Positions 1-64,000 of a stretch of 64,000 bases of DNA are shown here, one piece after another. Source of the DNA: Wenjunlia tyrosinilytica (GTDB lineage: Bacteria; Actinomycetota; Actinomycetes; Streptomycetales; Streptomycetaceae); assembly GCF_014646055.1 (NCBI RefSeq), contig NZ_BMMS01000006.1:1-64000 (forward strand), given 5' to 3'. A program made the translations under genes and the position numbers. How positions within the stretch are numbered: the stretch's first letter is position 1; every line of letters starts with the position of its first letter. Below the pieces are notes generated by a model. It did no database searches and had not been told where the DNA came from. It was given only the letters and a program-made list of their open reading frames with translations.

Positions 1-857
1 CCGGCGAGGCTGGTGTCGGTGGTGGTGCCGATGCCGGGGGTGACGGCGGCGTATCCGGCGACGGTGCGCGAGCCCTCGGCGACGCCGCCGAGGATCTTGC
101 CGCTGGGCCCGTCGAAGCCGCCGCTGGCCGCGGTCTCGGACGGGCGCCTGCCGTGGAGCTGGCGCACCGCCTCGACGGCGAGGCTCTTGGCCGCCTTGGC
201 GCCGGCGCCGGGTCCGTCGGCGGCGAGGACGTGGCCCTTGGGGTCGATGACCTGGAGGGTGCGGTCCTGGCCGGTGGTGATGCTGGGCACCTGGAGGCTG
301 TCGGAGGCGATGAGCAGCTGCTGCGGCTTGCCGGTCCAGGACAGGATCGCGAAGACCAGCAGGCGGGTCTCACCGGACTTGATCTTGACCAGGCGCGGCG
401 GCAGGCCGTCGGGCAGATTGCTCAGGTCGATGGCGTCGAGGGGGACGTTCTCGCCGCGCGCGGCGCGCAGGCCGCCGGTGGCCAGGTCGACGACGGCGGT
501 GCCGCGCCACTTGCGGTAGACCTTGGTGAGGCTGCTGAGGACGACATCGGGCTCGACGGGCTTGGCCGCGTTGAGCATCGCGGCGGCGCGGCGCAGGTCG
601 GTGGTGCTCTCGTCGAGCGAGGCGCGCAGCGCGGTGGCGCCGTCCTCGGCGACGTGCTGCTGGGAGGTGAGAACGGCCTTGGGGACGTCCCGGTTGTCCT
701 GTTGGCCCAGGCACAGCGCGGTGGCCCCGGCCACGAGCAGGAGCAGGGCCAGCAGCGCCGCCACGGGCGGGCGTATGCCGCCCAGCAGCGGCATGTCGGC
801 CCGACGTCGCAGTTTCCGCGAGCGAGGAGTCTGGTTCTGGCGCTGTGCCGTGGCCAA
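1..857 (-). CDS. Membrane-anchored sensor-like protein, 3' end outside window
   Basis: The 285 visible codons start at a TTG preceded by GGAAAGGAAG, a good ribosome-binding site. An ATG at codon 22 is an alternative start. A basic N-terminus is followed by one membrane helix at about residues 31-50 (PVAALLALLLLVAGATALCL). The rest is predicted extracellular, mixed alpha/beta, with a helical stretch rich in Ala/Asp/Glu and then a beta-rich part (AVVDLATGG, LQVIDPKGHVLAADGPG). The pattern resembles the sensing domain of Cache-type receptors, but no catalytic motif is visible and the C-terminus is cut off, so function is open. It lies 153 bases downstream of the CapA gene on the same strand. Confidence 0.7.
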   Translation of the reverse strand, partial: MATAQRQNQTPRSRKLRRRADMPLLGGIRPPVAALLALLLLVAGATALCLGQQDNRDVPKAVLTSQQHVAEDGATALRASLDESTTDLRRAAAMLNAAKPVEPDVVLSSLTKVYRKWRGTAVVDLATGGLRAARGENVPLDAIDLSNLPDGLPPRLVKIKSGETRLLVFAILSWTGKPQQLLIASDSLQVPSITTGQDRTLQVIDPKGHVLAADGPGAGAKAAKSLAVEAVRQLHGRRPSETAASGGFDGPSGKILGGVAEGSRTVAGYAAVTPGIGTTTDTSLA

Positions 858-895
858 GAGTCTTCCTTTCCGGTGCGCAGCGCGCAGGGGACCGA

Positions 896-909
896 TCCAA
901 GTCATTGGA
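896..909. promoter_or_regulatory. Short dyad TCCAA-GTCA-TTGGA upstream of the first gene
   Basis: A perfect inverted repeat with 5-base arms and a 4-base spacer lies about 40 bases upstream of the TTG start at 857. It could be an operator. Arms this short can also occur by chance. Confidence 0.3.
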
Positions 910-1010
910 CCAGTGTCCGGCTCACACGGTTGTGCCGGGGTGCGGTCAAAGTACATAACACGTTGGACACCTGGGATTTGTTCACGAAACCACCATGATG
1001 TGTTGGCGTT

Positions 1011-2165
1011 TCAGCCGTTGCCGATCCCCTGAAGAGGCTTCAGGCCGTCGGAGTTGCCGCCGCGGTTGAGGACGATGCCCTCGGTGCGGTGGAACGCCAG
1101 ACGGAACCGGGCCCTCTTGTTCTTCGGCAGGGAGGGGTCCTTCAGGGCCGAGGCCACGTCGTAGACGCGGATGTCCTTGCTCAGGTCGACGAAGGTCGGG
1201 ATGAAGTCGGCCTGCTTGACCTGCCACTTTCCGTTGATCCGCGCGAAGCGGAACCAGGCGAGCACGCCCTCCTCGGTGGTCCCGATCGGCTTGTCGTGCT
1301 TGGCGACGGCGTTGCCGAGGCCGTAGGCGACCCAGGTGCCGTTGATCTTCTCGAAGGGCTGCACGACGTGCGCGTGGTGGCCGAGGATCAGGCTGATGTC
1401 CTTGTCGCGGGACAGTTTCCGGGCCAGGTCCAGCTGCATACGGGTGGGCTCGTTGTGCTGCTCGCGGCCCCAGTGGAGGCTGGTGATCACCACGTCGGCG
1501 CCCAGTCGGCGGGCGCGGTGGGCATCCGCCTCGATGCGCTTCTCGTCGATCTGGTTGACCAGCCACGGCTTGTCCTTGGGCAGCGTGGTGTCGTTGAAGC
1601 CGTAGGCGTAGCTGAGGTGGGCGACCTTCACACCGCGCACGGTCATGATGTTGATCTTCTTCGCCTCTTCGGCGGAGCGGGCCGAGCCGGTGTGCCGCAC
1701 CCCGGCCGCGTCCAGGGCGTCGAGGGTGCGCTTGATGCCTTCGGGGCCGTGGTCGAGTGTGTGGTTCGAGGCGGTCGAGCAGGTGTCGTACCCGATGTGC
1801 TTGAGCGTGGTCGTGATCTGCGGTGGGACGGCGAACTTGCGGTAGCCGAGGAACGGACCCTTCGGCCCCGGCGCCGTCACCGTCTCGAAGTGGCAGATCG
1901 CCAGGTCCGCCTGCTTGATCACGGGCGCCACCCCGGCCATCAGCGGATCGAAGTCCATGTCGGGCTTGCCCTCGGCCTTCGCGTCCTTCTGCGCCTGAGC
2001 GGTCAGCTCGGGGTGGATGAGGATGTCACCGCCCGCCACGATGCTGAAGGATGGCGCGTCGCGCTGCCGTTCCTCGCCGGAGACGGTCCTGGCGACGGCG
2101 ACGGCGCCGCCCATGCAGACGACGGCGACAACAGCGGCGGATATGCGGCGGAAGCGTTTGGACAC
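1011..2165 (-). CDS. CapA family protein (poly-gamma-glutamate capsule synthesis-like)
   Basis: 384 residues from a GTG start. An N-terminal hydrophobic segment (about residues 8-28, AAVVAVVCMGGAVAVA) is a signal peptide or anchor, placing the domain outside the membrane. The PGA_cap fold, a calcineurin-like phosphoesterase relative, is recognised from IVAGGDILIHPE near residue 43, ICHFET, ASNHTLDHG, TSLHWGREQH and LGHHAHVVQP. CapA proteins of Bacillus assist poly-gamma-glutamate export. Actinobacterial members usually stand alone without CapB/CapC, as here, and their substrate is unknown. There is no clear Shine-Dalgarno sequence, and a dyad overlaps the start. Confidence 0.88.
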   Translation of the reverse strand: MSKRFRRISAAVVAVVCMGGAVAVARTVSGEERQRDAPSFSIVAGGDILIHPELTAQAQKDAKAEGKPDMDFDPLMAGVAPVIKQADLAICHFETVTAPGPKGPFLGYRKFAVPPQITTTLKHIGYDTCSTASNHTLDHGPEGIKRTLDALDAAGVRHTGSARSAEEAKKINIMTVRGVKVAHLSYAYGFNDTTLPKDKPWLVNQIDEKRIEADAHRARRLGADVVITSLHWGREQHNEPTRMQLDLARKLSRDKDISLILGHHAHVVQPFEKINGTWVAYGLGNAVAKHDKPIGTTEEGVLAWFRFARINGKWQVKQADFIPTFVDLSKDIRVYDVASALKDPSLPKNKRARFRLAFHRTEGIVLNRGGNSDGLKPLQGIGNG

Positions 2166-2188
2166 GTCCGTATGGTCTCTGACGTGTC
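2161..2188. promoter_or_regulatory. Inverted repeat GACACGTC-N12-GACGTGTC overlapping the CapA start
   Basis: Two perfect 8-base arms (2161-2168 and 2181-2188) cover the CapA GTG start and its upstream region, in the spacer between divergent genes. On the plus strand TGTCAA (2185-2190), a 17-base gap and GATATT (2208-2213) could be a promoter for the quinone oxidoreductase. The dyad therefore touches both genes and could be a shared operator. Confidence 0.45.
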
Positions 2189-2267
2189 AAATTCCCAGGA
2201 CAAAACGGATATTAGGCCGCCGTGCCGCCATCGGTCCGCCAAGGGGCAGGCGAGTAGCCTCGCCGCC

Positions 2268-3245
2268 ATGCATGCGATCACGATTCCCGAACCAGGCGGT
2301 CCCGACGCGCTCGTATGGGCCGAGGTCCCCGACCCGGAGCCCCGCGAGGCGGAGGTGCTCGTCGAGGTCGCGGCCGCCGCCGTGAACAGGGCGGATCTGC
2401 TCCAGCGCCAGGGCTTCTACGACCCGCCGCCCGGGGCCTCCCGCTACCCCGGGCTGGAGTGCTCGGGCACGATCGCCGCGCTCGGCCCCGACGTCTCCGG
2501 CTGGGCCGTCGGCGACCAGGTGTGCGCCCTGCTCTCCGGCGGCGGCTATGCCGAGAAGGCGGCCGTCCCGGCGGGGCAGCTGCTGCCGGTGCCCAGGGGT
2601 GTGGATCTCGTCACAGCCGCCGCCCTGCCGGAGGCCGCGTGCACGGTCTGGTCGACGGTGTTCATGATGGCCCGTCTGCGGCCCGCGGAGATGCTGCTCG
2701 TGCACGGCGGCTCCAGCGGCATCGGCACGATGGCGATCCAGCTGGCGAAGGCGGTCGGGGCGAGGGTCGCGGTGACCGCGGGGAGCCCGGAGAAGCTGGC
2801 CCGCTGCGCGGAGCTGGGGGCGGATGTCGGGGTCGACTACCGCGAGGAGGATTTTGTCGAACGTGTGCGCGAGGCCACGCGGGGCGCCGGGGCCGATGTG
2901 ATCCTCGACATCATCGGCGCCAAGTACCTCGGGCGGAATGTCGAGACGCTCGCCGTCGACGGGCGGCTGGTCGTCATCGGCCTGCAGGGCGGGACCAGGG
3001 GCGAGCTCGACCTCGGCCGGCTGCTGACCAAGCGGGCGAGCGTGGCCGCGACCACGCTGCGCGGACGGCCGCCGCGGGAGAAGGCGGCGATCGTGGCGGA
3101 GGTGCGCGAGCACGTCTGGCCGCTCGTCGAGGCCGGGCGGGTGCGGCCGGTGGTGGACCGGATCCTCCGTTTGGAGGACGCCGCCGAGGCCCACCAGGTG
3201 CTCGAATCCAGCGCCCACATCGGAAAGGTGCTGCTGACGCCCTGA
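2268..3245 (+). CDS. Quinone oxidoreductase (medium-chain dehydrogenase/reductase)
   Basis: 325 residues, the usual length for NAD(P)H-dependent quinone oxidoreductases of the QOR/PIG3 type. The N-terminal GroES-like half has AAAVNRADLLQRQGFYDPPP. The Rossmann half carries the nucleotide-binding run LVHGGSSGIGTMAIQLAK near residue 145. The four-cysteine structural zinc cluster of alcohol dehydrogenases is absent, so it is a zinc-independent member. It likely reduces quinones or enones in the cytoplasm. The ATG (MHAITIPEPGG) matches the normal family N-terminus. Single gene, divergent from the CapA gene. Confidence 0.93.
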   Translation: MHAITIPEPGGPDALVWAEVPDPEPREAEVLVEVAAAAVNRADLLQRQGFYDPPPGASRYPGLECSGTIAALGPDVSGWAVGDQVCALLSGGGYAEKAAVPAGQLLPVPRGVDLVTAAALPEAACTVWSTVFMMARLRPAEMLLVHGGSSGIGTMAIQLAKAVGARVAVTAGSPEKLARCAELGADVGVDYREEDFVERVREATRGAGADVILDIIGAKYLGRNVETLAVDGRLVVIGLQGGTRGELDLGRLLTKRASVAATTLRGRPPREKAAIVAEVREHVWPLVEAGRVRPVVDRILRLEDAAEAHQVLESSAHIGKVLLTP

Positions 3246-3354
3246 CAGCCCCTCCTCGCCCGAAATGCCCCTTTCGTATAGCTGTGCCAGCCTGAAACCG
3301 GACACTCGGCCACGCCCCTGACGGGGCGCCTTACGAGGAGATGGGGGAACGGTT

Positions 3355-3906
3355 GTGGCCGCAGTACGCGCACCGCGCACCCTTCGCTGGTCGGCAGGCG
3401 TCCTTCTGGCCGTCGCCCTGCTGGCGCCGGCGTCCCCCGCGTGGGCCGCCGACGCCGTTCCCCCCGCTCCCGGCGGCGGGACGGCCTCTGCGGAGCCGAA
3501 ACGCAAGCCGGCCGGACCTCCCCGGCACACGCCGAAGTCCGCGCATCCGGGCGACAAGCGCCGGCCCGCCCCGTCGGGCGCGGCGAAGCGGCCCGCCAAG
3601 AAGGCGGAGAAGGCCGGGAGGAGTCATCGCAAGAGCTCCTCCGAGGATGCGGCGCCCAAGCGGCGGCACTCCGGACCGGCCGGGGCCGCCCCCGCCGCGC
3701 AGACGCGTGAACGGGCGCCGCAGCGCTCGCAGTTGGAGCGGACCGCGCCCGAGTGGCAAAGCGGCGCCGACGGTGTCGAGCCGCGCAACACGGCCACGGC
3801 CCCCTTCCCGGCGGGAACCGCCGATGGCCTGCTCCCGCTGGGGACGGGCCTGACCCTGATCGGCCTGGGCTCCGCCCTGCTGGGTGTGCGGCTGCGCCGG
3901 CCGTAG
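3355..3906 (+). CDS. Secreted, basic low-complexity protein with C-terminal membrane helix
   Basis: 183 residues from a GTG start with GAGGAG and GGGGG upstream. A signal peptide (LLAVALLAPASPAWA, cleavage near residue 29) leads to a long Pro/Lys/Arg/Ala-rich stretch without predicted fold. The C-terminal hydrophobic segment (LPLGTGLTLIGLGSALLGV) is followed by RLRRP, a positive stop. The architecture is that of a wall-spanning anchored protein, but I see no LAXTG or LPXTG sortase motif ahead of the helix. Not assignable to a known family by eye. Confidence 0.7.
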   Translation: MAAVRAPRTLRWSAGVLLAVALLAPASPAWAADAVPPAPGGGTASAEPKRKPAGPPRHTPKSAHPGDKRRPAPSGAAKRPAKKAEKAGRSHRKSSSEDAAPKRRHSGPAGAAPAAQTRERAPQRSQLERTAPEWQSGADGVEPRNTATAPFPAGTADGLLPLGTGLTLIGLGSALLGVRLRRP

Positions 3907-4022
3907 GCACTCCTTCGGCCCCGGGGCTCGCGCGCCCGGGTCGCGCCGCGGCCGGGTCCGCGTCGCGGGGCCTACGAGCCCCGTCCCTCACTCGGCCGTA
4001 TGCCACGGCTGGCCAGGAATGC

Positions 4023-4061
4023 TTGTCGAGGCGGTGCATACTCGGTATACATACTGAGTAT
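4023..4061 (+). promoter_or_regulatory. Promoter and PadR-type operator overlapping the padR start codon
   Basis: TTGTCG (4023-4028), a 17-base spacer and TATACA (4046-4051) form a good -35/-10 pair. The predicted first base falls at 4058-4060, on or next to the ATG at 4060, so the mRNA is probably leaderless. A 24-base dyad (4038-4061, arms ATACTC and GAGTAT, with further partial pairing inside) covers the -10 and the start codon. PadR repressors commonly bind AT-rich dyads in their own promoters. Confidence 0.75.
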
Positions 4062-4704
4062 GTCCATCCGCCACGGGCTCCTTGCCCTGCTCGAACACGG
4101 CCCTCGCTACGGCTACCAGCTGCGTACCGAGTTCGAGTCCCGCACCGGTTCCACCTGGCCGCTCAACGTCGGCCAGGTCTACACCACCCTTGGCCGCCTC
4201 GAGCGGGACGGGCTCGTCGAGCCCTCCGGCGAGGACGACGCCGGGCACGCGCTCTACGCCATCACCGATCAGGGACGCGAGGAACTGCGCTCCTGGTTCT
4301 CCACCCCCGTCGACCGCGCCAATCCGCCGCGCAACGAGCTCGCGATCAAGCTCGCCATGGCCGTCGGCGCACCGGGGGTCGACATCCGCGAGGTCATCCA
4401 GGCCCAGCGGCACCACACCGTCCAGGCACTCCAGGACTACACACGCCTCAAGGCCCGTGCCCTGGCCGAGATGCCCGGCGGCGGCTACGGGGAGGGGGCG
4501 GGCCGCGACGAGGTCGCGTGGCTCCTCGTCCTCGAACAGCTCATCTTCCAGACCGAGGCCGAGGCCCGCTGGCTGGATCACTGCGAGACACGTCTGGCCC
4601 GGCTCGCCGCCGACCGGTCCAACCGGCCCGCCCAGGGGCCCGAGGGACCGGTAGCACCGCCCTCCGCCGCCCGCACCACCGTCCGAGGGGGGACACGACC
4701 ATGA
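4060..4704 (+). CDS. PadR family transcriptional regulator
   Basis: 214 residues. The N-terminal winged helix (MSIRHGLLALLEHGPRYGYQL, then VGQVYTTLGRLERDGLVE) is the PadR signature. The C-terminal part has the helical dimerisation region of the longer PadR subfamily. The ATG at 4060 is preferred because the PadR fold starts at once and a good promoter points to it as a leaderless start. An ATG 60 bases upstream would put the promoter inside the gene. The stop overlaps the next ATG (ATGA, 4701-4704), so it is translationally coupled to the ABC transporter genes, which it very likely represses together with itself. Confidence 0.93.
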   Translation: MSIRHGLLALLEHGPRYGYQLRTEFESRTGSTWPLNVGQVYTTLGRLERDGLVEPSGEDDAGHALYAITDQGREELRSWFSTPVDRANPPRNELAIKLAMAVGAPGVDIREVIQAQRHHTVQALQDYTRLKARALAEMPGGGYGEGAGRDEVAWLLVLEQLIFQTEAEARWLDHCETRLARLAADRSNRPAQGPEGPVAPPSAARTTVRGGTRP

Positions 4705-5441
4705 CCGAGAACAATCAGCACAGCCCCGTCCTGGCCCTGGAGGGCCTCACCCGCGTCCATGGCACCGGGGCCGCCGAGGTCCATGCCCTGCGCGGTATCG
4801 ACATGTCCGTCCTCCCCGGCGAACTCGTCGCCGTGATGGGCCCCTCCGGCTCCGGCAAGTCCACCCTGCTGACCCTCGCGGGCGGCCTCGACACCCCCAC
4901 CTCGGGCCGTGTCCTCGTCGAGGGCATCGACATCGCCGCCATCGGCCGCAAGGGCGCCGCCGCCCTGCGCCGCCGCAGCATCGGCTACGTCTTCCAGGAC
5001 TACAACCTCATCCCGGCCCTGACCGCCGCCGAGAACATAGCCCTGCCCCTCGAACTCGACGGCACCTCGGCCCGCAAGGCCCGCCGCCACTGCCTCGCGG
5101 CCCTCGAGGAGCTCGGCCTCACCGAACTCGCCGACCGCTTCCCCGACGAGATGTCCGGCGGACAGCAGCAGCGCGTGGCCATCGCCCGCGCGCTCGTCGG
5201 CGGCCGCCGCCTCGTCCTCGCCGACGAGCCCACCGGCGCCCTGGACTCCGAGACCGGTGAGACCGTCCTCGCCCTGCTGCGCGCCCGCTGCGACGCGGGC
5301 GCCGCCGGTGTCCTGGTCACCCATGAGCCGCGGTTCGCCGCCTGGGCCGACCGGGTGGTCTTCCTGCGCGACGGCTCGATGGTCGATCAGACGGTGCGCT
5401 CCCGGGCCGAGACGCTCCTGTCGGGCGGGGCCGCCCGGTGA
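4701..5441 (+). CDS. ABC transporter ATP-binding protein (MacB/LolD type)
   Basis: 246 residues with all ATPase motifs: Walker A GPSGSGKST (near residue 50), Q-loop VFQDYNLIP, signature MSGGQQQRVAIARAL, Walker B LVLADEPTGALD and the H-loop VTHEP. It belongs to the group that powers FtsX-fold permeases (mechanotransmission, lipoprotein or antimicrobial-peptide handling) rather than importers. It starts within the padR stop and ends in a GTGA overlap with the permease, forming a three-gene unit. Confidence 0.95.
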   Translation: MTENNQHSPVLALEGLTRVHGTGAAEVHALRGIDMSVLPGELVAVMGPSGSGKSTLLTLAGGLDTPTSGRVLVEGIDIAAIGRKGAAALRRRSIGYVFQDYNLIPALTAAENIALPLELDGTSARKARRHCLAALEELGLTELADRFPDEMSGGQQQRVAIARALVGGRRLVLADEPTGALDSETGETVLALLRARCDAGAAGVLVTHEPRFAAWADRVVFLRDGSMVDQTVRSRAETLLSGGAAR

Positions 5442-8272
5442 CCGGCCTGCTCCACTCCTGGCGGGCGGCGATCCGCATCGCCCGCCGCGACGCCTGGCGC
5501 TCCAAAGGGCGCAGCCTGCTCGTCCTGCTCATGATCGCCCTGCCGATCGTCGGCGTCAGCGCCGCCGACATCACCATCCGCAGCGGCCAGATCAGCGAGG
5601 CCCAGAAGCTGGAGCGCCGGCTCGGGGCGGCGGACGCCCGCTACGAGTCCGCGGACACCGGTGGCGCGCCGATCATGCAGGAGCCCAAGGGCGACTACGG
5701 CTTCAGCGTGGCCGAGCGCTACGAGGAGGACCCCCGGGTCCTCAGCGGCAAGCACAGCAATGTGATCAAGGCCCTGCCCAAGGGCGCCAAATGGATCACC
5801 GAGGGCAGCGGGCGGGCCCTGGCCCGCACCCGGCACGGACTGCTCGACATCTCCGTCCGCGAACTCGACGCCGGCCACCCCCTCGCCGCCGGGATCTTCA
5901 CCCTCCTGCGCGGTGACCTGCCCGCACGGCCCAACGAGGTCGCGGCCACCGAGGCATTCCTCAAGAGCAGCGGTCTGCACGTGGGTTCGCACACGACCCT
6001 GCGCGGAATGGGCGGCGCCCTGCTCACGATCGTCGGCGCGGTCGAGGCTCCCGACGAGCTCGAGCGCGAGGAACTGCTGGCCAGGCCCGGCGCGGTGCTG
6101 CCCGTGCTGGACAGGGCCGCCGCGAAGCACGGGGAGTCGACGGCGACGACCAACTACCTCGTCTCCGTCGGCGGGCGGGTCACCTGGGACATGGCCAAGG
6201 AGGCCAACGCCAAGGGCGTCATGGTCATGTCCAAGGACGTCGTCCTCAATCCCCCGGCCGACCAGGACGTCCCGCTGTACACGCAGGGCGACTACCAGCG
6301 GTCCGGAGACCTCGGCACCGACCAGACCATGGTCGTCATGGCGGCCACCGTCGTCGGGATGGCGATGCTGGAGATCTGCCTGCTGGCGGGGCCCGCGTTC
6401 GCCGTCGGGGCGCGCCGCTCGCGCCGCCAGCTCGGACTGGTCGGGGCCAACGGCGGCGACCGGCGCCACATCCGAGCCATCGTCCTGTCCGGCGGCCTGG
6501 TGATCGGCACGGCGGCGGCCGTGATCGGCGTGGCGCTCGGCTTCGGACTCACGCTCGCGCTGCGCCCGATCCTGGAGGACTACGTCGGCGCGCGGTTCGG
6601 CGCCATCCAGTTGCGCCCGCTCGAACTGACCGGCATCGCCGCCGTCGGCCTGGTCACCGGAGTGCTGGCGGCGATCGTCCCGGCGTTCGTCGCCTCCCGG
6701 CAGAGCGTCCTCGAATCGCTGACCGGACGCCGCGGGGTGCGCCACTCGTCGAGGGTGCTGCCGTTGGTGGGGCTCGGCGCGGTGCTGCTGGGTGTGGGCA
6801 TCGCCCTGGTCGGCTCGCTGTCCTATGACAATGTCCTGGGGGTCGCCGCCGGCTCCGGTATCGCGGAGTTGGGGATTGTCGCCCTGACACCGGCGCTGGT
6901 GGGGCTGTTCGGCCGCCTGGGGCGGTGGATGCCGCTGTCCCCCCGCCTCGCCCTGCGCGACGCCGTCCGCAACCGCGGCCGCACGGCGCCCGCTGTCGCC
7001 GCGGTCCTCGCCGCCGTCGCGGGCACCGTCGGAGTCGCGACCTACGCGGCCAGCGCGGACCAGCAGCACCGGCAGGAGTACCGCAGATCGCTGCCGGAGC
7101 ACCGGGCCGCGCTCTCCGTCGACGCCGATGAGAAGGGCCAGCTCGGGCAGATCCGCGCGACCGTCGCCAAGACCCTGCCGGTCGCCGAGCGCGCGGACGT
7201 CGACCGGATCTGGGTGGGCGGGAAGGACTGCGGCCCGTACAGCGGTTCCAACGGCTGCGGCTCCATCGAGCTGGTCGTGCCGGAGCGGAACACCTGCCCG
7301 CTGGAGAAGGAGGACACCGGCGCGCATTTCACCGCTGCCCAGCGGCGCGGGCTGCGGAAGGACTGGCGCTGCGAGCAGCACTACGAAAACGGCTGGGGCG
7401 CCTACATGATGCGCTCCGGAAGTGACACGCTGGTCGGCGGCCCGCAGGTGCTGGCCGCCCTCGGCATCCACGACCCGTCCGCGGAGCGGGCGCTGCGCCG
7501 CGGCGAGACCGTCGTGTTCGACCGCAAGTACGTCAAGGACGGCCGGATCACGCTGAAGGTGATCGACAGGGTCGTCGAGAGCGATCAGGAGCAGAAGGGC
7601 CGGCCGGTCCCGGTCAAGGCGCACCTGGCCCAGCACAACGCGTACGGCCTCGTCGCGCTCATGCCGCGAACGGCCGCGGCCGAGGCCGACTTCAAGACGG
7701 CGCCGTTCGGCTCGTACTACACGCTCTCCCACGGGGTCTCCACCGAGCAGCGGCAGGAGCTGAAGGGGGCGCTGGCCAAGCTCAACGTCCGGGCGGATCC
7801 GTACATCGAGCGGGGCTACCAGGCCGACAGCAGCCTCGTCCTGATGGCGCTGTCCGTCTTCGCGGGCCTGGTGACCATCGGCGCCGCCGGTATCGCCACC
7901 GGTCTGTCCCAGGCGGACGCCGAGGCCGACCTCAACACCCTCGCCGCCATCGGCGCGGCGCCCCGGGTGCGCAGGACCCTGTCCGGCTTCCAGTGCGGGG
8001 TCGTCGCGGCGATGGGCGTGGCCCTCGGGGCGGCGGCGGGTGTGGTCCCCGCGATCGGTCTGCGCAAGGCCCAGGAGCGCCAGGCGGTGGCGCAGTACGA
8101 GGAGGCGGTGAGGCTGGGGCGCTCGATCGGGACGACCTCGGTGCACATGCCGATCGTCGTGCCGTGGACGACGCTGCTCGAACTGCTGGTGGCGGTGCCG
8201 CTGGGCGCGGCGCTGCTGGCAGCGCTGTTCACCCGCTCCCGTACGGCGCCGGCCCGCAGGGCGGCGCAGTGA
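5438..8272 (+). CDS. FtsX-like ABC transporter permease
   Basis: 944 residues from a GTG start overlapping the ATPase stop. The layout is that of actinobacterial double-FtsX permeases: an N-terminal membrane helix (LLVLLMIALPIVGVSAADI), a large extracellular domain, a first FtsX bundle (near residues 300-440), an inner helix pair, a second extracellular domain with paired cysteines (DCGPYSGSNGCGSIE, NTCP) and a second FtsX bundle at the C-terminus. The paired cysteines may form disulfides outside the cell. With the adjacent ATPase and PadR repressor it probably exports or senses an envelope-active compound. Confidence 0.92.
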   Translation: MTGLLHSWRAAIRIARRDAWRSKGRSLLVLLMIALPIVGVSAADITIRSGQISEAQKLERRLGAADARYESADTGGAPIMQEPKGDYGFSVAERYEEDPRVLSGKHSNVIKALPKGAKWITEGSGRALARTRHGLLDISVRELDAGHPLAAGIFTLLRGDLPARPNEVAATEAFLKSSGLHVGSHTTLRGMGGALLTIVGAVEAPDELEREELLARPGAVLPVLDRAAAKHGESTATTNYLVSVGGRVTWDMAKEANAKGVMVMSKDVVLNPPADQDVPLYTQGDYQRSGDLGTDQTMVVMAATVVGMAMLEICLLAGPAFAVGARRSRRQLGLVGANGGDRRHIRAIVLSGGLVIGTAAAVIGVALGFGLTLALRPILEDYVGARFGAIQLRPLELTGIAAVGLVTGVLAAIVPAFVASRQSVLESLTGRRGVRHSSRVLPLVGLGAVLLGVGIALVGSLSYDNVLGVAAGSGIAELGIVALTPALVGLFGRLGRWMPLSPRLALRDAVRNRGRTAPAVAAVLAAVAGTVGVATYAASADQQHRQEYRRSLPEHRAALSVDADEKGQLGQIRATVAKTLPVAERADVDRIWVGGKDCGPYSGSNGCGSIELVVPERNTCPLEKEDTGAHFTAAQRRGLRKDWRCEQHYENGWGAYMMRSGSDTLVGGPQVLAALGIHDPSAERALRRGETVVFDRKYVKDGRITLKVIDRVVESDQEQKGRPVPVKAHLAQHNAYGLVALMPRTAAAEADFKTAPFGSYYTLSHGVSTEQRQELKGALAKLNVRADPYIERGYQADSSLVLMALSVFAGLVTIGAAGIATGLSQADAEADLNTLAAIGAAPRVRRTLSGFQCGVVAAMGVALGAAAGVVPAIGLRKAQERQAVAQYEEAVRLGRSIGTTSVHMPIVVPWTTLLELLVAVPLGAALLAALFTRSRTAPARRAAQ

Positions 8273-8300
8273 CCGCTGCGGCGCGGGGCCGGTGGGCGAG

Positions 8301-8332
8301 GTCCCGCTGAGCGAGGGTCCCGCTGAGCGAGG
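8301..8332. repeat. 16-base tandem direct repeat, two copies
   Basis: GTCCCGCTGAGCGAGG occurs at 8301-8316 and exactly again at 8317-8332, just after the permease stop and just before a terminator hairpin. It looks like a local duplication. Confidence 0.85.
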
Positions 8333-8363
8333 GGGCCGGGACGTGCGTGGCGCGTCCCGGCCC
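8333..8363 (+). terminator. Intrinsic terminator after the ABC permease
   Basis: GGGCCGGGACG and CGTCCCGGCCC form perfect 11-base arms around a 9-base loop and are followed by TGTTTTC, a short U tract. This ends the padR-ABC unit. Confidence 0.85.
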
Positions 8364-8476
8364 TGTTTTCGTACGGAATTCGCTTACTTTCCGTCATCAG
8401 TTCGTGCCCATGCGTGTTCGAGTGTCATGCGGGGGGCACACCAAAGACAACCACCCCTGTGTTAGAGAATGGCCTC

Positions 8477-9025
8477 ATGGATATGCCGAGCAACGAACGG
8501 TCTCAGCAGAACCCGCACGTGCTGGTCGTCGGCCCCGACGGCATGGCGCTCGGTGGTGGGTCGCAGCCCGTCGGTAGCGACGAGGGCCGAGAGACCCCCG
8601 TGACCGAGATGGTGGAGCAGCCGGCGAAGGTCATGCGGATCGGCAGCATGATCAAGCAGCTTCTGGAGGAGGTGCGCGCCGCGCCTTTGGACGAGGCGAG
8701 CCGCCAGCGGCTGAAGGCGATCCACGCGAGTTCGGTGAAGGAGCTGGAGCAGGGCCTCGCGCCCGCGCTCGTCGAGGAGTTGGAGCGCCTCTCGCTCCCG
8801 TTCATGGACGACTCCGTCCCCAGCGAGGCGGAACTGCGTATCGCCCAGGCCCAGCTGGTCGGCTGGCTGGAGGGCCTCTTCCACGGCATCCAGACCGCCC
8901 TGTTCGCCCAGCAGATGGCCGCCCGGGCCCAGCTGGAACAGATGCGCCGCGCCCTCCCCCCGGGCGTGGGCGGCCACGACCCCGACGAAGAGGGCCAACA
9001 CCACCGCTCGGGCCCGTACTTGTAG
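8477..9025 (+). CDS. bpa: Bacterial proteasome activator Bpa
   Basis: 182 residues matching the Bpa/PafE (DUF2587) family: a variable N-terminus, a conserved core (AKVMRIGSMIKQLLEEVR, LERLSLPFMDDSVPSEAELRIAQAQLVGWLEGLF) and the C-terminal SGPYL. Bpa forms an ATP-independent ring that opens the 20S proteasome gate, and the C-terminal hydrophobic-Tyr-Leu tail docks into the alpha-ring pockets (known for mycobacterial Bpa, which ends in a similar YL tail). The GPYL ending seen here fits that role. The 20S genes are not in this window. Start taken at the first ATG near the core; no strong ribosome-binding site precedes it. Confidence 0.92.
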   Translation: MDMPSNERSQQNPHVLVVGPDGMALGGGSQPVGSDEGRETPVTEMVEQPAKVMRIGSMIKQLLEEVRAAPLDEASRQRLKAIHASSVKELEQGLAPALVEELERLSLPFMDDSVPSEAELRIAQAQLVGWLEGLFHGIQTALFAQQMAARAQLEQMRRALPPGVGGHDPDEEGQHHRSGPYL

Positions 9026-9036
9026 ACCCGGACGAC

Positions 9037-9072
9037 CGAGTGGGCGGGCGCCGACCGGCACCCGCCCACTCG
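9037..9072. terminator. Hairpin between convergent bpa and kinase genes
   Basis: CGAGTGGGCGGG (9037-9048) and CCCGCCCACTCG (9061-9072) are perfect 12-base arms with a 12-base loop. The position between two convergent stops fits a bidirectional terminator. Confidence 0.8.
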
Positions 9073-9126
9073 TGTTCCCGCCTTGGCGCGCCGTGTCTTC
9101 GCGCCGCTGGTTCGGGACCGGCACGA

Positions 9127-10839
9127 TCACTCGTGGCCGGTGGAGACCCACACCGTGATTTCGAGGTTCTTCGGGTCGACGTACTCGATGTGGGGGGACT
9201 GGTCGACGACGATGCCCTGGCCGTACAGGGTCTCGTTCTCCTTCTTCTCGATCAGCTTCCAGCCTGCGGCCTCGGCGCAGTCGCGGGCGTCCTCGATCTT
9301 GCCGAGCTTGAAACTGGGCACCAGGACCTCGCCCTTGGAGTCCTTGTAGGCCTGTGTGCACGCCGACGCCTTGATGTTGTTGTACGACGTGCCCGGCTTG
9401 ATGCTCTGCTCGGCCGACGGGGTGTCCGAGGGTTCGGTCGAGGAGCCGCCGGTGGCGCCCGCCGTTGTGGAGGGTGTGTACGTCGAGGAGCTGACCGGGT
9501 CGGGGTCGGCCTTCTTGTCGTTGGAGTTGACCGCCGCCACGACGATGATCGCCACCACCAGCGCGATCACACCGAGGACAACGCCCACCACGATCATCGC
9601 CGTCGAGCAGCCGCCGCCGTTGCTGGTCTGCGGGCGCATGCCCGGACCCGGCTGCGGGCTGATGTTGAACGGGGCCGGGGTCGCCTGTCCCGGGGGCGGC
9701 GGCGGGGTCTGCATCCCGTGCGGGGCGCCCATGTTCATCTGGTTCGGGATCGGGGTGCGGTGCGGCATGGGGCCGGGGTTCGGCGGCGGGGTCTGCGGGC
9801 CGAACGCCGGTGGCGGGGTGGGCGGCTGGTAGGGCGTCTGGAGGTTGCCGTGCGCGCCGGGCAGGCTTCCGGGCACCGGCGGGAACACCGCGTTGGCGAC
9901 CGCGCTGCTGTTGGCGCGGGGGCCTTCGCTGATGATCAGCGGGGTGTTGCCGGTGTTCTCGTTGCGGTTGACCCGCACGGCCTCGTCGCGCATCGACTCG
10001 GCGGTGGGGAAACGCTCCGCCGGGTTCTTCTTCAGCGCCCGTGCCACCAGCGCGTCCACCGCGGGCGGCACGGCCTGGTTGATCGTGGAGGGAGCCACCG
10101 GCTCCTCCTGGACGTGCTGGTACGCGATCGACAGCGGCGAGTCGCCCTCGAACGGCAGGCGCCCGGTGAGGAGTTCGAAGAGCATGCAGCCGACCGAGTA
10201 GAGGTCGGAGCGCGCGTCCACCCCGCGGCCCAGGGCCTGCTCGGGGGAGAGGTACTGCGGGGTGCCCACGACCATGCCGGTCTGCGTCATCGATGTGACA
10301 CCCGACTGGAGGGCGCGGGCTATGCCGAAGTCCATGACCTTGACGACGCCCCGCTGGGTCACCATCACATTGCCGGGCTTGATGTCGCGGTGGACCAGGC
10401 CCATCTCGTGGCTGGCCTCGAGCGCCGCCAGCACATCGGCGGTGATCTTGAGTGCCTTCTCGGCGGGCATCGCGCCGTGCGCGGCCACGTCCTCGTCGAG
10501 CACGTCGCGCAGCGGCTTGCCCTCGACGTACTCCATGACGATGTAGGGGACGGCGGCGCCTTCGGCCACGTCCTCACCGGAGTCGAAGACGGAGACGATG
10601 TTGGTGTGGTTGAGCTTGGCGACGGCCTGCGCCTCGCGGCGGAAGCGCTCGCGGAAGGACTGCTCCCTGCCGAGCTCGGTGTGCAGGGTCTTCACCGCCA
10701 CCCGGCGGTCCAGGACCGTGTCGTACGCCAGGTGCACGGAAGCCATGCCGCCCTGGCCGAGGAGGTGTTGCAGTTCGTACCGGCCGTTGCCGACCGAGCG
10801 CCCTTTGACGTCTCCGCCCTGTGCGCCGTCCCCGCTCAT
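9127..10839 (-). CDS. Transmembrane Ser/Thr protein kinase with one PASTA-like domain
   Basis: 570 residues. The cytoplasmic kinase domain (about 20-280) has the Gly-rich loop GQGGMASV, Lys50 in [12 protein letters not shown] near 150 and DFG near 171, with [11 protein letters not shown] in the activation segment. A Pro-rich linker (about 320-430) leads to a membrane helix ([21 protein letters not shown]). The extracellular tail ends in a PASTA-like module ([21 protein letters not shown] ... VVDQSP), which in PknB-type kinases senses peptidoglycan fragments. The ATG at 10839 has GAGGGGG nine bases upstream and is preferred over one 33 bases earlier. Divergent from a second kinase. Confidence 0.93.
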
Positions 10840-11182
10840 GTGATGGTTCCCCCTCGGCGCACCGCCATGCACCTCGCGCTCGCGTCTGTATTCTGCCCGC
10901 CAAGTCTGCCTGAGCGCCCTGACACGTCAAGTTGCTTGACCGTTCCGTCACCGGATGCCCAATACCCTGCGACCTTGGTTATCGGATCGCTATCGTCCCG
11001 TGGCCCCCGAGCGTGCCCTCACGGGGGCGGGCTCGTTGGGGTAGAGGGGCTCTGCGTCTCGGAGTCCCGGGGTCCAACGGCCGTGGGATCCGATGATTTT
11101 GTTGGCATGAGGGATGGTTTGTTCGCTTTGCGAGTCCCGATGCCATCCCCCGAAGCGGTAGCGTGCTGAAGGAGAGACGACC
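10840..11182. other. Spacer between the two divergent kinase genes
   Basis: About 340 bases with no convincing gene. It contains a dyad GTCAAG-TTG-CTTGAC (10926-10940), a candidate operator for either kinase, and must hold both promoters, but I cannot assign -35/-10 pairs with confidence. Confidence 0.5.
10926..10940. promoter_or_regulatory. Dyad GTCAAG-TTG-CTTGAC in the kinase intergenic region
   Basis: Perfect 6-base arms with a 3-base spacer, about 87 bases upstream of the minus-strand kinase start. On the minus strand the repeat contains a TTGAC element that could also serve as a -35 box. Confidence 0.4.
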
Positions 11183-11215
11183 GTGTACGAGCCGATGAGC
11201 GACGGCGAGGACTGA
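11183..11215 (+). CDS. Possible 10-codon leader ORF coupled to the second kinase
   Basis: GTG TAC GAG CCG ATG AGC GAC GGC GAG GAC TGA encodes VYEPMSDGED. A strong GAAGGAGAG lies 6-8 bases ahead of the GTG, better than the site for the kinase. The TGA shares its A with the kinase ATG (TGATG), the geometry of translational re-initiation. It may be a leader peptide or the loader for the kinase start. Conservation elsewhere would be needed to confirm it. Confidence 0.4.
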   Translation: MYEPMSDGED

Positions 11216-12909
11216 TGGCACCGACGCAAGCCGATGGGGACCCCGGGCCCGGTCGGGCCGCCGGTGGCGAGAGCCAGCCGGATGCCCCCGAGCAGTGGGG
11301 CAGCGACGGCATGGTCGGCGACGGCCGATACCGTCTGACCCACCGACTCGGCCGTGGAGGCATGGCCGAGGTGTTCGCGGCCGAGGACGTGCGACTCGGC
11401 CGCACGGTCGCGGTGAAGCTGCTGCGCGCGGATCTCGCCGCCGACTCGGTGGCCAAGGCCCGCTTCACCCGCGAGGCCCAGGCCGTCGCCGGGCTGAACC
11501 ACCACGCCGTCGTCGCCGTCTACGACTCCGGCGAGGACCTGCTGGCCAACGGTGACACGGTCCCGTTCATCGTCATGGAGATCGTCAACGGACGGACGAT
11601 CCGCGACCTGCTGGTCAACACCGAGGCACCGCCGGTCGACCAGGCGCTCATCATCGTCTCCGGTGTGCTGGAGGCGCTCGCCTACAGCCATCAGCACGGC
11701 ATCGTGCACCGCGACATCAAGCCCGCCAACGTCATCATCACCAACAGCGGCGCCGTGAAGGTGATGGACTTCGGCATCGCCCGCGCCCTGCACGGCGCGG
11801 CCAGCACCATGACCCAGACCGGCATGGTCATGGGCACTCCGCAGTACCTCTCCCCCGAGCAGGCGCTCGGCAAGGCCGTGGACGCGCGCTCCGACCTGTA
11901 CGCGACCGGCTGCCTGCTCTACGAACTGCTCGCGCTGCGTCCCCCGTTCACCGGCGAGACCCCGCTGTCGGTGGTCTACCAGCACGTCCAGGACGATCCC
12001 AAGATCCCCTCGGAGATCTCCGACCGGGTGCCGCCGGAGCTCGACGGGCTCGTGCTGCGCGCCCTCGCCAAGGAGCCGGACGACCGGTACCAGAGCGCGG
12101 AGGAGATGCGCGGCGAGGTCCAGTACGCGCTGCGGATGCTCCAGCAGGAGGGCGGCAACACCGGCACCTGGGGCACCGGCCACCTCGGCGCCACCCCGCC
12201 CCGCGGCATGGGCGCGGCGACCGCGGTGCACACCCCCGCCCACGGCACGGCCGCCCACACCCCGCCGCACGGCACCGGGGCCACCGACCGGCTGCCTCCG
12301 CCCGTCCTGATCGGCCCTTCCGGAGCCGACGGCTTCGGTGAGCCGAGGCGGCGCCGCGGCTTCCGCAAGGCCGCGCTGATCGTGGCCGCGTCGATACTCG
12401 CCGTGGGCACGGGCGCCTTCGCCGCCTGGAACGGCAACCTCAACAACGGCGGCGGCGGCGGCGACACCAAGCAGACCCACCAGCCGCGACCGCAGGACCA
12501 CAAGAACGACAGCACCACGCCCGGCGGCGACGACCAGAGCCAGACCGCCCCCGGCGACGGGGGCCAGCAGTCCTGGACGCCGTCGGACACCAATGGAGGC
12601 GGCACGGGAGGGGCGAGCGCCACGCCGTCCCACTCCAATCCGCCGTCCGACCACCCGACCCCCAGCACGAGCCCGCCCGCGAGCTCCGACCCCGGCACCA
12701 GCACGACGACCGACGGTGGCACCGACGACGGCGGTGCCACCACGGACGGCGGGACCGGCGGCGACCCCGCCGACGGCGGCACCGACGACGGTGGGACGGC
12801 CGACGGCGGGACCACCGCGGGCACGGACAGCGGAGCGGCGGAGGGCACAACCGCCGGGGCGCAGGGCGCGGACGGCGGCGGCACGGCGGCCACCACGGCG
12901 GGCGGCTGA
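11215..12909 (+). CDS. Transmembrane Ser/Thr protein kinase with Gly/Thr/Ser-rich tail
   Basis: 564 residues. Kinase domain at about 38-300: [45 protein letters not shown] Pro/Thr-rich stretch precedes a single membrane helix (AALIVAASILAVGTGAFAAW, near 385-405). The external tail of about 150 residues is low complexity, with Thr-Asp-Gly-Gly repeats and no PASTA module, so it senses differently from its divergent neighbour or not by peptidoglycan binding. The kinase domains of the two neighbours are clearly paralogous. The ATG overlaps the stop of a 10-codon leader frame. Confidence 0.93.
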   Translation: MAPTQADGDPGPGRAAGGESQPDAPEQWGSDGMVGDGRYRLTHRLGRGGMAEVFAAEDVRLGRTVAVKLLRADLAADSVAKARFTREAQAVAGLNHHAVVAVYDSGEDLLANGDTVPFIVMEIVNGRTIRDLLVNTEAPPVDQALIIVSGVLEALAYSHQHGIVHRDIKPANVIITNSGAVKVMDFGIARALHGAASTMTQTGMVMGTPQYLSPEQALGKAVDARSDLYATGCLLYELLALRPPFTGETPLSVVYQHVQDDPKIPSEISDRVPPELDGLVLRALAKEPDDRYQSAEEMRGEVQYALRMLQQEGGNTGTWGTGHLGATPPRGMGAATAVHTPAHGTAAHTPPHGTGATDRLPPPVLIGPSGADGFGEPRRRRGFRKAALIVAASILAVGTGAFAAWNGNLNNGGGGGDTKQTHQPRPQDHKNDSTTPGGDDQSQTAPGDGGQQSWTPSDTNGGGTGGASATPSHSNPPSDHPTPSTSPPASSDPGTSTTTDGGTDDGGATTDGGTGGDPADGGTDDGGTADGGTTAGTDSGAAEGTTAGAQGADGGGTAATTAGG

Positions 12910-12943
12910 GCGGACCGGTCCGGCCGTCCCCGGCGGCCCGCCC

Positions 12944-12971
12944 GGTCCCTTCCTCGCGGTCCCTTCCTCGC
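12944..12971. repeat. 14-base tandem direct repeat, two copies
   Basis: GGTCCCTTCCTCGC is repeated head to tail in the short gap between the convergent kinase and phosphotransferase genes. No function is evident. Confidence 0.8.
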
Positions 12972-13010
12972 GGTCCGCCGGCCCGGCCGTCCGCCGCGGT
13001 GCGGAGGCGG

Positions 13011-14045
13011 TCATCCGGTGAACGCCTCCAGTACCGCCTCGTACTCTCGTGTCCACCACACGACGAGCGCCGCCGCCGCGGGGAAGAGCGGGTCGGCCCT
13101 GCGGTCGTGCTCCTGGTAGCGCCACTGGAGCATCCAGAAGTCGTTGAGCCGCTCCCACCACACCCGGTGCACGGCCGCGCCCAGCTCCTCCACCGGCACC
13201 CCGGCCGCCTGCCGGTACGCCCGCGCGTAGCGGCGCACCTTCACCAGGTCCAGCGCCCCGTACTCGGGCCCCAGGAAGAAGATCGCGGCGGCCCGTACCG
13301 CCTCCTCGGCCCTCGGCTTCACCCCGAGCCGGTCCCAGTCCAGGATCGCGACGGGCTCCGGCCCCCGGTAGAGCAGGTTCAGCGGGTGGAAGTCCCCGTG
13401 CACCCAGCCGGGCTCCGGCTCGGAGCCCGCCTCGGGCCTGCGGTGGGCCCAGCGGTCGAGAAGGGCGTGCCGTTCCACCAGCCGCCGCTCGGCCAGCTCG
13501 TCGAACGCGTCGTACGACGCCTGCCCGCGCACCAGCCCCAGCAGTTCGTCGATGAGCCGGTGGGTGTGCTCGGGGTCGGCGGCATCGTGGGCGGCGGTGG
13601 TGTCGGGGCGCTGCTGGGGGAGTTTCTGCACCTCGGCCAGCGTGGTGTGCACCAGACCGAGCAGGGCGCCGAGCCGCGCGGACTGGCCCGCGCTGAGCTC
13701 CGTTCCCTCGCGGTGGCGGCCCTCCACCCAGGGGTAGAGCCCGAAACAGCGGCCGTCCTCCAGAACGGTGACGGTGCGGCCCTGGCCGTCGGCCACGGGA
13801 GAGGCTACGGGCAGGCCCAGCTCGTCGAGGCGGACCGTCGCCCGGTGCTGACGGGCGATGACGTCCTCGTCGCCGTCGAGGTAGTGCTTGAGGAAGAACT
13901 CGCCCCGGGTGGTGGAGAGGCGGTAGCCCCGGTTGAGCAGCCCCTTGGCGACGGGTACGCAGGACAGCGGGTCGCCGACGCCGTACCGGTGCAGGAGCGC
14001 ACCGAGTAAGCCGCCGGTAGGCGCCGTTGCCTGACCGAGTGTCAC
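13011..14045 (-). CDS. APH-fold phosphotransferase (homoserine kinase II/CotS-like)
   Basis: 344 residues from a GTG start. The C-terminal lobe carries the APH Brenner motif VHGDFHPLNLLY, with the catalytic Asp near residue 219, and the metal-binding ILDWDRLG. The N-terminal lobe has the ATP-binding Lys in EFFLKHYLDG. Members phosphorylate small-molecule hydroxyls (homoserine, choline, aminoglycosides); the substrate here cannot be read. No Shine-Dalgarno sequence is visible before the GTG, so the message may be leaderless. Confidence 0.88.
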   Translation of the reverse strand: MTLGQATAPTGGLLGALLHRYGVGDPLSCVPVAKGLLNRGYRLSTTRGEFFLKHYLDGDEDVIARQHRATVRLDELGLPVASPVADGQGRTVTVLEDGRCFGLYPWVEGRHREGTELSAGQSARLGALLGLVHTTLAEVQKLPQQRPDTTAAHDAADPEHTHRLIDELLGLVRGQASYDAFDELAERRLVERHALLDRWAHRRPEAGSEPEPGWVHGDFHPLNLLYRGPEPVAILDWDRLGVKPRAEEAVRAAAIFFLGPEYGALDLVKVRRYARAYRQAAGVPVEELGAAVHRVWWERLNDFWMLQWRYQEHDRRADPLFPAAAALVVWWTREYEAVLEAFTG

Positions 14046-14088
14046 GGCGCAGATGTTAATTCAGGCTGGGGCGCACAACCGGCGCGAA

Positions 14089-14541
14089 TCACATGTCGTC
14101 GGGTGCCCGTCGCGCGCCGGGTACCGCGCTGGTGCGGCCGGTGACGATCCTCGGCTCGATCCTGACGTGCACGGGATCGTAGGGCTCGCCGTCTATCGAG
14201 GCGGGCGCGCCGCCGAACAGGGCGCGCTCCTCCCGCGAGGGATCGACGACCCTCGCGGGGCCGATCACCTGGACCGTCCAGGCGGCCTCATGGGCGGCGG
14301 GGTCGAAATGGCCGGCTTCGAACGCGACCACCGCGCCGTCGCAGGCGGTGTGGTGGCCCCACGGGCGGTGGGTGCGCAGCAGGACCGTTCCGCCGCTGAC
14401 GACATGGCGCATCGGCACGATCGACGGCAGCGCCCTTCGGCTGGCCCCCAGGCGCCCGTAGCGGGCGCGGGAGAGCAGCGAGAGGCCGGTTTCCGCGTCG
14501 AGCGGTCGGGTGACAGTGCGCGCATCGGTCCACATTCCCAC
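14089..14541 (-). CDS. Pyridoxamine 5'-phosphate oxidase-like split-barrel protein
   Basis: 150 residues. The pattern (LLSRARYGRLGASRRALPSIVPMRHVVSGGTVLLRTH, then VVAFEAGHFD and WTVQVIGPARVV) is that of small split-barrel flavin- or F420-binding proteins annotated as pyridoxamine 5'-phosphate oxidase family in actinomycetes. These act as cytoplasmic oxidoreductases or cofactor carriers with mostly unknown substrates. Start at GTG; an ATG two codons later is also possible. Confidence 0.85.
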   Translation of the reverse strand: MGMWTDARTVTRPLDAETGLSLLSRARYGRLGASRRALPSIVPMRHVVSGGTVLLRTHRPWGHHTACDGAVVAFEAGHFDPAAHEAAWTVQVIGPARVVDPSREERALFGGAPASIDGEPYDPVHVRIEPRIVTGRTSAVPGARRAPDDM

Positions 14542-14737
14542 CAGGCTGCCCGCCCGCGGGCGGCCGTGAGCAGGGGCGGCCGCCCCGGATTCGCGGGGGC
14601 GTTGGTCCTGAAACGGGATCTTTGGCTGTGCCGGCGGTCACACCGGGCGCCGAGCCCGCCCTTCGAGCCCCGCCGAGCCCGCGCAGGCCCTGTGCCGTAC
14701 CGCGCCCGCCCCCCGGCCCCGTACCGCCGGGCGCGCC

Positions 14738-15439
14738 CTACTCCTCCCGGCGGGGACGGTGCTCGTCCGCCCGCATCCGGGCGACGTACGCGGCCGCCTG
14801 GGTGCGCCGCTCCATCCCGAGCTTGGACAGCAGGCTGGAGACGTAGTTCTTCACCGTCTTCTCCGCGAGATGCAGCCGGTCGCCGATCTGGCGGTTGGTG
14901 AGCCCCTCGCCGATGAGGTCCAGGATCTTGCGCTCCTGATCGGTCAGGGCCGACAGCCGCTCGTCCTGCTCCTTGCTCTCGCCGCCGCGCAGCCGCTCCA
15001 GCACGCGGGCGGTGGCGTCGGGGTCGAGCAGGGACCTTCCGGCGGCCACGTCCCGCACGGCGGTCAGCAGATCCGTGCCGCGGATCGCCTTGAGCACATA
15101 TCCAGCGGCTCCGGCCATGATCGCGTCGAAGAGCGCCTCGTCGTCGGAGAAGGAGGTGAGCATCAGGCACTTGATGTCGGGGTGGTTGGAGCGGATCTCC
15201 CGGCACACCTCGACGCCGCTGCCGTCGGGCAGGCGCACATCGAGCACCGCGACGTCGGGATCCGTCGCGGGAATGCGCACCAGGGCGTCGGCCGCGGTAC
15301 CCGCCTCACCGACGACATCGATGTCGGGCTCCACGGACAGCAACTCGTGGACGCCCCGCCGTACCACTTCGTGATCATCGAGCAGGAAAACTCTGATTTG
15401 TCCATTTTCGGGCACGGAATCAGGGTCGCACACAATCAC
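14738..15439 (-). CDS. LuxR/NarL-family response regulator (orphan)
   Basis: 233 residues. The receiver domain (about 15-130) has the acidic pair DDHE, the phospho-acceptor Asp in [12 protein letters not shown] and the conserved Lys in GYVLKAIRG. The C-terminal LuxR helix-turn-helix is [20 protein letters not shown]. It resembles the DevR/DosR group. No histidine kinase gene is adjacent, so it is an orphan here. It is divergent from bkdA across a 339-base spacer and could regulate that operon, which is inference from position only. Confidence 0.93.
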
Positions 15440-15778
15440 CGCCCGAAGCCTCTTACGCCAGTCCGATCGGCGGGATAGCGTGCCCCGTGTCCCGGTGGCC
15501 TGCGGGAACGGAACGTGAATGGAACGGGACCGGGAACAACTCGGAAACCCTAGTAATTCGCCATCAACGGGGCGCTACGCACAAGCGCGCCGGTACTGGG
15601 TAACGTTCCCCTTGCAGGCTTGTCACCGGGGCACCTGTCACCACCCGGAGCCTCCCTCCAGCCCGCCATCGGCGCGGGAGGGTCCCAGCCGCACCCACCC
15701 CGTGCGACTCGGCGGCGCCGGGTGAACCGGACACGGCCGTCGGAAGACCCCGGGGGCCGGACAGACCGAGGAGTGAAC
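15440..15778. other. Divergent spacer between the response regulator and the bkd operon
   Basis: No gene seen. Notable is a run with three GGAACG copies (15505-15510, 15510-15515, 15521-15526), which resembles ECF-sigma -35 elements (GGAAC) or a repeated regulator site. A separate GGTAACGTTCC lies near 15600. Neither is assigned firmly. Confidence 0.4.
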
Positions 15779-16969
15779 GTGACCGTCGACAGCACGGCGG
15801 GCGCCGGCAAGGCGCCGCGTGCCGCCAAGAAGGCCGCGCCGCGCACGCGCGCGAAGGCCAAGGCGCCCCGCACCGCGACAACCGCGGCCGCCCCCGAACT
15901 CGTCCAGTTGCTGACCCCCGAGGGCGAGCGCGTCGAGCACCCGGACTACTCCATCGACCTGAGCCCGCAGGAGCTGCGCGGGCTGTACCGGGACATGGTG
16001 CTGACACGGCGCTTCGACGGCGAGGCCGCGGCGCTCCAGCGCCAGGGCGAGCTGGGCCTGTGGGCCTCGCTGCTCGGCCAGGAGGCCGCGCAGATCGGCT
16101 CCGGCCGGGCGCTGCGCGACGACGACTACGTCTTCCCCACCTACCGTGAGCACGGCGTGGCCTGGTGCCGGGGTGTGGACCCGCTGAACCTGCTGGGGAT
16201 GTTCCGCGGTGTGAACCACGGCGGCTGGGACCCCAACCAGAACAACTTCCACCTCTACACCATCGTCATCGGCTCCCAGACCCTGCACGCCACCGGCTAC
16301 GCCATGGGCGCGCAGATGGACGGGACGGACTCGGCGGTCATCGCCTACTTCGGCGACGGCGCCTCCAGCCAGGGCGATGTGAACGAGGCCTTCACCTTCG
16401 CGGCGGTCTACAACGCTCCGGTGATCTTCTTCTGCCAGAACAACCAGTGGGCGATCTCGGAGCCCACCGAGAAGCAGACCCGGGTGCCGCTGTACCAGCG
16501 CGCCGCGGGCTTCGGCTTCCCGGGGGTACGGGTCGACGGCAACGACGTGCTCGCCGTCATGGCCGTCACCCGTGCAGCCCTGGAGCGGGCGCGCACCGGC
16601 CAGGGCCCGATGCTGATCGAGGCGTTCACCTACCGCATGGGCGCCCACACCACCTCGGACGACCCCACGCGCTACCGCCACGACGACGAGCGGGAGGCCT
16701 GGGCGCTCAAGGACCCCATCTCCCGGCTGAGGACCTACCTGGCGGACAACGGCCTGGCCGACGAGGAGTTCCTCGCCGACATCGACGCCGAGAGCGACCG
16801 GATGGCCAAGCGCGTGCGCGAGGGCGTGCGCAACATGCCCGACCCCGAGACCCTGGCGATCTTCGACAACGTCTACGCCGACGGCCACGCCCTCGTGGAC
16901 GAGGAGCGCGCGGCCTTCGCCGAATACCAGGCCTCCTTCGCGGACGCCGCAGCCGGAGAGGGGCACTGA
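15779..16969 (+). CDS. bkdA: Branched-chain alpha-keto acid dehydrogenase E1 alpha
   Basis: 396 residues. An Ala/Lys-rich N-terminal tail of about 40 residues precedes the E1-alpha domain. The thiamine-diphosphate motif GDGASSQGDVNEAFTF ... CQNNQW (GDG-X-N) lies near 190-220, and the phosphorylation-loop-like YRMGAHTTSDDPTRYR follows. With E1 beta it decarboxylates the 2-keto acids of Val, Leu and Ile, giving the acyl-CoA starters for branched fatty acids and polyketides. GTG at 15779 is chosen because GAGGAG lies five bases upstream. The E1 beta gene begins one base after the stop. Confidence 0.95.
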   Translation: MTVDSTAGAGKAPRAAKKAAPRTRAKAKAPRTATTAAAPELVQLLTPEGERVEHPDYSIDLSPQELRGLYRDMVLTRRFDGEAAALQRQGELGLWASLLGQEAAQIGSGRALRDDDYVFPTYREHGVAWCRGVDPLNLLGMFRGVNHGGWDPNQNNFHLYTIVIGSQTLHATGYAMGAQMDGTDSAVIAYFGDGASSQGDVNEAFTFAAVYNAPVIFFCQNNQWAISEPTEKQTRVPLYQRAAGFGFPGVRVDGNDVLAVMAVTRAALERARTGQGPMLIEAFTYRMGAHTTSDDPTRYRHDDEREAWALKDPISRLRTYLADNGLADEEFLADIDAESDRMAKRVREGVRNMPDPETLAIFDNVYADGHALVDEERAAFAEYQASFADAAAGEGH

Positions 16970-16970
16970 C

Positions 16971-17945
16971 ATGACCCGGATGCCAATCGTCAAGGCCCTC
17001 AACACCTCCCTGCGCAAGGCGCTCGAGACGGACCCCAAGGTCCTGATCATGGGCGAGGACGTGGGCAAGCTCGGTGGCGTCTTCCGCGTCACCGACGGGC
17101 TGCAGAAGGACTTCGGCGAGGACCGGGTGATCGACACCCCCCTCGCCGAGTCCGGCATCGTCGGCACCGCGATCGGCTTGGCGCTGCGCGGCTACCGGCC
17201 GGTGGTGGAGATCCAGTTCGACGGGTTCGTCTACCCCGCCTACGACCAGATCGTCACACAGCTCGCCAAGATGCACGCCCGCGCGCTGGGCAAGGTCAAG
17301 CTGCCGGTCGTCATCCGCATCCCCTACGCGGGCGGCATCGGCGCGGTGGAGCACCACAGCGAGTCCCCGGAGGCGTACTTCGCGCACACCGCGGGCCTGA
17401 AGGTGGTCACCCCGGCCAATGCCTCCGACGCCTACTGGATGCTCCAGCAGGCCATCGCCACCGACGACCCGGTGATCTTCTTCGAGCCGAAGGCCCGGTA
17501 CTACGACAAGGGCGAGGTCAGCACCGAGGCGATCCCGGACCCGCTGCACAAGGCCCGAGTGGTGGCCGAGGGCACCGACCTGACGCTCGCCGCCTACGGC
17601 CCCATGGTGCGCGTGGCCCTAGAGGTCGCCGCCGCCGCGGCCGAGGACGGCCGCGGCATCGAGGTCGTGGACCTGCGCTCGCTCTCCCCGGTCGACTTCG
17701 ACACGCTGCAGGCGTCGGTCGAGAAGACCGGGCGCCTGGTGGTGACCCATGAGGCTCCCGTGTTCCTGGGGATGGGCTCCGAGATCGCGGCCCGGATCAG
17801 CGAGCGATGCTTCTACCATCTGGAGGCTCCGGTGCTGCGTGTGGGCGGTTTCCACGCGCCGTACCCGCCGTCCAGACTGGAGGACGAGTACCTGCCCGAC
17901 CTCGATCGCGTGCTCGACGCAGTCGACCGCGCGCTCGCGTTCTGA
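16971..17945 (+). CDS. bkdB: Branched-chain alpha-keto acid dehydrogenase E1 beta
   Basis: 324 residues, full length. Transketolase pyrimidine-binding part (VLIMGEDVGKLGGVFRVTDGL, DTPLAESGIVGTAIGLALRG, EIQFDGFVYPAYDQI) followed by the C-terminal transketolase domain (VEVVDLRSLSPVDFDTL-type run, VTHEAPVFLGMGSEIAA). It forms the alpha2-beta2 E1 heterotetramer with the product of the preceding gene. The E2 gene starts nine bases after its stop. Confidence 0.96.
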   Translation: MTRMPIVKALNTSLRKALETDPKVLIMGEDVGKLGGVFRVTDGLQKDFGEDRVIDTPLAESGIVGTAIGLALRGYRPVVEIQFDGFVYPAYDQIVTQLAKMHARALGKVKLPVVIRIPYAGGIGAVEHHSESPEAYFAHTAGLKVVTPANASDAYWMLQQAIATDDPVIFFEPKARYYDKGEVSTEAIPDPLHKARVVAEGTDLTLAAYGPMVRVALEVAAAAAEDGRGIEVVDLRSLSPVDFDTLQASVEKTGRLVVTHEAPVFLGMGSEIAARISERCFYHLEAPVLRVGGFHAPYPPSRLEDEYLPDLDRVLDAVDRALAF

Positions 17946-17953
17946 GGGGTGTC

Positions 17954-19426
17954 GTGACCGTGACTACAGCGACCACCGGACAGCGCTTCCGTGAGTTCAG
18001 GATGCCGGACGTCGGCGAGGGACTCACCGAGGCCGAGATCCTCACCTGGCACGTCGCCCCCGGCGACAAGGTCAGCGACGGCCAGATGGTCTGCGAGGTG
18101 GAGACCGCCAAGGCCGCCGTCGAGCTGCCGATCCCGTTCGACGGAGTGGTGCACGAGCTGCGCTTCGGCGAGGGGACGACGGTCGACGTCGGAGAGGTGA
18201 TCATCACCGTCGACACCGACCCGGACGCCGGGGACGCCGAGGTGCCCGCGGGCCGGCCGCAGGCCCCCGAGCCCGTGGCCGAGGCCGCTCCCGTGGAGGA
18301 GGAGAAGCAGGAGCGCCAGGCGGTCCTGGTGGGCTACGGCCCGCGGACCGGCACCGCCAAGCGCCGCCCGCGCAAGGCGCCCGCCGCGCCCGCCGCACCG
18401 GCCGCTTCGGGGACCGCCACCACGGCGACCGCCGCCGCCTTCGCCCCCGCGGTGGAGCCGGCACCGGCGCCCGAGCCCGTGGCCGCGCCCCAGCCGACCG
18501 GCGGCAAGGCCCTCGCCAAGCCCCCCGTCCGCAAGCTCGCCAAGGACATGGGCATCGATCTGGCCGAGGTGGCGGCCACCGGGCCCGGCGGCAGCGTCAC
18601 CCGCGAGGATCTGCACGCGTTCGCCGCCGCCCGCACCGAGCAGGCCGCGCCCGCGGCGGCCGAACCGGCCCCGCAGGCTCCCCCGGCCCCCGCGGTGGCG
18701 CCCGCCGTGACCGCCGCGCCCGGCGAGCGCGAGACCCGGGTGCCGGTCAAGGGCGTACGCAAGGCCACCGCCCAGGCGATGGTCTCCAGTGCCTTCACCG
18801 CGCCGCACGTCACCGAGTTCATCACGGTCGACGTCACCCGCACGATGAAGCTGGTCCGCGACCTCAAGGAGGACCCGGACATGGCGGGGGTGCGGGTGAA
18901 CCCGCTGCTCATCGTGGCCAAGGCCTTCCTCGTCGCGATCAAGCGCAACCCGGAGGTCAACGCCGCCTGGGACGAGGCGAACCAGGAGATCGTGTACAAG
19001 CACTACGTCAACCTGGGCATCGCCGCGGCCACTCCCCGTGGGCTGATCGTCCCGAACATCAAGGACGCGCACGCCAAGACCCTGCCGGAGCTGGCCACCT
19101 CCCTGGGCGAACTCGTCGCCACCGCCCGCGAGGGCAGGACGAGTCCGCTCGACATGCAGGGCGGCACCGTGACCATCACCAACGTGGGCGTCTTCGGCAT
19201 CGACACCGGCACCCCGATCCTCAATCCCGGGGAGTCCGCGATCCTCGCCTTCGGCGCGGTCAAGCCGCAGCCGTGGGTCCACAAGGGCAAGGTCGTCCCG
19301 CGCGACGTGACGACGCTGGCGCTGTCCTTCGACCACCGCCTGGTCGACGGCGAGCTGGGCTCCAGGGTCCTCGCCGACATCGCGGCGATCCTGGAGCGCC
19401 CCAAGAGGCTCATCACCTGGGCGTGA
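17954..19426 (+). CDS. bkdC: Dihydrolipoamide acyltransferase (E2) of the branched-chain complex
   Basis: 490 residues. One N-terminal lipoyl domain, with the lipoylated Lys in VETAKAAVELP near residue 55. Then Ala/Pro-rich linkers, a peripheral-subunit-binding domain (ALAKPPVRKLAKDMGIDL near 180-215), a second linker and the catalytic domain ending in DHRLVDGELGSRVLADI, which holds the catalytic His. It accepts the acyl group from E1 and passes it to CoA; the E3 partner is encoded elsewhere. GTG at 17954 follows GAGGGG; a GTG six bases later is the alternative. The operon ends in a perfect hairpin. Confidence 0.95.
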   Translation: MTVTTATTGQRFREFRMPDVGEGLTEAEILTWHVAPGDKVSDGQMVCEVETAKAAVELPIPFDGVVHELRFGEGTTVDVGEVIITVDTDPDAGDAEVPAGRPQAPEPVAEAAPVEEEKQERQAVLVGYGPRTGTAKRRPRKAPAAPAAPAASGTATTATAAAFAPAVEPAPAPEPVAAPQPTGGKALAKPPVRKLAKDMGIDLAEVAATGPGGSVTREDLHAFAAARTEQAAPAAAEPAPQAPPAPAVAPAVTAAPGERETRVPVKGVRKATAQAMVSSAFTAPHVTEFITVDVTRTMKLVRDLKEDPDMAGVRVNPLLIVAKAFLVAIKRNPEVNAAWDEANQEIVYKHYVNLGIAAATPRGLIVPNIKDAHAKTLPELATSLGELVATAREGRTSPLDMQGGTVTITNVGVFGIDTGTPILNPGESAILAFGAVKPQPWVHKGKVVPRDVTTLALSFDHRLVDGELGSRVLADIAAILERPKRLITWA

Positions 19427-19532
19427 ACCGGCGTTCGGCCCGGCGTGCGTCGACCGGCGAACAAATCGGTCATGGCGTTGTCGGTCATGGCGTTGTCGGT
19501 CACCGCGTCATCGGCCAGGGCGCAGCCGGTCC

Positions 19533-19572
19533 ACGGCGGCCCCGGGCGGAGATCTCCGCCCGGGGCCGCCGT
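19533..19572. terminator. 40-base perfect palindrome ending the bkd operon
   Basis: Two exactly complementary 20-base arms meet at 19552/19553 with no loop left over. The left arm is ACGGCGGCCCCGGGCGGAGA. As RNA this is a very stable hairpin about 107 bases after the bkdC stop, best read as a transcription terminator. Confidence 0.85.
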
Positions 19573-19739
19573 GTTCGGGCCTGCCGCCGTGTTCGGGGCC
19601 GCCGGTCGCGCTCGTCGGCCGCCGGGCGGGCTTCAAGCCGTCGCCGACGCACTGGAAGCCGTCGCCGGTCGCGGCGGTCACGCCGCACAGCGCTTCGTCC
19701 GCATCGCGGAACGCCCTCGTGACGCATCCCTGTTGTATC

Positions 19740-19757
19740 TATGATGCATTCATCATG
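19740..19757 (+). promoter_or_regulatory. GntR operator overlapping -10 box and start codon
   Basis: TATGAT (19740-19745) is a near-perfect -10 box about ten bases before the ATG at 19755, implying a leaderless or very short leader. ATGATG-CATT-CATCAT (19741-19756) is a perfect 6-4-6 inverted repeat covering both. It is a natural autoregulatory site for the FadR-like GntR protein encoded next. Confidence 0.7.
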
Positions 19758-20420
19758 CCTGCCGCAGCCCCCACCCCCACCGCCGCCACTTCCCGCGTCC
19801 CCGCCGCCGACCGGGTGTACGCCCACGTCAAACAGGCCGTGCTCGACCGCAGTTACGAGGGCGGGACGCTGCTGACCGAGGGAGACCTCGCCTCGGTCCT
19901 CGGGGTCTCGCGCACCCCCGTGCGCGAGGCGCTGCTGCGCCTGGAGGCCGAGGGACTGCTCAAGCTCTACCCGAAGAAGGGCGCCCTCGTGCTGCCCGTC
20001 TCGGCCCAGGAGATCGCCGACGTCGTCGAGACCCGGCGCCTCATCGAGGAGCACTCCGTCCGCAAGGCCGTGCCCGCCCCGGCGCGCCTGATCGAGCGCC
20101 TGGAGGAACTGCTCGTCCTCCAGAGCGAACTGGCCGCCTCGGGCGACCTCTCCGGATTCGCCGCCGCCGACCGCGCCTTCCACGCCGCCATCGTCGCGAC
20201 GGCCGGCAACCGCATCCTCGAGCAGCTCTACGACCAGCTGCGCGACCGCCAGTTGCGGATGGGTGTGGCCGTGATGAACGCCGAGCCCGACCGGGTCAAC
20301 AAGAACATCGCCGAGCACACCGAGATCCTCGAGGCCCTGCGCGGAGGCTGCCCCGACAAGGCCGCGGCCCTGGTCCACCGGCACGTCAGCTGGGTGCAGG
20401 CACTGGTGAGGGGGATATGA
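19755..20420 (+). CDS. GntR family (FadR-subfamily) transcriptional regulator
   Basis: 221 residues. The N-terminal winged helix (RVYAHVKQAVLDRSYEGGTLLTEGDLASVLGVSRTPVREAL) is typical of GntR. The all-helical FCD domain holds the likely metal or ligand residues (RRLIEEHSVRK, DRAFHAAIV, NIAEHTEIL). The ligand is unknown but probably a small carboxylate transported by the coupled MFS protein. The stop overlaps the next ATG. The start is the ATG inside the operator; an upstream in-frame ATG lacks support. Confidence 0.93.
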   Translation: MPAAAPTPTAATSRVPAADRVYAHVKQAVLDRSYEGGTLLTEGDLASVLGVSRTPVREALLRLEAEGLLKLYPKKGALVLPVSAQEIADVVETRRLIEEHSVRKAVPAPARLIERLEELLVLQSELAASGDLSGFAAADRAFHAAIVATAGNRILEQLYDQLRDRQLRMGVAVMNAEPDRVNKNIAEHTEILEALRGGCPDKAAALVHRHVSWVQALVRGI

Positions 20421-21760
20421 GCTCCGCGCACCTCCGGATGCCCAACGACCCGCCGGGCGGCCGCAGGGCCGCCCTCGTCTGGGGCATCGGCGTCCTCGTC
20501 TACGTCATCGCGGTCGTCCACCGCAGCAGCCTCGGCGTCGCCGGGATCGACGCGGCCGACCGCTTCGGCGTGGGCGCCTCCGCGCTCTCCTCCTTCTCCA
20601 TCCTCCAGGTGCTCGTCTACGCCGGAATGCAGATCCCGGTCGGGCTCCTGGTGGACCGCCTCGGCACCAAGCGGGTGCTGAGCCTGGGCATCGTGCTGTT
20701 CACCGCGGGACAGCTCGGCTTCGCCCTCTCCCACGCCTTCGCCCCCGCCCTGGTCTCCCGGGCGGTGCTCGGCTGCGGTGACGCCATGACGTTCGTCAGC
20801 GTCCTGCGGCTGGGCGCGCACTGGTTCCCCGCCCGCCGCGGCCCCCTGATCGCCCAGTGCGCGGCGCTGTTCGGCATGGCGGGCAACCTCGTCAGCACGC
20901 TGCTGCTCGCCCGCATGCTGCACACCGCGGGCTGGACGCCGACGTTCACCGGAACCGCCGCGGGCGGCGCGCTGGCGCTGATACTCGTCGTGCTGTTCCT
21001 CAAGGACCGGCCCGACGCAGGTCCGCGGCGGGCCCCGGCCGAGAAGACGTCACCCGCGCGGCTGCGCGAGCAGATCGCCAGCGCCTGGCGTGAGCCCGGC
21101 ACCCGCCTCGGCCTGTGGACCCACTTCACCACCCAGTTCTCCGCGATGGCGTTCCTGCTGCTGTGGGGCATGCCGTTCCTGGTGGAGGCCGAGGGGCTCA
21201 GCCGGGAGACGGCCGGTGAACTGCTCACGCTCGTGGTGGTGTCGAACATGGTCCTGGGCATCGTCTTCGGCCAGGTCATCGCCCGCCACAACGGCGCCCG
21301 GATGCCGCTCACCCTCGCCGTCGTCGCCACGACCGCGCTCGCCTGGGTGGCGGTGCTGGCCTGGCCCGGCGAGCACGCGCCGATCGGGCTGCTGGTGGCG
21401 CACGCCGCCGTGCTGGGGGCGTGCGGACCGGCGTCGATGATCGGTTTCGACTTCGCCCGGCCCGCGAACCCGCCGGAGCGGCTCGGCACCGCCTCCGGCA
21501 TCGTCAACATGGGCGGCTTCGTCGCCACCATGATCACCCTGTTGGCCGTAGGAGTGATCCTGGACGCGGTGGACGGCGGCCGCGGTGGCACGCCGTACAG
21601 CGCGCACGCCTACCACATCGCGTTCTGCTCGGTCTTCGTCCTCCAGGCGATCGGCCTCACCCAGATCCTGCGGCTGCGCCGCCGGGCGGCCATGCTGGAA
21701 CGGGAGCGGATCACCGTGAGCCGCGTCGAGACGGTCCACGTCCCGGCCAAGGCCGCCTGA
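20417..21760 (+). CDS. MFS transporter
   Basis: 447 residues with about 12 hydrophobic helices. MFS motif A-like run VDRLGTKRVL lies between helices 2 and 3. The opening (LVWGIGVLVYVIAVVHRSSLGVAG) and the loop LGAHWFPARRGPLIAQC resemble nitrate/sugar-acid type MFS carriers. Inner-membrane permease, overlapping the GntR gene by ATGA, so it is likely the GntR target and carries the regulator's ligand or a relative. The substrate is not determined. Confidence 0.92.
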   Translation: MSSAHLRMPNDPPGGRRAALVWGIGVLVYVIAVVHRSSLGVAGIDAADRFGVGASALSSFSILQVLVYAGMQIPVGLLVDRLGTKRVLSLGIVLFTAGQLGFALSHAFAPALVSRAVLGCGDAMTFVSVLRLGAHWFPARRGPLIAQCAALFGMAGNLVSTLLLARMLHTAGWTPTFTGTAAGGALALILVVLFLKDRPDAGPRRAPAEKTSPARLREQIASAWREPGTRLGLWTHFTTQFSAMAFLLLWGMPFLVEAEGLSRETAGELLTLVVVSNMVLGIVFGQVIARHNGARMPLTLAVVATTALAWVAVLAWPGEHAPIGLLVAHAAVLGACGPASMIGFDFARPANPPERLGTASGIVNMGGFVATMITLLAVGVILDAVDGGRGGTPYSAHAYHIAFCSVFVLQAIGLTQILRLRRRAAMLERERITVSRVETVHVPAKAA

Positions 21761-21770
21761 GGGCGGCGAC

Positions 21771-21798
21771 GACCGCGCGGGACCGACCGCGCGGGACC
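21771..21798. repeat. 14-base tandem direct repeat, two copies
   Basis: GACCGCGCGGGACC occurs twice head to tail with a degenerate third start (GACTGCGCG), in the gap between the convergent MFS and maleylpyruvate-isomerase-like genes. Confidence 0.75.
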
Positions 21799-21887
21799 GA
21801 CTGCGCGACAACGACCGGGCGAGGGCCGGTCCGGTCGCGTCGGCCGCGTCGGCGCCGGGGATCGGCGCCAGGGAGGGGTCGCTCGCG

Positions 21888-22706
21888 TCAGGGAGTGACG
21901 GCCAGGTTCTCCAGCACCCGGCGGCCGAGCTCCTCGTCGCCCTCGAGCTTGACCTGCGCAACGTGCGCGCGGATCCGCCCGCACTGCAGCAGGACGTACA
22001 TCTCCCAGTCCATCGACAGGGTGACGGCCGGGCCCAGCGAGACACTGGCGTCGACGCTGCCCCGTCCCTCGGCGTTCACCCGCACGGTGCGCATGAACTC
22101 CACGGCACCGTGCACGTCGAAGACCACCGCCGAGTTCGGCGGAGCGCCCGCGCCCTTGGCCACGGCCTTGGGGAGCGACTGGATGAGGAAGTCCCGTGTG
22201 ACGATGGCGCCGGGCGAGTCGAGGTTGCCCGGTCGGCCGAGGGCGCGGCGGACGTCCTGCTCGTGCACCCACACATCGAACGCCCGGCTGATGAGCTGGG
22301 CCTCCAGGGTCTCCTCCTTGCCCGTCACACCGCGCACGGTCGCGTCGGGCTCACGGGTCTCGTTCCGCAGCTGGCGGCTGCGCCGGATGATCGTGTACTC
22401 CAGCTCGCCCGTCATCTCCGGCCCCGTGTGGCAGCGCCGCACGTCGACCGGCACCTCCATGTAGCGCGAGGTCTCGTCCACGACATGGCGCAGATCTCGC
22501 GGCAGCGAGTGGATGGGACGCGGATCGCCGAGGATCTCCGACTCGATCGCGATGACATGGGAGACCACGTCGCGCACCGACCAGCCGGGGCACGAGGTCG
22601 CACGGTTCCACTCCCCCTCGGAGAGCGGAGCGCACAACTCGGATATCGCTTCGATGGAGTGGGTCCAGGCGTCGACATAGGGCTGGAGATTCTGATGGAC
22701 GGTCAC
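21888..22706 (-). CDS. Maleylpyruvate isomerase family, mycothiol-dependent enzyme
   Basis: 272 residues from a GTG with GAGGGG a few bases upstream. The N-terminal DinB-like four-helix domain has the run CPGWSVRDVVSHVIAIE, whose His is a likely metal ligand, and a second HEQDVRRALG. The C-terminal domain (MDWEMYVLLQCGRIRAHVAQV) is the SCP2-like cap of this family. Known members use mycothiol as cofactor for isomerisation or thiol transfer. The substrate here is unknown. Divergent from the nitrilase gene. Confidence 0.9.
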   Translation of the reverse strand: MTVHQNLQPYVDAWTHSIEAISELCAPLSEGEWNRATSCPGWSVRDVVSHVIAIESEILGDPRPIHSLPRDLRHVVDETSRYMEVPVDVRRCHTGPEMTGELEYTIIRRSRQLRNETREPDATVRGVTGKEETLEAQLISRAFDVWVHEQDVRRALGRPGNLDSPGAIVTRDFLIQSLPKAVAKGAGAPPNSAVVFDVHGAVEFMRTVRVNAEGRGSVDASVSLGPAVTLSMDWEMYVLLQCGRIRAHVAQVKLEGDEELGRRVLENLAVTP

Positions 22707-22838
22707 GTGACCCCTCGAACGTTTCGGAGCGCGCTGGTCTGAGTCGCTAAGTTACGCTGCCCACGGGCACCGTGGCAGTGCTTTCGAATGACGATGGTAG
22801 GGCCGAACGCAGGGTCCGGACTCATGGGCGGTGGTACT

Positions 22839-23669
22839 GTGCGCGCTGCGCTGATGCAGATCGACGTACATCCGGACGAGAGTGTCGATTCACGGCGATC
22901 CCGGGTGGCCGACCTGGTCCGCGCGCAATCCGGGGCGGATCTGGTGGTCCTGCCGGAGCTGTGGCCCACGGGTGCCTTCGCGTACGACCTCTGGGAGGAC
23001 ACCGCCGAGCCCCTGGACGGCCCGACGGCCACGGCGATGTCCGGCGCCGCCCGTGACGCGGGGGTGTGGCTGCATGCGGGCAGCATCGTGGAGCGCGAGG
23101 CCACCGGCCCCGGCTCCGCCGAGGGACCGGGGCGGCCGGGGCGGATGTTCAACACCTCGCTGGTCTTCGGCCCCGACGGCGAGCTGCGCCGGACCTACCG
23201 CAAGATCCACCGCTTCGGCTTCGACGAGGGCGAGGCCGTCGTCATGGGCGGCGGCGAGCAGATCGCCACCGCCGCCACCGCACACGGCACCTTGGGCCTG
23301 GCCACCTGCTACGACCTGCGCTTCCCCGAGCAGTTCCGGCTGCTGGTGGACGCGGGCGCGGAACTGCTGGTGATCCCCGCGGGATGGCCCGCCCGCCGCC
23401 GTGAACACTGGCTCCTGCTGGCCCGCGCCCGCGCCGTGGAGTCCCAGGCGTTCGTCCTGGCGTGCTGCTCGGCCGGAACCCACGCCGGGGTGGAGCAGGC
23501 GGGGCACAGCCTCGTCGTCGATCCGTGGGGCGAGGTGCTGGCCGAGGGCGGCACGGACGAGGAGGTCCTCGTCGTGGACATCGACCCCGGTCAGGTGGCC
23601 AAGGTCCGCGCCGACTTCCCCGTCCTGCGCGACCGCCTGCTGGGCCTGCCGGTTCCCCCGCGTCGCTAG
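22839..23669 (+). CDS. Carbon-nitrogen hydrolase (nitrilase superfamily)
   Basis: 276 residues. The catalytic Glu-Lys-Cys triad is visible: Glu in VVLPELWPTG, Lys in YRKIHRFGF and Cys in LATCYDLRFPEQ. This places it among omega-amidase/YafV-type amidases that hydrolyse small amides, probably in metabolite repair. GTG at 22839 (VRAALMQIDV) matches the usual family start and has GGTGG four bases upstream. ATGs at 22824 and 22788 would add a tail with no family counterpart. Confidence 0.9.
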   Translation: MRAALMQIDVHPDESVDSRRSRVADLVRAQSGADLVVLPELWPTGAFAYDLWEDTAEPLDGPTATAMSGAARDAGVWLHAGSIVEREATGPGSAEGPGRPGRMFNTSLVFGPDGELRRTYRKIHRFGFDEGEAVVMGGGEQIATAATAHGTLGLATCYDLRFPEQFRLLVDAGAELLVIPAGWPARRREHWLLLARARAVESQAFVLACCSAGTHAGVEQAGHSLVVDPWGEVLAEGGTDEEVLVVDIDPGQVAKVRADFPVLRDRLLGLPVPPRR

Positions 23670-23830
23670 TCGCTCCCGCGTCGCTAGCCGGTCCCGCGTC
23701 GCTAGCCGCTCCTCGCGCTCCTGGCCGCTTCTCCTGGCCCGGCCGTTTCCCGCCCCTGGCTGTTTCCCCGCGCCCATGGCTGTTTCCCCGCGCTCCTGGC
23801 CGTTTCCCCCAGGCCCGGGCCCCGGGCCCG
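23670..23830. repeat. Short imperfect repeats after the nitrilase gene
   Basis: About three copies of CGTCGCTAGYCGSTCC run directly on from the stop, followed by about four copies of a TGGCYGTTTCCC unit up to about 23810. The block is low-complexity and non-coding. It could be slippage-derived sequence and does not look like a regular terminator. Confidence 0.6.
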
Positions 23831-23911
23831 CCCCGCGTCCGCCCGAGTGGCGGCACCGGCTCTGAGCCATCAGGGTGACTAGGAGACGCACAGTCCACAG
23901 GGAGGCACTCC

Positions 23912-24712
23912 ATGCCCGAGGTCATCGCCCCCTACCCGCCCGGAACCCCGTGCTGGGTGGACCTGATCGTCCCCGACCAGCCGGCGGCCCTCGACTTCTA
24001 CCACCAGCTCTTCGGCTGGACGGGTGAGATCGGTCCGCCCGAGTACGGCGGCTACGCGGTCTGCTCGCTCAAGGGCAAGCCCGTCGCCGGCATCATGGCC
24101 CGCCCGCAGGCCCCCGAGGACCAGGCCGTACCGACGGCCGCGTGGACCACCTACCTGGCCTCCGCCGACGCCGACGGGACCGCCCGCTCCGTGACCGACA
24201 ACGGCGGAGTCGTGCTGATGCCGCCGACCGAGGTCCCCGCGATGGGCCGCATGCTGATCGCCGCCGACCCCGCCGGAGCCGCGTTCGGTGTGTGGCAGGC
24301 GCTGGAGTTCTTCGGGTCCCGCGTCGTCAACGAGCCCGGCTCCCTCGTCTGGAGCGAGCTCAACACCACCGACCCCGAGGCCGCAGCCGCCTTCTACCCC
24401 CGCGCCATCGGCATCGGCGTCGCTCCGATGGAGGGCATCCCCGGCTACCACGGCCTCGATGTGAACGGCCGCGTGGTCGGCGGTATGCAGCAGATCGGCG
24501 ACGACTTCCCACCCGGGACCCCGCCGCACTGGCTGCCCTACTTCTCGGTCGGCGGCACCGACGCCACCGTGGACACGCTGGTCAAGGCAGGCGGCGGCAC
24601 GATCAGACCCGCTTTCGACATGCCCGCGGGCCGTATGGCCGTCGTCCACGACCAGCAGGGCGCCGTCTTCGCCATCATCGACGCCACCGGCCCCGAACCC
24701 GACTGGGGCTAG
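23912..24712 (+). CDS. VOC family protein with two glyoxalase-fold modules
   Basis: 266 residues. Two VOC repeats: the first begins GTPCWVDLIVPDQPAALDFY, the second SLVWSELNTTDPEAAAAFY, each ending in a ...DPAGAAFGVWQ or DQQGAVFAIID strand. The family includes glyoxalases, dioxygenases and binding or resistance proteins; metal ligands cannot be fixed by eye, so substrate and activity stay open. Cytoplasmic. ATG follows GGGAGGCACTCC. Confidence 0.88.
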   Translation: MPEVIAPYPPGTPCWVDLIVPDQPAALDFYHQLFGWTGEIGPPEYGGYAVCSLKGKPVAGIMARPQAPEDQAVPTAAWTTYLASADADGTARSVTDNGGVVLMPPTEVPAMGRMLIAADPAGAAFGVWQALEFFGSRVVNEPGSLVWSELNTTDPEAAAAFYPRAIGIGVAPMEGIPGYHGLDVNGRVVGGMQQIGDDFPPGTPPHWLPYFSVGGTDATVDTLVKAGGGTIRPAFDMPAGRMAVVHDQQGAVFAIIDATGPEPDWG

Positions 24713-24793
24713 CCCTCCGGGCTTGCGCGGCCGGTCCCCGGTGGCCCCGCCCTGCCTCCCGCCGGACGGGGGCCACCAGGCATGCTGGTAGCC

Positions 24794-26647
24794 ATGAGCA
24801 ACCAGGAGAAGGCGCCCCGGCGCGCCCGCGTGCGCGCTCCGGAGCTGCTCGGCAAGGGCGGATGGATCAACACCGGAGGCCGCGGTCTGCGGCTGGCCGA
24901 CTTTCGGGGATCCGTCGTGATCCTCGACTTCTGGACCTTCTGCTGCATCAACTGCCTCCACGTCCTCGACGAGCTGCGGGAGCTGGAGGAGAAGCACCGG
25001 GACACCGTGGTGATCGTCGGGGTGCACTCGCCCAAGTTCGTTCATGAGGCCGACCACCAGGCGGTGCTCGATGCCGTCGAGCGGTACGAGGTGCGTCACC
25101 CCGTGCTCGACGATCCCGAGCTCGCCACCTGGAAGCAGTACGCCGTCCGGGCCTGGCCGACGCTGGTGGTCATCGATCCCGAGGGGTACGTCGTCGCCCA
25201 GCACGCGGGTGAGGGGCATGCGCACGCCCTGGAGACGCTGGTCAGCGAGTTGGAGGCCGAGCACGCCGCCAAGGGGACGCTGCGCCGGGGCGAGGGACCC
25301 TATGTGCCGCCGGAGCCCGCCGCCACCGATCTGCGCTTCCCCGGGAAGGCGCTGCTGCTGCCCTCGGGAAACCTCCTGGTCTCCGACTCCACCCGGCACG
25401 CCCTGGTCGAGCTGGCCGAGGACGGGGAGACGGTCGTGCGCCGGATCGGCGACGGCACCCGCGGCTTCCGGGACGGACCGGCCGAGAGCGCGCGCTTCAG
25501 CGAGCCCCAGGGCCTGGCCCTCCTGCCCGACGGCGGTGTGGCCGTCGCCGACGCCGTCAACCACGCGCTGCGCCGCTTCGACCCCGCCACCGGTGAGGTG
25601 GCCACCCTCGCCGGCACCGGCAGGCAGTGGTGGCAGGGCTCGGCGACGAGCGGCCCGGCCCTCGCGGTGGATCTGTCGTCGCCGTGGGACGTGGCCTGGT
25701 TCGCGGACCGGCTGTGGATCGCCATGGCCGGGGTCCACCAGCTGTGGAGCTACGACCCCGGGGACGGCACGGTGGCGGCGGCGGCCGGTACGACCAACGA
25801 GGGCCTGGTCGACGGGCCCGCGGCCGAGGCGTGGTTCGCTCAGCCGTCAGGGCTGGCCGCGGCGACGGACGACGCCCCCGGCGGGGCCAGGCTGTGGATC
25901 GCCGACTCGGAGACCTCAGCGCTGCGGTATGTGGTCCAGGACGCCGACGGTTTCACCGTGCACACCGCCGTCGGCACCGGGCTGTTCGACTTCGGGCACC
26001 GGGACGGGGCCGCCGAGCAGGCCCTTCTCCAGCATCCGCTGGGCGTCACCGTCCTCCCTGACGGCTCGGTCGCCGTCAGCGACACCTACAACCACGCGCT
26101 GCGCCGCTACGACCCCGCGACCGGCGAGGTGACGACGCTCGCCACGGATGTGCGTGAGCCGTCCGATGCCGTGCTGGTGGGGGAGGACATCGTGGTGGTG
26201 GAGTCGGCCCGCCACCGGCTGACCCGGCTGCGGCTGCCCGAGGACGCGGTGCGGGTGGAGGCCGCCGCCCACCGCACGCAGCGCCCGGCGACCGAGGTCG
26301 CCGCGGGGCCGTTCCGCCTCGATGTGGTCTTCTCCGCGCCCGCTGGGCAGAAGCTGGACGAGCGCTACGGCCCCTCGACGCGCCTGCTGGTCGGCTCGAC
26401 CCCGCCGGAGCTGCTGGCCGAAGGGGCGGGCGCGGGCACGGATCTGAGCCGCGAGGTCGTCATCGCCGGGGACGGTCCGGTCGAGGGGGTGCTGCATGTC
26501 TCCGCCATGGCCGCCTCGTGCGACGACGATGCGGACATCGAGTACCCGGCCTGCCATGTCCACCAGCAGGACTGGGGAGTTCCGGTGCGGATCGTGCCCG
26601 GTGGCGCCGGACGCCTTCCGCTGGTCCTGGCGGGCATGGACGCCTGA
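24794..26647 (+). CDS. Thioredoxin-like plus NHL-repeat protein (NHLRC2-like)
   Basis: 617 residues. The N-terminal thioredoxin fold (about 20-155) carries FWTFCCINCLHVLDEL, a CxxC-type redox site, and the cis-Pro region RAWPTLVVID. The middle (about 190-450) is an NHL beta-propeller with repeated SDSTRHAL-, ADAVNHALRRFDPATG- and SDTYNHALRRYDPATG-like blades. A C-terminal beta-rich domain contains CDDDADIEYPAC. Human NHLRC2 has the same order. There is no clear signal peptide. The role in bacteria is unknown; a redox-linked scaffold is plausible. Confidence 0.9.
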   Translation: MSNQEKAPRRARVRAPELLGKGGWINTGGRGLRLADFRGSVVILDFWTFCCINCLHVLDELRELEEKHRDTVVIVGVHSPKFVHEADHQAVLDAVERYEVRHPVLDDPELATWKQYAVRAWPTLVVIDPEGYVVAQHAGEGHAHALETLVSELEAEHAAKGTLRRGEGPYVPPEPAATDLRFPGKALLLPSGNLLVSDSTRHALVELAEDGETVVRRIGDGTRGFRDGPAESARFSEPQGLALLPDGGVAVADAVNHALRRFDPATGEVATLAGTGRQWWQGSATSGPALAVDLSSPWDVAWFADRLWIAMAGVHQLWSYDPGDGTVAAAAGTTNEGLVDGPAAEAWFAQPSGLAAATDDAPGGARLWIADSETSALRYVVQDADGFTVHTAVGTGLFDFGHRDGAAEQALLQHPLGVTVLPDGSVAVSDTYNHALRRYDPATGEVTTLATDVREPSDAVLVGEDIVVVESARHRLTRLRLPEDAVRVEAAAHRTQRPATEVAAGPFRLDVVFSAPAGQKLDERYGPSTRLLVGSTPPELLAEGAGAGTDLSREVVIAGDGPVEGVLHVSAMAASCDDDADIEYPACHVHQQDWGVPVRIVPGGAGRLPLVLAGMDA

Positions 26648-26718
26648 ACGGCTCCCCGCGCCCCGGGGCCATTACCTGTGACGTCATCGACGGTCCCCGC
26701 GCCCGATGGGAGATTGAA

Positions 26719-26744
26719 GGCGTTCCGCGAGCTCGCGGAACGCC
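26719..26744. promoter_or_regulatory. 26-base perfect palindrome upstream of the SnoaL-like gene
   Basis: Arms of 13 bases (GGCGTTCCGCGAG and its complement) meet without a spacer, 72 bases after the NHL-gene stop and 30 bases before the next ATG. It may be an operator or a terminator for the upstream gene. There is no U tract after it. A TGACGTCA palindrome lies nearby at 26679-26686. Confidence 0.6.
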
Positions 26745-26773
26745 GACTCCCGTCGAGGCAAAGGGGATCCGCC

Positions 26774-27148
26774 ATGAGTGACATCGACTTCGACCAGCTC
26801 GTCGACCGCTACATCGCCGTCTGGAACGAGAGCGACACCGCCCGCCGAGCCGATGCGGTGGCCGCGGTCTTCGCCGAGGACGGCACCTTCACCGATCCGC
26901 TCTCGGACGTGCGCGGCCATGAGGGCCTGGAAGCCGTGATCGCGGGCGTTCAGAAGCAGTTTCCCGGCTTTGTCCTGCGGCGGGGCGGCCCGGTGGACGG
27001 CCACCACGGCATCGCCCGGTTCACCTGGGAGCTGGCGCCCGAGGCCGGTGGCGAGGCGCTCGTCGTCGGCTTCGACACCGTCGTCGTGGGTGAGGACGGG
27101 CGGATCGCCACCGTGCTCGGCTTCTTCGACAAGGTGCCCGCGGCCTGA
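26774..27148 (+). CDS. SnoaL-like (NTF2-fold) protein
   Basis: 124 residues. The opening FDQLVDRYIAVWNESDTARRADAVAAVFAEDGTFTDPLSDVRGHEGL is typical of NTF2-fold/SnoaL-like small-molecule-binding proteins, which act as isomerases, hydratases or binding proteins. The active-site Asp/His cannot be fixed. ATG has AAGGGGA nine bases upstream. A perfect palindrome lies in its 5' region. Its last bases are 27 bases from the convergent small membrane-protein gene. Confidence 0.88.
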   Translation: MSDIDFDQLVDRYIAVWNESDTARRADAVAAVFAEDGTFTDPLSDVRGHEGLEAVIAGVQKQFPGFVLRRGGPVDGHHGIARFTWELAPEAGGEALVVGFDTVVVGEDGRIATVLGFFDKVPAA

Positions 27149-27175
27149 GCGGGCGTCACGCGCCTGGAGCGGGCG

Positions 27176-27397
27176 TCAGTCGTAGTACCTGTGCTCCTCC
27201 ACCACGGGAGCGGCGGGGGACGGCGGCTGCATACGCCGCCGCTTGAAGATGCTGACGTAGGCCGCGATTCCGATGACGCCGACGCCCATCAGGATGAGTC
27301 CGATCAGGTCGACGTTCGCGCCGGCCAGGTGCCAGTTCACCCCGAAGGTGAGGATGGCGCCCACGGCGATGAGTGCGATGCAGCCGCCGATACCCAT
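27176..27397 (-). CDS. Small two-helix membrane protein (DUF6458-like)
   Basis: 73 residues: helix 1 IGGCIALIAVGAILTFGVNW, a short loop HLAGANVDLIG and helix 2 GLILMGVGVIGIAAYVSIF. A basic KRRRMQ stop and a Pro-rich cytoplasmic tail ending HRYYD follow. The compact form matches a common actinobacterial family of unknown function. ATG at 27397 is preceded by GGAG nine bases upstream. Longer upstream frames would not fit the family. Confidence 0.85.
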   Translation of the reverse strand: MGIGGCIALIAVGAILTFGVNWHLAGANVDLIGLILMGVGVIGIAAYVSIFKRRRMQPPSPAAPVVEEHRYYD

Positions 27398-27513
27398 GGG
27401 GAGTGTCTCCTTGTCTCTCGGGTGTTCACCCGGTCTGGGGCTGCGCCTACCCGCACTCGGCGGCGGTATGTTTCCCGGCCCGTGAGCCGCGGTCGCGAAG
27501 GAACCCGACGCGC

Positions 27514-27550
27514 AGGGGCGGCGGCGGTGTTGTCCACCGCCGCCGCCCCT
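27514..27550. terminator. Hairpin after the M18 aminopeptidase gene
   Basis: AGGGGCGGCGGCGGTG (27514-27529) and its exact complement (27535-27550) form 16-base arms around a 5-base loop, about 105 bases past the minus-strand aminopeptidase stop. Confidence 0.75.
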
Positions 27551-27655
27551 TGGCACTCCAACGCTCCATGCCGTCCCGGTCACCGCTCAACGGCCGCCCC
27601 GGCCAGGGCTCGAGGGCCGCCCCGGTCACCGTTCGACGGCCGCCGGGATGCGCGT

Positions 27656-28936
27656 TCACTCCTCCACGAACGACTTGAGCGCGCTCGCCAGCAGGAATGG
27701 GTCGTCGGCGCCGCACAGTTCGCGCGAGGAGTGCATCGACAGGGCGGCCACCCCCACGTCCACCGTGTGAATGCCCAGGCGGGCGGCGGTGATCGGGCCG
27801 ATGGTGGTGCCGCACGGCATCGAGTTGTTGGAGACGAACGCCTGCCACGGCACCGCCGCCCGCTCGCAGGCACGGGCGAAGACCGCGCGTCCCACCCCGT
27901 CGGTGGCGTAGCGCTGGTTGACGTTCACCTTCAGGATGGGGCCGCCGTTGGGCAGCGGGTGGTGGCCCGGCTCATGGCGGTCGCTGTAGTTGGGGTGCAC
28001 GGCGTGGCCCATGTCGGAGGACAGGCACACGGTGCCGGCGAAGGCACGGGCGCGGTCCTCGAGCGAGCCGCCCCGGGCGGCGATTGAGCGCTCCAGGACA
28101 TTGCCGAGCAGCGGCCCCTGGGCGCCGGTGTCGGATTGGCTGCCGTTCTCCTCGTGGTCGAAAGCGGCCAGGACGGGGATGTGGCGCGGGTCGCTGTCGG
28201 TGACCGAGGTGAGGGCCGCGGCGCCCGCGTGGACGGAGAGCAGGTTGTCCAGGCGGGGGGCGGCGAGCAGTTCACCGTCCCGGCCGAGGTAGGCGGGCGG
28301 CTGGATGTCGTGGACCATCAGGTCCCACCCGGCGATGTCGTCGGCGTCGACGTCCGCCTCCTCGGCGACGAAGGCGATGAGCGCGCCCTCCTCGACCCGG
28401 CCGAGTCCCCAGACCGGGGTGAGGTGGCGCTGCTTGTCCAGCGTCAGGCCCTCGTTGGCGGAGCGGTCGAGGTGGATGGCGAGCTGGGGGACGCGCAGGA
28501 GCGGGCGGTCGATGTGGACCAGGCGGGTGGAGCCGTCGCGCAGGGCCAGGCGCCCGGACAGGCCGAGGTCGCGGTCGAGCCAGGTGTTGTGCAGCGTGCC
28601 GCCGTAGAGCTCGACGGCGATCTGCCGCCAGCCCGCGGAGCCGGTGTCCGGGATGGGCTTGACGCGCAGGTTGGGCGAGTCGGTGTGCGCGCCGATGATG
28701 CGGAACGGGGTGGCGGCGGTGGCGCTTTCGGGGACGTACCAGGCGATCAGCGCGCCTGCGCGGATCACGTACCGGCCGCCGGCGGAACCGCTCCACGCCT
28801 CCGTCTCCGACAGCTGCCGGTACCCCGCCTTCTCCAGGCGTTCGGCCGCGCTCGCGACCGCGTGATAGGGGGACGGGCTCGCGCTGAGGTAGGCGATCAG
28901 GTCGTCGGTGTGGGTCCGGTCGAAGGCCGTGGCCAT
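27656..28936 (-). CDS. M18 family aminopeptidase
   Basis: 426 residues, the length of bacterial M18 (aspartyl) aminopeptidases. The zinc ligands and catalytic residues are readable in GAHTDSPNLRVKP, APRLDNLLSVHAG, FDHEENGSQSDTGA, SSDMGHAVHPNY and the C-terminal VGVAALSMHSSRE. These enzymes form dodecameric tetrahedral cages that trim N-terminal residues from peptides in the cytosol, plausibly downstream of the proteasome. Monocistronic, with a terminator behind it. Confidence 0.95.
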   Translation of the reverse strand: MATAFDRTHTDDLIAYLSASPSPYHAVASAAERLEKAGYRQLSETEAWSGSAGGRYVIRAGALIAWYVPESATAATPFRIIGAHTDSPNLRVKPIPDTGSAGWRQIAVELYGGTLHNTWLDRDLGLSGRLALRDGSTRLVHIDRPLLRVPQLAIHLDRSANEGLTLDKQRHLTPVWGLGRVEEGALIAFVAEEADVDADDIAGWDLMVHDIQPPAYLGRDGELLAAPRLDNLLSVHAGAAALTSVTDSDPRHIPVLAAFDHEENGSQSDTGAQGPLLGNVLERSIAARGGSLEDRARAFAGTVCLSSDMGHAVHPNYSDRHEPGHHPLPNGGPILKVNVNQRYATDGVGRAVFARACERAAVPWQAFVSNNSMPCGTTIGPITAARLGIHTVDVGVAALSMHSSRELCGADDPFLLASALKSFVEE

Positions 28937-29009
28937 GGTCTGCCTGCTTTCTGGAGCGTTTCCTCGCTGTGTCCTCGCAGTGCCAATCTACAAAGTCGTA
29001 GTACAAAAC

Positions 29010-29043
29010 GTCCCCCGCACCGGGAGCCACCGGTGCGGGGGAC
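29010..29043 (-). terminator. Intrinsic terminator of the acyl-CoA dehydrogenase gene
   Basis: GTCCCCCGCACCGG (29010-29023) and its exact complement (29030-29043) flank a 6-base loop. On the minus strand the stem is followed by GTTTTGT, a U-rich run, 75 bases after the acyl-CoA dehydrogenase stop. Confidence 0.88.
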
Positions 29044-29117
29044 TTCTGGGCCTTCTGGGTCCGCTCCCCGTCCGTTTCGCGGGCGGCTCGCGGGCGGGGA
29101 GGGGACCGTCGGGCGGA

Positions 29118-30944
29118 CTAGAACGCCTCTTCGGGCAGCTCCATGATCTCGTTGTCGATGGACTCGGCGAGCGAGCGCTGGGTGGCGACGAGCGGCAGGA
29201 CGTTGCGCGCGAAGAACTTCGCGGCGGCGACCTTGCCGGTGTAGAAGGACTTGTCCTTCGCCGACGCGGTCGGGAGCTTGTCCAGTGCCACGCAGGCCTG
29301 GCGCAGCAGCAGGTAGCCGATGACGACGTCGCCGCTGGCCATGAGCAGGCGGGTGGTGTTCTGGCCCACCTTGTAGATGTTCTTGACGTCCTGCTCGGTG
29401 GCCGCGAGGTCGGTCAGCATGGTGCCGACGATCGCCTCGAGGTCGACGGCGGCCTGGGCGAGCAGGGCGCGCTCGGCCGCGAGCTCCTCGCCGCCGGTCT
29501 CCGTTCCGAGGAACTTCTTGATCTCCTCGGACAGGGTGGTGAGCGCCTGGCCCTGGTCGCGGACGATCTTGCGGAAGAAGAAGTCCTGGCCCTGGATCGC
29601 CGTGGTGCCTTCGTAGAGGGTGTCGATCTTGGCGTCCCGGATGTACTGCTCGATCGGGTACTCCTGGAGGTACCCGGAGCCACCGAGGGTCTGGAGGGAC
29701 TGGGCGAGCTGCTCGTAGGACTTCTCCGAGCCGTAGCCCTTGACGATGGGCAGGAGCAGGTCGTTGAGACGGTGCGAGACGGAGGCGTCCTCGCCGGCGG
29801 CCTCGGCGGCCTGGATGTCGTCCTGGACGGAGGCGGTGTAGAGCACGAGGGCGCGCATGCCCTCGGCGTACGCCTTCTGCGTCATGAGCGAGCGGCGCAC
29901 GTCCGGGTGGTGGGTGATGGTGACGCGCGGCGCGGTCTTGTCGGTGAACTTCGCCAGGTCGGCGCCCTGCACCCGCTCCTTGGCGTACTCGAGGGCGTTG
30001 AGGTAGCCGGTGGAGAGGGTGGCTATGGCCTTCGTGCCGACCATCATCCGGGCGAACTCGATGATCTTGAACATCTGGCGGATGCCGTCGTGCTTCTCGC
30101 CGAGCAGCCAGCCCTTGGCCGGGTGGTTGGCGCCGAAGGTGATCTCGCAGGTGTTGGAGACCTTCAGGCCCATCTTCTTCTCGACGTTGGTGGCGTAGGC
30201 GCCGTTGCGTTCGCCGAGCTCGCCGGTCTCCCAGTCGAAGTCGTACTTCGGCACGATGAACAGGGACAGGCCTTTCGTGCCGGGGCCGTGTCCCTCGGGG
30301 CGGGCGAGCACGAAGTGGATGATGTTCTCGGACATGTCGTGCTCACCGGAGGTGATGAAGCGCTTCACGCCCTCGATGTGCCAGGTGCCGTCCTCCTGCT
30401 CGACCGCCTTGGCACGGCCGGCGCCCACGTCGGAGCCCGCGTCGGGCTCGGTGAGCACCATGGTGGAGCCCCACTGCTGGTCCACCATCAGCTTGGCGAT
30501 GCGCTGCTGCTCCTCGGTGCCCTCCTCGAAGAGGACGCCCGCGAAGGCGGGGCCGGAGGAGTACATCCACACGGCGGGGTTGGAGCCCAGCACCATCTCG
30601 GCGTAAGCCCAGGTCAGGGAGCGGGGCGCGTTGGTGCCGCCGATCTCCTCCGGGATGCCCAGGCGCCACCACTCGGCGTCCATGAACGCCTTGTAGGAGT
30701 TCTTGAACGACTCCGGTACGGTGGCCGTGCTGGTGTGCGGGTCGAACACCGGGGGGTTCCGGTCGGCATCGGCGAACGACTCGGCCAGCTCGTTGCTGGC
30801 GAGGCGCTCTATCTCGCTCAGGACGCTGCGTGCGGTGTCCACGTCCATCTCGGCGAACGGTCCGGTGCCGTAGAGCTTGTCGCGGCCGAGTACCTCGAAG
30901 AGGTTGAACTCCAGGTCGCGGAGATTTGACTTGTAGTGGCCCAT
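29118..30944 (-). CDS. Acyl-CoA dehydrogenase, long (about 600 aa) subfamily
   Basis: 608 residues. It starts with the short motif [20 protein letters not shown] that marks the large FadE/DmdC-type subfamily. The FAD-binding middle domain has [14 protein letters not shown] and [16 protein letters not shown]. The C-terminal helical domain shows [36 protein letters not shown], with the catalytic base in the DTLYEGTT run, then a family-specific extra helical domain. It introduces the trans-2 double bond in beta-oxidation of an acyl-CoA or a sulfur-containing acyl-CoA. ATG at 30944 has GGAGAG eight bases ahead. Confidence 0.94.
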
Positions 30945-30970
30945 AGCAACAGCTCTCCGTTTTCCCAGGG

Positions 30971-30995
30971 CGGTAGTCTGCTTACCAATCGGTAG
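30971..30995. promoter_or_regulatory. Candidate TetR-type operator upstream of the acyl-CoA dehydrogenase
   Basis: TACC-AATC-GGTA (30983-30994) is a perfect dyad. CGGTAG occurs at 30971-30976 and again at 30990-30995. These sit 27-51 bases upstream of the start, where a fatty-acid-responsive repressor would act. No such repressor is encoded nearby. Confidence 0.45.
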
Positions 30996-31112
30996 CACCC
31001 CACTATGCTACTGGTGAGTAACACAAATCAACCGGTTCACCGAAGTACCTCGTGAGGCGCATGTCACCCGGCCCCGCTCCAGGGGCGCTCGCGACTGGCT
31101 ACGCTGTACCGC

Positions 31113-31577
31113 GTGTACGGCTACGACCAGAGTGTGAGCGGTGGACCGGGCCCTGACTACCAGCAGGCGCCGCCGGCTCCTGACGGGTACGGCGGCCAGC
31201 CGCTGTACCCGGAGCCGTCCAGCCCGTCACTGGCCGACGCGGTACGCGCGTTCACCACGGGTTCGATGTCGGCCGAGGACTTCCAGTCCATATTCGCCTC
31301 GTCCCGTGTGTACTGCCCCCGCGGTGAGCGGCCCGGCTTCCTGGCCCTGCACAACACCCAGCAACCGGTGATCCCGATGTTCACCACGCTCAAGGAGCTG
31401 CGCCGGTACGCGGGCAAGGAGTCCAAGTACTTCGTGATCACCGGGGCCGAGGTGCTGGACCTGCTGCCGACCGGCTACGGCTTCGTGCTCGACATGGAGG
31501 GCGAGCACCGGATGGTGTTCGACGCCAAGGCCGTCGAGCAGATGGTCGACTTCACCATGCGCCGGATGTACGGCTGA
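31113..31577 (+). CDS. SseB-domain protein
   Basis: 154 residues from a GTG start. A Gly/Pro/Tyr-rich N-terminal tail (YGYDQSVSGGPGPDYQQ) is followed by an SseB-like domain: VYCPRGERPGFLALHN, VIPMFTTLKELRRYAG, YFVITGAEVLDLLPTGYGFVLD. Such proteins are common next to secretion or ESX loci in actinomycetes, but nothing of that kind is adjacent here. No Shine-Dalgarno sequence precedes the GTG; TACGCT 8 bases upstream could be a -10 box, implying a leaderless message. Confidence 0.82.
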   Translation: MYGYDQSVSGGPGPDYQQAPPAPDGYGGQPLYPEPSSPSLADAVRAFTTGSMSAEDFQSIFASSRVYCPRGERPGFLALHNTQQPVIPMFTTLKELRRYAGKESKYFVITGAEVLDLLPTGYGFVLDMEGEHRMVFDAKAVEQMVDFTMRRMYG

Positions 31578-31714
31578 CCGGCTCGCTCGGGCACCCGCCT
31601 GTACGCGCGGACGCGCCTCCGCCTCCCTCCGGCCTCCCGGGTCGCTCCCGCCTTCGCCGAAAATCGCCCACGGGCCTGATCGGGAATGAAGCACTCCTTG
31701 CGGGTTGTTCGAAA

Positions 31715-31729
31715 TTCAACTAACTTGAA
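31715..31729. promoter_or_regulatory. Dyad TTCAA-CTAAC-TTGAA upstream of the pirin remnant
   Basis: A perfect 5-base inverted repeat with a 5-base spacer in an AT-richer stretch, about 23 bases before the pirin ATG. It is a probable operator or part of the pirin promoter, still intact although the gene is broken. Confidence 0.5.
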
Positions 31730-31752
31730 CGTTGAACACCAAGGAGGCCGTC

Positions 31753-32533
31753 ATGCCCGCAGTGACTGTGGACAACCCCCTGACCCTGCCGCGCGTCACC
31801 ACGCCCGTCCCCGGCGTGGCGACCGCGCGCCCCGTGCTCTCCGTCACGTCTGATCGACGGAAGCTTCGTGCACAGCGACTCCACCGGTGGTGGAGGGGTT
31901 CTGGGCGGCGGCGACACCCAGTGGATGACCGCCGGCGGCGGCATCCTGCACATCGAGGCTCCTCCGGAGGAGCTGGTGATGAGCGGCGGCCTCTTCCACG
32001 GCCTCCAGCTCTGGGTGAACCTTCCGCGCGAGCAGAAGATGATGAACCCCAAGTACCAGGACATCGGCGGCGGCCAGGTCAAGCTGCTGACCACCCCGGA
32101 CGGCGGCTCCCTGCTGCGGCTGATCGCGGGCGGGCTCGACGGCCACAGCGGCCCGGGAGTCACCCAGACCCCCATCACGCTGATCCACGCCACCATCAGC
32201 CCCGGCGCCGAGATCACCCTGCCCTGGCGCCCCGACTTCAACGCCCTCGTCTACGCCCTGGCGGGCCGCGGCACGGCGGGCGCCGAGGGGCGGCCGTTCG
32301 AGACGGGGCAGGCCGTGGCCTTCGGGCGCGGTGACTCGGTGACCCTTCGGGCCGCCGAGACCCAGGAGTCGCGCAGCCCCGATCTGGAGGTCGTCCTCCT
32401 CGGTGGGCGGCCGATCCGCGAGCCGATGGTGCAGTACGGGCCGTTCGTGATGAACAGCCAGGTGGAGCTCGCCCAGGCCTTCGAGGACTTCAAGGCGGGC
32501 CGCCTGGGACAGATACCGGCGGAGCACGTCTGA
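31753..32533 (+). pseudogene. Pirin, with internal deletion and frameshift
   Basis: AAGGAGG and an ATG at 31753 start a normal pirin N-terminus (MPAVTVDNPLTLPRV ... PVLSVT). After codon 32 (31848) the reading frame shifts, and the sequence jumps to LIDGSFVHSDSTGGGG, beginning at 31850. This normally follows the metal-binding HPHRGFETVTY stretch. About 60 codons, including the first two His ligands, are gone. The rest is well preserved (QWMTAGGGILHIEAPPEELVMSG, VVLLGGRPIREPM, QYGPFVMNSQVEL) and stays open to 32533; a GTG at 31868 could still give a 221-residue fragment. Pirins are cupin-fold quercetinase-like or regulatory proteins. Confidence 0.85.
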
Positions 32534-32554
32534 TCCCGGACACCGGCAGGCTCA

Positions 32555-32601
32555 TACGCTCGGGCCCGGCCACGCGCACGCGGTGGCCGGGCCCGAGCGT
32601 A
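32555..32601. terminator. Strong bidirectional hairpin after pirin
   Basis: Perfect 19-base arms (TACGCTCGGGCCCGGCCAC and complement) around a 9-base loop, in the gap between convergent genes. Confidence 0.88.
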
Positions 32602-32625
32602 GTCCACGGTTTCGGGTGCGCCGGT

Positions 32626-32651
32626 CGGGGAGCCCCGTACGGGGCTCCCCG
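32626..32651. terminator. Second hairpin, 26-base perfect palindrome
   Basis: CGGGGAGCCCCGT and its exact complement meet with no spacer, 42 bases before the stop of the minus-strand lipoprotein gene. It probably terminates that transcript. Confidence 0.75.
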
Positions 32652-32692
32652 CGCTCTCCGGAAGGCCGGCCGCACGACCCAGCCGGCTCGGC

Positions 32693-33073
32693 TCAGCAGT
32701 CGGTGCCGATGCAGGTGGTGTTGAAAACGATCTTGGAGCCCGCCGTGCCGACGAACTTGACGCCGGTGATCCTCGCGTTCTTCCCCACCTCCGCCTGAGC
32801 GTTCTTGTCGACCGAGCCGTTCAGCGTCACCGGTTCGTTCTTGGTGGTGACGCCGGTGCAGTTCACCTCGTAGGCGCTGTCGCCCTGGGAAGTGCTCTTG
32901 CACGACAGCTCACCCTGGATGGGGTACCCCGCGTTCTTGAACGCCGCGGCGCCCGCCTGAGAGGTGGCGGTGCGCACGATCGAGCCGCCGAGCTGCTGAG
33001 TCGTGTCCGAGCAGGCTACGGACGCGAGCGTCACCGCTGCGACAGCCCCCAGGACCGATACGAATCGCCTCAT
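32693..33073 (-). CDS. Putative lipoprotein (DUF4333-like)
   Basis: 126 residues. Signal peptide RFVSVLGAVAAVTLASVAC with Cys21 as the probable lipidation site; the -3 residue is Ser rather than the usual Leu, so the lipobox is imperfect. The mature part is small with cysteines in ELSCKST, EVNCTG and the C-terminal TTCIGTDC, which may pair. The GELSCKS...VNCTG pattern recalls small actinobacterial DUF4333 lipoproteins. Surface-exposed, function unknown. Confidence 0.75.
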   Translation of the reverse strand: MRRFVSVLGAVAAVTLASVACSDTTQQLGGSIVRTATSQAGAAAFKNAGYPIQGELSCKSTSQGDSAYEVNCTGVTTKNEPVTLNGSVDKNAQAEVGKNARITGVKFVGTAGSKIVFNTTCIGTDC

Positions 33074-33197
33074 ACGTCACCATAGACACCGTCCCGGCGC
33101 GGCCGCAGCCGGAGAGCGGCCCCGGACGGGTGAGTCCCCCGTGTGTCGCACGGTCGGCGACATTCGTTCCACCACCGGGGTAATAGGTGTAGGGGCC

Positions 33198-34568
33198 ATG
33201 CCCTCCACCGCCGTCGCCCTGTTCACCTCCGACCTGCGCCTGCACGACAACCCCGTGCTGCGTGCCGCCCTCGCCGAGGCCGACGAGGTGGTTCCGCTGT
33301 TCGTGCTCGACGACGGTGTGCGCTCGGCGGGCTTCGCCACCGCGAACCGGTCCGCCTTCCTCGCCGACTGCCTCACCGACCTCGACTCGGGGCTGCGCGA
33401 GCGCGGTGGGCGGCTGGTGCTGCGCGCGGGAGACGCCGTCGAGCAGGTGTGCCGGGTGGCGCACGAGACCGGCGCCGGACAGGTGCACCTCGCGGCAGGC
33501 GCCAGCCGCTACGCCGTGCGCCGCGAGGAACGGCTGCGTACGGCGCTCGCGGGAGGCCGCTCCACGGGGGGACACTGCACTCTGCGGGTCCATGACGCGG
33601 TGGTGACCGCGGTCGCCCCCGGTGCGCAGACCCCCGCGGGCAAGGACCACTTCGCGGTGTTCACGCCCTACTTCCGCCAGTGGGAGCGGGCCGAGACGCG
33701 TGATCCGCTGGCCGCTCCCCGTGGGGTCCGGGTGCCGGAGGACATCGGTTCGCTTCCCCTGCCCGAGCGGCCGGGCGGCATCTCGCCGGGCCTGGCCCGG
33801 GGAGGGGAGAGCGAGGCGAGGCGGCGGTTCGCCGCATGGGAGAGGGCGGGGCTCGACGAGTACGCGGACCGGCACGACGACCTCGCCGGCGACGCCACCT
33901 CCCGCATGTCGCCCTTCTTCCACTTCGGCTGCCTCTCACCGGTGGAGGCCGTGCGGAGGGCGCGCAGGCGCGGCGGCGAGGGCGCCCAGGCGTACGTGCG
34001 CCAGCTGGCCTGGCGCGACTTCCACCACCAGGTGCTCCATGCCCGCCCCGACGCGGCCACCGCGGACTACCGGACCAAGGGCGACCGCTGGCGCGCCGAC
34101 GAGAAGGAGATCGCCGCCTGGAAGGAGGGGCGCACCGGCTACCCCGTCGTGGACGCGGGGATGCGGCAGCTCGCGCACGAGGGCTGGATGCACAACCGGG
34201 CGAGGCTGCTGACCGCGAGCTTTCTCGCCAAGACCCTCTACACGGACTGGAGGGTGGGCGCCCGGCACTTCCTCGACCTGCTCGTCGACGGCGATGTGGC
34301 GAACAACCAGCTCAACTGGCAGTGGGTGGCGGGCACGGGCACCGACACCCGCCCGAACCGGATCCTCAATCCGCTCGCCCAGGCCAAGCGCTTCGATCCG
34401 AACGGCGAGTATGTGCGCCGCTGGGTCCCCGAGCTCGCCGGCGTCGAGGGCCCGGCCGTGCACCGGCCCTGGAGGCAGGCCGAGCTCCCCGGTGACTATC
34501 CCGCGCCGATCGTGGACCTCGACGAGGGCGCTGCGCGCATGCGGGCGGCACGGGGCCGGGACCGGTGA
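33198..34568 (+). CDS. phr: Deoxyribodipyrimidine photolyase
   Basis: 456 residues. N-terminal antenna-binding domain (ALFTSDLRLHDNPVLRAAL) and C-terminal FAD/DNA-binding domain with the canonical run RQLAWRDFHHQVL, VDAGMRQLAHEGWMHNRARL, TDWRVGARHFLDLLVDGD and NNQLNWQWVAGTGTD. It repairs cyclobutane pyrimidine dimers with blue light, and the tryptophans of the electron-transfer chain are in place. ATG at 33198; the ribosome-binding sequence is very close, and TAATAG (33181-33186) upstream may be a -10 box, so the leader is short. Confidence 0.94.
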   Translation: MPSTAVALFTSDLRLHDNPVLRAALAEADEVVPLFVLDDGVRSAGFATANRSAFLADCLTDLDSGLRERGGRLVLRAGDAVEQVCRVAHETGAGQVHLAAGASRYAVRREERLRTALAGGRSTGGHCTLRVHDAVVTAVAPGAQTPAGKDHFAVFTPYFRQWERAETRDPLAAPRGVRVPEDIGSLPLPERPGGISPGLARGGESEARRRFAAWERAGLDEYADRHDDLAGDATSRMSPFFHFGCLSPVEAVRRARRRGGEGAQAYVRQLAWRDFHHQVLHARPDAATADYRTKGDRWRADEKEIAAWKEGRTGYPVVDAGMRQLAHEGWMHNRARLLTASFLAKTLYTDWRVGARHFLDLLVDGDVANNQLNWQWVAGTGTDTRPNRILNPLAQAKRFDPNGEYVRRWVPELAGVEGPAVHRPWRQAELPGDYPAPIVDLDEGAARMRAARGRDR

Positions 34569-34569
34569 G

Positions 34570-34690
34570 TGAAGGGGAGGAGAACGGGGACCTGGAGGGG
34601 AGGCGGGGAAGAGGGGAAGGCGGGGAAGGCGGGGAAGAAGGGGAGGCGGGGAAGGGGCGACGGGCAGGGGAGACTTGGGAAGGGGCGGGA
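34570..34690. repeat. G-rich polypurine tract with GGGGAAGGC-like repeats
   Basis: The gap after the photolyase gene is almost entirely purine on the plus strand, with many GGGGAAG/GGGGAGG units. The run carries more than four G3-4 blocks with short spacers, so it could fold as G-quadruplex or R-loop DNA. No gene is supported. Confidence 0.7.
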
Positions 34691-34696
34691 TAACGG

Positions 34697-34726
34697 TTCG
34701 ACAGGCCGGTCGGGGCGGGCGAGTAT
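34697..34726 (+). promoter_or_regulatory. Probable promoter of the DinB-like gene
   Basis: TTCGAC (34697-34702), an 18-base spacer and GAGTAT (34721-34726) place the transcription start at about the ATG (34734), suggesting a leaderless message. No Shine-Dalgarno sequence is present. Confidence 0.5.
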
Positions 34727-34733
34727 CCCCGTC

Positions 34734-35249
34734 ATGACGTCACCTGAGCGCACCGACATCCCCGCATCGTGGGACGAGCGCACGATGCTCACCACGTTCC
34801 TCGACTACACCCGCGCCACCGTGCACGAGAAGTGCGCCGGCCTGTCACAGGAAGGGGCGAGCGCCGCCCCGCTGCCGACCTCGCCGCTGATGACCGTGGG
34901 TGGACTGGTCAGCCATCTGTACTGGGTGGAGCAGCACTGGTTCGAGGCAGTGCTGCTCGGCCAGGAGATCCACGGCCCCTGGACCGAGGACGACCCGGAC
35001 CGGGAGATGCGCCTCGGCGCCGAGACACCGCTGGCCGAACTCCTGGCGCGGTACGAGGACCAGAGCGCCCGCTACCGGGAACTCGTCGCCACGCTGGACC
35101 TCGACACCCCCTCCAAGCGGAATCGGGGGAGCTCGGGGGAGCCGGTGACGCTGCGCTGGATCCTGTTCCACCTCATCGAGGAGACCGCCCGGCACAACGG
35201 GCACCTGGACATCCTCCGTGAGATGGCCGACGGGGTCACCGGGGACTGA
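34734..35249 (+). CDS. DinB family protein (DUF664)
   Basis: 171 residues forming one four-helix DinB-like bundle. The three probable metal-binding His are in LVSHLYWVEQHWF and LIEETARHNGHLDILRE. Related proteins are mycothiol- or bacillithiol-dependent transferases, or unknown. ATG at 34734 coincides with the predicted transcription start. Long frames starting upstream would run through the G-rich repeat and are rejected. Confidence 0.88.
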   Translation: MTSPERTDIPASWDERTMLTTFLDYTRATVHEKCAGLSQEGASAAPLPTSPLMTVGGLVSHLYWVEQHWFEAVLLGQEIHGPWTEDDPDREMRLGAETPLAELLARYEDQSARYRELVATLDLDTPSKRNRGSSGEPVTLRWILFHLIEETARHNGHLDILREMADGVTGD

Positions 35250-35294
35250 GGGCCGGGTCGGCAGCGCCGCCCGCGCGAATGGTCCGCGGGCTCA

Positions 35295-35332
35295 AGCCTG
35301 TCCGCCGACCAGGCGCGACCGGCGGACAGGCT
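35295..35332. terminator. Terminator hairpin between convergent genes
   Basis: AGCCTGTCCGCCG (35295-35307) and its exact complement (35320-35332) form 13-base arms around a 12-base loop, between the DinB-like and repeat-protein stops. Confidence 0.82.
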
Positions 35333-35362
35333 GCTCGTTCGGGCCGTGGGCCCCAGGGCCTG

Positions 35363-35827
35363 CTAGTGGCGGTGGCCCTCGGCGCTCTTGCGGCGCAGGG
35401 CCCAGGTGCCACCGATCGCGGCGGCGGCCAGGAGCGCGGCACCGCCGGCGGCCTGACCGGTGTTCATACCGGCGATCGTGCCGCCTTCACCGCCGAGCAC
35501 GCCCCGGGTGGGCTGCACCGTCGGACGGTGGGTGGGCCTCTCCGTCGGCCGGTGCGTCGGCTCGTGGGTCGGCTTGTGAGTCGGCTCGTGGGTCGGCTTG
35601 TGAGTCGGCTTGTGAGTCGGCTTGTGAGTCGGCTCGTGGGTCGGCTTGTGGGTGGGCTCGTGGGTCGGCTTCTCCGTCGCCTTGTCGCTCGGCTTGCTCG
35701 AGGGCCACGAGTGGTTCGAGCCGGACGTCTGCGCCGGGGACGGGTCCACGGCGAAGGCGGCGGGGGTCGCGACACCGAGTGCGGCGACCGTGAGCGCCGA
35801 GGCTGCCATGAGGCTGGCTATTCGCAT
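35363..35827 (-). CDS. Surface protein with His-rich PTHx tetrapeptide repeats
   Basis: 154 residues. Signal peptide (MRIASLMAASALTVAALGVATPAAFA) and a short Ser-rich linker. Then 14 consecutive tetrapeptides of form P-T-H-K/E (residues about 54-109), a C-terminal membrane helix (AAGGAALLAAAAIGGTWAL), basic RRK and a GHRH end. Eleven PTH units place a His every four residues, which suggests metal binding or pH-dependent extension; Thr could carry glycans. There is no LAXTG motif. ATG follows GGAGATTCAC. The function is unknown. Confidence 0.82.
   Translation of the reverse strand: MRIASLMAASALTVAALGVATPAAFAVDPSPAQTSGSNHSWPSSKPSDKATEKPTHEPTHKPTHEPTHKPTHKPTHKPTHEPTHKPTHEPTHRPTERPTHRPTVQPTRGVLGGEGGTIAGMNTGQAAGGAALLAAAAIGGTWALRRKSAEGHRH
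35501..35668. repeat. 12-base tandem repeat encoding PTHx units
   Basis: Fourteen 12-base units (consensus GTGRGTCGGCTY on the plus strand) encode the tetrapeptide array of the surrounding gene. Unit number is likely to vary between strains by slippage. Confidence 0.9.
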
Positions 35828-35992
35828 GTGAATCTCCATCAGCGAGGATGCGGAGCTGGTGTCTCCGCGGCGAGTCCACGCCTTGATTGCATGCAAACCC
35901 GGACAAACGACGTCCGCATGCCGATGCATGCCGGACGGGTGACAGCGTCGAGCGGACGGGTGACAGCGGCGCCGCCGAAGTCGGCGGGGGCC

Positions 35993-36376
35993 TCAGATGG
36001 AGGAGGCGGGCAGGAGCGAGGTGTCGAGGTGCTCGCCGACGTGGCCGAGCACCTGCTCGCGGTCGATGCCCGGCAGGCCCACCACCAGATAGGTGCCGAA
36101 CCCGTCCAGAAGGGCCCGCGTGCGCACGGCGAACCGGTCCGCGTCCACCGCGCGGAACTCCCCGCGTGAGATCCCCTCGGCCAGGAGCGCCACCAGGTCC
36201 CGGTGCCAGGCCAGCTCCAGCTCCCGCTGCCTGACCCGGGTCTCGTCGTCGGCGGTGGTCGAGCGGTTCCACACCTCCAGCCAGAGCGTCCACCGGGGAT
36301 CCCGGTGACCGTCCGGCAGGTAGAGGTCCACGAAGGCGTCGAGGCGCTCGCGGGCGGGCACCTGCCGCGACAGCAC
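35993..36376 (-). pseudogene. TetR/AcrR-family regulator remnant (ligand domain only)
   Basis: The 127 readable residues match the C-terminal ligand/dimer domain of TetR regulators of the BetI-like type: VPARERLDAFVDLYLPDGH, WTLWLEVWNRS, ELELAWHRDLVALLAEGI, RALLDGFGTYLVV. The N-terminal helix-turn-helix of about 70 residues is missing. The sequence upstream of 36376 in the same frame (LGAERRSV preceded by unrelated codons) does not supply it. A GTG with no ribosome-binding site could start a DNA-binding-dead fragment. Called a truncated pseudogene. Confidence 0.75.
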
Positions 36377-36450
36377 GGATCTGCGCTCGGCGCCGAGCTG
36401 CGGTGCGGGTCGTGGGTCGCAGGCGCGCGAAGTGGGGCGCCGGACATGCC

Positions 36451-36483
36451 GCAGCCCCGGCTGGTTGCCCGTGCCGGGGCTGC
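36451..36483. terminator. Hairpin after the DUF397 gene
   Basis: GCAGCCCCGGC (36451-36461) and GCCGGGGCTGC (36473-36483) are perfect 11-base arms, 23 bases past the minus-strand DUF397 stop. Confidence 0.75.
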
Positions 36484-36505
36484 CGTGCTCGTGGTCGTGC
36501 CGTGT

Positions 36506-36781
36506 TCAGTCGAGGGCCGGGAAGTCCCCCAGCTTCACACCCGCCACAAACGCGGTCCACGCTTCGTCAGGAAATGTCAGGGCCGGGCCGTGGGGGTCCT
36601 TGCTGTCCCGGACGGGCACGACGCCGGGGATACCGGGGGCCACCTCGATGCAGTCGCCGCCGTTGTCGCCGCTGTAGCTGCTCTTGCGCCACATCGCCGC
36701 CACCTCGATGCAGTTGCCGCCGTTGGCGCCGCTGTAGCTGCTCTTCCGCCACGTCGCCGCGCTCGGATCGTGGGTGTTCAT
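36506..36781 (-). CDS. DUF397 protein with duplicated N-terminal module
   Basis: 91 residues. The DUF397 signature WRKSSYSGxNGGxCIEVA occurs twice in tandem (about residues 11-28 and 31-48), followed by the usual VPVRDSKDPHGPALTF and WTAFVAGVKLGDF. Normal members have one copy and about 60-80 residues. The extra copy comes from a 60-base tandem duplication. DUF397 proteins pair with WhiJ-type XRE-DUF5753 regulators, and the regulator gene lies directly upstream on the same strand. Its reading frame continues 215 bases into this gene. Confidence 0.9.
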   Translation of the reverse strand: MNTHDPSAATWRKSSYSGANGGNCIEVAAMWRKSSYSGDNGGDCIEVAPGIPGVVPVRDSKDPHGPALTFPDEAWTAFVAGVKLGDFPALD

Positions 36782-37619
36782 GATCGCCGTAACCCTCCAT
36801 CACTTCGCTGATCAGAGCGGCTGATTCAGGGGCCGAGAGTGCGTCCGCCCTGAGCACATCATAGGTCCGTGCGTGCCGGGCGAAGACGGCTGGATCGTCG
36901 CTGAAATGGCCGCGGTCCAGCGATTCCGAGTAGACCCACTCATGCCCGTCGGGCAACGTGATCAGCGACATGGACGTGTTCGGCGGGATCAAGGCCGCGA
37001 CGCCGAACGGTGCCACCTGGATCCGGATGTTCCGCTGCCTGCCCAGGGCCAGCAGATGGGCGCACTGCCCCCGCATCACAGCCGGACCGCCGACCACGCG
37101 CCGGATCGAACCCTCCTCCAGCACCACCACGAGGAGCGGCCCGTCAGGGCTCAGGAAGCGCCGCTGGCGGCTCAATCGGGCCGAGACGCGCTCCTCGACC
37201 AGATCGGCGTCGTCCTTGGTGGCCACCCGTGAGAACAGCGTCCGCGCGTACTCCTCGGTCTGCAACAGACCGGGAATGACCTGGGTTTGATAGACGCGGA
37301 GCCCAACGGTCTCGGCGTCCATGGCCGCACGGCGCCGGAACCAGTCGGGATGCTCGACCGCCGGGTACCAGTCGATGCGGGACCACAGCCGAGCCAGTAT
37401 CCCGCCGGTGTCCAACAGCTCGTCGCAGGTGGCCACAAATGACTGTTGAGGCACCCGCGTTCCGGACTCGATACGCGCGACCAACGACCGATCGCACGGG
37501 ATCCGGCTCGCCAACTTCTCCTGGGACAGCCCTGCCCCGTCGCGCAAATCCCGCAAAACCTCCCCGAACAGTGCGGCTGACGTGGCCGCGGGCCCCGGCT
37601 TGCCGTTACGTCGGCTCAT
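36567..37619 (-). CDS. XRE-DUF5753 regulator (WhiJ-like) with out-of-frame extended tail
   Basis: 350 residues. N-terminal XRE helix-turn-helix (FGEVLRDLRDGAGLSQEKLASRIPCDRSLVARIESG), then the DUF5753 domain (VIPGLLQTEEYARTLF, RLSRQRRFL, IRIQVAPFGV, SMSLITLPDGHEWVYSESL). DUF5753 normally ends near residue 290. Here the frame runs on through the DUF397 gene and adds about 60 Arg/Gln-rich residues (two near-identical 20-residue units), an overprinted tail and not a known domain. A small indel that removed the normal stop is likely. ATG at 37619 follows AGGGGG. Confidence 0.88.
   Translation of the reverse strand: MSRRNGKPGPAATSAALFGEVLRDLRDGAGLSQEKLASRIPCDRSLVARIESGTRVPQQSFVATCDELLDTGGILARLWSRIDWYPAVEHPDWFRRRAAMDAETVGLRVYQTQVIPGLLQTEEYARTLFSRVATKDDADLVEERVSARLSRQRRFLSPDGPLLVVVLEEGSIRRVVGGPAVMRGQCAHLLALGRQRNIRIQVAPFGVAALIPPNTSMSLITLPDGHEWVYSESLDRGHFSDDPAVFARHARTYDVLRADALSAPESAALISEVMEGYGDHEHPRSERGDVAEEQLQRRQRRQLHRGGGDVAQEQLQRRQRRRLHRGGPRYPRRRARPGQQGPPRPGPDIS
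36641..36760. repeat. 60-base tandem duplication, 56/60 identical
   Basis: Unit 1 (36641-36700) and unit 2 (36701-36760) differ at four positions. The length is a multiple of three, so it duplicates 20 codons in both overlapping frames (DUF397 and the XRE tail). Confidence 0.92.
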
Positions 37620-37879
37620 GGCATCCCCCTGTGACAGCCCCTGGCTGGAACGTGTTTTGGCCTTTTGATCGTAGCGCCGGAGAGCGACGCTATGTGTACC
37701 CAACGTCATGGCCCGTTGCGACGGTTTGATCAGCGAGCGGACAACGCGCAAGGGGTGGCCCGGCCATGTCCGGCCGCGTCCGGCCGCGTCCGGGCGGCTC
37801 CACGACGTGGGAACGGCAGACCCCGGCGACCGCGCGACCGGCCCCGGGGCATGGCCACCAGCCAGAAGGAGCTGATGAC

Positions 37880-38206
37880 ATGACGGACTTTATCGCCCGT
37901 TTCGTCGATGGCGTGAGGGCGGCTTTCGGCCCGCGCACCCCCGGGAGGCGCCGGGCTCGCGGGGGGTTACCTGTTCCGGGGTGCCTGCCGTGCCCACCGC
38001 CGCGGGCACGGCAGGCACCCCGGACACCCGTCGAGCCGTTGGACGGCGAGGCCCACGACCTTGTGCGCCCCTACCTGCTCGATCGCGAGGAGTGGCGACG
38101 GCGGCGTCGCCGCCGGACGCTCCTGGTGACGGCCGCGCTGGACCTGGCCGCGCTGGACCTGGCGGCGCTGGACCTGGCGGCGCTGGACCTGGCGGCGCCC
38201 CGGTGA
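37880..38206 (+). CDS. Small Arg-rich protein of the WhiJ neighbourhood, with LDLAA repeats
   Basis: 108 residues with AAGGAG eight bases ahead of the ATG. MTDFIARFVDGVRAAF, a Pro/Arg stretch, and EAHDLVRPYLLDREEWRRRRRRRTLL recall small Streptomyces proteins with an LVRPYL motif that sit next to XRE regulators. The C-terminus is four copies of LDLAA from a 15-base tandem repeat, likely a local expansion. The Pro/Arg stretch is encoded across a perfect 21-base inverted repeat (37975-38024), odd inside a gene. Overlaps the next gene by GTGA. Confidence 0.7.
   Translation: MTDFIARFVDGVRAAFGPRTPGRRRARGGLPVPGCLPCPPPRARQAPRTPVEPLDGEAHDLVRPYLLDREEWRRRRRRRTLLVTAALDLAALDLAALDLAALDLAAPR
37975..38024. 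repeat. 21-base perfect inverted repeat inside a small gene
   Basis: Arms 37975-37995 and 38004-38024 are exactly complementary around an 8-base loop. The stem is as strong as any terminator in this window but lies within a coding frame about 95 bases after its start. It may attenuate the downstream XRE operon. Confidence 0.85.
38134..38199. repeat. 15-base tandem repeat encoding LDLAA
   Basis: Four nearly identical GCGCTGGACCTGGCG units give the C-terminal LDLAA array of the small Arg-rich protein. Confidence 0.85.
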
Positions 38207-38436
38207 GCGCGCCCGATGGGCTGTGGCCCGCCGCCAGGCAGTCGAGTATGACGATGCGCGTCTACAGCGTGGACCCGGCCACCGGCGAGCGGCGCATCCG
38301 GCGCGCGGTCGCTGTCACCGCGTCGGCGACGACCGGACTCGCCCTCGACCAGCGGTTCCCACCGTGCCGTTGCCCACGCTGCCGCAACGGCCTGCGCCCC
38401 GACGCGACGGCGCAGGCCCCTTTGGGGGCGGAGTGA
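38203..38436 (+). CDS. Small Cys-rich protein, possible zinc knuckle
   Basis: 77 residues from a GTG overlapping the previous stop; its own stop overlaps the next GTG. A beta-rich middle (MTMRVYSVDPATGERRIRRAVAV) is followed by FPPCRCPRCRNGLRP, where CxCxxC could bind zinc with another ligand. Not a family I can name. Its place inside a three-gene overlap chain supports that it is translated. Confidence 0.6.
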   Translation: MSAPDGLWPAARQSSMTMRVYSVDPATGERRIRRAVAVTASATTGLALDQRFPPCRCPRCRNGLRPDATAQAPLGAE

Positions 38437-38819
38437 TCGGCGAAGGCCCGGCGCAACCTTCCGAAGCGCTGAGGTACTTCGGAGAGGTGGCCCGCCACTT
38501 CCGCATCCGTGCGCGGCTGACCCACCAGGAACTGGGAGAGAAGCTGCACTACTCCGCGGGGCTCGTCGGCCATGTCGAGACCGCCACGCGCGTGGCCTCG
38601 GACGAGTACGTGCTACGGCTGGAGGAGGCACTGGGCGCGGGCGGACTCCTGGCCGCGGCGCTGCCGATGCTGGAGGAGGAACGGCACCGGGGCATGCCGG
38701 GCCGGGTGCAGGTCTTCGTCGTCGATGCGACCGCGGAAGAGCTGCCGCCACCGGAGGCGGCCAAACTCCTCAGACGCCTGGCAACCAGCGCAACCCCGCC
38801 CCCGGGCATACGCCGCTGA
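38433..38819 (+). CDS. Short XRE-family DNA-binding protein
   Basis: 128 residues. The helix-turn-helix (ALRYFGEVARHFRIRARLTHQELGEKLHYSAGLVGHVETATR) is of the WhiJ-like XRE type. The DUF5753 domain is absent, replaced by about 50 residues ending in ELPPPEAAKLLRRLA. It may be a truncated derivative or a distinct small regulator. GTG start with GGGGGCG upstream, overlapping the preceding Cys-rich gene, so the three small genes from 37880 form one unit. Confidence 0.82.
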   Translation: MIGEGPAQPSEALRYFGEVARHFRIRARLTHQELGEKLHYSAGLVGHVETATRVASDEYVLRLEEALGAGGLLAAALPMLEEERHRGMPGRVQVFVVDATAEELPPPEAAKLLRRLATSATPPPGIRR

Positions 38820-38940
38820 GCGTGCGCTGGTCACCAAGAAGGACGGGCACGGCGTCGCTCTCGGCCCGGTCGGCGGCGCACGCATCCAGGCGCTCACGAG
38901 CCGAGCCGATCAGCCGCGGCCATCAGAACGCGTAATGCCG

Positions 38941-39711
38941 CTAGCCGGTCGTCCGGTCCGGCGCGCCCAGCGCGGTGGAGACCTCGTCCGCTGTGGAGCG
39001 GACCTGGGCTGCCAGGGATTCCACGTCCGCGGGCCACGGGTCGAGGCTGATCGTGGCGACGCTCACCGCGCCGATGACCGCGCCCGTGTGGCCCTGCACC
39101 GCGGCGGCGATGCACAGGATGCCGGGCTCGTTCTCCTCGTCGTCGTAGGCCCAGCCGCGGGAGCGGACCTCGTCGAGCCGGCGGCGCAGCTCCGTCGGAT
39201 CGGTGACGGTGTTCGGGGTGCGGGCCTCCAGACCCGTTCTCGCCATGATCGCGTCCGCCTCGGAGGGCGGCAGCGCCGCCAGGATCGACTTGCCTATGGC
39301 GGTGGAGTGCAGGCGGATGCCGAGCCCCACCCGCGACGGCATCCGGTAGGGCTTTGCGCCCTCCAGCTTGGCGGCGTAGACCGCCTGGTCGGCGTCGAGC
39401 AGGGCGAAGTGGACCGTGCAGCCGGTCTCCTGGCAGAGCCCGCGCAGCGCCGCGTCCGCGTGCTGGGCGGGGTTGAAGCGGCCCATGACCTTCCCGGCGA
39501 GCGAGAGGATGCGCGGGCCGCCGATGTAGCTGCCGCTGCCGGTCGGGATGGCGAACTGCCGGTCGACCAGCGACTGCAGGATGCGGTGCACGGTGGACTT
39601 GGCGAGCCCGGTGGCGCCGGCGATGTCGGTGACCCGCTCGTGCTCGGGCAGCGCCTCCAGCACGGCCAGCACCTTCTCGATCGCGTTGCCGCCGCCCGGG
39701 TTGCTCCTCAT
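38941..39711 (-). CDS. IclR family transcriptional regulator
   Basis: 256 residues. N-terminal winged helix (AIEKVLAVLEALPEHERVTDIAGATGLAKSTVHRILQSL) and C-terminal effector domain (GCTVHFALLDADQAVYAAKLEG, LGIRLHSTAIGKSILA, GWAYDDEENEPGILCIAAAV, GAVSVAT), typical of IclR proteins that bind small aromatic or short-chain acids. No catabolic operon is adjacent, so the target is unknown. ATG at 39711 has GGTGGG four bases ahead. Upstream in-frame ATGs lie in repeat DNA. Confidence 0.92.
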   Translation of the reverse strand: MRSNPGGGNAIEKVLAVLEALPEHERVTDIAGATGLAKSTVHRILQSLVDRQFAIPTGSGSYIGGPRILSLAGKVMGRFNPAQHADAALRGLCQETGCTVHFALLDADQAVYAAKLEGAKPYRMPSRVGLGIRLHSTAIGKSILAALPPSEADAIMARTGLEARTPNTVTDPTELRRRLDEVRSRGWAYDDEENEPGILCIAAAVQGHTGAVIGAVSVATISLDPWPADVESLAAQVRSTADEVSTALGAPDRTTG

Positions 39712-39752
39712 ATGCCCACCGTATCCGCGACCGCCCCGCCCCAGCGCCCCAT

Positions 39753-39796
39753 CCACCTCCCGTCCACGACCGGCCCACCTCCCGTCCACGACCGGC
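39753..39796. repeat. 22-base tandem direct repeat, two copies
   Basis: Two exact head-to-tail copies upstream of the IclR gene start, on its promoter side. They could be regulator half-sites or a neutral duplication. Confidence 0.7.
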
Positions 39797-40135
39797 ACAT
39801 GCCCGTTGGCGAAGTCGGACGCGCCCTGGGCGAGGAAGACGGCCACCCTCCGCGGGCATCGTGCCTCACCCGTTCTGTTCGGGGCCGCCAACACCGCGGG
39901 CGGGGGTCCGGGCGAAAATGATTTCTCCGCGGAACCCGGCCGGAGCGGCTCCCGTGGGCGGCGTCGGATCGGAAGGGCAGTTGTTCAGGAAGGTGTTCGG
40001 CCGACGCCTCGGGCTGCTCGCCCTGCTGTGCCCGCCGGCCTATCTCCCAGTCCGCGCGGGTTCTTGACTGGATGGTGGTCGGATGATTTCTCAGAGTTAA
40101 TAACGGGCGCCTTCGATTACACGTGGTGAGTGGTC

Positions 40136-40182
40136 GTGCACGCGCAATCGCCCATGCGAATGCACGTGCACACCGCTATCAT
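40136..40182 (+). promoter_or_regulatory. Promoter with TGCACGTGCA operator for the DUF397 gene
   Basis: TATCAT (40177-40182) is a likely -10 box. The perfect palindrome TGCACGTGCA (40161-40170) lies in the promoter spacer, with a half-site-like GTGCACGCGCA at 40136-40146. The same palindrome recurs at 41261-41270 and within 41331-41350 ahead of the WhiJ-like genes. Confidence 0.7.
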
Positions 40183-40214
40183 CTGAGGTACAGCACGGCA
40201 CCCGGGAGACTCAG

Positions 40215-40451
40215 ATGCGCCCCACGTACAACGGCATGGCCGCCACTGACCTGCGGGGGGTCGTCTGGCAGAAGAGCCGGCGCAGTAACTCGCAGGGGAA
40301 TTGCGTGGAGTTTGCGAAGCTGCCGGACGGCGATGTGGCGGTGCGGAATTCTCGTCACCCCGACGGGCCCGCACTCATCTACACTCGCGCCGAGATCGAG
40401 GCACTCATCCTGGGTGCCAAGGACGGCGATTTCGACGGCCTGGTCCAGTAA
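40215..40451 (+). CDS. DUF397 protein
   Basis: 78 residues. Single DUF397 domain: VVWQKSRRSNSQGNCVEFAKLPDGDVAVRNSRHPDGPALIYTRAEIEALILGAKDGDFD. ATG follows GGGAGACTCAG. In Streptomyces these small proteins are co-selected with WhiJ-type XRE-DUF5753 regulators and antagonise or modulate them. The cognate partners here are likely the ATPase at 40702 and the regulator at 41457, which share its operator sequence. Confidence 0.92.
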   Translation: MRPTYNGMAATDLRGVVWQKSRRSNSQGNCVEFAKLPDGDVAVRNSRHPDGPALIYTRAEIEALILGAKDGDFDGLVQ

Positions 40452-40701
40452 GCGGCGCCGGCGCCGACGGTAAGCCCATGCCGAGCACGGGCTGAAGTTC
40501 GCCCTGAGCAGGGCGAGGGACGGCCGGTGCGGCAGTCGGCGGTGGTACTCGGCGGTGGCACAGTGCTGGGCCGCACTCCCCACGCGCGAGCCCGCGCGCA
40601 CCCAAGGGCACGCCTCCCCGATTCGCGAACTCCGCGCCCATCGCCGGTGCCGGCCACGTGGGGCTCCGCGCTCATGAATGGGGAGGTGTGCGTTCCTTGG
40701 G

Positions 40702-41223
40702 TTACACCGCCACCTGGGTGGTCGGACCGGACAGGTCGTCGTCGCCCGAGTGGAACAGCGCCCAGACGATCTTCCCGGCTCCCGCGAGCGGGTGCCAGCC
40801 CCAGGTGTCACTGAACGAGTCGACGAGGTGCAGTCCGCGTCCCGACTCCGATATGTAGTCGGGCTCCTTCGACACCGGTCCCTGGTCGCTGGGGTCGCGC
40901 ACGGCGCAGACCACCCGCGACGCCTTGCGTATGAGACACAGTTGTATAGGGGCCCCCGGGTGCGAGGGCCCCTGCGACATGCCGTGCCGCAGGGCGTTGG
41001 TGACCAGCTCGGAGGCCACGAGGGCCACCGAGTCGAAGAGCTCGGCGAGGTTCCAGCGTCGCAACGTCGTCATCGCGAAGTCCCTCGCGTCCTTGACCGC
41101 TTCGAACCGCGGCGGGAGCTCGAACTCACAGGAGATGGAGACGGCGCCCGGCGCCTCGAACTCCGCGGACGCGAGCAGTTCTTGCCATAACGGCTCGAGA
41201 ACTACAGAGCCTCCAGTCCCCAT
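40702..41223 (-). CDS. RsbW-like ATP-binding protein (HATPase_c_2)
   Basis: 173 residues. Serine-kinase-type ATPase fold: FAMTTLRRWNL, N-box VALVASELVTNALRHG, the DPSD element (CAVRDPSDQGP) and the G-box SESGRGLHLVDSFSDTWGW. It is of the anti-sigma-factor-like group that accompanies WhiJ/DUF397 modules in Streptomyces, acting by protein-protein binding in the cytoplasm. ATG at 41223 follows GGGGTG; frames reaching further upstream cross the operator array and are rejected. Divergent from the XRE gene. Confidence 0.9.
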   Translation of the reverse strand: MGTGGSVVLEPLWQELLASAEFEAPGAVSISCEFELPPRFEAVKDARDFAMTTLRRWNLAELFDSVALVASELVTNALRHGMSQGPSHPGAPIQLCLIRKASRVVCAVRDPSDQGPVSKEPDYISESGRGLHLVDSFSDTWGWHPLAGAGKIVWALFHSGDDDLSGPTTQVAV

Positions 41224-41259
41224 GTGCAGCACCCCGTGTGATCGCAAGTGATCGTGCAA

Positions 41260-41271
41260 GTGCACGTGCAC
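41260..41271. promoter_or_regulatory. Perfect palindrome GTGCACGTGCAC
   Basis: A 12-base perfect palindrome 37 bases upstream of the ATPase gene start, preceded by GTGCAA (41254-41259), a further half-site-like element. Its core is identical to the palindrome ahead of the DUF397 gene. Confidence 0.75.
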
Positions 41272-41330
41272 CATCCTCCCCAACGCGCACAGCAGATGCA
41301 AGAGCGGATTCCCGTGCATGAGGCGCCAAG

Positions 41331-41350
41331 GCAAATGCACGTGCATTTGC
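41331..41350. promoter_or_regulatory. Perfect 20-base palindrome GCAAATGCACGTGCATTTGC
   Basis: It lies about 107 bases before the XRE start and directly upstream of TAATCT (41362-41367), a possible -10 box, so bound protein would block RNA polymerase. An extra GTGCAC lies at 41353-41358. It shares the ATGCACGTGCA core with the other two sites. Confidence 0.8.
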
Positions 41351-41456
41351 ATGTGCACTGGTAATCTTTGTGTGGCCGGACCCGCACTCTTCGCAGCACC
41401 GGGGTGGCACACTGTGCCTGATGGCTTGAGGACGCAGGGGGAGGAGGTTCACGAGG

Positions 41457-42323
41457 ATGAGCACAGTGCAGCCCGGCGGCGGGTCGATGGTGCGCCGTAT
41501 CCTTCTCGGCTCCCAACTGCGGCGATTGCGTGAATCCAAGGGCATCACACGCGAGGAGGCCGGGTACTCCATCCGCGGCTCCGAGTCGAAGATCAGTCGT
41601 ATGGAGCTCGGGCGGGTGAGCTTCAAAGAGCGCGACGTGGCCGATCTCCTCACCCTCTACGGTGTGACGGACGACACAGAGCGCTCAGCCCTGCTTGGAC
41701 TCGCGCGCGAGGCGAACGCGGCCGGCTGGTGGCACAGCTACGGCGATGTCCTGCCGAGCTGGTTCCAGACCTACGTGGGTCTGGAGGAGGCCGCCTCGCT
41801 CATCCGCACCTACGAGGTCCAGTTCGTCCCCGGCCTGCTGCAGACCGAGGACTACGCGCGTACCGTCACCATGCTCGGCCAGCCCGCCGCACCCTCGGAG
41901 GAGATAGAGCGCCGGGTCGCCCTGCGGATGCAGCGGCAGAAGCTGCTCGTCTCCGAGCGCGCCCCGAAGCTGTGGGCGGTCATCGACGAGGCCGCGCTGC
42001 GCCGTCCGCTCGGCGGGCGCAAGGTGATGCGCGCTCAGGTCGAGCGGCTCGTGGAGCTCACCGACCAGGCGGGAGTCACGATCCAGGTGATGCCGTTCCA
42101 GTTCGGCGGGCACGCGGCCGAGGGCGGCGCGTTCTCGATCCTGCGCTTCCCCGAGCAGGACTTGCCGGACGTGGTCTACCTCGAACAGCTCACCAGCGCC
42201 CTGTATCTCGACAAGCGTGACGACGTGGACCAGTACAGCCAGGCCATGGAGCGGCTGTGCGTGGACAGCCTCGCCCCCGACCGGACGGTCTCCCTGCTGA
42301 GCCGGATCGCCAAGGAGTTCTAG
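41457..42323 (+). CDS. XRE-DUF5753 regulator (WhiJ-like), copy A
   Basis: 288 residues. Helix-turn-helix ILLGSQLRRLRESKGITREE ... SESKISRMELGRVSFKERDVADLL. Then DUF5753: WFQTYVGLEEAASLIRTYEVQFVPGLLQTEDYARTV, RMQRQKLL, VTIQVMPFQFGGH, FPEQDLPDVVYLEQLTSALYLDKRDDVDQY. Sporulation-related WhiJ has this form. It is divergent from an RsbW-like gene and near a DUF397 gene, completing the usual three-part module, and probably binds the GTGCAC-type palindromes. Strong GGAGG and CGAGG upstream of the ATG. Confidence 0.93.
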   Translation: MSTVQPGGGSMVRRILLGSQLRRLRESKGITREEAGYSIRGSESKISRMELGRVSFKERDVADLLTLYGVTDDTERSALLGLAREANAAGWWHSYGDVLPSWFQTYVGLEEAASLIRTYEVQFVPGLLQTEDYARTVTMLGQPAAPSEEIERRVALRMQRQKLLVSERAPKLWAVIDEAALRRPLGGRKVMRAQVERLVELTDQAGVTIQVMPFQFGGHAAEGGAFSILRFPEQDLPDVVYLEQLTSALYLDKRDDVDQYSQAMERLCVDSLAPDRTVSLLSRIAKEF

Positions 42324-42490
42324 CCCCGGTCCCCTCCCGAGGCAGGCGCGGCGGCCTCTTCGGGGGATTCGGGCTTTCGGGGGAGATCGGCGCACAACAC
42401 ATCCTCCATGCCGTCAATCCGACTACCGGTGTGGCACGCTCCAGCCATCCCCTTCTGGAAAGGGCGGCGCCGGGCTCAGCGGTCGCCGCG

Positions 42491-43291
42491 TCAGCCGGAA
42501 CGTTTCCTCCCCCAGGCCGTGACCATGAACACCGGCACATAGGAAGACTCGGGACGCTCCATCAGAGCGATCGCCTCGTCCACCTCCGCGTCGTTGAGGA
42601 TTCCCGTGCCCACCAGCCTGGGGCGCAGGTGCTGGAGCGTCAGCGGCATGAAGGAGTCGCCACCCGGGATGACCGGCGAGTGCACATCCGCGCCGATCTC
42701 CTCGAGCCCCGCCTCGGCGAGCAGCCCCGTCAACCGCCGTCCGATGCCCGGGTCGACCCCGAGACCGGCGAACTGCGCCTCCATCGCTCTGCCGACCCTC
42801 TCCCCCAACTGCCGGTGCTCCGGCGGGTAGTAGCGGGCGGCGGCGGTCGCCATGGGACCGGCGATGTCGAAGTCCTCGACGACCATCCAGCCGCCGGGCC
42901 GGGTGGCGGCCGCCATCCGCTCCATGGCCTCCTTCTCCCGCCCCGGCTGGTGCCCGACGACGGCCCGTGCGTGGACCATGTCGAAGGCGGCGTCCGGGAG
43001 GGGATCGCCGAGCAGGTCGTGCTCGCGAACCTCGAGCTGCCGCAGCCCGTGCCCGACGGCGAACCTGGTGTCGATGTCGACGGCGAGCACATGTCCCGCC
43101 GGGCCCGCCCGTTCGGCCATCCACCGGGCCATACTGCCCGCGCCCGCGCCCACTTCGAGGCAGTGCGCACCCTCGCCGAGGCCGAGCAGATCCAGCCGTG
43201 TGCGCGACTGCGGATCGTAGACATTCTCCAGGGCCCGCAGTCGCTCGAGCTCACGTTCCCACGATTGGTTGAAGACGTAAGCGCTTTCCAC
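42491..43291 (-). CDS. SAM-dependent class I methyltransferase
   Basis: 266 residues from a GTG with GGGGAG six bases ahead. SAM-binding motif I CLEVGAGAGSMARWMAER (near residue 45), motif II-like HVLAVDIDTRF, and post-motifs FDMVHARAVVGHQP and GGWMVVEDFD. Substrate unknown. It lies between two paralogous WhiJ-like regulators and is divergent from copy B, sharing its promoter region with an inverted repeat, so copy B may regulate it. Confidence 0.9.
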   Translation of the reverse strand: MESAYVFNQSWERELERLRALENVYDPQSRTRLDLLGLGEGAHCLEVGAGAGSMARWMAERAGPAGHVLAVDIDTRFAVGHGLRQLEVREHDLLGDPLPDAAFDMVHARAVVGHQPGREKEAMERMAAATRPGGWMVVEDFDIAGPMATAAARYYPPEHRQLGERVGRAMEAQFAGLGVDPGIGRRLTGLLAEAGLEEIGADVHSPVIPGGDSFMPLTLQHLRPRLVGTGILNDAEVDEAIALMERPESSYVPVFMVTAWGRKRSG

Positions 43292-43343
43292 CGTAGACTC
43301 CCCACCCCGGCGATCATTCGGTCAGCTTGCGACGGTACCTGAC

Positions 43344-43357
43344 CAGGTCTGGACCTG
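43344..43357. promoter_or_regulatory. Dyad CAGGTC-TG-GACCTG between methyltransferase and XRE copy B
   Basis: Perfect 6-base arms with a 2-base centre in the divergent spacer. It differs completely from the GTGCAC-type sites of copy A, so the two paralogs may have separate specificities. Confidence 0.5.
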
Positions 43358-43468
43358 CCCGAACCTGTGTGCGGGGATGGCCGTTTCGGTCCTTTCGAGG
43401 GTGCCGCCATGCACGCTCAGGCGCCAGGTGGTGGCAGACTGCGACCGGCGCACAGGGCGGAGGGCGGG

Positions 43469-44335
43469 ATGGGCAGCGTGCAATCGAGCGGTAGTTCGAC
43501 GGTTCGCCGTATCCTCCTCGGGTCCCAACTGCGGCGGCTTCGCGAGGCCAAGGGCATCACGCGCGAGGACGCCGGCTACTCGATCCGCGCCTCCGAGTCC
43601 AAGATCAGCCGTATGGAGCTGGGCCGCGTGGGCTTCAAGGAGCGGGACGTCGCAGACCTGTTGAGTCTCTACGGCGTCCACGACGACACCGAGCGCAGGG
43701 CGCTCATCGGCCTGGCCCGCGAGGCCAGCAGCGCGGGCTGGTGGCACTCGTACACCGATGTCCTGCCGCACTGGTTCCAGACGTATGTGGGTCTGGAGGA
43801 GGCCGCCGGCCTCATCCGAACGTATGAAGTCCAGTACGTTCCCGGGCTTCTCCAGACCGCCGACTACGCCCGCGCGGTGATCTCCCTCGGCCAGCCCGAC
43901 GCCACCGCCGAGGAAGTGGAGCGCCGGGTCTCCCTGCGGATGCAGCGGCAGAAGCTGCTCCTGTCGGAGCGGGCGCCGCGGTACCACGCGGTGATCGACG
44001 AGGCCGCGCTGCGCCGTCCGATCGGCGGGGAGAACGTGATGTGCGGCCAGGTCGAACGCCTCGTCGACATGGCCCGGCATCCCCATGTCACCATCCAGGT
44101 GATGCCGTTCTCCTTCGGCGGCCACTCCGGCGAGTGCGGTGCCTTCACCGTCCTCAGCTTCCCTCAGGACGACCTCCCGGACATCGCCTATCTCGAGCAG
44201 CTCACCGGGGCGATGTATCTGGACAAGCCGGAGGACGTGAACCAGTACTCCAGGGCGATGGAGCGGCTGCGCGCGCAGAGCGAGACCCGCGAGCAGACGC
44301 TCGAGGCGCTCGCCAAGATCGTACAACTTCCTTGA
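43469..44335 (+). CDS. XRE-DUF5753 regulator (WhiJ-like), copy B
   Basis: 288 residues, collinear with copy A over the whole length (ILLGSQLRRLREAKGITRED, WFQTYVGLEEAAGLIRTYEVQYVPGLLQT, RMQRQKLLLSERAPR, VTIQVMPFSFGGHSGECGAFTVLSFPQDDLPDIAYLEQLTGAMYLDK), so the two are close paralogs. It lacks an adjacent DUF397 or RsbW-like gene. ATG at 43469 follows GGAGGG at good spacing. The ALDH remnant starts 33 bases after its stop. Confidence 0.92.
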   Translation: MGSVQSSGSSTVRRILLGSQLRRLREAKGITREDAGYSIRASESKISRMELGRVGFKERDVADLLSLYGVHDDTERRALIGLAREASSAGWWHSYTDVLPHWFQTYVGLEEAAGLIRTYEVQYVPGLLQTADYARAVISLGQPDATAEEVERRVSLRMQRQKLLLSERAPRYHAVIDEAALRRPIGGENVMCGQVERLVDMARHPHVTIQVMPFSFGGHSGECGAFTVLSFPQDDLPDIAYLEQLTGAMYLDKPEDVNQYSRAMERLRAQSETREQTLEALAKIVQLP

Positions 44336-44368
44336 TCCCTCACTAGGATGAGTGATCGTCAGGCATAG

Positions 44369-45485
44369 AACAGCGCCCGACAGCTGTCCCTCAGAGCCGA
44401 GGGGCGCATCCTGCCCTCACCGGTGGACGGCAAGGAGAACCGGCTGTACCGGCTGCCGGTGGGCGTCGTCGGGGTCATCAGCCCGTTCAACTTCCCGCTG
44501 TTCCTCGCTCAAGTCCGTGGCCCCGGCGCTGGCGCTGGGCAACGGTGTCGTGCTCAAGCCCCACCAGAACACGCCGATCGCCGGCGGCGCCCTGATCGCC
44601 CGGCTCTTCGAGGAGGCGGGGCTGCCTCCCGGCCTGCTGAACGTGGTGGTCACCGACATCGCGGAGATCGGTGACGCGCTGATCGAGCACCCGGTGCCGA
44701 AGGTCATCTCCTTCACCGGATCGGACAAGGTCGGCCGCCATGTCGCCCGGGTCGCGGCCGGGCACTTCAAGCGCTCGGTGCTCGAACTCGGCGGCAACAG
44801 CGCGCTGATCGTCCTCGACGACGCGGATCTGGACTACGCGGTCGACGCCGCGGTGTTCAGCCGCTTCGCGCATCAGGGGCAGGTCTGCATGGCCGCCAAC
44901 CGCGTCCTGGTCGACCGTGCGGTGGAGGCGGAGTTCACCGAGAAGTTCGTCGCCAAGGTCAGGACGCTTCGGGTGGGCGACCCCAGCGACCCGGGCACCC
45001 ATCTCGGACCGCTGATCAACTCCGCCCAGGCCGAGATCGTCACCGCCCAGGTCGAGCAGGCATTGGAGGAAGGGGCGACGGCCCTGCTGCACGGCACGAC
45101 CGAGGGCACGCTGATGGCGCCCTCCGTGCTGACCGGTATCGCTGAGGGCTCGGCGATCCTGCGCCGGGAGCTGTTCGGCCCCGTGGTGCTGATCGTTCCC
45201 TTCGACGGCGAGGACGAGGCGGTGCGGCTGGCCAATGACACCGAGTTCGGGCTCAGCGGAGCCGTGCACACCGCGGACGTGGAGCGCGGGGTGAGGGTCG
45301 CCCGCCGGATCGACACCGGCATGATCCACGTCAACGACGGCACCATCCACGACGAGCCGATCGTGCCCTTCGGCGGTGAGAAGCACTCCGGAGTGGGGCG
45401 GCTCAACGGCGAGTCGACCGTCGAGGCGTTCACCACGCAGAAGTGGATCTCCATCCAGCACGGGCGCAGCCGGTTCCCCTTCTAG
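44369..45485 (+). pseudogene. Aldehyde dehydrogenase, N-terminally truncated and frameshifted
   Basis: The remnant begins right after an in-frame TAG (44366-44368) with SLRAEGRILPSPVDGKENRLYRLPVGVVGVISPFNFPLF, equivalent to about residue 120 of a normal ALDH. At about 44506 the frame changes (TTCCTC-GCTCAAG lacks two bases relative to the expected FLSLKSVAPAL). The second frame then runs intact: KPHQNTPIAGG, FTGSDKVGRH, ELGGNSALIVLDDAD with the catalytic Glu, GQVCMAANR with the catalytic Cys, ELFGPVVLIVPF, FGGEKHSGVGR. The missing part is the first half of the NAD-binding domain, so no functional enzyme is expected. Confidence 0.88.
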
Positions 45486-45562
45486 CGCCCAGGGCGTGCG
45501 CCGTTCACCTGCCTCGCGCAGACGCGCGGGGTCCGGGGCGGGTTGGCGGCGAGGATTCCGGA

Positions 45563-46777
45563 TCAGGCGGTGAGATACGCCTTCCAGCCACCGGTCGGCT
45601 CCTCGCCGACGCCGATGCCGCAGAGCTTGCTCAGCACCTTGGGGTCCTGGGCTTCGAGCCAGTCGGTGAACTGCCGGAAGGAGACCAGGCGGACGTCCTT
45701 CTTCTCCGACATCCTCTTCAGCGCCTCCTCGACGGCGTCCATGTAGATGCCGCCGTTCCACTGCTCGAAGTGGTTGCCGATGAACATCGGTGCCCGGTTG
45801 GTGTCGTAGGCGCGCTGGAAGCCCGCGAGGTAGGCGTCACGTGCTTGCTGACGCCAGCCCGGGTAGTTGGCGGGGTCGCTCTTGGTCGCGTTCTGGGACT
45901 GGTTGGCCAGCATGTTGTAGTCCATCGAGAGCACCTGGAAGCTGTGCCCGGGGAACGGTATGGACTGGAGGGGGAAGTTCCACACGCCCATCTTCTTGTG
46001 CGGCCAGGTCTGCAGGCCGCCGGGCGAGCTGGCGTCGTACCGCCAGCCCAGCTGCTTGGCCACGGGCAGGAGGTTGTCCTGGCCCAGCAGGCAGGGGGTG
46101 CGGCCGCCGATGAGCTCCTTGCGGTAGTCGAAGGGCAGCGGCTCCATGTCCTTGAAGCCGGTGTTGGTCTTCCACTTGGTCACGAAGCCGACGGCCTGGT
46201 CGATCTCGCTGCGCCAGTCCGCGCTCGTCCAGTTGGCGACGGAGCCGGAGCCACCGCAGAAGTGGCCGTTGAAGTGGGTGCCTATCTCATGCCCCTCCAG
46301 CCAGGCCAGCCGCACCTGCTCGATGGTGGCCCGGACGTGGTCGTCGGTGAGGTAGCCGATGTCGGAGGCTCCCACCGGGTTCTTCGGCGGCTGGTACAGG
46401 CTCTTCTTCGACTCGGGCAGGCAGTAGATGCCCGACAGGAAGAACGTCATGGCCGCGTTGTGGTCCTTGGCGATCTTGCGGAAGCGGGAGAACAGGCCGT
46501 TGTCCAGCTCCCCGGCGCCGTCCCAGGAGAAGACGACGAACTGCGGCGGGATCTGCCCCGGCTCCAGGCGCTCGGGCTTGGGCTGGTGGGGCTGAGGGCC
46601 GCTGTCGGAGGTGGAGCCGTCTCCTATGAGTTTCACGTGCGGCTTGTCGTTCCCGTGGCGCTTGCGCCTGTGCGACCCGGAGTCCGAGCCGAGGACATCG
46701 CTGGTGCCGCATCCGGCCACACCCAGCGCTGCACCCGCGGTGAGGGTGAGCATGCTTCTACGTGTCAATGCGCTCAC
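45563..46777 (-). CDS. Tat-exported lipoprotein with polysaccharide-deacetylase-like domain
   Basis: 404 residues from a GTG with AAAGGTG upstream. The N-terminus TRRSMLTLTAGAALGVAGC combines a twin-arginine motif with a lipobox (VAGC), so it should be Tat-exported and lipidated. A charged linker leads to a NodB-like barrel: FVVFSWDGAGE (the Asp of motif 1), WLEGHEIGTHFNGH (His-x-x-x-His type motif 2) and FDYRKELIGGRTP (motif 3-like). The first motif is altered from the usual F-D-D-G, so activity on acetylated glycans is likely but not certain. It may modify the wall or the glycan of the adjacent cluster. Confidence 0.87.
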   Translation of the reverse strand: MSALTRRSMLTLTAGAALGVAGCGTSDVLGSDSGSHRRKRHGNDKPHVKLIGDGSTSDSGPQPHQPKPERLEPGQIPPQFVVFSWDGAGELDNGLFSRFRKIAKDHNAAMTFFLSGIYCLPESKKSLYQPPKNPVGASDIGYLTDDHVRATIEQVRLAWLEGHEIGTHFNGHFCGGSGSVANWTSADWRSEIDQAVGFVTKWKTNTGFKDMEPLPFDYRKELIGGRTPCLLGQDNLLPVAKQLGWRYDASSPGGLQTWPHKKMGVWNFPLQSIPFPGHSFQVLSMDYNMLANQSQNATKSDPANYPGWRQQARDAYLAGFQRAYDTNRAPMFIGNHFEQWNGGIYMDAVEEALKRMSEKKDVRLVSFRQFTDWLEAQDPKVLSKLCGIGVGEEPTGGWKAYLTA

Positions 46778-47045
46778 AAGAACACCTTTCGGATCAAATA
46801 CGCCAGGTCTGCACCGAACTGGTCGTACGCTATGACCGCAGTCAGACCGAAAGGGTTCCTTCCATATAACCGAAGTATTGCAACAGGACTGCAACAGCAG
46901 GACCGTCACAGTGGCCGAAATGGCACGGTGGCGCGGCCGGGAGGGCAGGGCGGTCGGACGGGCGGAGCGACCGAAAGAGCACACGCGCCGGAGCGACTCA
47001 CCGAACGCACTGAAGAGAAAAAGGAGTTGGGCAGCCAACGCGGTT
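46778..47045. other. Upstream region of the deacetylase gene
   Basis: About 270 AT-richer bases (with the terminator up to 47080, the gene-free stretch exceeds 300). It holds a repeated TGCAACAG (near 46876 and 46889) and should contain the promoter of the deacetylase gene. I see no gene and cannot fix the promoter boxes. Confidence 0.5.
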
Positions 47046-47080
47046 CACCGGGACCGTGCGCCTCTCGCACGGTCCCGGTG
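47046..47080. terminator. Terminator of the heptose-glycan cluster
   Basis: CACCGGGACCGTGCG (47046-47060) and its exact complement (47066-47080) form 15-base arms around a 5-base loop, 20 bases beyond the last minus-strand gene of the cluster. Confidence 0.88.
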
Positions 47081-47099
47081 AGGGCGTGACCGCTGGGTG

Positions 47100-48095
47100 C
47101 TACCTGGTTCCGGCGCCCTCCATCGGGTCCGGGCGCGCGGTGCGGACCGCGGTGGCGAGGGCGTCGAGCACCTCGTCCGCCGAGATCCGCAGCAGCCGCT
47201 CGTCCGGCCGGTCCCCGTGCGCGTCGCCCGGCCGCACCTCGTCCGGTGCGCCGCCGTAGTGCCACAGGGCCTGGTGGCGTGGGTCGTCGGGCGGGCCCCA
47301 CAGACGGGGCGAGACCGGGCCGAACAGCACCACCGAGGGGGTGCCGAGCGCGCTGGCGAGGTGGGCGAGCCCGGTGTCCCCGGCCACCACGGCCCGCGCC
47401 TCGGCCACGAGCGCCGCCAGGACGGGGAACGGCACATCGGCGTCACCCCCGAGGACGCGGCTCGCGGGCAGCCCCGCGAGTTCGGCGATCCGGTGCGCCA
47501 GGGGGGCCTCGCCCGCACCCGCGGTGACCACCACAGGGGTCCGCAGGCCCCGGATGACGGCGGCGAACCGTGTCGCGGGCCAGCGGCGGGATCCCGCGTC
47601 CGCTCCGGGGTGGACGACCGTCGCACCGCGGGCGGGTGAGGGGACATCGGGCGGAGCGATGCGCAGGTCGCCGGGATCGGCCGGGATGCCGTACCAGTGC
47701 AGCAGGCGGCACCAGCGGTCCCGCTCGTGCTCGTCGGTGCGCCACACGGGCCCGGCGATGTGCGGCGTCCGCGGGTGGGCGTAGGCCAGCAGAGCACCGG
47801 GCCGTACGCCCTGAAGGAGCAGATGGCTCGGCGGTCCGTTGCCGTGGAGGTCGACGGCGACCTCGGGGGCCGGGCCGAGCCAGTCGATCCGCGCGGGCAC
47901 CGACCGGGCGGGTGCCGACACGGGAAGGAGCCGGTCGACGGCTCCCGTGGCGGCGGCGGCCTCGGCCAGCCGTGCGGGGGCGGCGAGCACGATCTCGTGC
48001 CCGGGCCAGTGGCGGCGCAGGGCGCGCAGCGCGGGCACCGCGGTCAGCAGATCGCCCAGCCCGAGCGCCCGCAGCACGAGCAGCTTGGGCCTCAC
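47100..48095 (-). CDS. Glycosyltransferase family 9 (heptosyltransferase-like)
   Basis: 331 residues from a GTG overlapping the hldE stop. GT9 features: N-terminal VLRALGLGDLLTAVPALRALRRHWP, the central VVHPGADAGSRRWPATRFAAVI and the C-terminal GDTGLAHLASALGTPSVVLFGPVSP, where the acidic/Thr-Gly-His run binds the ADP-heptose donor. In Gram-negatives GT9 enzymes (WaaC, WaaF) add heptose to LPS core. Here, beside the ADP-heptose genes, it probably transfers heptose to another acceptor on the cytoplasmic side. Confidence 0.92.
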   Translation of the reverse strand: MRPKLLVLRALGLGDLLTAVPALRALRRHWPGHEIVLAAPARLAEAAAATGAVDRLLPVSAPARSVPARIDWLGPAPEVAVDLHGNGPPSHLLLQGVRPGALLAYAHPRTPHIAGPVWRTDEHERDRWCRLLHWYGIPADPGDLRIAPPDVPSPARGATVVHPGADAGSRRWPATRFAAVIRGLRTPVVVTAGAGEAPLAHRIAELAGLPASRVLGGDADVPFPVLAALVAEARAVVAGDTGLAHLASALGTPSVVLFGPVSPRLWGPPDDPRHQALWHYGGAPDEVRPGDAHGDRPDERLLRISADEVLDALATAVRTARPDPMEGAGTR

Positions 48096-49480
48096 CGCGG
48101 CCTCACAGCCGCGGCGGTGGCCGCTCTGCGGGCCAGCGCCGTGGTCGAACGCCCCTCCAGATACGGCAGAACGAGGGCCTGGCCGCCCCACGAGCGCACG
48201 GCCTGCGCCTCCGGCAGGGCGTCCGCGGTGTAGTCGCCGCCCTTGACCCAGACATCGGGGCGCAGCTTGCGCAGGAGCGCTTCCGGGGTGTCCTCGTCGA
48301 AGACCGCGACCGCGTCCACGCACGCGAGGCCGGCCAGCACCCTGAGCCGGTCCTCCAGCGGGGTCAGGGGACGGCCGGGGCCCTTGAGCCGGGTCACCGA
48401 AATGTCGGAGTTCAGACACACGATGAGGCAGTCGCCGACCCGCCGGGCGGACTCCAGCATCCCCACATGGCCGGCGTGGACGAGGTCGAAGCACCCTCCC
48501 GTGGCGACGACCGTGCCGCCCCGCGAGCGCACCGCGTCGGCCAGGGCGAACGCGTCGTGCGCCGGTACGGGCAAGGGGTCGGCCTCGCCCCACAGGGCCG
48601 GGTCCCCGGCGCCTCCTCGGGAGACGAAGTCCGTGGCGGCGGCCACCGCGCGCTGGACCGCCTCCTCGGGCAGGGCGCCGTCGGCCAGGGCGGCGGCAGC
48701 GGCGGCGGCGAAGCAGTCACCCGCCCCGCAGGGGTCGCCTGGCGCGCGGTGCGGGGCGGGCAGCAGCATGGGGCTCTCGGCGCCGCGGCTGAGCAGGGCG
48801 CCGCGTTCGCCGAGGGTGATGCAGACCGCGGCGGCGCGCCAATGGCGGGACAAGGCGGCGCCACGTTCGGCGGCGGCCCGCAGGCCCCGTGCGCCGTCGC
48901 CCGCGCCCAGCGGCTCGGCGAACAGACGGGCCTCGGCCGCGTTCGGCGTGGCCAGGCGGACTCCGGGCACGGGGGGCCCGCCGCACGGATGCGGGTCCCA
49001 CACCAGCGGCGCTCGGTGGGCGGCGGCCTCCAGCAGCGGGCGCAGGGCGTCGGCGGTGCCCCGCCCGTAGTCGGAGACCAGGACCACGCCCGCGGCGGCG
49101 ATGGCCTCGGTGACGGCGTCGCCGGGCCGGCCGGGGGCGCCGCCGCCCCGGTCGATCCGCACCAGCGGGCGGCCTCCGGCGCGGATCCGGGTCTTGACGG
49201 CGACGGTGCCGTCCAGCGGGAACTCGGCGACGCGCACCCGGCCGCGCAGGCGGGAGCGCACCTCGTCGTCGTCCGCGCCGCCGCCGAGAGGGGTGACCAG
49301 GACGACCTCGCGGCCGTCGCGGGCGGCGAGGGCGGCGGCGAGGGCGGCGCCCCCGGGGCGGGTGTGCTCGCGGTGGACCTCGACCACGGGGGCGGGCGCG
49401 TCCGGGCTGAGCCGGGTGGCCTCACCGTCGATGTCACGGTCGAGCAGAGCGTCCCCGACGACGACGAGGGGGCGGGTCAT
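48092..49480 (-). CDS. hldE: HldE-type bifunctional heptose-7-phosphate kinase / heptose-1-phosphate adenylyltransferase
   Basis: 462 residues, the two-domain HldE (RfaE) layout. Residues about 1-310 are a PfkB/ribokinase domain (VVVGDALLDRDIDGEATRLSPDAPAPVVEV, PGGAALAAALAARDG, anion hole DPCGAGDCFAAAAA). Residues about 325-460 are a nucleotidyltransferase (VVATGGCFDLVHAGHVGMLESARR with the HxGH motif, VKGGDYTADALPEA, LPYLEGRSTTAL). It makes heptose-1,7-bisphosphate and, after GmhB acts, ADP-heptose. Overlaps gmhA upstream (ATGA) and the GT9 gene downstream (GTGA). Confidence 0.94.
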   Translation of the reverse strand: MTRPLVVVGDALLDRDIDGEATRLSPDAPAPVVEVHREHTRPGGAALAAALAARDGREVVLVTPLGGGADDDEVRSRLRGRVRVAEFPLDGTVAVKTRIRAGGRPLVRIDRGGGAPGRPGDAVTEAIAAAGVVLVSDYGRGTADALRPLLEAAAHRAPLVWDPHPCGGPPVPGVRLATPNAAEARLFAEPLGAGDGARGLRAAAERGAALSRHWRAAAVCITLGERGALLSRGAESPMLLPAPHRAPGDPCGAGDCFAAAAAAALADGALPEEAVQRAVAAATDFVSRGGAGDPALWGEADPLPVPAHDAFALADAVRSRGGTVVATGGCFDLVHAGHVGMLESARRVGDCLIVCLNSDISVTRLKGPGRPLTPLEDRLRVLAGLACVDAVAVFDEDTPEALLRKLRPDVWVKGGDYTADALPEAQAVRSWGGQALVLPYLEGRSTTALARRAATAAAVRPR

Positions 49481-50184
49481 CGGCTTTCCCTCCTCGGACG
49501 TGGGCCCGGATGACGCGGCCCCGGACGGCGCGCGCCGAGGTGGAGCACCCCGGTGGTGGACGACGTCCGGCCGTCGCCCCCGCGCCGCGCCAGCGCCGCG
49601 TCGAGGGCCTCGCACATCAGGTGCAGCGCCACCAGGTGGGCCTCCTGGACGGTGGCGCCCCGGTCGGCGTCCACGCACAGCGCCTCGTCGGCGTCCTGCG
49701 CGAGGGGGTTGGGGCGCGGTCCCGTCATGCCCCACACCCGCATCCCGAGGGTCCGCGCGGCCGATGCCGCCCGCAGCAGGTTGGGGCTGCGGCCCGAGGT
49801 GGACATGAGCACCAGCACATCGCCGGACCGGCCGTGGGCGGCCACCTGGCGCGCGTACAGCTCGTCGAAGCCGTAGTCGTTGCCTATGGCGGTCACGCTG
49901 GAGGTCTCGGCGTGCAGGGAGATCGCCGAGAAGGCGGGGCGCTCCTCGAAGTAGCGGCCGACGAGTTCGGCGGTGAGGTGCTGGGCCTGGGCGGCGCTTC
50001 CGCCGTTGCCCGCGGCGAGCAGCCGCCCGCCGCCGGGCAGCAGTTCCGCGAGGACCTCCCCCCAGCCGGTGAGCAGGGGGAGCTGACGGGTGCGCAGGCG
50101 GGCAAGGGCCGCCTCCAGCACCAGGCAGTGCTCGGTCGCCTCGTCGAGGACGCGCTCCCGCGGGACGTCCGGCCGCGCGGTCAT
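49477..50184 (-). CDS. gmhA: Sedoheptulose-7-phosphate isomerase GmhA (SIS domain)
   Basis: 235 residues. SIS-domain GmhA signature LLAAGNGGSAAQAQHLTAELVGRYFEERPAFSAISL, then VTAIGNDYGFDELYARQV and VLMSTSGRSPNLLRAA, and the C-terminal QEAHLVALHLMCEALD, where the Gln/His of the family act. It converts sedoheptulose 7-phosphate to D-glycero-D-manno-heptose 7-phosphate, step one of ADP-heptose synthesis. About 35 extra Arg/Pro-rich C-terminal residues exceed the normal length and look like overprinted low-complexity sequence. Overlaps both neighbours by four bases. Confidence 0.93.
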   Translation of the reverse strand: MTARPDVPRERVLDEATEHCLVLEAALARLRTRQLPLLTGWGEVLAELLPGGGRLLAAGNGGSAAQAQHLTAELVGRYFEERPAFSAISLHAETSSVTAIGNDYGFDELYARQVAAHGRSGDVLVLMSTSGRSPNLLRAASAARTLGMRVWGMTGPRPNPLAQDADEALCVDADRGATVQEAHLVALHLMCEALDAALARRGGDGRTSSTTGVLHLGARRPGPRHPGPRPRRESR

Positions 50185-51506
50185 CCGGCCGCTCCCGTCG
50201 TCGTTCCGGTGCCCGACCCGTTGCCCGGGGCAGTCCCCTTGCCCGGGGCCCGGTTCCCGCCGGGCGCTGCCCCTCTCGCCGCCGAGGTCCGCGCGCCCCG
50301 CAGGCCGAACGCGTACGCGGCCAGCTCCTCGTAGACCCGCTCGGTCGCGGCGGCCACCTGGTGCCAGCCGTAGCGGGCGAGGACCCGGCGGCGCCCCGCG
50401 GCGCCGTAGTGCTCCCGCAGATGGGGGGCGGCGAGCAGTTCATTGACCGCGGCGGCGAGTGCCTGCGCGTTGCCCGCGGGGAACAGCCGCCCGGTGGTGC
50501 GGTCGGCCACGGTGTCCAAGTGGCCACCGACGGAGCTGGCGACCACCGGCACCCCGCAGGCCATGGCCTCCAGCGGAACGATCCCGAACGGCTCGTAGCG
50601 CGCCGGGCACACCACCAGGTCGGCGCTGCGCAGCAGGGCGGGCATCGCCTCGCGGGGGACGCCGCCGAGGAGCACCAGCCGGTGGCCGACACCGTTGCGC
50701 TGGGCGAGCGCGGCCAGTCGTCGGACCTCCGGGTCGGCCTCGAACCGGTCGTCGGCCGGGCCGCCCGCGATCACCAGTTCGGCGCCGGGGATCGAGGCCA
50801 GGGCGGATATCGCGGTGTCGGCGCCCTTGCGGGGGACGAGGCGGCCTATCTGGACGAGCCGGGGCCTGCCGTTGCGTGGTGCGGCGGGGCCACGGGGGGT
50901 GAACAGTTCCGTGTCGACGCCGCAGGGCACCACGCGGGTCTTGGAGAACGGCAGCCCCATGGAGCACAGTTCCTCGACCTCGTCGTGGCAGGTGGCGATG
51001 ATGCGGTGGCAGGTGCGGCCGAGCGCGGTCTCGGCGGCGATGCGCCGCGGGGGGCTGGTGTCGGCCGGGCCCTGATGGCGGCGTTTGACCTTGCCGAGGG
51101 CGTGGAAGGTCTGCACGACCGGTATGTCCAGGCCACGGGTGCCGCGCAGAGCGGCCAGCCCGGACATCCAGTAGTGGCCGTGGACGATGTCGGGCGGGTC
51201 GTCGGCCCAGCGGGCGGCCAGGTATGCGCCGAAGGCGCCCATGTGCGGCAGCAGGTCGTCCTTGGACATCTCCCGGGCGGGGCCGGCGGGCACGTGGTGG
51301 ACGATCACTCCCTGGCGCAGGGGGACCTCGACGGCCAGGCCCATGGCATCGCGGCGGGTGTAGACGGTCACGCGGTGGCCGAGGCCGCCGAGTGCGTCGG
51401 CGAGGGCCGCGACATGCACGTTCTGGCCGCCGGCGTCGACACCGCCGAGCACGGCGAGCGGGCTGGCGTGCTCGGACACCAGGGCGATCTTCAGGGGCGT
51501 GGTCAA
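50181..51506 (-). CDS. Glycosyltransferase family 4
   Basis: 441 residues. GT-B fold: N-terminal KIALVSEHASPLAVLGGVDAGGQNVHVAALADALGGLGHRV and HGHYWMSGLAAL; C-terminal VQIGRLVPRKGADTAI, ADLVVCPARYEPFGIVPLEAMACGVPVVASSVGGHLDTV with the E-x7-E donor site. It resembles MshA/sucrose-synthase-like retaining transferases. Start is TTG at 51506, within the stop of the upstream gene and after GAGGTG. A Gly/Thr/Pro tail of about 35 residues ends the protein. Part of the heptose cluster. Confidence 0.92.
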   Translation of the reverse strand: MTTPLKIALVSEHASPLAVLGGVDAGGQNVHVAALADALGGLGHRVTVYTRRDAMGLAVEVPLRQGVIVHHVPAGPAREMSKDDLLPHMGAFGAYLAARWADDPPDIVHGHYWMSGLAALRGTRGLDIPVVQTFHALGKVKRRHQGPADTSPPRRIAAETALGRTCHRIIATCHDEVEELCSMGLPFSKTRVVPCGVDTELFTPRGPAAPRNGRPRLVQIGRLVPRKGADTAISALASIPGAELVIAGGPADDRFEADPEVRRLAALAQRNGVGHRLVLLGGVPREAMPALLRSADLVVCPARYEPFGIVPLEAMACGVPVVASSVGGHLDTVADRTTGRLFPAGNAQALAAAVNELLAAPHLREHYGAAGRRRVLARYGWHQVAAATERVYEELAAYAFGLRGARTSAARGAAPGGNRAPGKGTAPGNGSGTGTTTGAAG

Positions 51507-52465
51507 CGGGTCACCTCTTCGATCAGGCGGTCCCAGTCGGACAGGAACCGTTTGAGTCCGTAGCGCTCCAGCGCGGCCTGACGCGCCCGAAGCCCGTCGG
51601 CGGCGGCCGCGCCCTGGTCGGCCAGGTAGTGACGGGCCGCCTCGGCGAGCACCTCGGGCCGGGTGGAGACCACCCCGGCGCCGGGGGGTACGGCCCGGAC
51701 GACCTCGGTCGTGGCGAGGGCGACCACCGGCATGCCCAGGTGCATGGCCTCCAGCAGCGACAGGCCCAGGGAGGTCCAGCGCACCGGGTGCACATACAGC
51801 CGCCGTTCGGCGAGCTCGCCGTGCAGGAGCGCCTGGGGGAGCTCCTGGGTGCGCAGGCGGGTGGAGGGCAGTCCGACGTGCTCGGCCAGGCCCTCGGTGC
51901 CCATGCCGAAGACATCGAGCGGCACGGCCTCGGCGAACTGCGGCAGCAGGTCGGTCCCGGTGGTCCTGCCGCGGCGGACGGGCTCGTTGACCACGACGGC
52001 GGCGCGTGCGAGGCGCCCGGTGTAGAGGTGGCCGGGGTCGACGATCCCGTGCTCGATCACTTCGGCACGGGTGGCCCCGTTGTCCCAGAACAGCCGGTTG
52101 AAGTGGGTGACGTGGACGAGGGTCAGATCGTCCCGGTCGGCCATCGGGTGCCGGGTGTCGGGCACTTCGCCGTGCGGGGCGTTGTGCTCCAGGTAGACCA
52201 CCGGGACGTCGCGGCCGGGGCGGCGGCCGAGCCACTCCTCGGCCAGCCGGGCCTCGTGCGGGCGTTGGAGGACGACCAGGTCGACATGGGTGTGCCGCAG
52301 CCGCTGCGGGGGCATCTCGAGGACGGAGTCGGGCCAGGGGAAGGTACGGGCGCGGCCGAGGCCGTCGGGCCCGCGGTCGGGGGTGACGGGGACGAGGTAG
52401 GTGTGGGCCCCCTGGACGAAGGCGGTCGTCCAGGATCCGTGCACGTGCCAGAGCAGGATGTTCAT
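51503..52465 (-). CDS. Glycosyltransferase (GT-B fold, family 1/4-like)
   Basis: 320 residues. MNILLWHVHGSWTTAFVQGAHTYLVPV opens a GT-B N-domain. VYLEHNAPHGEVPDTRHPMADRDDLTLVHVTHFNRLFWDNG is a likely acceptor/catalytic region. The C-domain has RRLYVHPVRWTSLGLSLLEAMHLGMPVVALATTEVVRAV. The donor site is of the retaining GT4 kind. GAGGTGACGGC precedes the ATG. Overlaps both neighbours by four bases. Confidence 0.9.
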   Translation of the reverse strand: MNILLWHVHGSWTTAFVQGAHTYLVPVTPDRGPDGLGRARTFPWPDSVLEMPPQRLRHTHVDLVVLQRPHEARLAEEWLGRRPGRDVPVVYLEHNAPHGEVPDTRHPMADRDDLTLVHVTHFNRLFWDNGATRAEVIEHGIVDPGHLYTGRLARAAVVVNEPVRRGRTTGTDLLPQFAEAVPLDVFGMGTEGLAEHVGLPSTRLRTQELPQALLHGELAERRLYVHPVRWTSLGLSLLEAMHLGMPVVALATTEVVRAVPPGAGVVSTRPEVLAEAARHYLADQGAAAADGLRARQAALERYGLKRFLSDWDRLIEEVTR

Positions 52466-53598
52466 GCCGTCACCTCCTCGGCGGGGCGGCGCTGGTTCGG
52501 CCCCTGGGCCGGTCCCTGCGCCTGTCCCTCGTTCGGTCCCTGCCTCCGTCCCCGGGCCGGTCCCCGCCTGCGTGCCCGCGTCTTTCCCCTGGCCGCGCCG
52601 GTCCCGGCGAGGGCGGTGACGGCGGCGGTGACCTCCGCGGGGCCGACGGAGTCCAGGCAGGGATGCCCGGGTACGGGGCACAGGCGGGCGCGGCTGCCCG
52701 CGCACTCCGCGTCCTGACGGCCCAGCAGGATGTGCGGCACCCGGAAGGGGCGCCAGCGCTCGGCCGGGACCACGGGGGCGAACAGGCAGACCACGGGTGT
52801 GCCGACCGCCGCCGCCAGATGGGCGGGCCCGGTGTTGCCGACGACCACGGCCGACGCCCCGGCGAGCACCCCGGCCAGGTCGGGCAGCTCCGTGCGCCCG
52901 CCCAGGTCCACCGCGTGCCCGTCGGCGACGGCGGCCGTCAGCGCCTTCTCCCCGGGGCCTCCGGTGACGACCACCCGGTGCCCCTCGTCGGTCAGGGCGC
53001 GCACCGCGGCCGCCATCCACGGCGCGCTCGGGGTGCGGGCGGGCACGGCGGCGCCGGGGTGGACGACCACGTACGGTCCGCCGCCGGTGAGCGGGCGGGT
53101 GTCGGGCGCGGGCAGCACCCGCAGCGATCCGTCGTCGCCGGGCGGCAGGGCGAACCCGTCCGCCAACGCCAGGTCGAGCGCGGCCTCCGCCTCGTGGCGC
53201 CCGGGACGGCGGTGGTGGCGCAGGTCGAGCAGGGAGCCCGGGTAGTCCTCGCTGTCGGCGCAGATGCGGCCGATACCGGCCATGCGCAGCACCAGCGCGG
53301 CGGGCAGCGGGCTCTGATGGAACGAGGTCAGTACCAGCGCGCGGTCGAGGCAGCGGGCGGCGAGACGGTGGATCAGGTCCTGGACGTCGTGCGCCCGCAC
53401 CGGCGGGGGATCGAACCCGGCCCAGGGCGCGTCCCATTCCAGGACCTCGTCCACCCCCGGCAGCAGGCGCGCGGCGGCCGCTCCCTGCCGCCCGCACAGC
53501 AGGGTGACCGCGTCGGAGCCCGCCGCGGCGGCCCGCACGGCGGGTCCCGCCAGCAGCACGTCCCCGGCGCTGTCGAGGCGCACGACGAGGGTTCTCAC
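52462..53598 (-). CDS. Second family 9 glycosyltransferase
   Basis: 378 residues from a GTG overlapping the gmhB stop. VRTLVVRLDSAGDVLLAGPAVRAAA and VVVHPGAAVPARTPSAPWMAAAVRAL match the GT9 N- and mid-regions; VVVGNTGPAHLAAAVGTPVVCLFAPVVPAERWRPF matches the donor-binding end. It is the second heptosyltransferase-like enzyme of the cluster, so at least two heptose-type residues may be added. The last 45 residues are Arg/Gln/Gly low-complexity and probably unstructured. Confidence 0.92.
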   Translation of the reverse strand: MRTLVVRLDSAGDVLLAGPAVRAAAAGSDAVTLLCGRQGAAAARLLPGVDEVLEWDAPWAGFDPPPVRAHDVQDLIHRLAARCLDRALVLTSFHQSPLPAALVLRMAGIGRICADSEDYPGSLLDLRHHRRPGRHEAEAALDLALADGFALPPGDDGSLRVLPAPDTRPLTGGGPYVVVHPGAAVPARTPSAPWMAAAVRALTDEGHRVVVTGGPGEKALTAAVADGHAVDLGGRTELPDLAGVLAGASAVVVGNTGPAHLAAAVGTPVVCLFAPVVPAERWRPFRVPHILLGRQDAECAGSRARLCPVPGHPCLDSVGPAEVTAAVTALAGTGAARGKTRARRRGPARGRRQGPNEGQAQGPAQGPNQRRPAEEVTA

Positions 53599-54293
53599 CG
53601 CGCGGGCCCGCCGTCCGCGCCGGAAGGGTCCGGGCGGTCGCCGCGCAGGAGGCGGCGCACGGCGCCGAGGAGGTTCGGCTCGACCTCCAGGGCGTCCGCG
53701 ACCTCCTCGAGCCGGGTGTACGGGTTGGGCACGAGCACCCCGCGCGCCCCGGCGGCGCGGGCCGCCTCGACGTCCGAGCCGACGTCCCCGATCACCGCGA
53801 CCCGGCTCGGGTGGACGTCCAGGCACTCGGCGGCGGTCAGGACCAGACCGGGCGCGGGCTTGCGGCAGCCGCAGCCGTCACCCGTGCCGTGCGGGCAGAC
53901 CACCCAGACGTCGAACGGGCCGAGGAACTGCTCGATCCGCCGCTGCACGGCCTCCACCTGCTGACGGGTCAGCAGGCCGCGGGCGACTCCCGACTGGTTG
54001 CTCACCACCCCGACCGGGATCCCGCGGGCGCGCAGCGCCCCGAGCGCGTCGAGGGCCCATGGCATGGGGCGCACCAGCGCGGGGTCGCCGTTGTAGGGGA
54101 CGTCCTCCACCAGCGTGCCGTCCCGGTCGAACAGCACCGCGAGGGGCAACCCCTCGGGAACGGGTGCGCGGGCGGGGTCGAGGGGCCGCTGGAAGACCCA
54201 CGGGGGCGCCGCGTCCACCGTTGCCTCCGACTCCCGCCCGACCGGGCGGGTACTGGGGTCGGCTACGTACACCATGTGTCTCGGGTCTCCCAT
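53595..54293 (-). CDS. gmhB: D-glycero-D-manno-heptose-1,7-bisphosphate 7-phosphatase GmhB (HAD-IIIA)
   Basis: 232 residues. HAD motif 1 AVLFDRDGTLVEDVPYNGDPAL (nucleophile and acid Asp), motif 2 VVSNQSGVARG, the GmhB zinc loop CPHGTGDGCGCRKPAPG and motif 4 VAVIGDVGSDVEAARAAG. It removes the 7-phosphate between the two HldE reactions. About 45 residues precede the HAD fold. Start at 54293 has GAGAG five bases ahead; an ATG 18 bases later (54275) is possible. Overlaps the GT9 gene by GTGA. Confidence 0.92.
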   Translation of the reverse strand: MGDPRHMVYVADPSTRPVGRESEATVDAAPPWVFQRPLDPARAPVPEGLPLAVLFDRDGTLVEDVPYNGDPALVRPMPWALDALGALRARGIPVGVVSNQSGVARGLLTRQQVEAVQRRIEQFLGPFDVWVVCPHGTGDGCGCRKPAPGLVLTAAECLDVHPSRVAVIGDVGSDVEAARAAGARGVLVPNPYTRLEEVADALEVEPNLLGAVRRLLRGDRPDPSGADGGPAR

Positions 54294-54440
54294 CGCTGCT
54301 CTCGATCGCCGGTTCTCGCCTGTCCTGCCACTCGTCCGTTCTGCCGCCCGTCCGTTCTGTGTCGCCTGTCCCGCCTCTGCGTCGCCCGTCCGTTCTGTGT
54401 CGCCCGTCCGTTCTGTGTCGCCCGTCCGTTCTCAGCCGCT
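54294..54440. repeat. 18-base tandem-like repeats upstream of gmhB
   Basis: CGCCCGTCCGTTCTGTGT and close variants recur about four times in the 193-base gap between the GT2 gene and gmhB. This is one of only two places where the cluster's reading-frame overlap is broken. No gene is seen. Confidence 0.75.
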
Positions 54441-54486
54441 CGTCCCCGTCAGCCGACGGTCCTCAGCCGTCCGTGGCCGTCCGTCA

Positions 54487-55554
54487 TCAGGGGACGGAGC
54501 CCACCGGGTCCGCGCCGTGGCCCGGCAGGACACGGTCGAGCGAAGGCTGCGGGGAGCCCGGCGGATGCCAGGGACCCGCGTCGTGGTGCCGGATCAGCCC
54601 CCTGACCCGGTGCCAGCAGGCGACGGGCGGGATGGCGGCACTGGTCAGGACCATCGCCGTGATCTCCTGGCGCGTCCGCGGACCGGGCATGATCCGCGCG
54701 AGCGCGAACTCCGCCGTGCCGCCGAGCCATGCCCCGGCCAACACCGCCGCCGCCCCGCGCCGTCCCGCCGCGGCGCAGACCAGCGCCCCGGCCGCCGCCG
54801 CGGTCACGGCCATGTGCGAGGGCAGGCGGCCGCGCGGTGCCTCGGCCCGTGCCCACCAGCCGCGTCCGTGCAGGCGGCCCATCAGTACGTCGTCGGCGTT
54901 GCCGGCCTGGGCGCGCACCGACACCCAGCGGTCGGCGGGCCGCACCGGATGCGCCGTCGTACGGCGGCCGGTCTCCAGGCGCCAGCCCGCGTCGAGGACG
55001 CGCAGGGCCAGATCGGCGTCCTCACGGAAGGCCCTGCGGAAGCGCTCGTCGAAGCCGCCGACCGTCTCCAGCACCTCCCGCCGGTACGCCATGTCCGCGG
55101 TGATCCAGCGGGCGGCGGCCAGCCCGGCCGTCCCCCGCTCCCAGTCGGTCGGGGGACGGCCGTCGGGCAGCGGAACGTGGATCCGGCCCTGCACCGCCCC
55201 GGTGTCCGGCGCCGCCCGGGCCAGGTCGGAGGCGAGGTCCTGGGCCCAGGTGGACCCCGGCAGCGTGTCGTCGTCGAGGAACGCCACCCAGGGCTCGGAC
55301 ACCGCCCGCCAGCCCGCGTTGCGCGCGGCGGCCGGACCGTTCCCGCACCCGGCGACCACGTGCAGCCGGTCGCGCAGCGGCCGGGGGACCTCGATGTGCA
55401 GCGGGGCGCGGTCGCTCAGCGGCCGGTCGTCCACCACGACGACCCGGCGGGGCGGCGGACCGGAACTGTGCGCCAGCGCGTCCAGGCAGTCGTCGAGGCT
55501 GGGGCGGCCCAGCGTGGGCACCACCACCGCGTAGGACAGGTCGTGACTGGTCAT
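54487..55554 (-). CDS. Family 2 glycosyltransferase with C-terminal membrane region
   Basis: 355 residues. GT-A fold: AVVVPTLGRPSLDDCLDAL, RRVVVVDDRP, NGPAAARNAGWRAVSEPWVAFLDDDTLPG (the DxD-type metal site) and REVLETVGGFDERFRRAFREDADLALRVL (the E/D-D-x-L region). Two or three hydrophobic helices follow (MAVTAAAAGALVCAA, AAVLAGAWLGGTAEFAL, AMVLTSAAIPPVACW), so it works at the membrane. Inverting transferase; donor unknown. Overlaps the carbamoyltransferase gene by ATGA. Confidence 0.92.
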   Translation of the reverse strand: MTSHDLSYAVVVPTLGRPSLDDCLDALAHSSGPPPRRVVVVDDRPLSDRAPLHIEVPRPLRDRLHVVAGCGNGPAAARNAGWRAVSEPWVAFLDDDTLPGSTWAQDLASDLARAAPDTGAVQGRIHVPLPDGRPPTDWERGTAGLAAARWITADMAYRREVLETVGGFDERFRRAFREDADLALRVLDAGWRLETGRRTTAHPVRPADRWVSVRAQAGNADDVLMGRLHGRGWWARAEAPRGRLPSHMAVTAAAAGALVCAAAGRRGAAAVLAGAWLGGTAEFALARIMPGPRTRQEITAMVLTSAAIPPVACWHRVRGLIRHHDAGPWHPPGSPQPSLDRVLPGHGADPVGSVP

Positions 55555-57224
55555 CGCTGGGCCTCCCCGCCGGTTCCGTGGTGGTCGAACATCCGGCCGC
55601 GCCGCACCACGAAGGAGCCGATGGCCAGCAGGTCGACCGGCGAGGAGCCGAAGCACTCCAGGGCGTCGCGCGGATCGTCGACCATGGGGCGGCCGGCCGT
55701 GTTCAGGCTGGTGTTGACGACGACGGGCAGGCCGGTGCGCCGCTCGAACGCCTGGAGCATGCGGGCGACGAGCGGTTCGGCGGCCGCGTCCACGGTCTGG
55801 ATCCGGGCGGTCCCGTCGACGTGCACGACGGCGGGGATGCGCTCGCGCCACCGCGGTGCCACGTCGTGGACGAACAGCATGTACGGGCTCGGCAGCGGTC
55901 CGTCGAAGATGGCCCCGGCCCGCTCCGCCAGCACCATCGGCGCGACCGGCCGGAAGTGCTCGCGGCCCTTGACGTCGTTGAGCCGCTCCAGATTCCCGCT
56001 GTGGCCGGGGTGGGCGAGCAGAGACCGGTGGCCGAGCGCCCGGGGCCCGTACTCGGCCCGCCCCTGGAACCAGGCCACGATCGCGTTGTCCGCCAGGGCC
56101 TCGGCCACCGCCTCGGCGACGTCGGCGGGCCGCTCGTGGGGCACTCCGGCGGTCTTCAGCCAGGCCTCCAGCTCGGCGTCCGACCAGCCCCGCCCCAGGT
56201 CCGCGCCGCCCATGGGCGCCACCGGGTCCCCGCCGTCGGCGGCCAGGCGCAGCGCGGCGCCCAGCGCCGTGCCCGCGTCACCGGCGGCGGGCTGCACCCA
56301 CACCCGGTCGAACGGCCCCTCGCGGGCGATACGGGAGTTGGCCACGCAGTTGAGCGCGACCCCGCCCGCCATGGTCAGCAGGCGGTCGTGGGTGCGCCCG
56401 TGCAGCCAGCTGACGAGGTCGAGCAGGACCTCCTCCAGGACGGTCTGGGCGGAGGAGGCCAGATCGGCGTGGTCCTGGCTCCATGCCTCGTCGGGCCGCC
56501 TGGCACCGGTGAACTGCGCCCAGGGGACCCCGGAGCCGTGGAAGCCGCCGTCGCCGGTCGCGTGGACGTACCGCCGCAGCTCCGCGAGCATGCGCGGCCT
56601 GCCGTGGGAGGCCAGCGCCATCACCTTGTACTCGTCCGAGGACCGCAGGAATCCCAGATGCTCCGTCAGCTCCTCGTAGACCAGGCCGAGGGAGTGGGGC
56701 AGGCCCTGGCCCGCGAGGGGTTCGAGCGTCGCGCCGACCCGGCGGGCGGCCAGGTGCGAGGTGGCCTCGCCGCGTCCGTCCAGCACCAGGACGGACGAGG
56801 GGTCCGCCTCGCCGTCCACGGCGTACGCGGCGGAGGCGGCGTGGGCGATGTGATGGGGAACGAAGCGGACCGTGCCCGCCTCCAGTCCCGGCAGTGCCTC
56901 GGCCAGGAACTGGGGCGCCTGCCGGGCGTACAGCTGCCGCAGCCGGTCCCAGGGGTCGGCGATGCCGAGCTCGTCCACGGGCCGGGCCAGCGCCGGATCG
57001 TAGGAGTAGCCGACCGCGTCCAGGTCCTGGGGCCGCAGTCCCGCCTGGGCCAGGCACCAGGCGGCGGCGCGCTCGGGCAGCTCCCACGCAGAGAAGGGCA
57101 CGGGCCGTTTGCCGTGCTTGCGGCGGGAGAAGCGCTCTTCCTCGGCCGCTGCGACGACCTGCCCGTCGACGACGAGGGCCGCGGCGGGATCGTGGAAGAG
57201 GGCGTTGATGCCCAGGATGCGCAT
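55551..57224 (-). CDS. Carbamoyltransferase (NodU/TobZ/HypF-C family)
   Basis: 557 residues. ASKHA-type N-domain: ILGINALFHDPAAALVVDG, FVPHHIAHAASAAYAVDG, VLVLDGRGEATSHL, SSDEYKVMALASHGRP, LTMAGGVALNCVANSRI. The C-terminal domain has AEYGPRALGHRSLLAHP, REHFRPVAPMVLAE and VNTSLNTAGRPMVDDPRDAL. Members make carbamoyl-adenylate from carbamoyl phosphate and ATP and pass it to a sugar hydroxyl. In this cluster it should O-carbamoylate the glycan or its precursor. Followed by overlap with the GT2 gene. Confidence 0.94.
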   Translation of the reverse strand: MRILGINALFHDPAAALVVDGQVVAAAEEERFSRRKHGKRPVPFSAWELPERAAAWCLAQAGLRPQDLDAVGYSYDPALARPVDELGIADPWDRLRQLYARQAPQFLAEALPGLEAGTVRFVPHHIAHAASAAYAVDGEADPSSVLVLDGRGEATSHLAARRVGATLEPLAGQGLPHSLGLVYEELTEHLGFLRSSDEYKVMALASHGRPRMLAELRRYVHATGDGGFHGSGVPWAQFTGARRPDEAWSQDHADLASSAQTVLEEVLLDLVSWLHGRTHDRLLTMAGGVALNCVANSRIAREGPFDRVWVQPAAGDAGTALGAALRLAADGGDPVAPMGGADLGRGWSDAELEAWLKTAGVPHERPADVAEAVAEALADNAIVAWFQGRAEYGPRALGHRSLLAHPGHSGNLERLNDVKGREHFRPVAPMVLAERAGAIFDGPLPSPYMLFVHDVAPRWRERIPAVVHVDGTARIQTVDAAAEPLVARMLQAFERRTGLPVVVNTSLNTAGRPMVDDPRDALECFGSSPVDLLAIGSFVVRRGRMFDHHGTGGEAQR

Positions 57225-57240
57225 GACCGGTGCCTTTCGT

Positions 57241-57383
57241 GGGGCTGGGTCCTTCGTGGCGGGGACCTTTCGTGGGGTTCTCGGGGGTCGGTTCTCGGGG
57301 GTCGCAGGTCTCGGGTTCTCCGTCCCGGGGTCCTCAGATCTCGGGGTTTCGCAGGTCTCGGGGTTTCGCAGGTCTCGGGGTTC

Positions 57384-57395
<12 letters not shown>
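57241..57395. repeat. TCGGGGTTCTC-type repeats between SDR and carbamoyltransferase genes
   Basis: TCGGGGTTCTC, TCGCAGGTCTCGGGGTT and similar units recur many times over 150 bases and slightly enter the 3' end of the SDR gene. This is the second break in the overlap chain of the cluster. No gene is seen. Confidence 0.75.
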
Positions 57396-58343
<948 letters not shown>

Positions 58344-58648
58344 GGGTCCTCCAGACGGTCGGTGGAGGGCGACCGTGCGCCTGCGGGCCCGCGGTCGCCT
58401 TCTCCGGACTCCCACGGTGCGCGACCGGTGGTCACCCCGCGACCTCAGCCGGGAGCGGTTTGCGCCGCGCCCCCGCTGCCGTCCGGGGTCCGCCGCGGCC
58501 TCCGTCGCCCGATCGGCCGTCACCCGGCCGGAGGCCGGGACCCTTTGGCGGGGGGCGCGTGAGAGCCGTTTCTACCCAGGAGTACGGTGCCGCTCATATT
58601 CGGTGCGGCCCTCCCCCGCGCCGTACCCCCACCTCGTTTGGAGGACCC
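58344..58648. other. Divergent spacer between the glycan cluster and the LAETG gene
   Basis: About 305 GC-rich bases with no convincing gene. It must contain the cluster promoter (minus) and that of the LAETG gene (plus). A CATATT (58595-58600) flanked by two CGGTGC direct copies is a possible -10 region for the latter. Confidence 0.45.
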
Positions 58649-59281
58649 ATGAGCGTTGCCGGTGGAAGACGGACGCGAGCAGGCGCGATAGGCGTGGTCG
58701 GCCTCACCGCCCTGCTGGCCACCGGGGTGATGGCCACCCCGGCGTCGGCTCACACACCGGTGTGGACGGTCGACTGCTCGAAGGTGACCGTCGACCTGAC
58801 CGCGTACAACCCCCGTGTCACCAACAAGGTGACCATCACGGCCGACGGCAAGGACCTGTTGCCCACGCGGACGTTCGGCCGCGAGTTCCACAAGGTGGTG
58901 GACATCCCCACCCACCACGCGAAGGTGAGCATCCGTCTGGTCGTCGAGGCCGGTGACGGAGCGCAGTTCTCGAAGGACGACACCAAGGTCTCGCCGGTGT
59001 GCGAGGGCCAGGACACCCCCCAGTCCCCCTCGCCGCGCCCCACGCCGAGCAAGCCCGCCCCGAGCAAGCCCGCCCCGACGCCGAGCAGCACGCCGTCGTC
59101 CGCGGCGCCGTCGGCCCCGGCCCACACCCCCGACGCGGGCTCCAGCACGCCGGGCGACCTCGCCGAGACCGGTGCGTCCAGCAGCACCCCGATCATCGCC
59201 GGGGTCGCCGGTGCGGCGCTCCTGGCGGGCGCCGGGCTGGTCGTCGTGGCCACGCGCAAGCGCCGCACGAGCGGTCGGTGA
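58649..59281 (+). CDS. Sortase-anchored (LAETG) cell-wall protein
   Basis: 210 residues, GGAGGACCC before the ATG. Signal peptide (AGAIGVVGLTALLATGVMATPASA, cleavage near residue 35), a beta-rich domain of about 85 residues with two Cys (WTVDCSKVTVDLTAYNPRV, KVSPVCEGQ) that may pair, a Pro/Ser/Thr/Lys linker (about 50 residues), then LAETG, a hydrophobic helix and RKRR. LAXTG is the site of class E sortases in Streptomyces. The Ser/Thr-rich stalk could carry glycans. It is divergent from the heptose cluster. Confidence 0.9.
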   Translation: MSVAGGRRTRAGAIGVVGLTALLATGVMATPASAHTPVWTVDCSKVTVDLTAYNPRVTNKVTITADGKDLLPTRTFGREFHKVVDIPTHHAKVSIRLVVEAGDGAQFSKDDTKVSPVCEGQDTPQSPSPRPTPSKPAPSKPAPTPSSTPSSAAPSAPAHTPDAGSSTPGDLAETGASSSTPIIAGVAGAALLAGAGLVVVATRKRRTSGR

Positions 59282-59318
59282 CGGGGGTCACCGGCGCCCG
59301 TCGCTGACGCACCGCACA

Positions 59319-59358
59319 ACCGAGCCCGACGACCGCGGCGGCGGTCGTCGGGCTCGGT
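59319..59358. terminator. Terminator hairpin between convergent genes
   Basis: ACCGAGCCCGACGACCG (59319-59335) and its exact complement (59342-59358) form 17-base arms around a 6-base loop, between the LAETG and CBM48-like stops. Confidence 0.88.
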
Positions 59359-59407
59359 GCTCGTGCGGGGTTTGTCTTCGGGTCCGCTCAGTACGGGTCG
59401 GGATCGT

Positions 59408-59683
59408 TCAGGTCTGGACCACGCAGTTGGTCCCGTCGTGGCCATCGGCGCGGTCGTCGTCGAACCAGTGGTCGCCCTCACCGAGGTAGCGGAAGCCGAA
59501 ACGCTGCTTGGCCGGGAGCGCGACCGTCACCGCGCGGCTGCCGTCGGGGCGCTCGGTGAGCGGGTGGGCGCCCGGCTGCCAGTCGTTGAAGTCTCCGACG
59601 ACACTGACCTGTCCGCACGGGTAGTCCTTGGGCACCACGAATGTGACCTCGCAGCGGTTCTTGCGCAGAGTGCGCTCCAACAT
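59408..59683 (-). CDS. Small isolated CBM48-like (isoamylase N-terminal) protein
   Basis: 91 residues, GAAGGAG nine bases before the ATG. A single beta-sandwich: RKNRCEVTFVVPKDYPCGQVSVVGDFNDWQPGAHPLTERPDGS, then QRFGFRYLGEGDHWFDDDRADG. GDFNDWQP is the glycogen-binding signature of E-set/CBM48 domains such as those in GlgB and the AMPK beta subunit. No enzyme domain is attached. It may bind glycogen or trehalose-polymer intermediates and recruit another enzyme. Widespread in actinomycetes, not characterised. Confidence 0.88.
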   Translation of the reverse strand: MLERTLRKNRCEVTFVVPKDYPCGQVSVVGDFNDWQPGAHPLTERPDGSRAVTVALPAKQRFGFRYLGEGDHWFDDDRADGHDGTNCVVQT

Positions 59684-59878
59684 GGCGGCAGCTCCTTCGT
59701 GCTGATCCGGGATCCGGGGCGTTGGAGCAGATCCTGAGCCCCCGGCCCCCGCGTACCCGTCCTGGCGGGGCCACCGCGCCCCACCGTTCACCCGGACGGC
59801 TCCCACGTCGACGCGGCCGGGGTGGATTTGGGGTGTATGAGGCGAACGTTTGTTTTCGCGCCATATGAGATCTACTGT

Positions 59879-59888
59879 CTAGTTCTAG
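59879..59888. promoter_or_regulatory. Palindrome CTAG-TT-CTAG upstream of the DHA2 exporter
   Basis: It lies in an AT-rich patch about 44 bases before the exporter ATG. Such sites often bind TetR/MarR repressors, but no regulator gene is adjacent, so the link is weak. Confidence 0.35.
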
Positions 59889-59931
59889 GTGTACGCCGCT
59901 GATCGCCGATGCCGACAGTGGAGGATCGGCC

Positions 59932-61671
59932 ATGTCGACCACCTCTCACTCTCCGGCGGCGACCGGCAAGCGCAACGGCGTGGCGCTTGCGGTCATCGCC
60001 TCGTGCCAGCTGATGGTGGTCCTGGACATCACCATCGTGAACATCGCGCTCCCGCACATCCAGAACGCGCTCCACTTCTCCACCACCAGCCTGTCCTGGG
60101 TGGTCAACGCGTACACGCTCACTTTCGGCGGCCTGCTGCTCCTCGGTGGCCGCACCGGTGACATCCTCGGCCGCAGGCGGGTCTTCATCTTCGGTGTCCT
60201 GCTGTTCGTCCTGGCCTCGCTCCTCGGAGGCCTCGCCCAGAACTCCGGCCAGCTCCTCGCGGCCCGCTCGCTCCAGGGGGTGGGCGGCGCCATCGCCTCC
60301 CCAACGGCGCTGGCGCTGATCACCACGACGTTCCCGGAAGGGCCGGCCCGCAACCGGGCCTTCGGCGTGTTCGCCTCCGTCTCCGCGGGCGGAAGCGCCA
60401 TCGGCCTGCTCCTCGGCGGGATCCTCGTCGAGTGGCTCGACTGGCGGTGGGTCTTCTTCGTCAATGTCCCCATCGGCCTGGCCATCGCCCTCGCCACACC
60501 CCGGGTCGTCAACGAGTCCGAGCGCCGTCCGGGGCAGTTCGACTTCACCGGAGCGATCACCTCGACGCTCGGCATGGTCTCGCTCGTCTACGGATTCATC
60601 AGAGCCGCGCAGGAGGGCTGGCGCGACCCGCTGACCCTCGGCGCGTTCGCTGCGGCCGTGGTCCTGCTGTCGCTGTTCATCGCGGTGGAAAGGCGTTCCA
60701 GGCAGCCGATCACCCCGCTGAAGATGTTCGCCGACCGCAACCGGGCGGGCACCTACGGGATCATGCTCAGCCTCGCCGCGGCGATCTTCGGCATGTTCTT
60801 CTTCCTGACCCTGTTCGTGCAGGACATCCTGCACTTCAGCCCCCTGCGCGCCGGTCTGGCGTTCCTGCCGGTGAGCGCCGTCGTCGTCATGGGCGCCGGG
60901 ATCTGCTCCAGGCAGCTGCCCAGGTTCGGGCCCAAGCCGATGATGGTGATCGGCGCGCTGCTGGCCGCGGCCGGACTGATCTGGCTGACGAGGATCAACG
61001 TCGACAGCACCTACATCGGAAGCATCCTCGGGCCGATGCTGCTGTTCGGCACGGGCATGGGCCTGCAGTTCGTCTCCCTGACGCTGACGGCGGTCTCCGG
61101 AGTGGCCCCGCACGAGGCCGGCGCCGCCTCCGGCCTGCTCAACGCCACCCAGCAGGTCGGCGGTTCCCTGGGCCTGTCCATCCTGGTCACCGTCTTCGGC
61201 ACGGCCAGCCGGAACGAGGCCAAGGACCAGGTGCCGCAGTTCCTCTCGCAGGCGAATCCGCTGCAACGCGCCCAGTTCCAGCGCACGGGGGTGCTCCCAC
61301 CGCCCTGGGCCGACCGGATACTGGCCCACGGCATCAGCACCGCGTTCGTGGCCTCGGCGGTGTTCACGGTGGTGGGGCTCCTCGTAGCCCTGTTCGTCAT
61401 CCAAGTGCGCGCCGCCGACCTGGAGCGGCTGCAGGGCGCGGTGCCGGGAATGGCGTCCGCCGACGGCGCGGCGCCGGCCGCGCAGGACGGGGCCGCGCGG
61501 GGCGGGATGCCTCGGGGTGGAGTCCCTCAGGACGGCGCCGGTCCGGCGGACGCCGGGGACATTTCCGGAACCGGCCCGACTGCGGCAGACTCGACCCGGG
61601 CGGATCCCTCCGCGCGGCCTCCGCCCGAGGTGCCCGACCACCCCTCCGACCGGCCCTCCGACCGGCCCTGA
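59932..61671 (+). CDS. DHA2 family (EmrB/QacA) drug exporter
   Basis: 579 residues with about 14 membrane helices. Helix 1 motif VVLDITIVNIALPHIQNAL (motif D1), loop 2-3 motif A GGRTGDILGRRRVFI and helix 5 motif C GGSAIGLLLGGILVEW mark a proton-driven drug:H+ antiporter. After the last helix a Gly/Ala/Asp/Pro-rich cytoplasmic tail of about 80 residues with DHPSDRPSDRP repeats is attached, longer than usual. GTGGAGGATCGGCC precedes the ATG. Likely exports hydrophobic antibiotics or cations. Confidence 0.93.
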   Translation: MSTTSHSPAATGKRNGVALAVIASCQLMVVLDITIVNIALPHIQNALHFSTTSLSWVVNAYTLTFGGLLLLGGRTGDILGRRRVFIFGVLLFVLASLLGGLAQNSGQLLAARSLQGVGGAIASPTALALITTTFPEGPARNRAFGVFASVSAGGSAIGLLLGGILVEWLDWRWVFFVNVPIGLAIALATPRVVNESERRPGQFDFTGAITSTLGMVSLVYGFIRAAQEGWRDPLTLGAFAAAVVLLSLFIAVERRSRQPITPLKMFADRNRAGTYGIMLSLAAAIFGMFFFLTLFVQDILHFSPLRAGLAFLPVSAVVVMGAGICSRQLPRFGPKPMMVIGALLAAAGLIWLTRINVDSTYIGSILGPMLLFGTGMGLQFVSLTLTAVSGVAPHEAGAASGLLNATQQVGGSLGLSILVTVFGTASRNEAKDQVPQFLSQANPLQRAQFQRTGVLPPPWADRILAHGISTAFVASAVFTVVGLLVALFVIQVRAADLERLQGAVPGMASADGAAPAAQDGAARGGMPRGGVPQDGAGPADAGDISGTGPTAADSTRADPSARPPPEVPDHPSDRPSDRP

Positions 61672-61690
61672 CAGTCCCTGCCCCGGCATC

Positions 61691-61721
61691 CCGCGCACCC
61701 TACGTGGTGTAGGGTGCGCGG
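61691..61721. promoter_or_regulatory. Inverted repeat upstream of uppP (terminator or BlaI-type operator)
   Basis: CCGCGCACCCTAC and its exact complement surround gtggt. As RNA it is a good terminator for the exporter, but there is no U tract. The inner ACCCTAC-N5-GTAGGGTGC is nearly the same as the dyad immediately before the BlaI-type gene, which favours an operator role. Confidence 0.6.
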
Positions 61722-61766
61722 AGGACTGCAGGCTCCTTGCGGACCCTGCCCCACGACGCCGCAAGG

Positions 61767-62612
61767 ATGGGTCAATTGAGCGCGATCGGTCTCGGGCAAG
61801 CCGTGGTTCTCGGAATCGTCGAAGGGGTGACCGAGTTCCTACCGGTCTCCTCCACCGGGCACCTCAAGATCACCGAGGGGCTGATGGACATCCCGGTCGA
61901 CGACAACGCCGTCGTCGGCTTCACGGCGGTGATCCAGGTCGGGGCGATCGCCGCGGTCCTCGTCTACTTCTTCAGCGACATCCGGCGCTTCGTCTCCGCG
62001 TGGTTCCAGGGCATCCGCAACCCGGAGCTGCGCGACCGGCACGACTACAAGTTCGCCTGGTGGGTGGTCTACGCCACCCTCCCGATCGTGGCCGTCGGCC
62101 TGGCGGCCAAGAAGCTCATCGACGGCCCGCTGGGGTCGCTCTGGGTGGTCGCGGGCTCCCTGATCGTCGGCAGCGCCGTGATGTGGGCGGCGGACCAGAT
62201 GGGCCGCCACAAGCGCGGTGAGGACGACATCGACTTCAAGGACGCCATGATCGTCGGCTCCTCGCAGATCCTCGCCCTGCTCTTCCCCGGCTTCTCCCGC
62301 TCCGGCGCCACGATGTCCACCGCGCTCATCCGCGACCTGGACCGGGTGGCCGCCACGCGTCTGTCGTTCTTCCTGTCCATCCCGGCCCTCACCGGCGCCG
62401 GCCTGTACGAGCTGAAGGACGCCACCGGCGGCGGGGTGGGGCTCGGCCCGCTGGCGGTCGGCACGGTGGTCTCGTTCGTCGTCGCCTACGCCTCGATCGC
62501 CTGGCTGCTGAAGTTCGTCGCCAAGCACTCGTTCAACGCCTTCGTGGTGTACCGGATCATCATCGGCGTCCTGCTCTTCGGGCTCCTGGGCGCGAACGTC
62601 ATCAGCGCCTGA
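61767..62612 (+). CDS. uppP: Undecaprenyl-diphosphatase UppP (BacA family)
   Basis: 281 residues, about eight membrane helices. The active-site motifs are present: EGVTEFLPVSSTGHLKIT near residue 20 (E-x3-E type region and Ser) and LLFPGFSRSGATMSTAL (P-G-x-S-R-S-x-A-T). It dephosphorylates undecaprenyl pyrophosphate to recycle the lipid carrier for peptidoglycan and surface glycans and can confer bacitracin resistance. ATG at 61767 is given. A TTG at 61776 has the better-spaced AAGGA and is an equally likely start. Confidence 0.94.
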   Translation: MGQLSAIGLGQAVVLGIVEGVTEFLPVSSTGHLKITEGLMDIPVDDNAVVGFTAVIQVGAIAAVLVYFFSDIRRFVSAWFQGIRNPELRDRHDYKFAWWVVYATLPIVAVGLAAKKLIDGPLGSLWVVAGSLIVGSAVMWAADQMGRHKRGEDDIDFKDAMIVGSSQILALLFPGFSRSGATMSTALIRDLDRVAATRLSFFLSIPALTGAGLYELKDATGGGVGLGPLAVGTVVSFVVAYASIAWLLKFVAKHSFNAFVVYRIIIGVLLFGLLGANVISA

Positions 62613-62742
62613 TCGGCGGCCCCGCGGCGGCGTTGTGGCGGCCCCGCGGCGGGGTCGCGGCGACCCGGCGGCGGGGTCGCGGCGGCTTGCGACGGGGGTG
62701 CGGCGCCCCCGGAGGGGCACGGCGAGTGATCCGCCGCTTGGG

Positions 62743-62763
62743 ACCCTACGCGCTGTAAGGTGC
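62743..62763. promoter_or_regulatory. BlaI-type dyad immediately before the repressor gene
   Basis: ACCCTAC-gcgct-GTAAGGTGC matches the site upstream of uppP (ACCCTAC-gtggt-GTAGGGTGC) at 18 of 21 positions and ends 4 bases before the repressor ATG. BlaI/MecI repressors bind TAC/GTA-centred dyads in their own promoters. Confidence 0.65.
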
Positions 62764-62767
62764 AGAC

Positions 62768-63259
62768 ATGGCAGGCACCGGACCCATGGACACCGGACCC
62801 ATGGACGCAGGCACCGGACCCATGGGCACGTCGGCGAGGCGGGGCCCGGGAGAGCTGGAGAGCGAGGTCCTGGCCGCGCTCTGGGCCACCGACCGCCCCC
62901 TCACCCCGGCCGAGATACAGGCCGAGCTGGGCGGGGACCTGGCCTACAACACCGTCCACACCATCCTCAAGCGCCTGTACGACAAGGCCCTCGTCATCCG
63001 TGACGCCGAGGGCCGCAAGGGCGCCTACCGCCCGGCGAAGAACGCCGCACAGCTCTCCGCCGAGGCGATGCACAAGGCGCTCGAGCGCGGGCCGGACCCC
63101 ATCGCCACCCTCCAGCAGTTCGTCTCCGGGCTCGGCCCCGACGAGGAGGCGGCCCTGCGCGCCTTCCTCGCCGCCGAGGACCGTGCGCGGCGGACGGCGG
63201 AGGAGCGGGACGAGCGGTCTCCCGAACAGGCCCCCGCGAGGGCTCCGGCCGAGGGGTAG
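62768..63259 (+). CDS. BlaI/MecI/CopY family transcriptional repressor
   Basis: 163 residues. Winged helix: GPGELESEVLAALWATDRPLTPAEIQAEL, AYNTVHTILKRLYDKALVIRDAEGRKGAYRPA, then the dimer helix region (EAMHKALERGPDPIATLQQFVSGL). In beta-lactam systems BlaI is cleaved after a BlaR1/MecR1-type sensor detects the drug. The first 19 residues are a repeated TGPM(D) run and may not belong: an ATG at 62822 (MGTSARRG) is the more family-like start, while the upstream ATGs fit a leaderless message. Confidence 0.88.
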   Translation: MAGTGPMDTGPMDAGTGPMGTSARRGPGELESEVLAALWATDRPLTPAEIQAELGGDLAYNTVHTILKRLYDKALVIRDAEGRKGAYRPAKNAAQLSAEAMHKALERGPDPIATLQQFVSGLGPDEEAALRAFLAAEDRARRTAEERDERSPEQAPARAPAEG

Positions 63260-63265
63260 GGCGCC

Positions 63266-63448
63266 GTGCGCTTCGACGTCCATGTGCCGCCGGCGCTCTC
63301 ACTCCGGCCGTACATTCCGCGGCCCGTCCCGCCCCCCGCCCCCGCCCGCCGCCTGGCGGTGGCCGCCGTCCTGGCTCCGGGCCTGGCCCCCGTCCTCGTG
63401 CCGCCGAGGCGACCGGTGACTTCCTCCACCTCCTGGACCGCCTCCTGA
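63266..63448 (+). pseudogene. Possible remnant of a BlaR-like M56 peptidase
   Basis: Six bases after the repressor stop a GTG opens VRFDVHVPPALSL, which resembles the N-terminus of the M56 membrane peptidases normally found directly behind BlaI genes in Streptomyces. It continues APARRLAVAAVLAPGLAPVL and stops after 60 codons. The zinc motif and all later helices are missing. I call it a decayed M56 gene with moderate confidence; it could also be a chance frame. Confidence 0.45.
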
Positions 63449-63548
63449 TCCTGGCTTCCCACGGACGCCCGCGGCGCCGACCGCTCCTCCCCCTCCTTCC
63501 CGCGTGGCCGGACCACCGCCCCCGTAGGGGCCGGCGGGGCGCGCGAGT

Positions 63549-63583
63549 GAAAGTTTCTTTCGGGGGCGGGAACCGTTTCCGCC
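63549..63583. promoter_or_regulatory. Two adjacent dyads upstream of the last gene
   Basis: GAAAG-TTT-CTTTC (63549-63561) is a perfect inverted repeat. Directly after it GGCGGGAACCGTTTCCGCC (63565-63583) is a dyad with a single G-T mismatch pair. They lie 96-130 bases before the ATG at 63679, as expected for operators of a LacI- or GntR-type regulator. Confidence 0.5.
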
Positions 63584-63678
63584 GGAACAGGCGTCAATGC
63601 GAGTGACACATGCAGAGAGCACCTTTCATAGGGCTCTACCCGGAATGTCACCGAGCCGGGGGAAGAGGGGACACATAC

Positions 63679-64000
63679 ATGAGCAAGCGCCGTATCACCC
63701 GCAAGGCCGTCGTGGCCACCGGCGTCGCCGCCGTCCTGCTGCCGCTCACCGCCGTCGCCACGGCGCAGGCCGCGGGCACGCAGCACGGTGCCGCGACCCA
63801 CACGCGGTCTGCGGCTGCGGCACCCACCGCGTCGGGCACTCCGGACTCCGCCCTGACCCGGATCAACGACTTCTACGGCGCCTACATCGACGCCGGCTCG
63901 GAGGAGGGCGGCGGCAAGCTCGCCACCGAACTGCGCAAGTTCTACCTGACCAAGGGCCTGCAGAAGAAGCTCGCCAAGTGGGAGGACAAGAACCACGCGG
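63679..64000 (+). CDS. Secreted protein of unknown function, 3' end outside window
   Basis: 107 visible residues. Signal peptide SKRRITRKAVVATGVAAVLLPLTAVATAQAAG with cleavage near residue 32, a Thr/Ala/Ser linker, then a helical start ALTRINDFYGAYIDAGSEEGG and LATELRKFYLTKGLQKKLAKWEDKNHA. The DFYGAYI ... LRKFYLTKGL pattern resembles small exported actinobacterial proteins with an NTF2/DUF3828-like fold, but the C-terminus is missing and I do not assign a function. GGGGGAAGAGGGGACACAT precedes the ATG. Confidence 0.82.
   Translation, partial: MSKRRITRKAVVATGVAAVLLPLTAVATAQAAGTQHGAATHTRSAAAAPTASGTPDSALTRINDFYGAYIDAGSEEGGGKLATELRKFYLTKGLQKKLAKWEDKNHA

Follow-up and report, generated by a model that had tools for sequence, protein, structure and literature searches.

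Paralogues of BldB, WhiJ, and AbaA are numerous and developmentally important in streptomycetes. The biochemical function of BldB was called unknown in a 2023 paper (PMC10294661). In the literature consulted, the kind of operator that WhiJ-type regulators use is known from one mapped example, WhiJ9 of Streptomyces venezuelae. In the passages of the 2023 paper that deal with it, WhiJ9 is reported to bind three 10-bp direct repeats (CGXXCTCAAC) located 113 bp upstream of the start of its target and to be required for iosA activation when bldB is mutated; control of abaA paralogues by a neighbouring WhiJ protein is put forward there as a speculation of the authors (PMC10294661). An earlier model (Ainsa 2010), described in passages of PMC6262351 and PMC4255298, presents WhiJ as a repressor.

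Two further systems are close in gene content. In the SCO3421-SCO3424 cluster of Streptomyces coelicolor, according to the passages that describe it, SCO3421 is a WhiJ-like protein found in nearly all complex actinomycetes, SCO3423 is AbaA-like and contains a TTA codon in Streptomycineae but not in other groups (PMC4255298, PMC6767563, PMC1934918), and SCO3424 is a BldB paralogue (PMC1934918, PMC6767563). SCO1979 (Zhu et al., 2020) is cited in the text of PMC12565409 as an example of a regulator that binds upstream of its own gene. No operator was found in the passages that describe SCO3421, SCO3423, and SCO3424 or SCO1978-SCO1980.

Here, we analyzed a 64,000-nt stretch of Wenjunlia DNA (the window), in which an earlier note had drawn attention to a palindrome shared by three neighbouring genes. 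We conclude that this palindrome, TGCACGTGCA, is probably the invariant core of a WhiJ-type operator, an array of TGCANN words in the promoters of a HATPase gene and a DUF397 gene that the XRE-type regulator encoded beside them would bind and activate. The sites, their conservation, their register with promoter elements, and their association with one subfamily of XRE proteins are properties of the sequences themselves; binding is suggested by a switch of operator between paralogous subfamilies, and activation by what is described for WhiJ9 and by the position of the core.

Like WhiJ9/BldB9/iosA, as described in PMC10294661, the Wenjunlia locus combines a WhiJ-type XRE regulator with an adjacent DUF397 gene, a divergent effector gene, and a repeat operator in the intergenic region. 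Unlike the CGXXCTCAAC direct repeats of WhiJ9 (PMC10294661), which the operators of the window do not match when compared by eye, the putative operator is a 6-bp TGCANN array that touches the -35 element, and the DUF397 promoter appears to be a target as well. The TGCA array thus differs from the one mapped example, and it comes with a contrast between paralogues. We found no published report that links TGCACGTGCA with Streptomyces, and the string "TGCA" does not occur in the main text of PMC12565409; the motif may have been published in the SCO1979 study or in the supplementary motif table of PMC12565409.

Results

Three Copies of One Palindrome at a WhiJ-Type Locus

The DUF397 (BldB-like) gene, of 78 aa, lies at 40215-40451 on the forward strand (Pfam PF04149, 71 bits). 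On the reverse strand, at 40702-41223, lies the 173-aa HATPase_c_2 (AbaA-like, RsbW-type) gene (PF13581, 50.8 bits), whose product reaches only 31.9 bits against the RsbA model (cut-off 210). The forward-strand gene at 41457-42323 encodes a 288-aa XRE-DUF5753 (WhiJ-type) regulator (HTH_31, PF13560, and DUF5753, PF19054), our proposed operator reader, which scores 430.1 bits against NCBIfam NF058600, the Sco1979 family (cut-off 350). Pfam thus bears out the three protein classes named in the earlier note (DUF397, RsbW-like ATPase, and XRE-DUF5753) and, with them, its description of the locus as WhiJ-type.

A second forward-strand XRE-DUF5753 gene, 73% identical to the first, is located at 43469-44335; its reader helix is almost identical, but no exact copy of the operator lies at it, and it groups with a second XRE gene of Wenjunlia vitaminophila in a tree computed without L093 and L094. 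Elsewhere in the window, the segments 36506-37751 and 38223-38819 hold a further XRE-DUF5753 gene, a reverse-strand DUF397 gene, and an HTH_31 protein nearby, and no exact TGCACGTGCA. None of the three proteins of the locus had a sequence match among solved structures at E ≤ 0.01. When the XRE protein was modelled with AlphaFold2 (pLDDT 85.5), nothing in the PDB matched the model at E ≤ 0.001; the top matches were mostly HTH domains of other XRE-type proteins, with 3pxp, a fatty-acid-binding MmyB-like regulator, as a weak match (E 0.03) on which we place no weight.

Exact copies of TGCACGTGCA are present in the window at 40161-40170, 41261-41270, and 41336-41345, just where the earlier note had placed them. 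Dinucleotide shuffling of the window gave a mean of 0.06 copies and a maximum of 1, and none of 100 shuffles gave three. The third copy is the center of a perfect 20-base palindrome, GCAAATGCACGTGCATTTGC (41331-41350); in the sister species (L020), conservation at this position is limited to the inner 10 bases. This longer palindrome was also confirmed, as were the further GTGCAC half-sites, at 40136, 40166, 41260, 41266, and 41353.

In the whole genome (8.49 Mb, 172 contigs), eight exact copies of TGCACGTGCA were found. Since a reversed-pattern control is equally frequent (also eight copies), the word is not enriched genome-wide; it is the clustering alone, with three of the eight copies within 1.2 kb at the WhiJ-type locus, that makes it unusual in this genome. 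Three of the other five copies lie within long high-GC3 open frames, one in a region of short ORFs, and one just upstream of the start of a gene that we take, from its translation, to be dxr-like. The palindrome is therefore not frequent in unrelated promoters, as the reading of the earlier note implied: among its eight genomic copies, one of the five outside the locus is possibly promoter-proximal. The genome has 13 DUF5753 matches, and the 12 outside this locus have no copy less than 1.5 kb away. Across 101 genomes of the family, TGCACGTGCA is usually rarer than its reversed control, and with the equal counts in the genome itself there is no sign of a genome-wide TGCACGTGCA regulon. The word TGCANNTGCANNTGCA occurs four times in the genome, three of them at this locus, and its reversed control once.

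Conservation of the Core across Homologous Loci

Homologous loci were chosen from the GTDB genome set by the XRE protein alone. The best 80 of 180 confirmed relatives were kept, 79 of them distinct, with XRE proteins 66-89% identical to that of the window. They represent three families (Streptomycetaceae, Thermomonosporaceae, and Streptosporangiaceae) and the genera Streptomyces, Kitasatospora, Actinacidiphila, Embleya, Wenjunlia, Actinomadura, Streptosporangium, Sphaerisporangium, and Nonomuraea. Exact TGCACGTGCA is present in all 79 loci kept from these best 80 of 180 relatives, and in 76 of the 79 an exact core lies at most 300 bp upstream of the start of the XRE match. According to tblastn, 78 loci have a HATPase match (L036 has none) and 70 have a DUF397 match. 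In 51 of these 70, DUF397 has its own core at most 220 bp upstream, and in the remaining 19 it lies directly behind XRE without a core of its own; the other 9 loci gave no DUF397 match. In L036, DUF397 stands behind XRE, yet has its own core.

In three loci, XRE is no longer beside the other genes (L012, L017, and L018, the latter two being identical contigs); cores remain at HATPase and at DUF397 there, and none is found at XRE. We therefore conclude that the operator follows the HATPase and DUF397 genes. In two other arrangements (L131/L183, which are one locus, and L171), the core lies between HATPase and DUF397. Hence the earlier proposal that the XRE protein controls all three promoters stands in part: the HATPase and DUF397 promoters are predicted to be conserved targets, but the XRE promoter is not, and for most lineages we reject it as a conserved target, given the lack of a core at the moved XRE genes.

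To find loci independently of the protein, 101 family genomes were scanned with the pattern core-N7-TTGC. It matched 68 places in 57 genomes, compared with 24 places for a reversed control; the 44 genomes from which it is absent include that of the window, which has N1 in place of N7. At least two of the three genes were present in 29 of the 30 loci fetched, the exception being L121.

As a separate observation, at least ten loci from S. lavendulae-like Streptomyces, in which DUF397 and HATPase converge, contain an extra TGCACGTGCA between the two genes, immediately next to an inverted repeat that resembles a hairpin (L035, position 4012; L040, 3945; L042, 4042; L065, 4029; and similar loci).

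The Core Is Part of a 6-bp TGCA Array in Register with Promoter Elements

The spacing of TGCA words was analyzed in 20 representative intergenic regions with less than 70% identity around the core, drawn from the 76. Spacings of 6, 12, 18, and 24 bp occurred 32, 28, 29, and 9 times, respectively, versus about 0.2 times each in first-order random sequences. The core contributes one 6-bp pair by its very sequence, so the words outside it are more telling: 35 of the 51 TGCA words within 42 bp are in 6-bp phase in these representatives, versus 18% expected. We have replaced the simple isolated palindrome by a 6-bp-phased TGCA array. The sites that the earlier note saw ahead of the three genes are real, but they are parts of such arrays, and the one at 41336 does not overlap the element that is likely to be the XRE promoter but ends ~60 bp before it. 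The commonest layout is TGCACGTGCA-N7-(T/A)TGCAN, with the hexamer as the -35 element, followed by N17 and a -10 element; this layout centers the core near -47 and has a TGCA hexamer serve as the -35.

Upstream of the HATPase gene, the array TGCAAGTGCACGTGCA (41255-41270) contains the second exact palindrome (41261-41270), and a -35-like TTGCAC (41259-41254, reverse strand) begins one base after the core (N1). At N17 from TTGCAC, the window shows no recognisable -10, and a sigma-70 scan of 39900-42500 returned 0 promoters. In the 76 homologous HATPase promoters, the distance from the nearest core to TTGC(A/G) is N7 in 61, N8 in 8, N1 in 5, and N20 in 2.

Codon 12 of the HATPase gene is a bldA-type TTA (leucine) codon (41188-41190, reverse strand). 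Of 78 homologous HATPase genes, 41 share this TTA at codon 12, counted over whole open frames; its carriers are Streptomycetaceae plus two records without a family name (L052 and L079). Ten Streptomycetaceae loci do not have it (L012, L017, L018, L029, L030, L031, L037, L038, L048, and L059). Outside Streptomycetaceae, L077 and L078 alone have a TTA inside the HATPase gene, at positions other than codon 12, and six open frames carry TTA upstream of the matched part. The SCO3421-SCO3424 cluster, as it is described in the passages cited above, has the same kinds of genes, a similar spread, and a similar TTA habit. On these features, the locus is probably of the SCO3421 type of WhiJ, a likeness drawn from that description.

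At the DUF397 promoter, a degenerate core, TGCACGCGCA (40137-40146), stands 7 bp before a -35-like ATGCGA (40154-40159, forward strand), which is in turn 17 bp before a -10-like TATCAT (40177-40182, forward strand; TATSAT in most homologues). This register, core-N7-(-35-like), is the commonest in homologous promoters. In the window, the spacer between the two elements is filled by the first exact palindrome (40161-40170). The 51 loci and the window together provide 52 core-bearing DUF397 promoters, of which 36 have ATGCAT, ATGCAG, or ATGCAC at the -35-like place. The distance from the core end to TAT(C/G)AT is a multiple of 6 (6, 24, 30, 42, or 66) in 42 of the 52; the exceptions are a spacing of 7 or 31 (1 mod 6) in 7 and the absence of TATSAT in 3. 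In L133 and L134, which were found by pattern, the separate DUF397 promoter consists of a degenerate TGCA array before TATSAT, with no exact core.

Toward the XRE gene, the 20-bp palindrome and two further TGCA words occupy 41331-41357, with the third exact palindrome at 41336-41345; this palindrome ends ~60 bp upstream of TGGCACACT (41405-41413, forward strand), which we read as the likely extended -10 of the XRE gene. Of 76 loci, 66 have TGRCASACT between the HATPase and XRE genes. Among the loci examined, a second core toward XRE is restricted to Wenjunlia and Kitasatospora (the window, L020, and L009-L011), apart from the deviant L036; in the two genera, it stands upstream of the extended -10-like element. 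Elements resembling TGGCANACT precede both XRE genes of the window (41405-41413 and 43432-43440), as they do the XRE gene at 66 of the 76 homologous loci, and are likely to represent a shared extended -10 of WhiJ-type regulator genes.

Putative Operator and Recognition Helix Change Together

The NF058600 model was searched against 41 family genomes, where it matched many members, and 30 loci were fetched, the best per genome (L155-L184; L182 is the window). The window XRE protein scores above the cut-off of this family, and the high-scoring loci likewise contain HATPase, XRE, and DUF397 genes. An exact core anywhere in the ~3-3.8-kb locus was found in 11 of 13 loci with 63-100% XRE identity and in none of 17 loci with 44-51%. 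Conversely, TCTG-N6..8-CAGA was present at most 420 bp upstream of XRE in 16 of the 17 and in none of the 13. All 16 palindromes (L155-L169 and L174) have N7, and L170 has no palindrome. The two exceptions among the 13 are L175, with a degenerate array only, and L172, which has the genes of the subfamily and no core. Fisher tests of the association with subfamily gave 1.4e-6 for the core and 1.2e-7 for the TCTG palindrome, values to be read in light of the fact that the loci are related and that the second word was found on the same loci.

The recognition-helix region reads IRxSxxKISRxELGR in the 63-100% set (HPKISR in L175) and V-x-x-A/T-T-I/V-R-R-M-E in the 44-51% set; the reader segments IRASESKISRMELGR and DVTHATIRRMEKAE set the two subfamilies apart. 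This joint switch of helix and operator points to the XRE protein as the predicted reader more strongly than anything else in the sequences, and we regard the 41457-42323 product as very probably the protein that reads the TGCA operator. TCTG-N7-CAGA is likely to be the SCO1979-type subfamily's own operator. The highest-scoring NF058600 loci, which also have a divergent HATPase gene, differ from the window in having XRE followed by DUF397, the other helix, TCTG-N7-CAGA (in 16/17), and no TGCACGTGCA; because of this difference in gene order and operator, we did not assign the XRE protein of the window as the SCO1979 orthologue.

Two paralogues in the same genome are a caveat to the evidence from the switch: one on contig C22, which is 62% identical, has much the same helix, and has no site, and the one at 43469-44335, of which the same holds at 73% identity. 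Both may act in trans on the operators described here, and the 43469-44335 product possibly competes for these sites.

Discussion

In the mechanism that we favor, the XRE protein would bind the TGCANN arrays at the HATPase and DUF397 promoters and, by analogy with WhiJ9, act mainly as an activator of weak promoters. We infer activation because of the WhiJ9 precedent and because the core lies near -47, beside a weak -35. The DUF397 protein would hold the XRE protein back, as the analogy with WhiJ9 and BldB suggests, creating a negative feedback loop. The HATPase product would then act on a downstream partner, for which its fold family allows the guess of a sigma or anti-sigma type; TTA codon 12 may also make its translation dependent on bldA. 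Transcription of the XRE gene itself probably starts from a promoter of its own, of the extended -10 type, to which the additional core found upstream in Wenjunlia and Kitasatospora may bring autoregulation.

The same operators could also serve a classical repressor and autorepressor that is relieved by DUF397 or by a ligand, as in the WhiJ model of Ainsa 2010. We hold this to be possible, though on balance doubtful. The spacer between -35 and -10 is a place typical of repression, and since the exact palindrome sits there at the DUF397 promoter of the window, repression is possible at that promoter especially. Most homologous promoters, however, have the core near -47, upstream of a weak TTGCRN -35, which is the usual place of an activator. 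Published data, in the passages that report them, can likewise be cited for both signs: a whiJ deletion is described as suppressing the phenotype of a DUF397-gene mutant, and loss of WhiJ9 increases whiJ9 transcription 2-fold, consistent with autorepression, but the >790-fold rise of the WhiJ9 target in a bldB mutant requires WhiJ9 (PMC10294661). Activation by the XRE protein remains our preferred reading.

If the palindromes were instead sites of another conserved factor that co-regulates the locus, one candidate would be a Crp-type reader of GTG-N6-CAC, a motif that GTGCACGTGCAC at 41260-41271 fits. We consider such a factor improbable: GTGCACGTGCAC is present in only 5 of 76 HATPase-XRE intergenic regions, and the Crp-type site was rejected for this lack of conservation in the flanks; moreover, the site tracks the XRE subfamily, with another palindrome taking over where the reader helix differs, and TGCACGTGCA is rare elsewhere in the genome, mostly in open frames. 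More improbable still is a type II toxin-antitoxin module of XRE and DUF397 with autoregulatory operators. Such pairs have been predicted as toxin-antitoxin systems, as cited in passages of PMC6262351 and PMC10364602, but overexpression of 14 DUF397 relatives caused no clear toxicity in the published account, and the main conserved target appears to be the HATPase promoter, not an XRE-DUF397 operon. PADLOC gave no match for the three proteins, and both the toxin-antitoxin and the defence readings were rejected. We give the least credence to the idea that the conserved elements work at the level of RNA, as hairpins or terminators; it would suit the S. lavendulae-like loci, where the additional copy abuts the hairpin-like repeat between the convergent 3′ ends of DUF397 and HATPase, but at promoters the copies form TGCA arrays whose register with the -35 and -10 elements is fixed, and a terminator scan of 39900-42500 found none.

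The TGCA site, read as an operator of the XRE protein, fits the published speculation about abaA paralogues, with a different operator. An operator conserved in three families and fixed in its register with the promoter, together with the pairing of helix and operator, makes WhiJ control of abaA paralogues testable with short oligonucleotides and opens a route to operator assignment for other WhiJ clades. The co-conserved TTA codon would give the HATPase two controls, a transcriptional one through WhiJ and a translational one through bldA.

As a tentative generalization, in which we place rather limited confidence, the many WhiJ paralogues within a single actinomycete could be parallel circuits with private operators set by the HTH helix (a TGCANN array in SCO3421-type circuits, TCTG-N7-CAGA in those of the SCO1979 type, and other repeats elsewhere), each driving its own abaA-like and bldB-like partners. 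The SCO3421 type would oligomerise on a 6-bp lattice that includes the -35, so that operator length would set promoter strength, and hetero-oligomers of DUF397 proteins would cross-connect the circuits.

In another WhiJ clade (represented by L093; 16 of 41 genomes matched), CTAC-type repeats were seen by eye upstream of XRE in L135, L136, L137, L139, L141, and L151.
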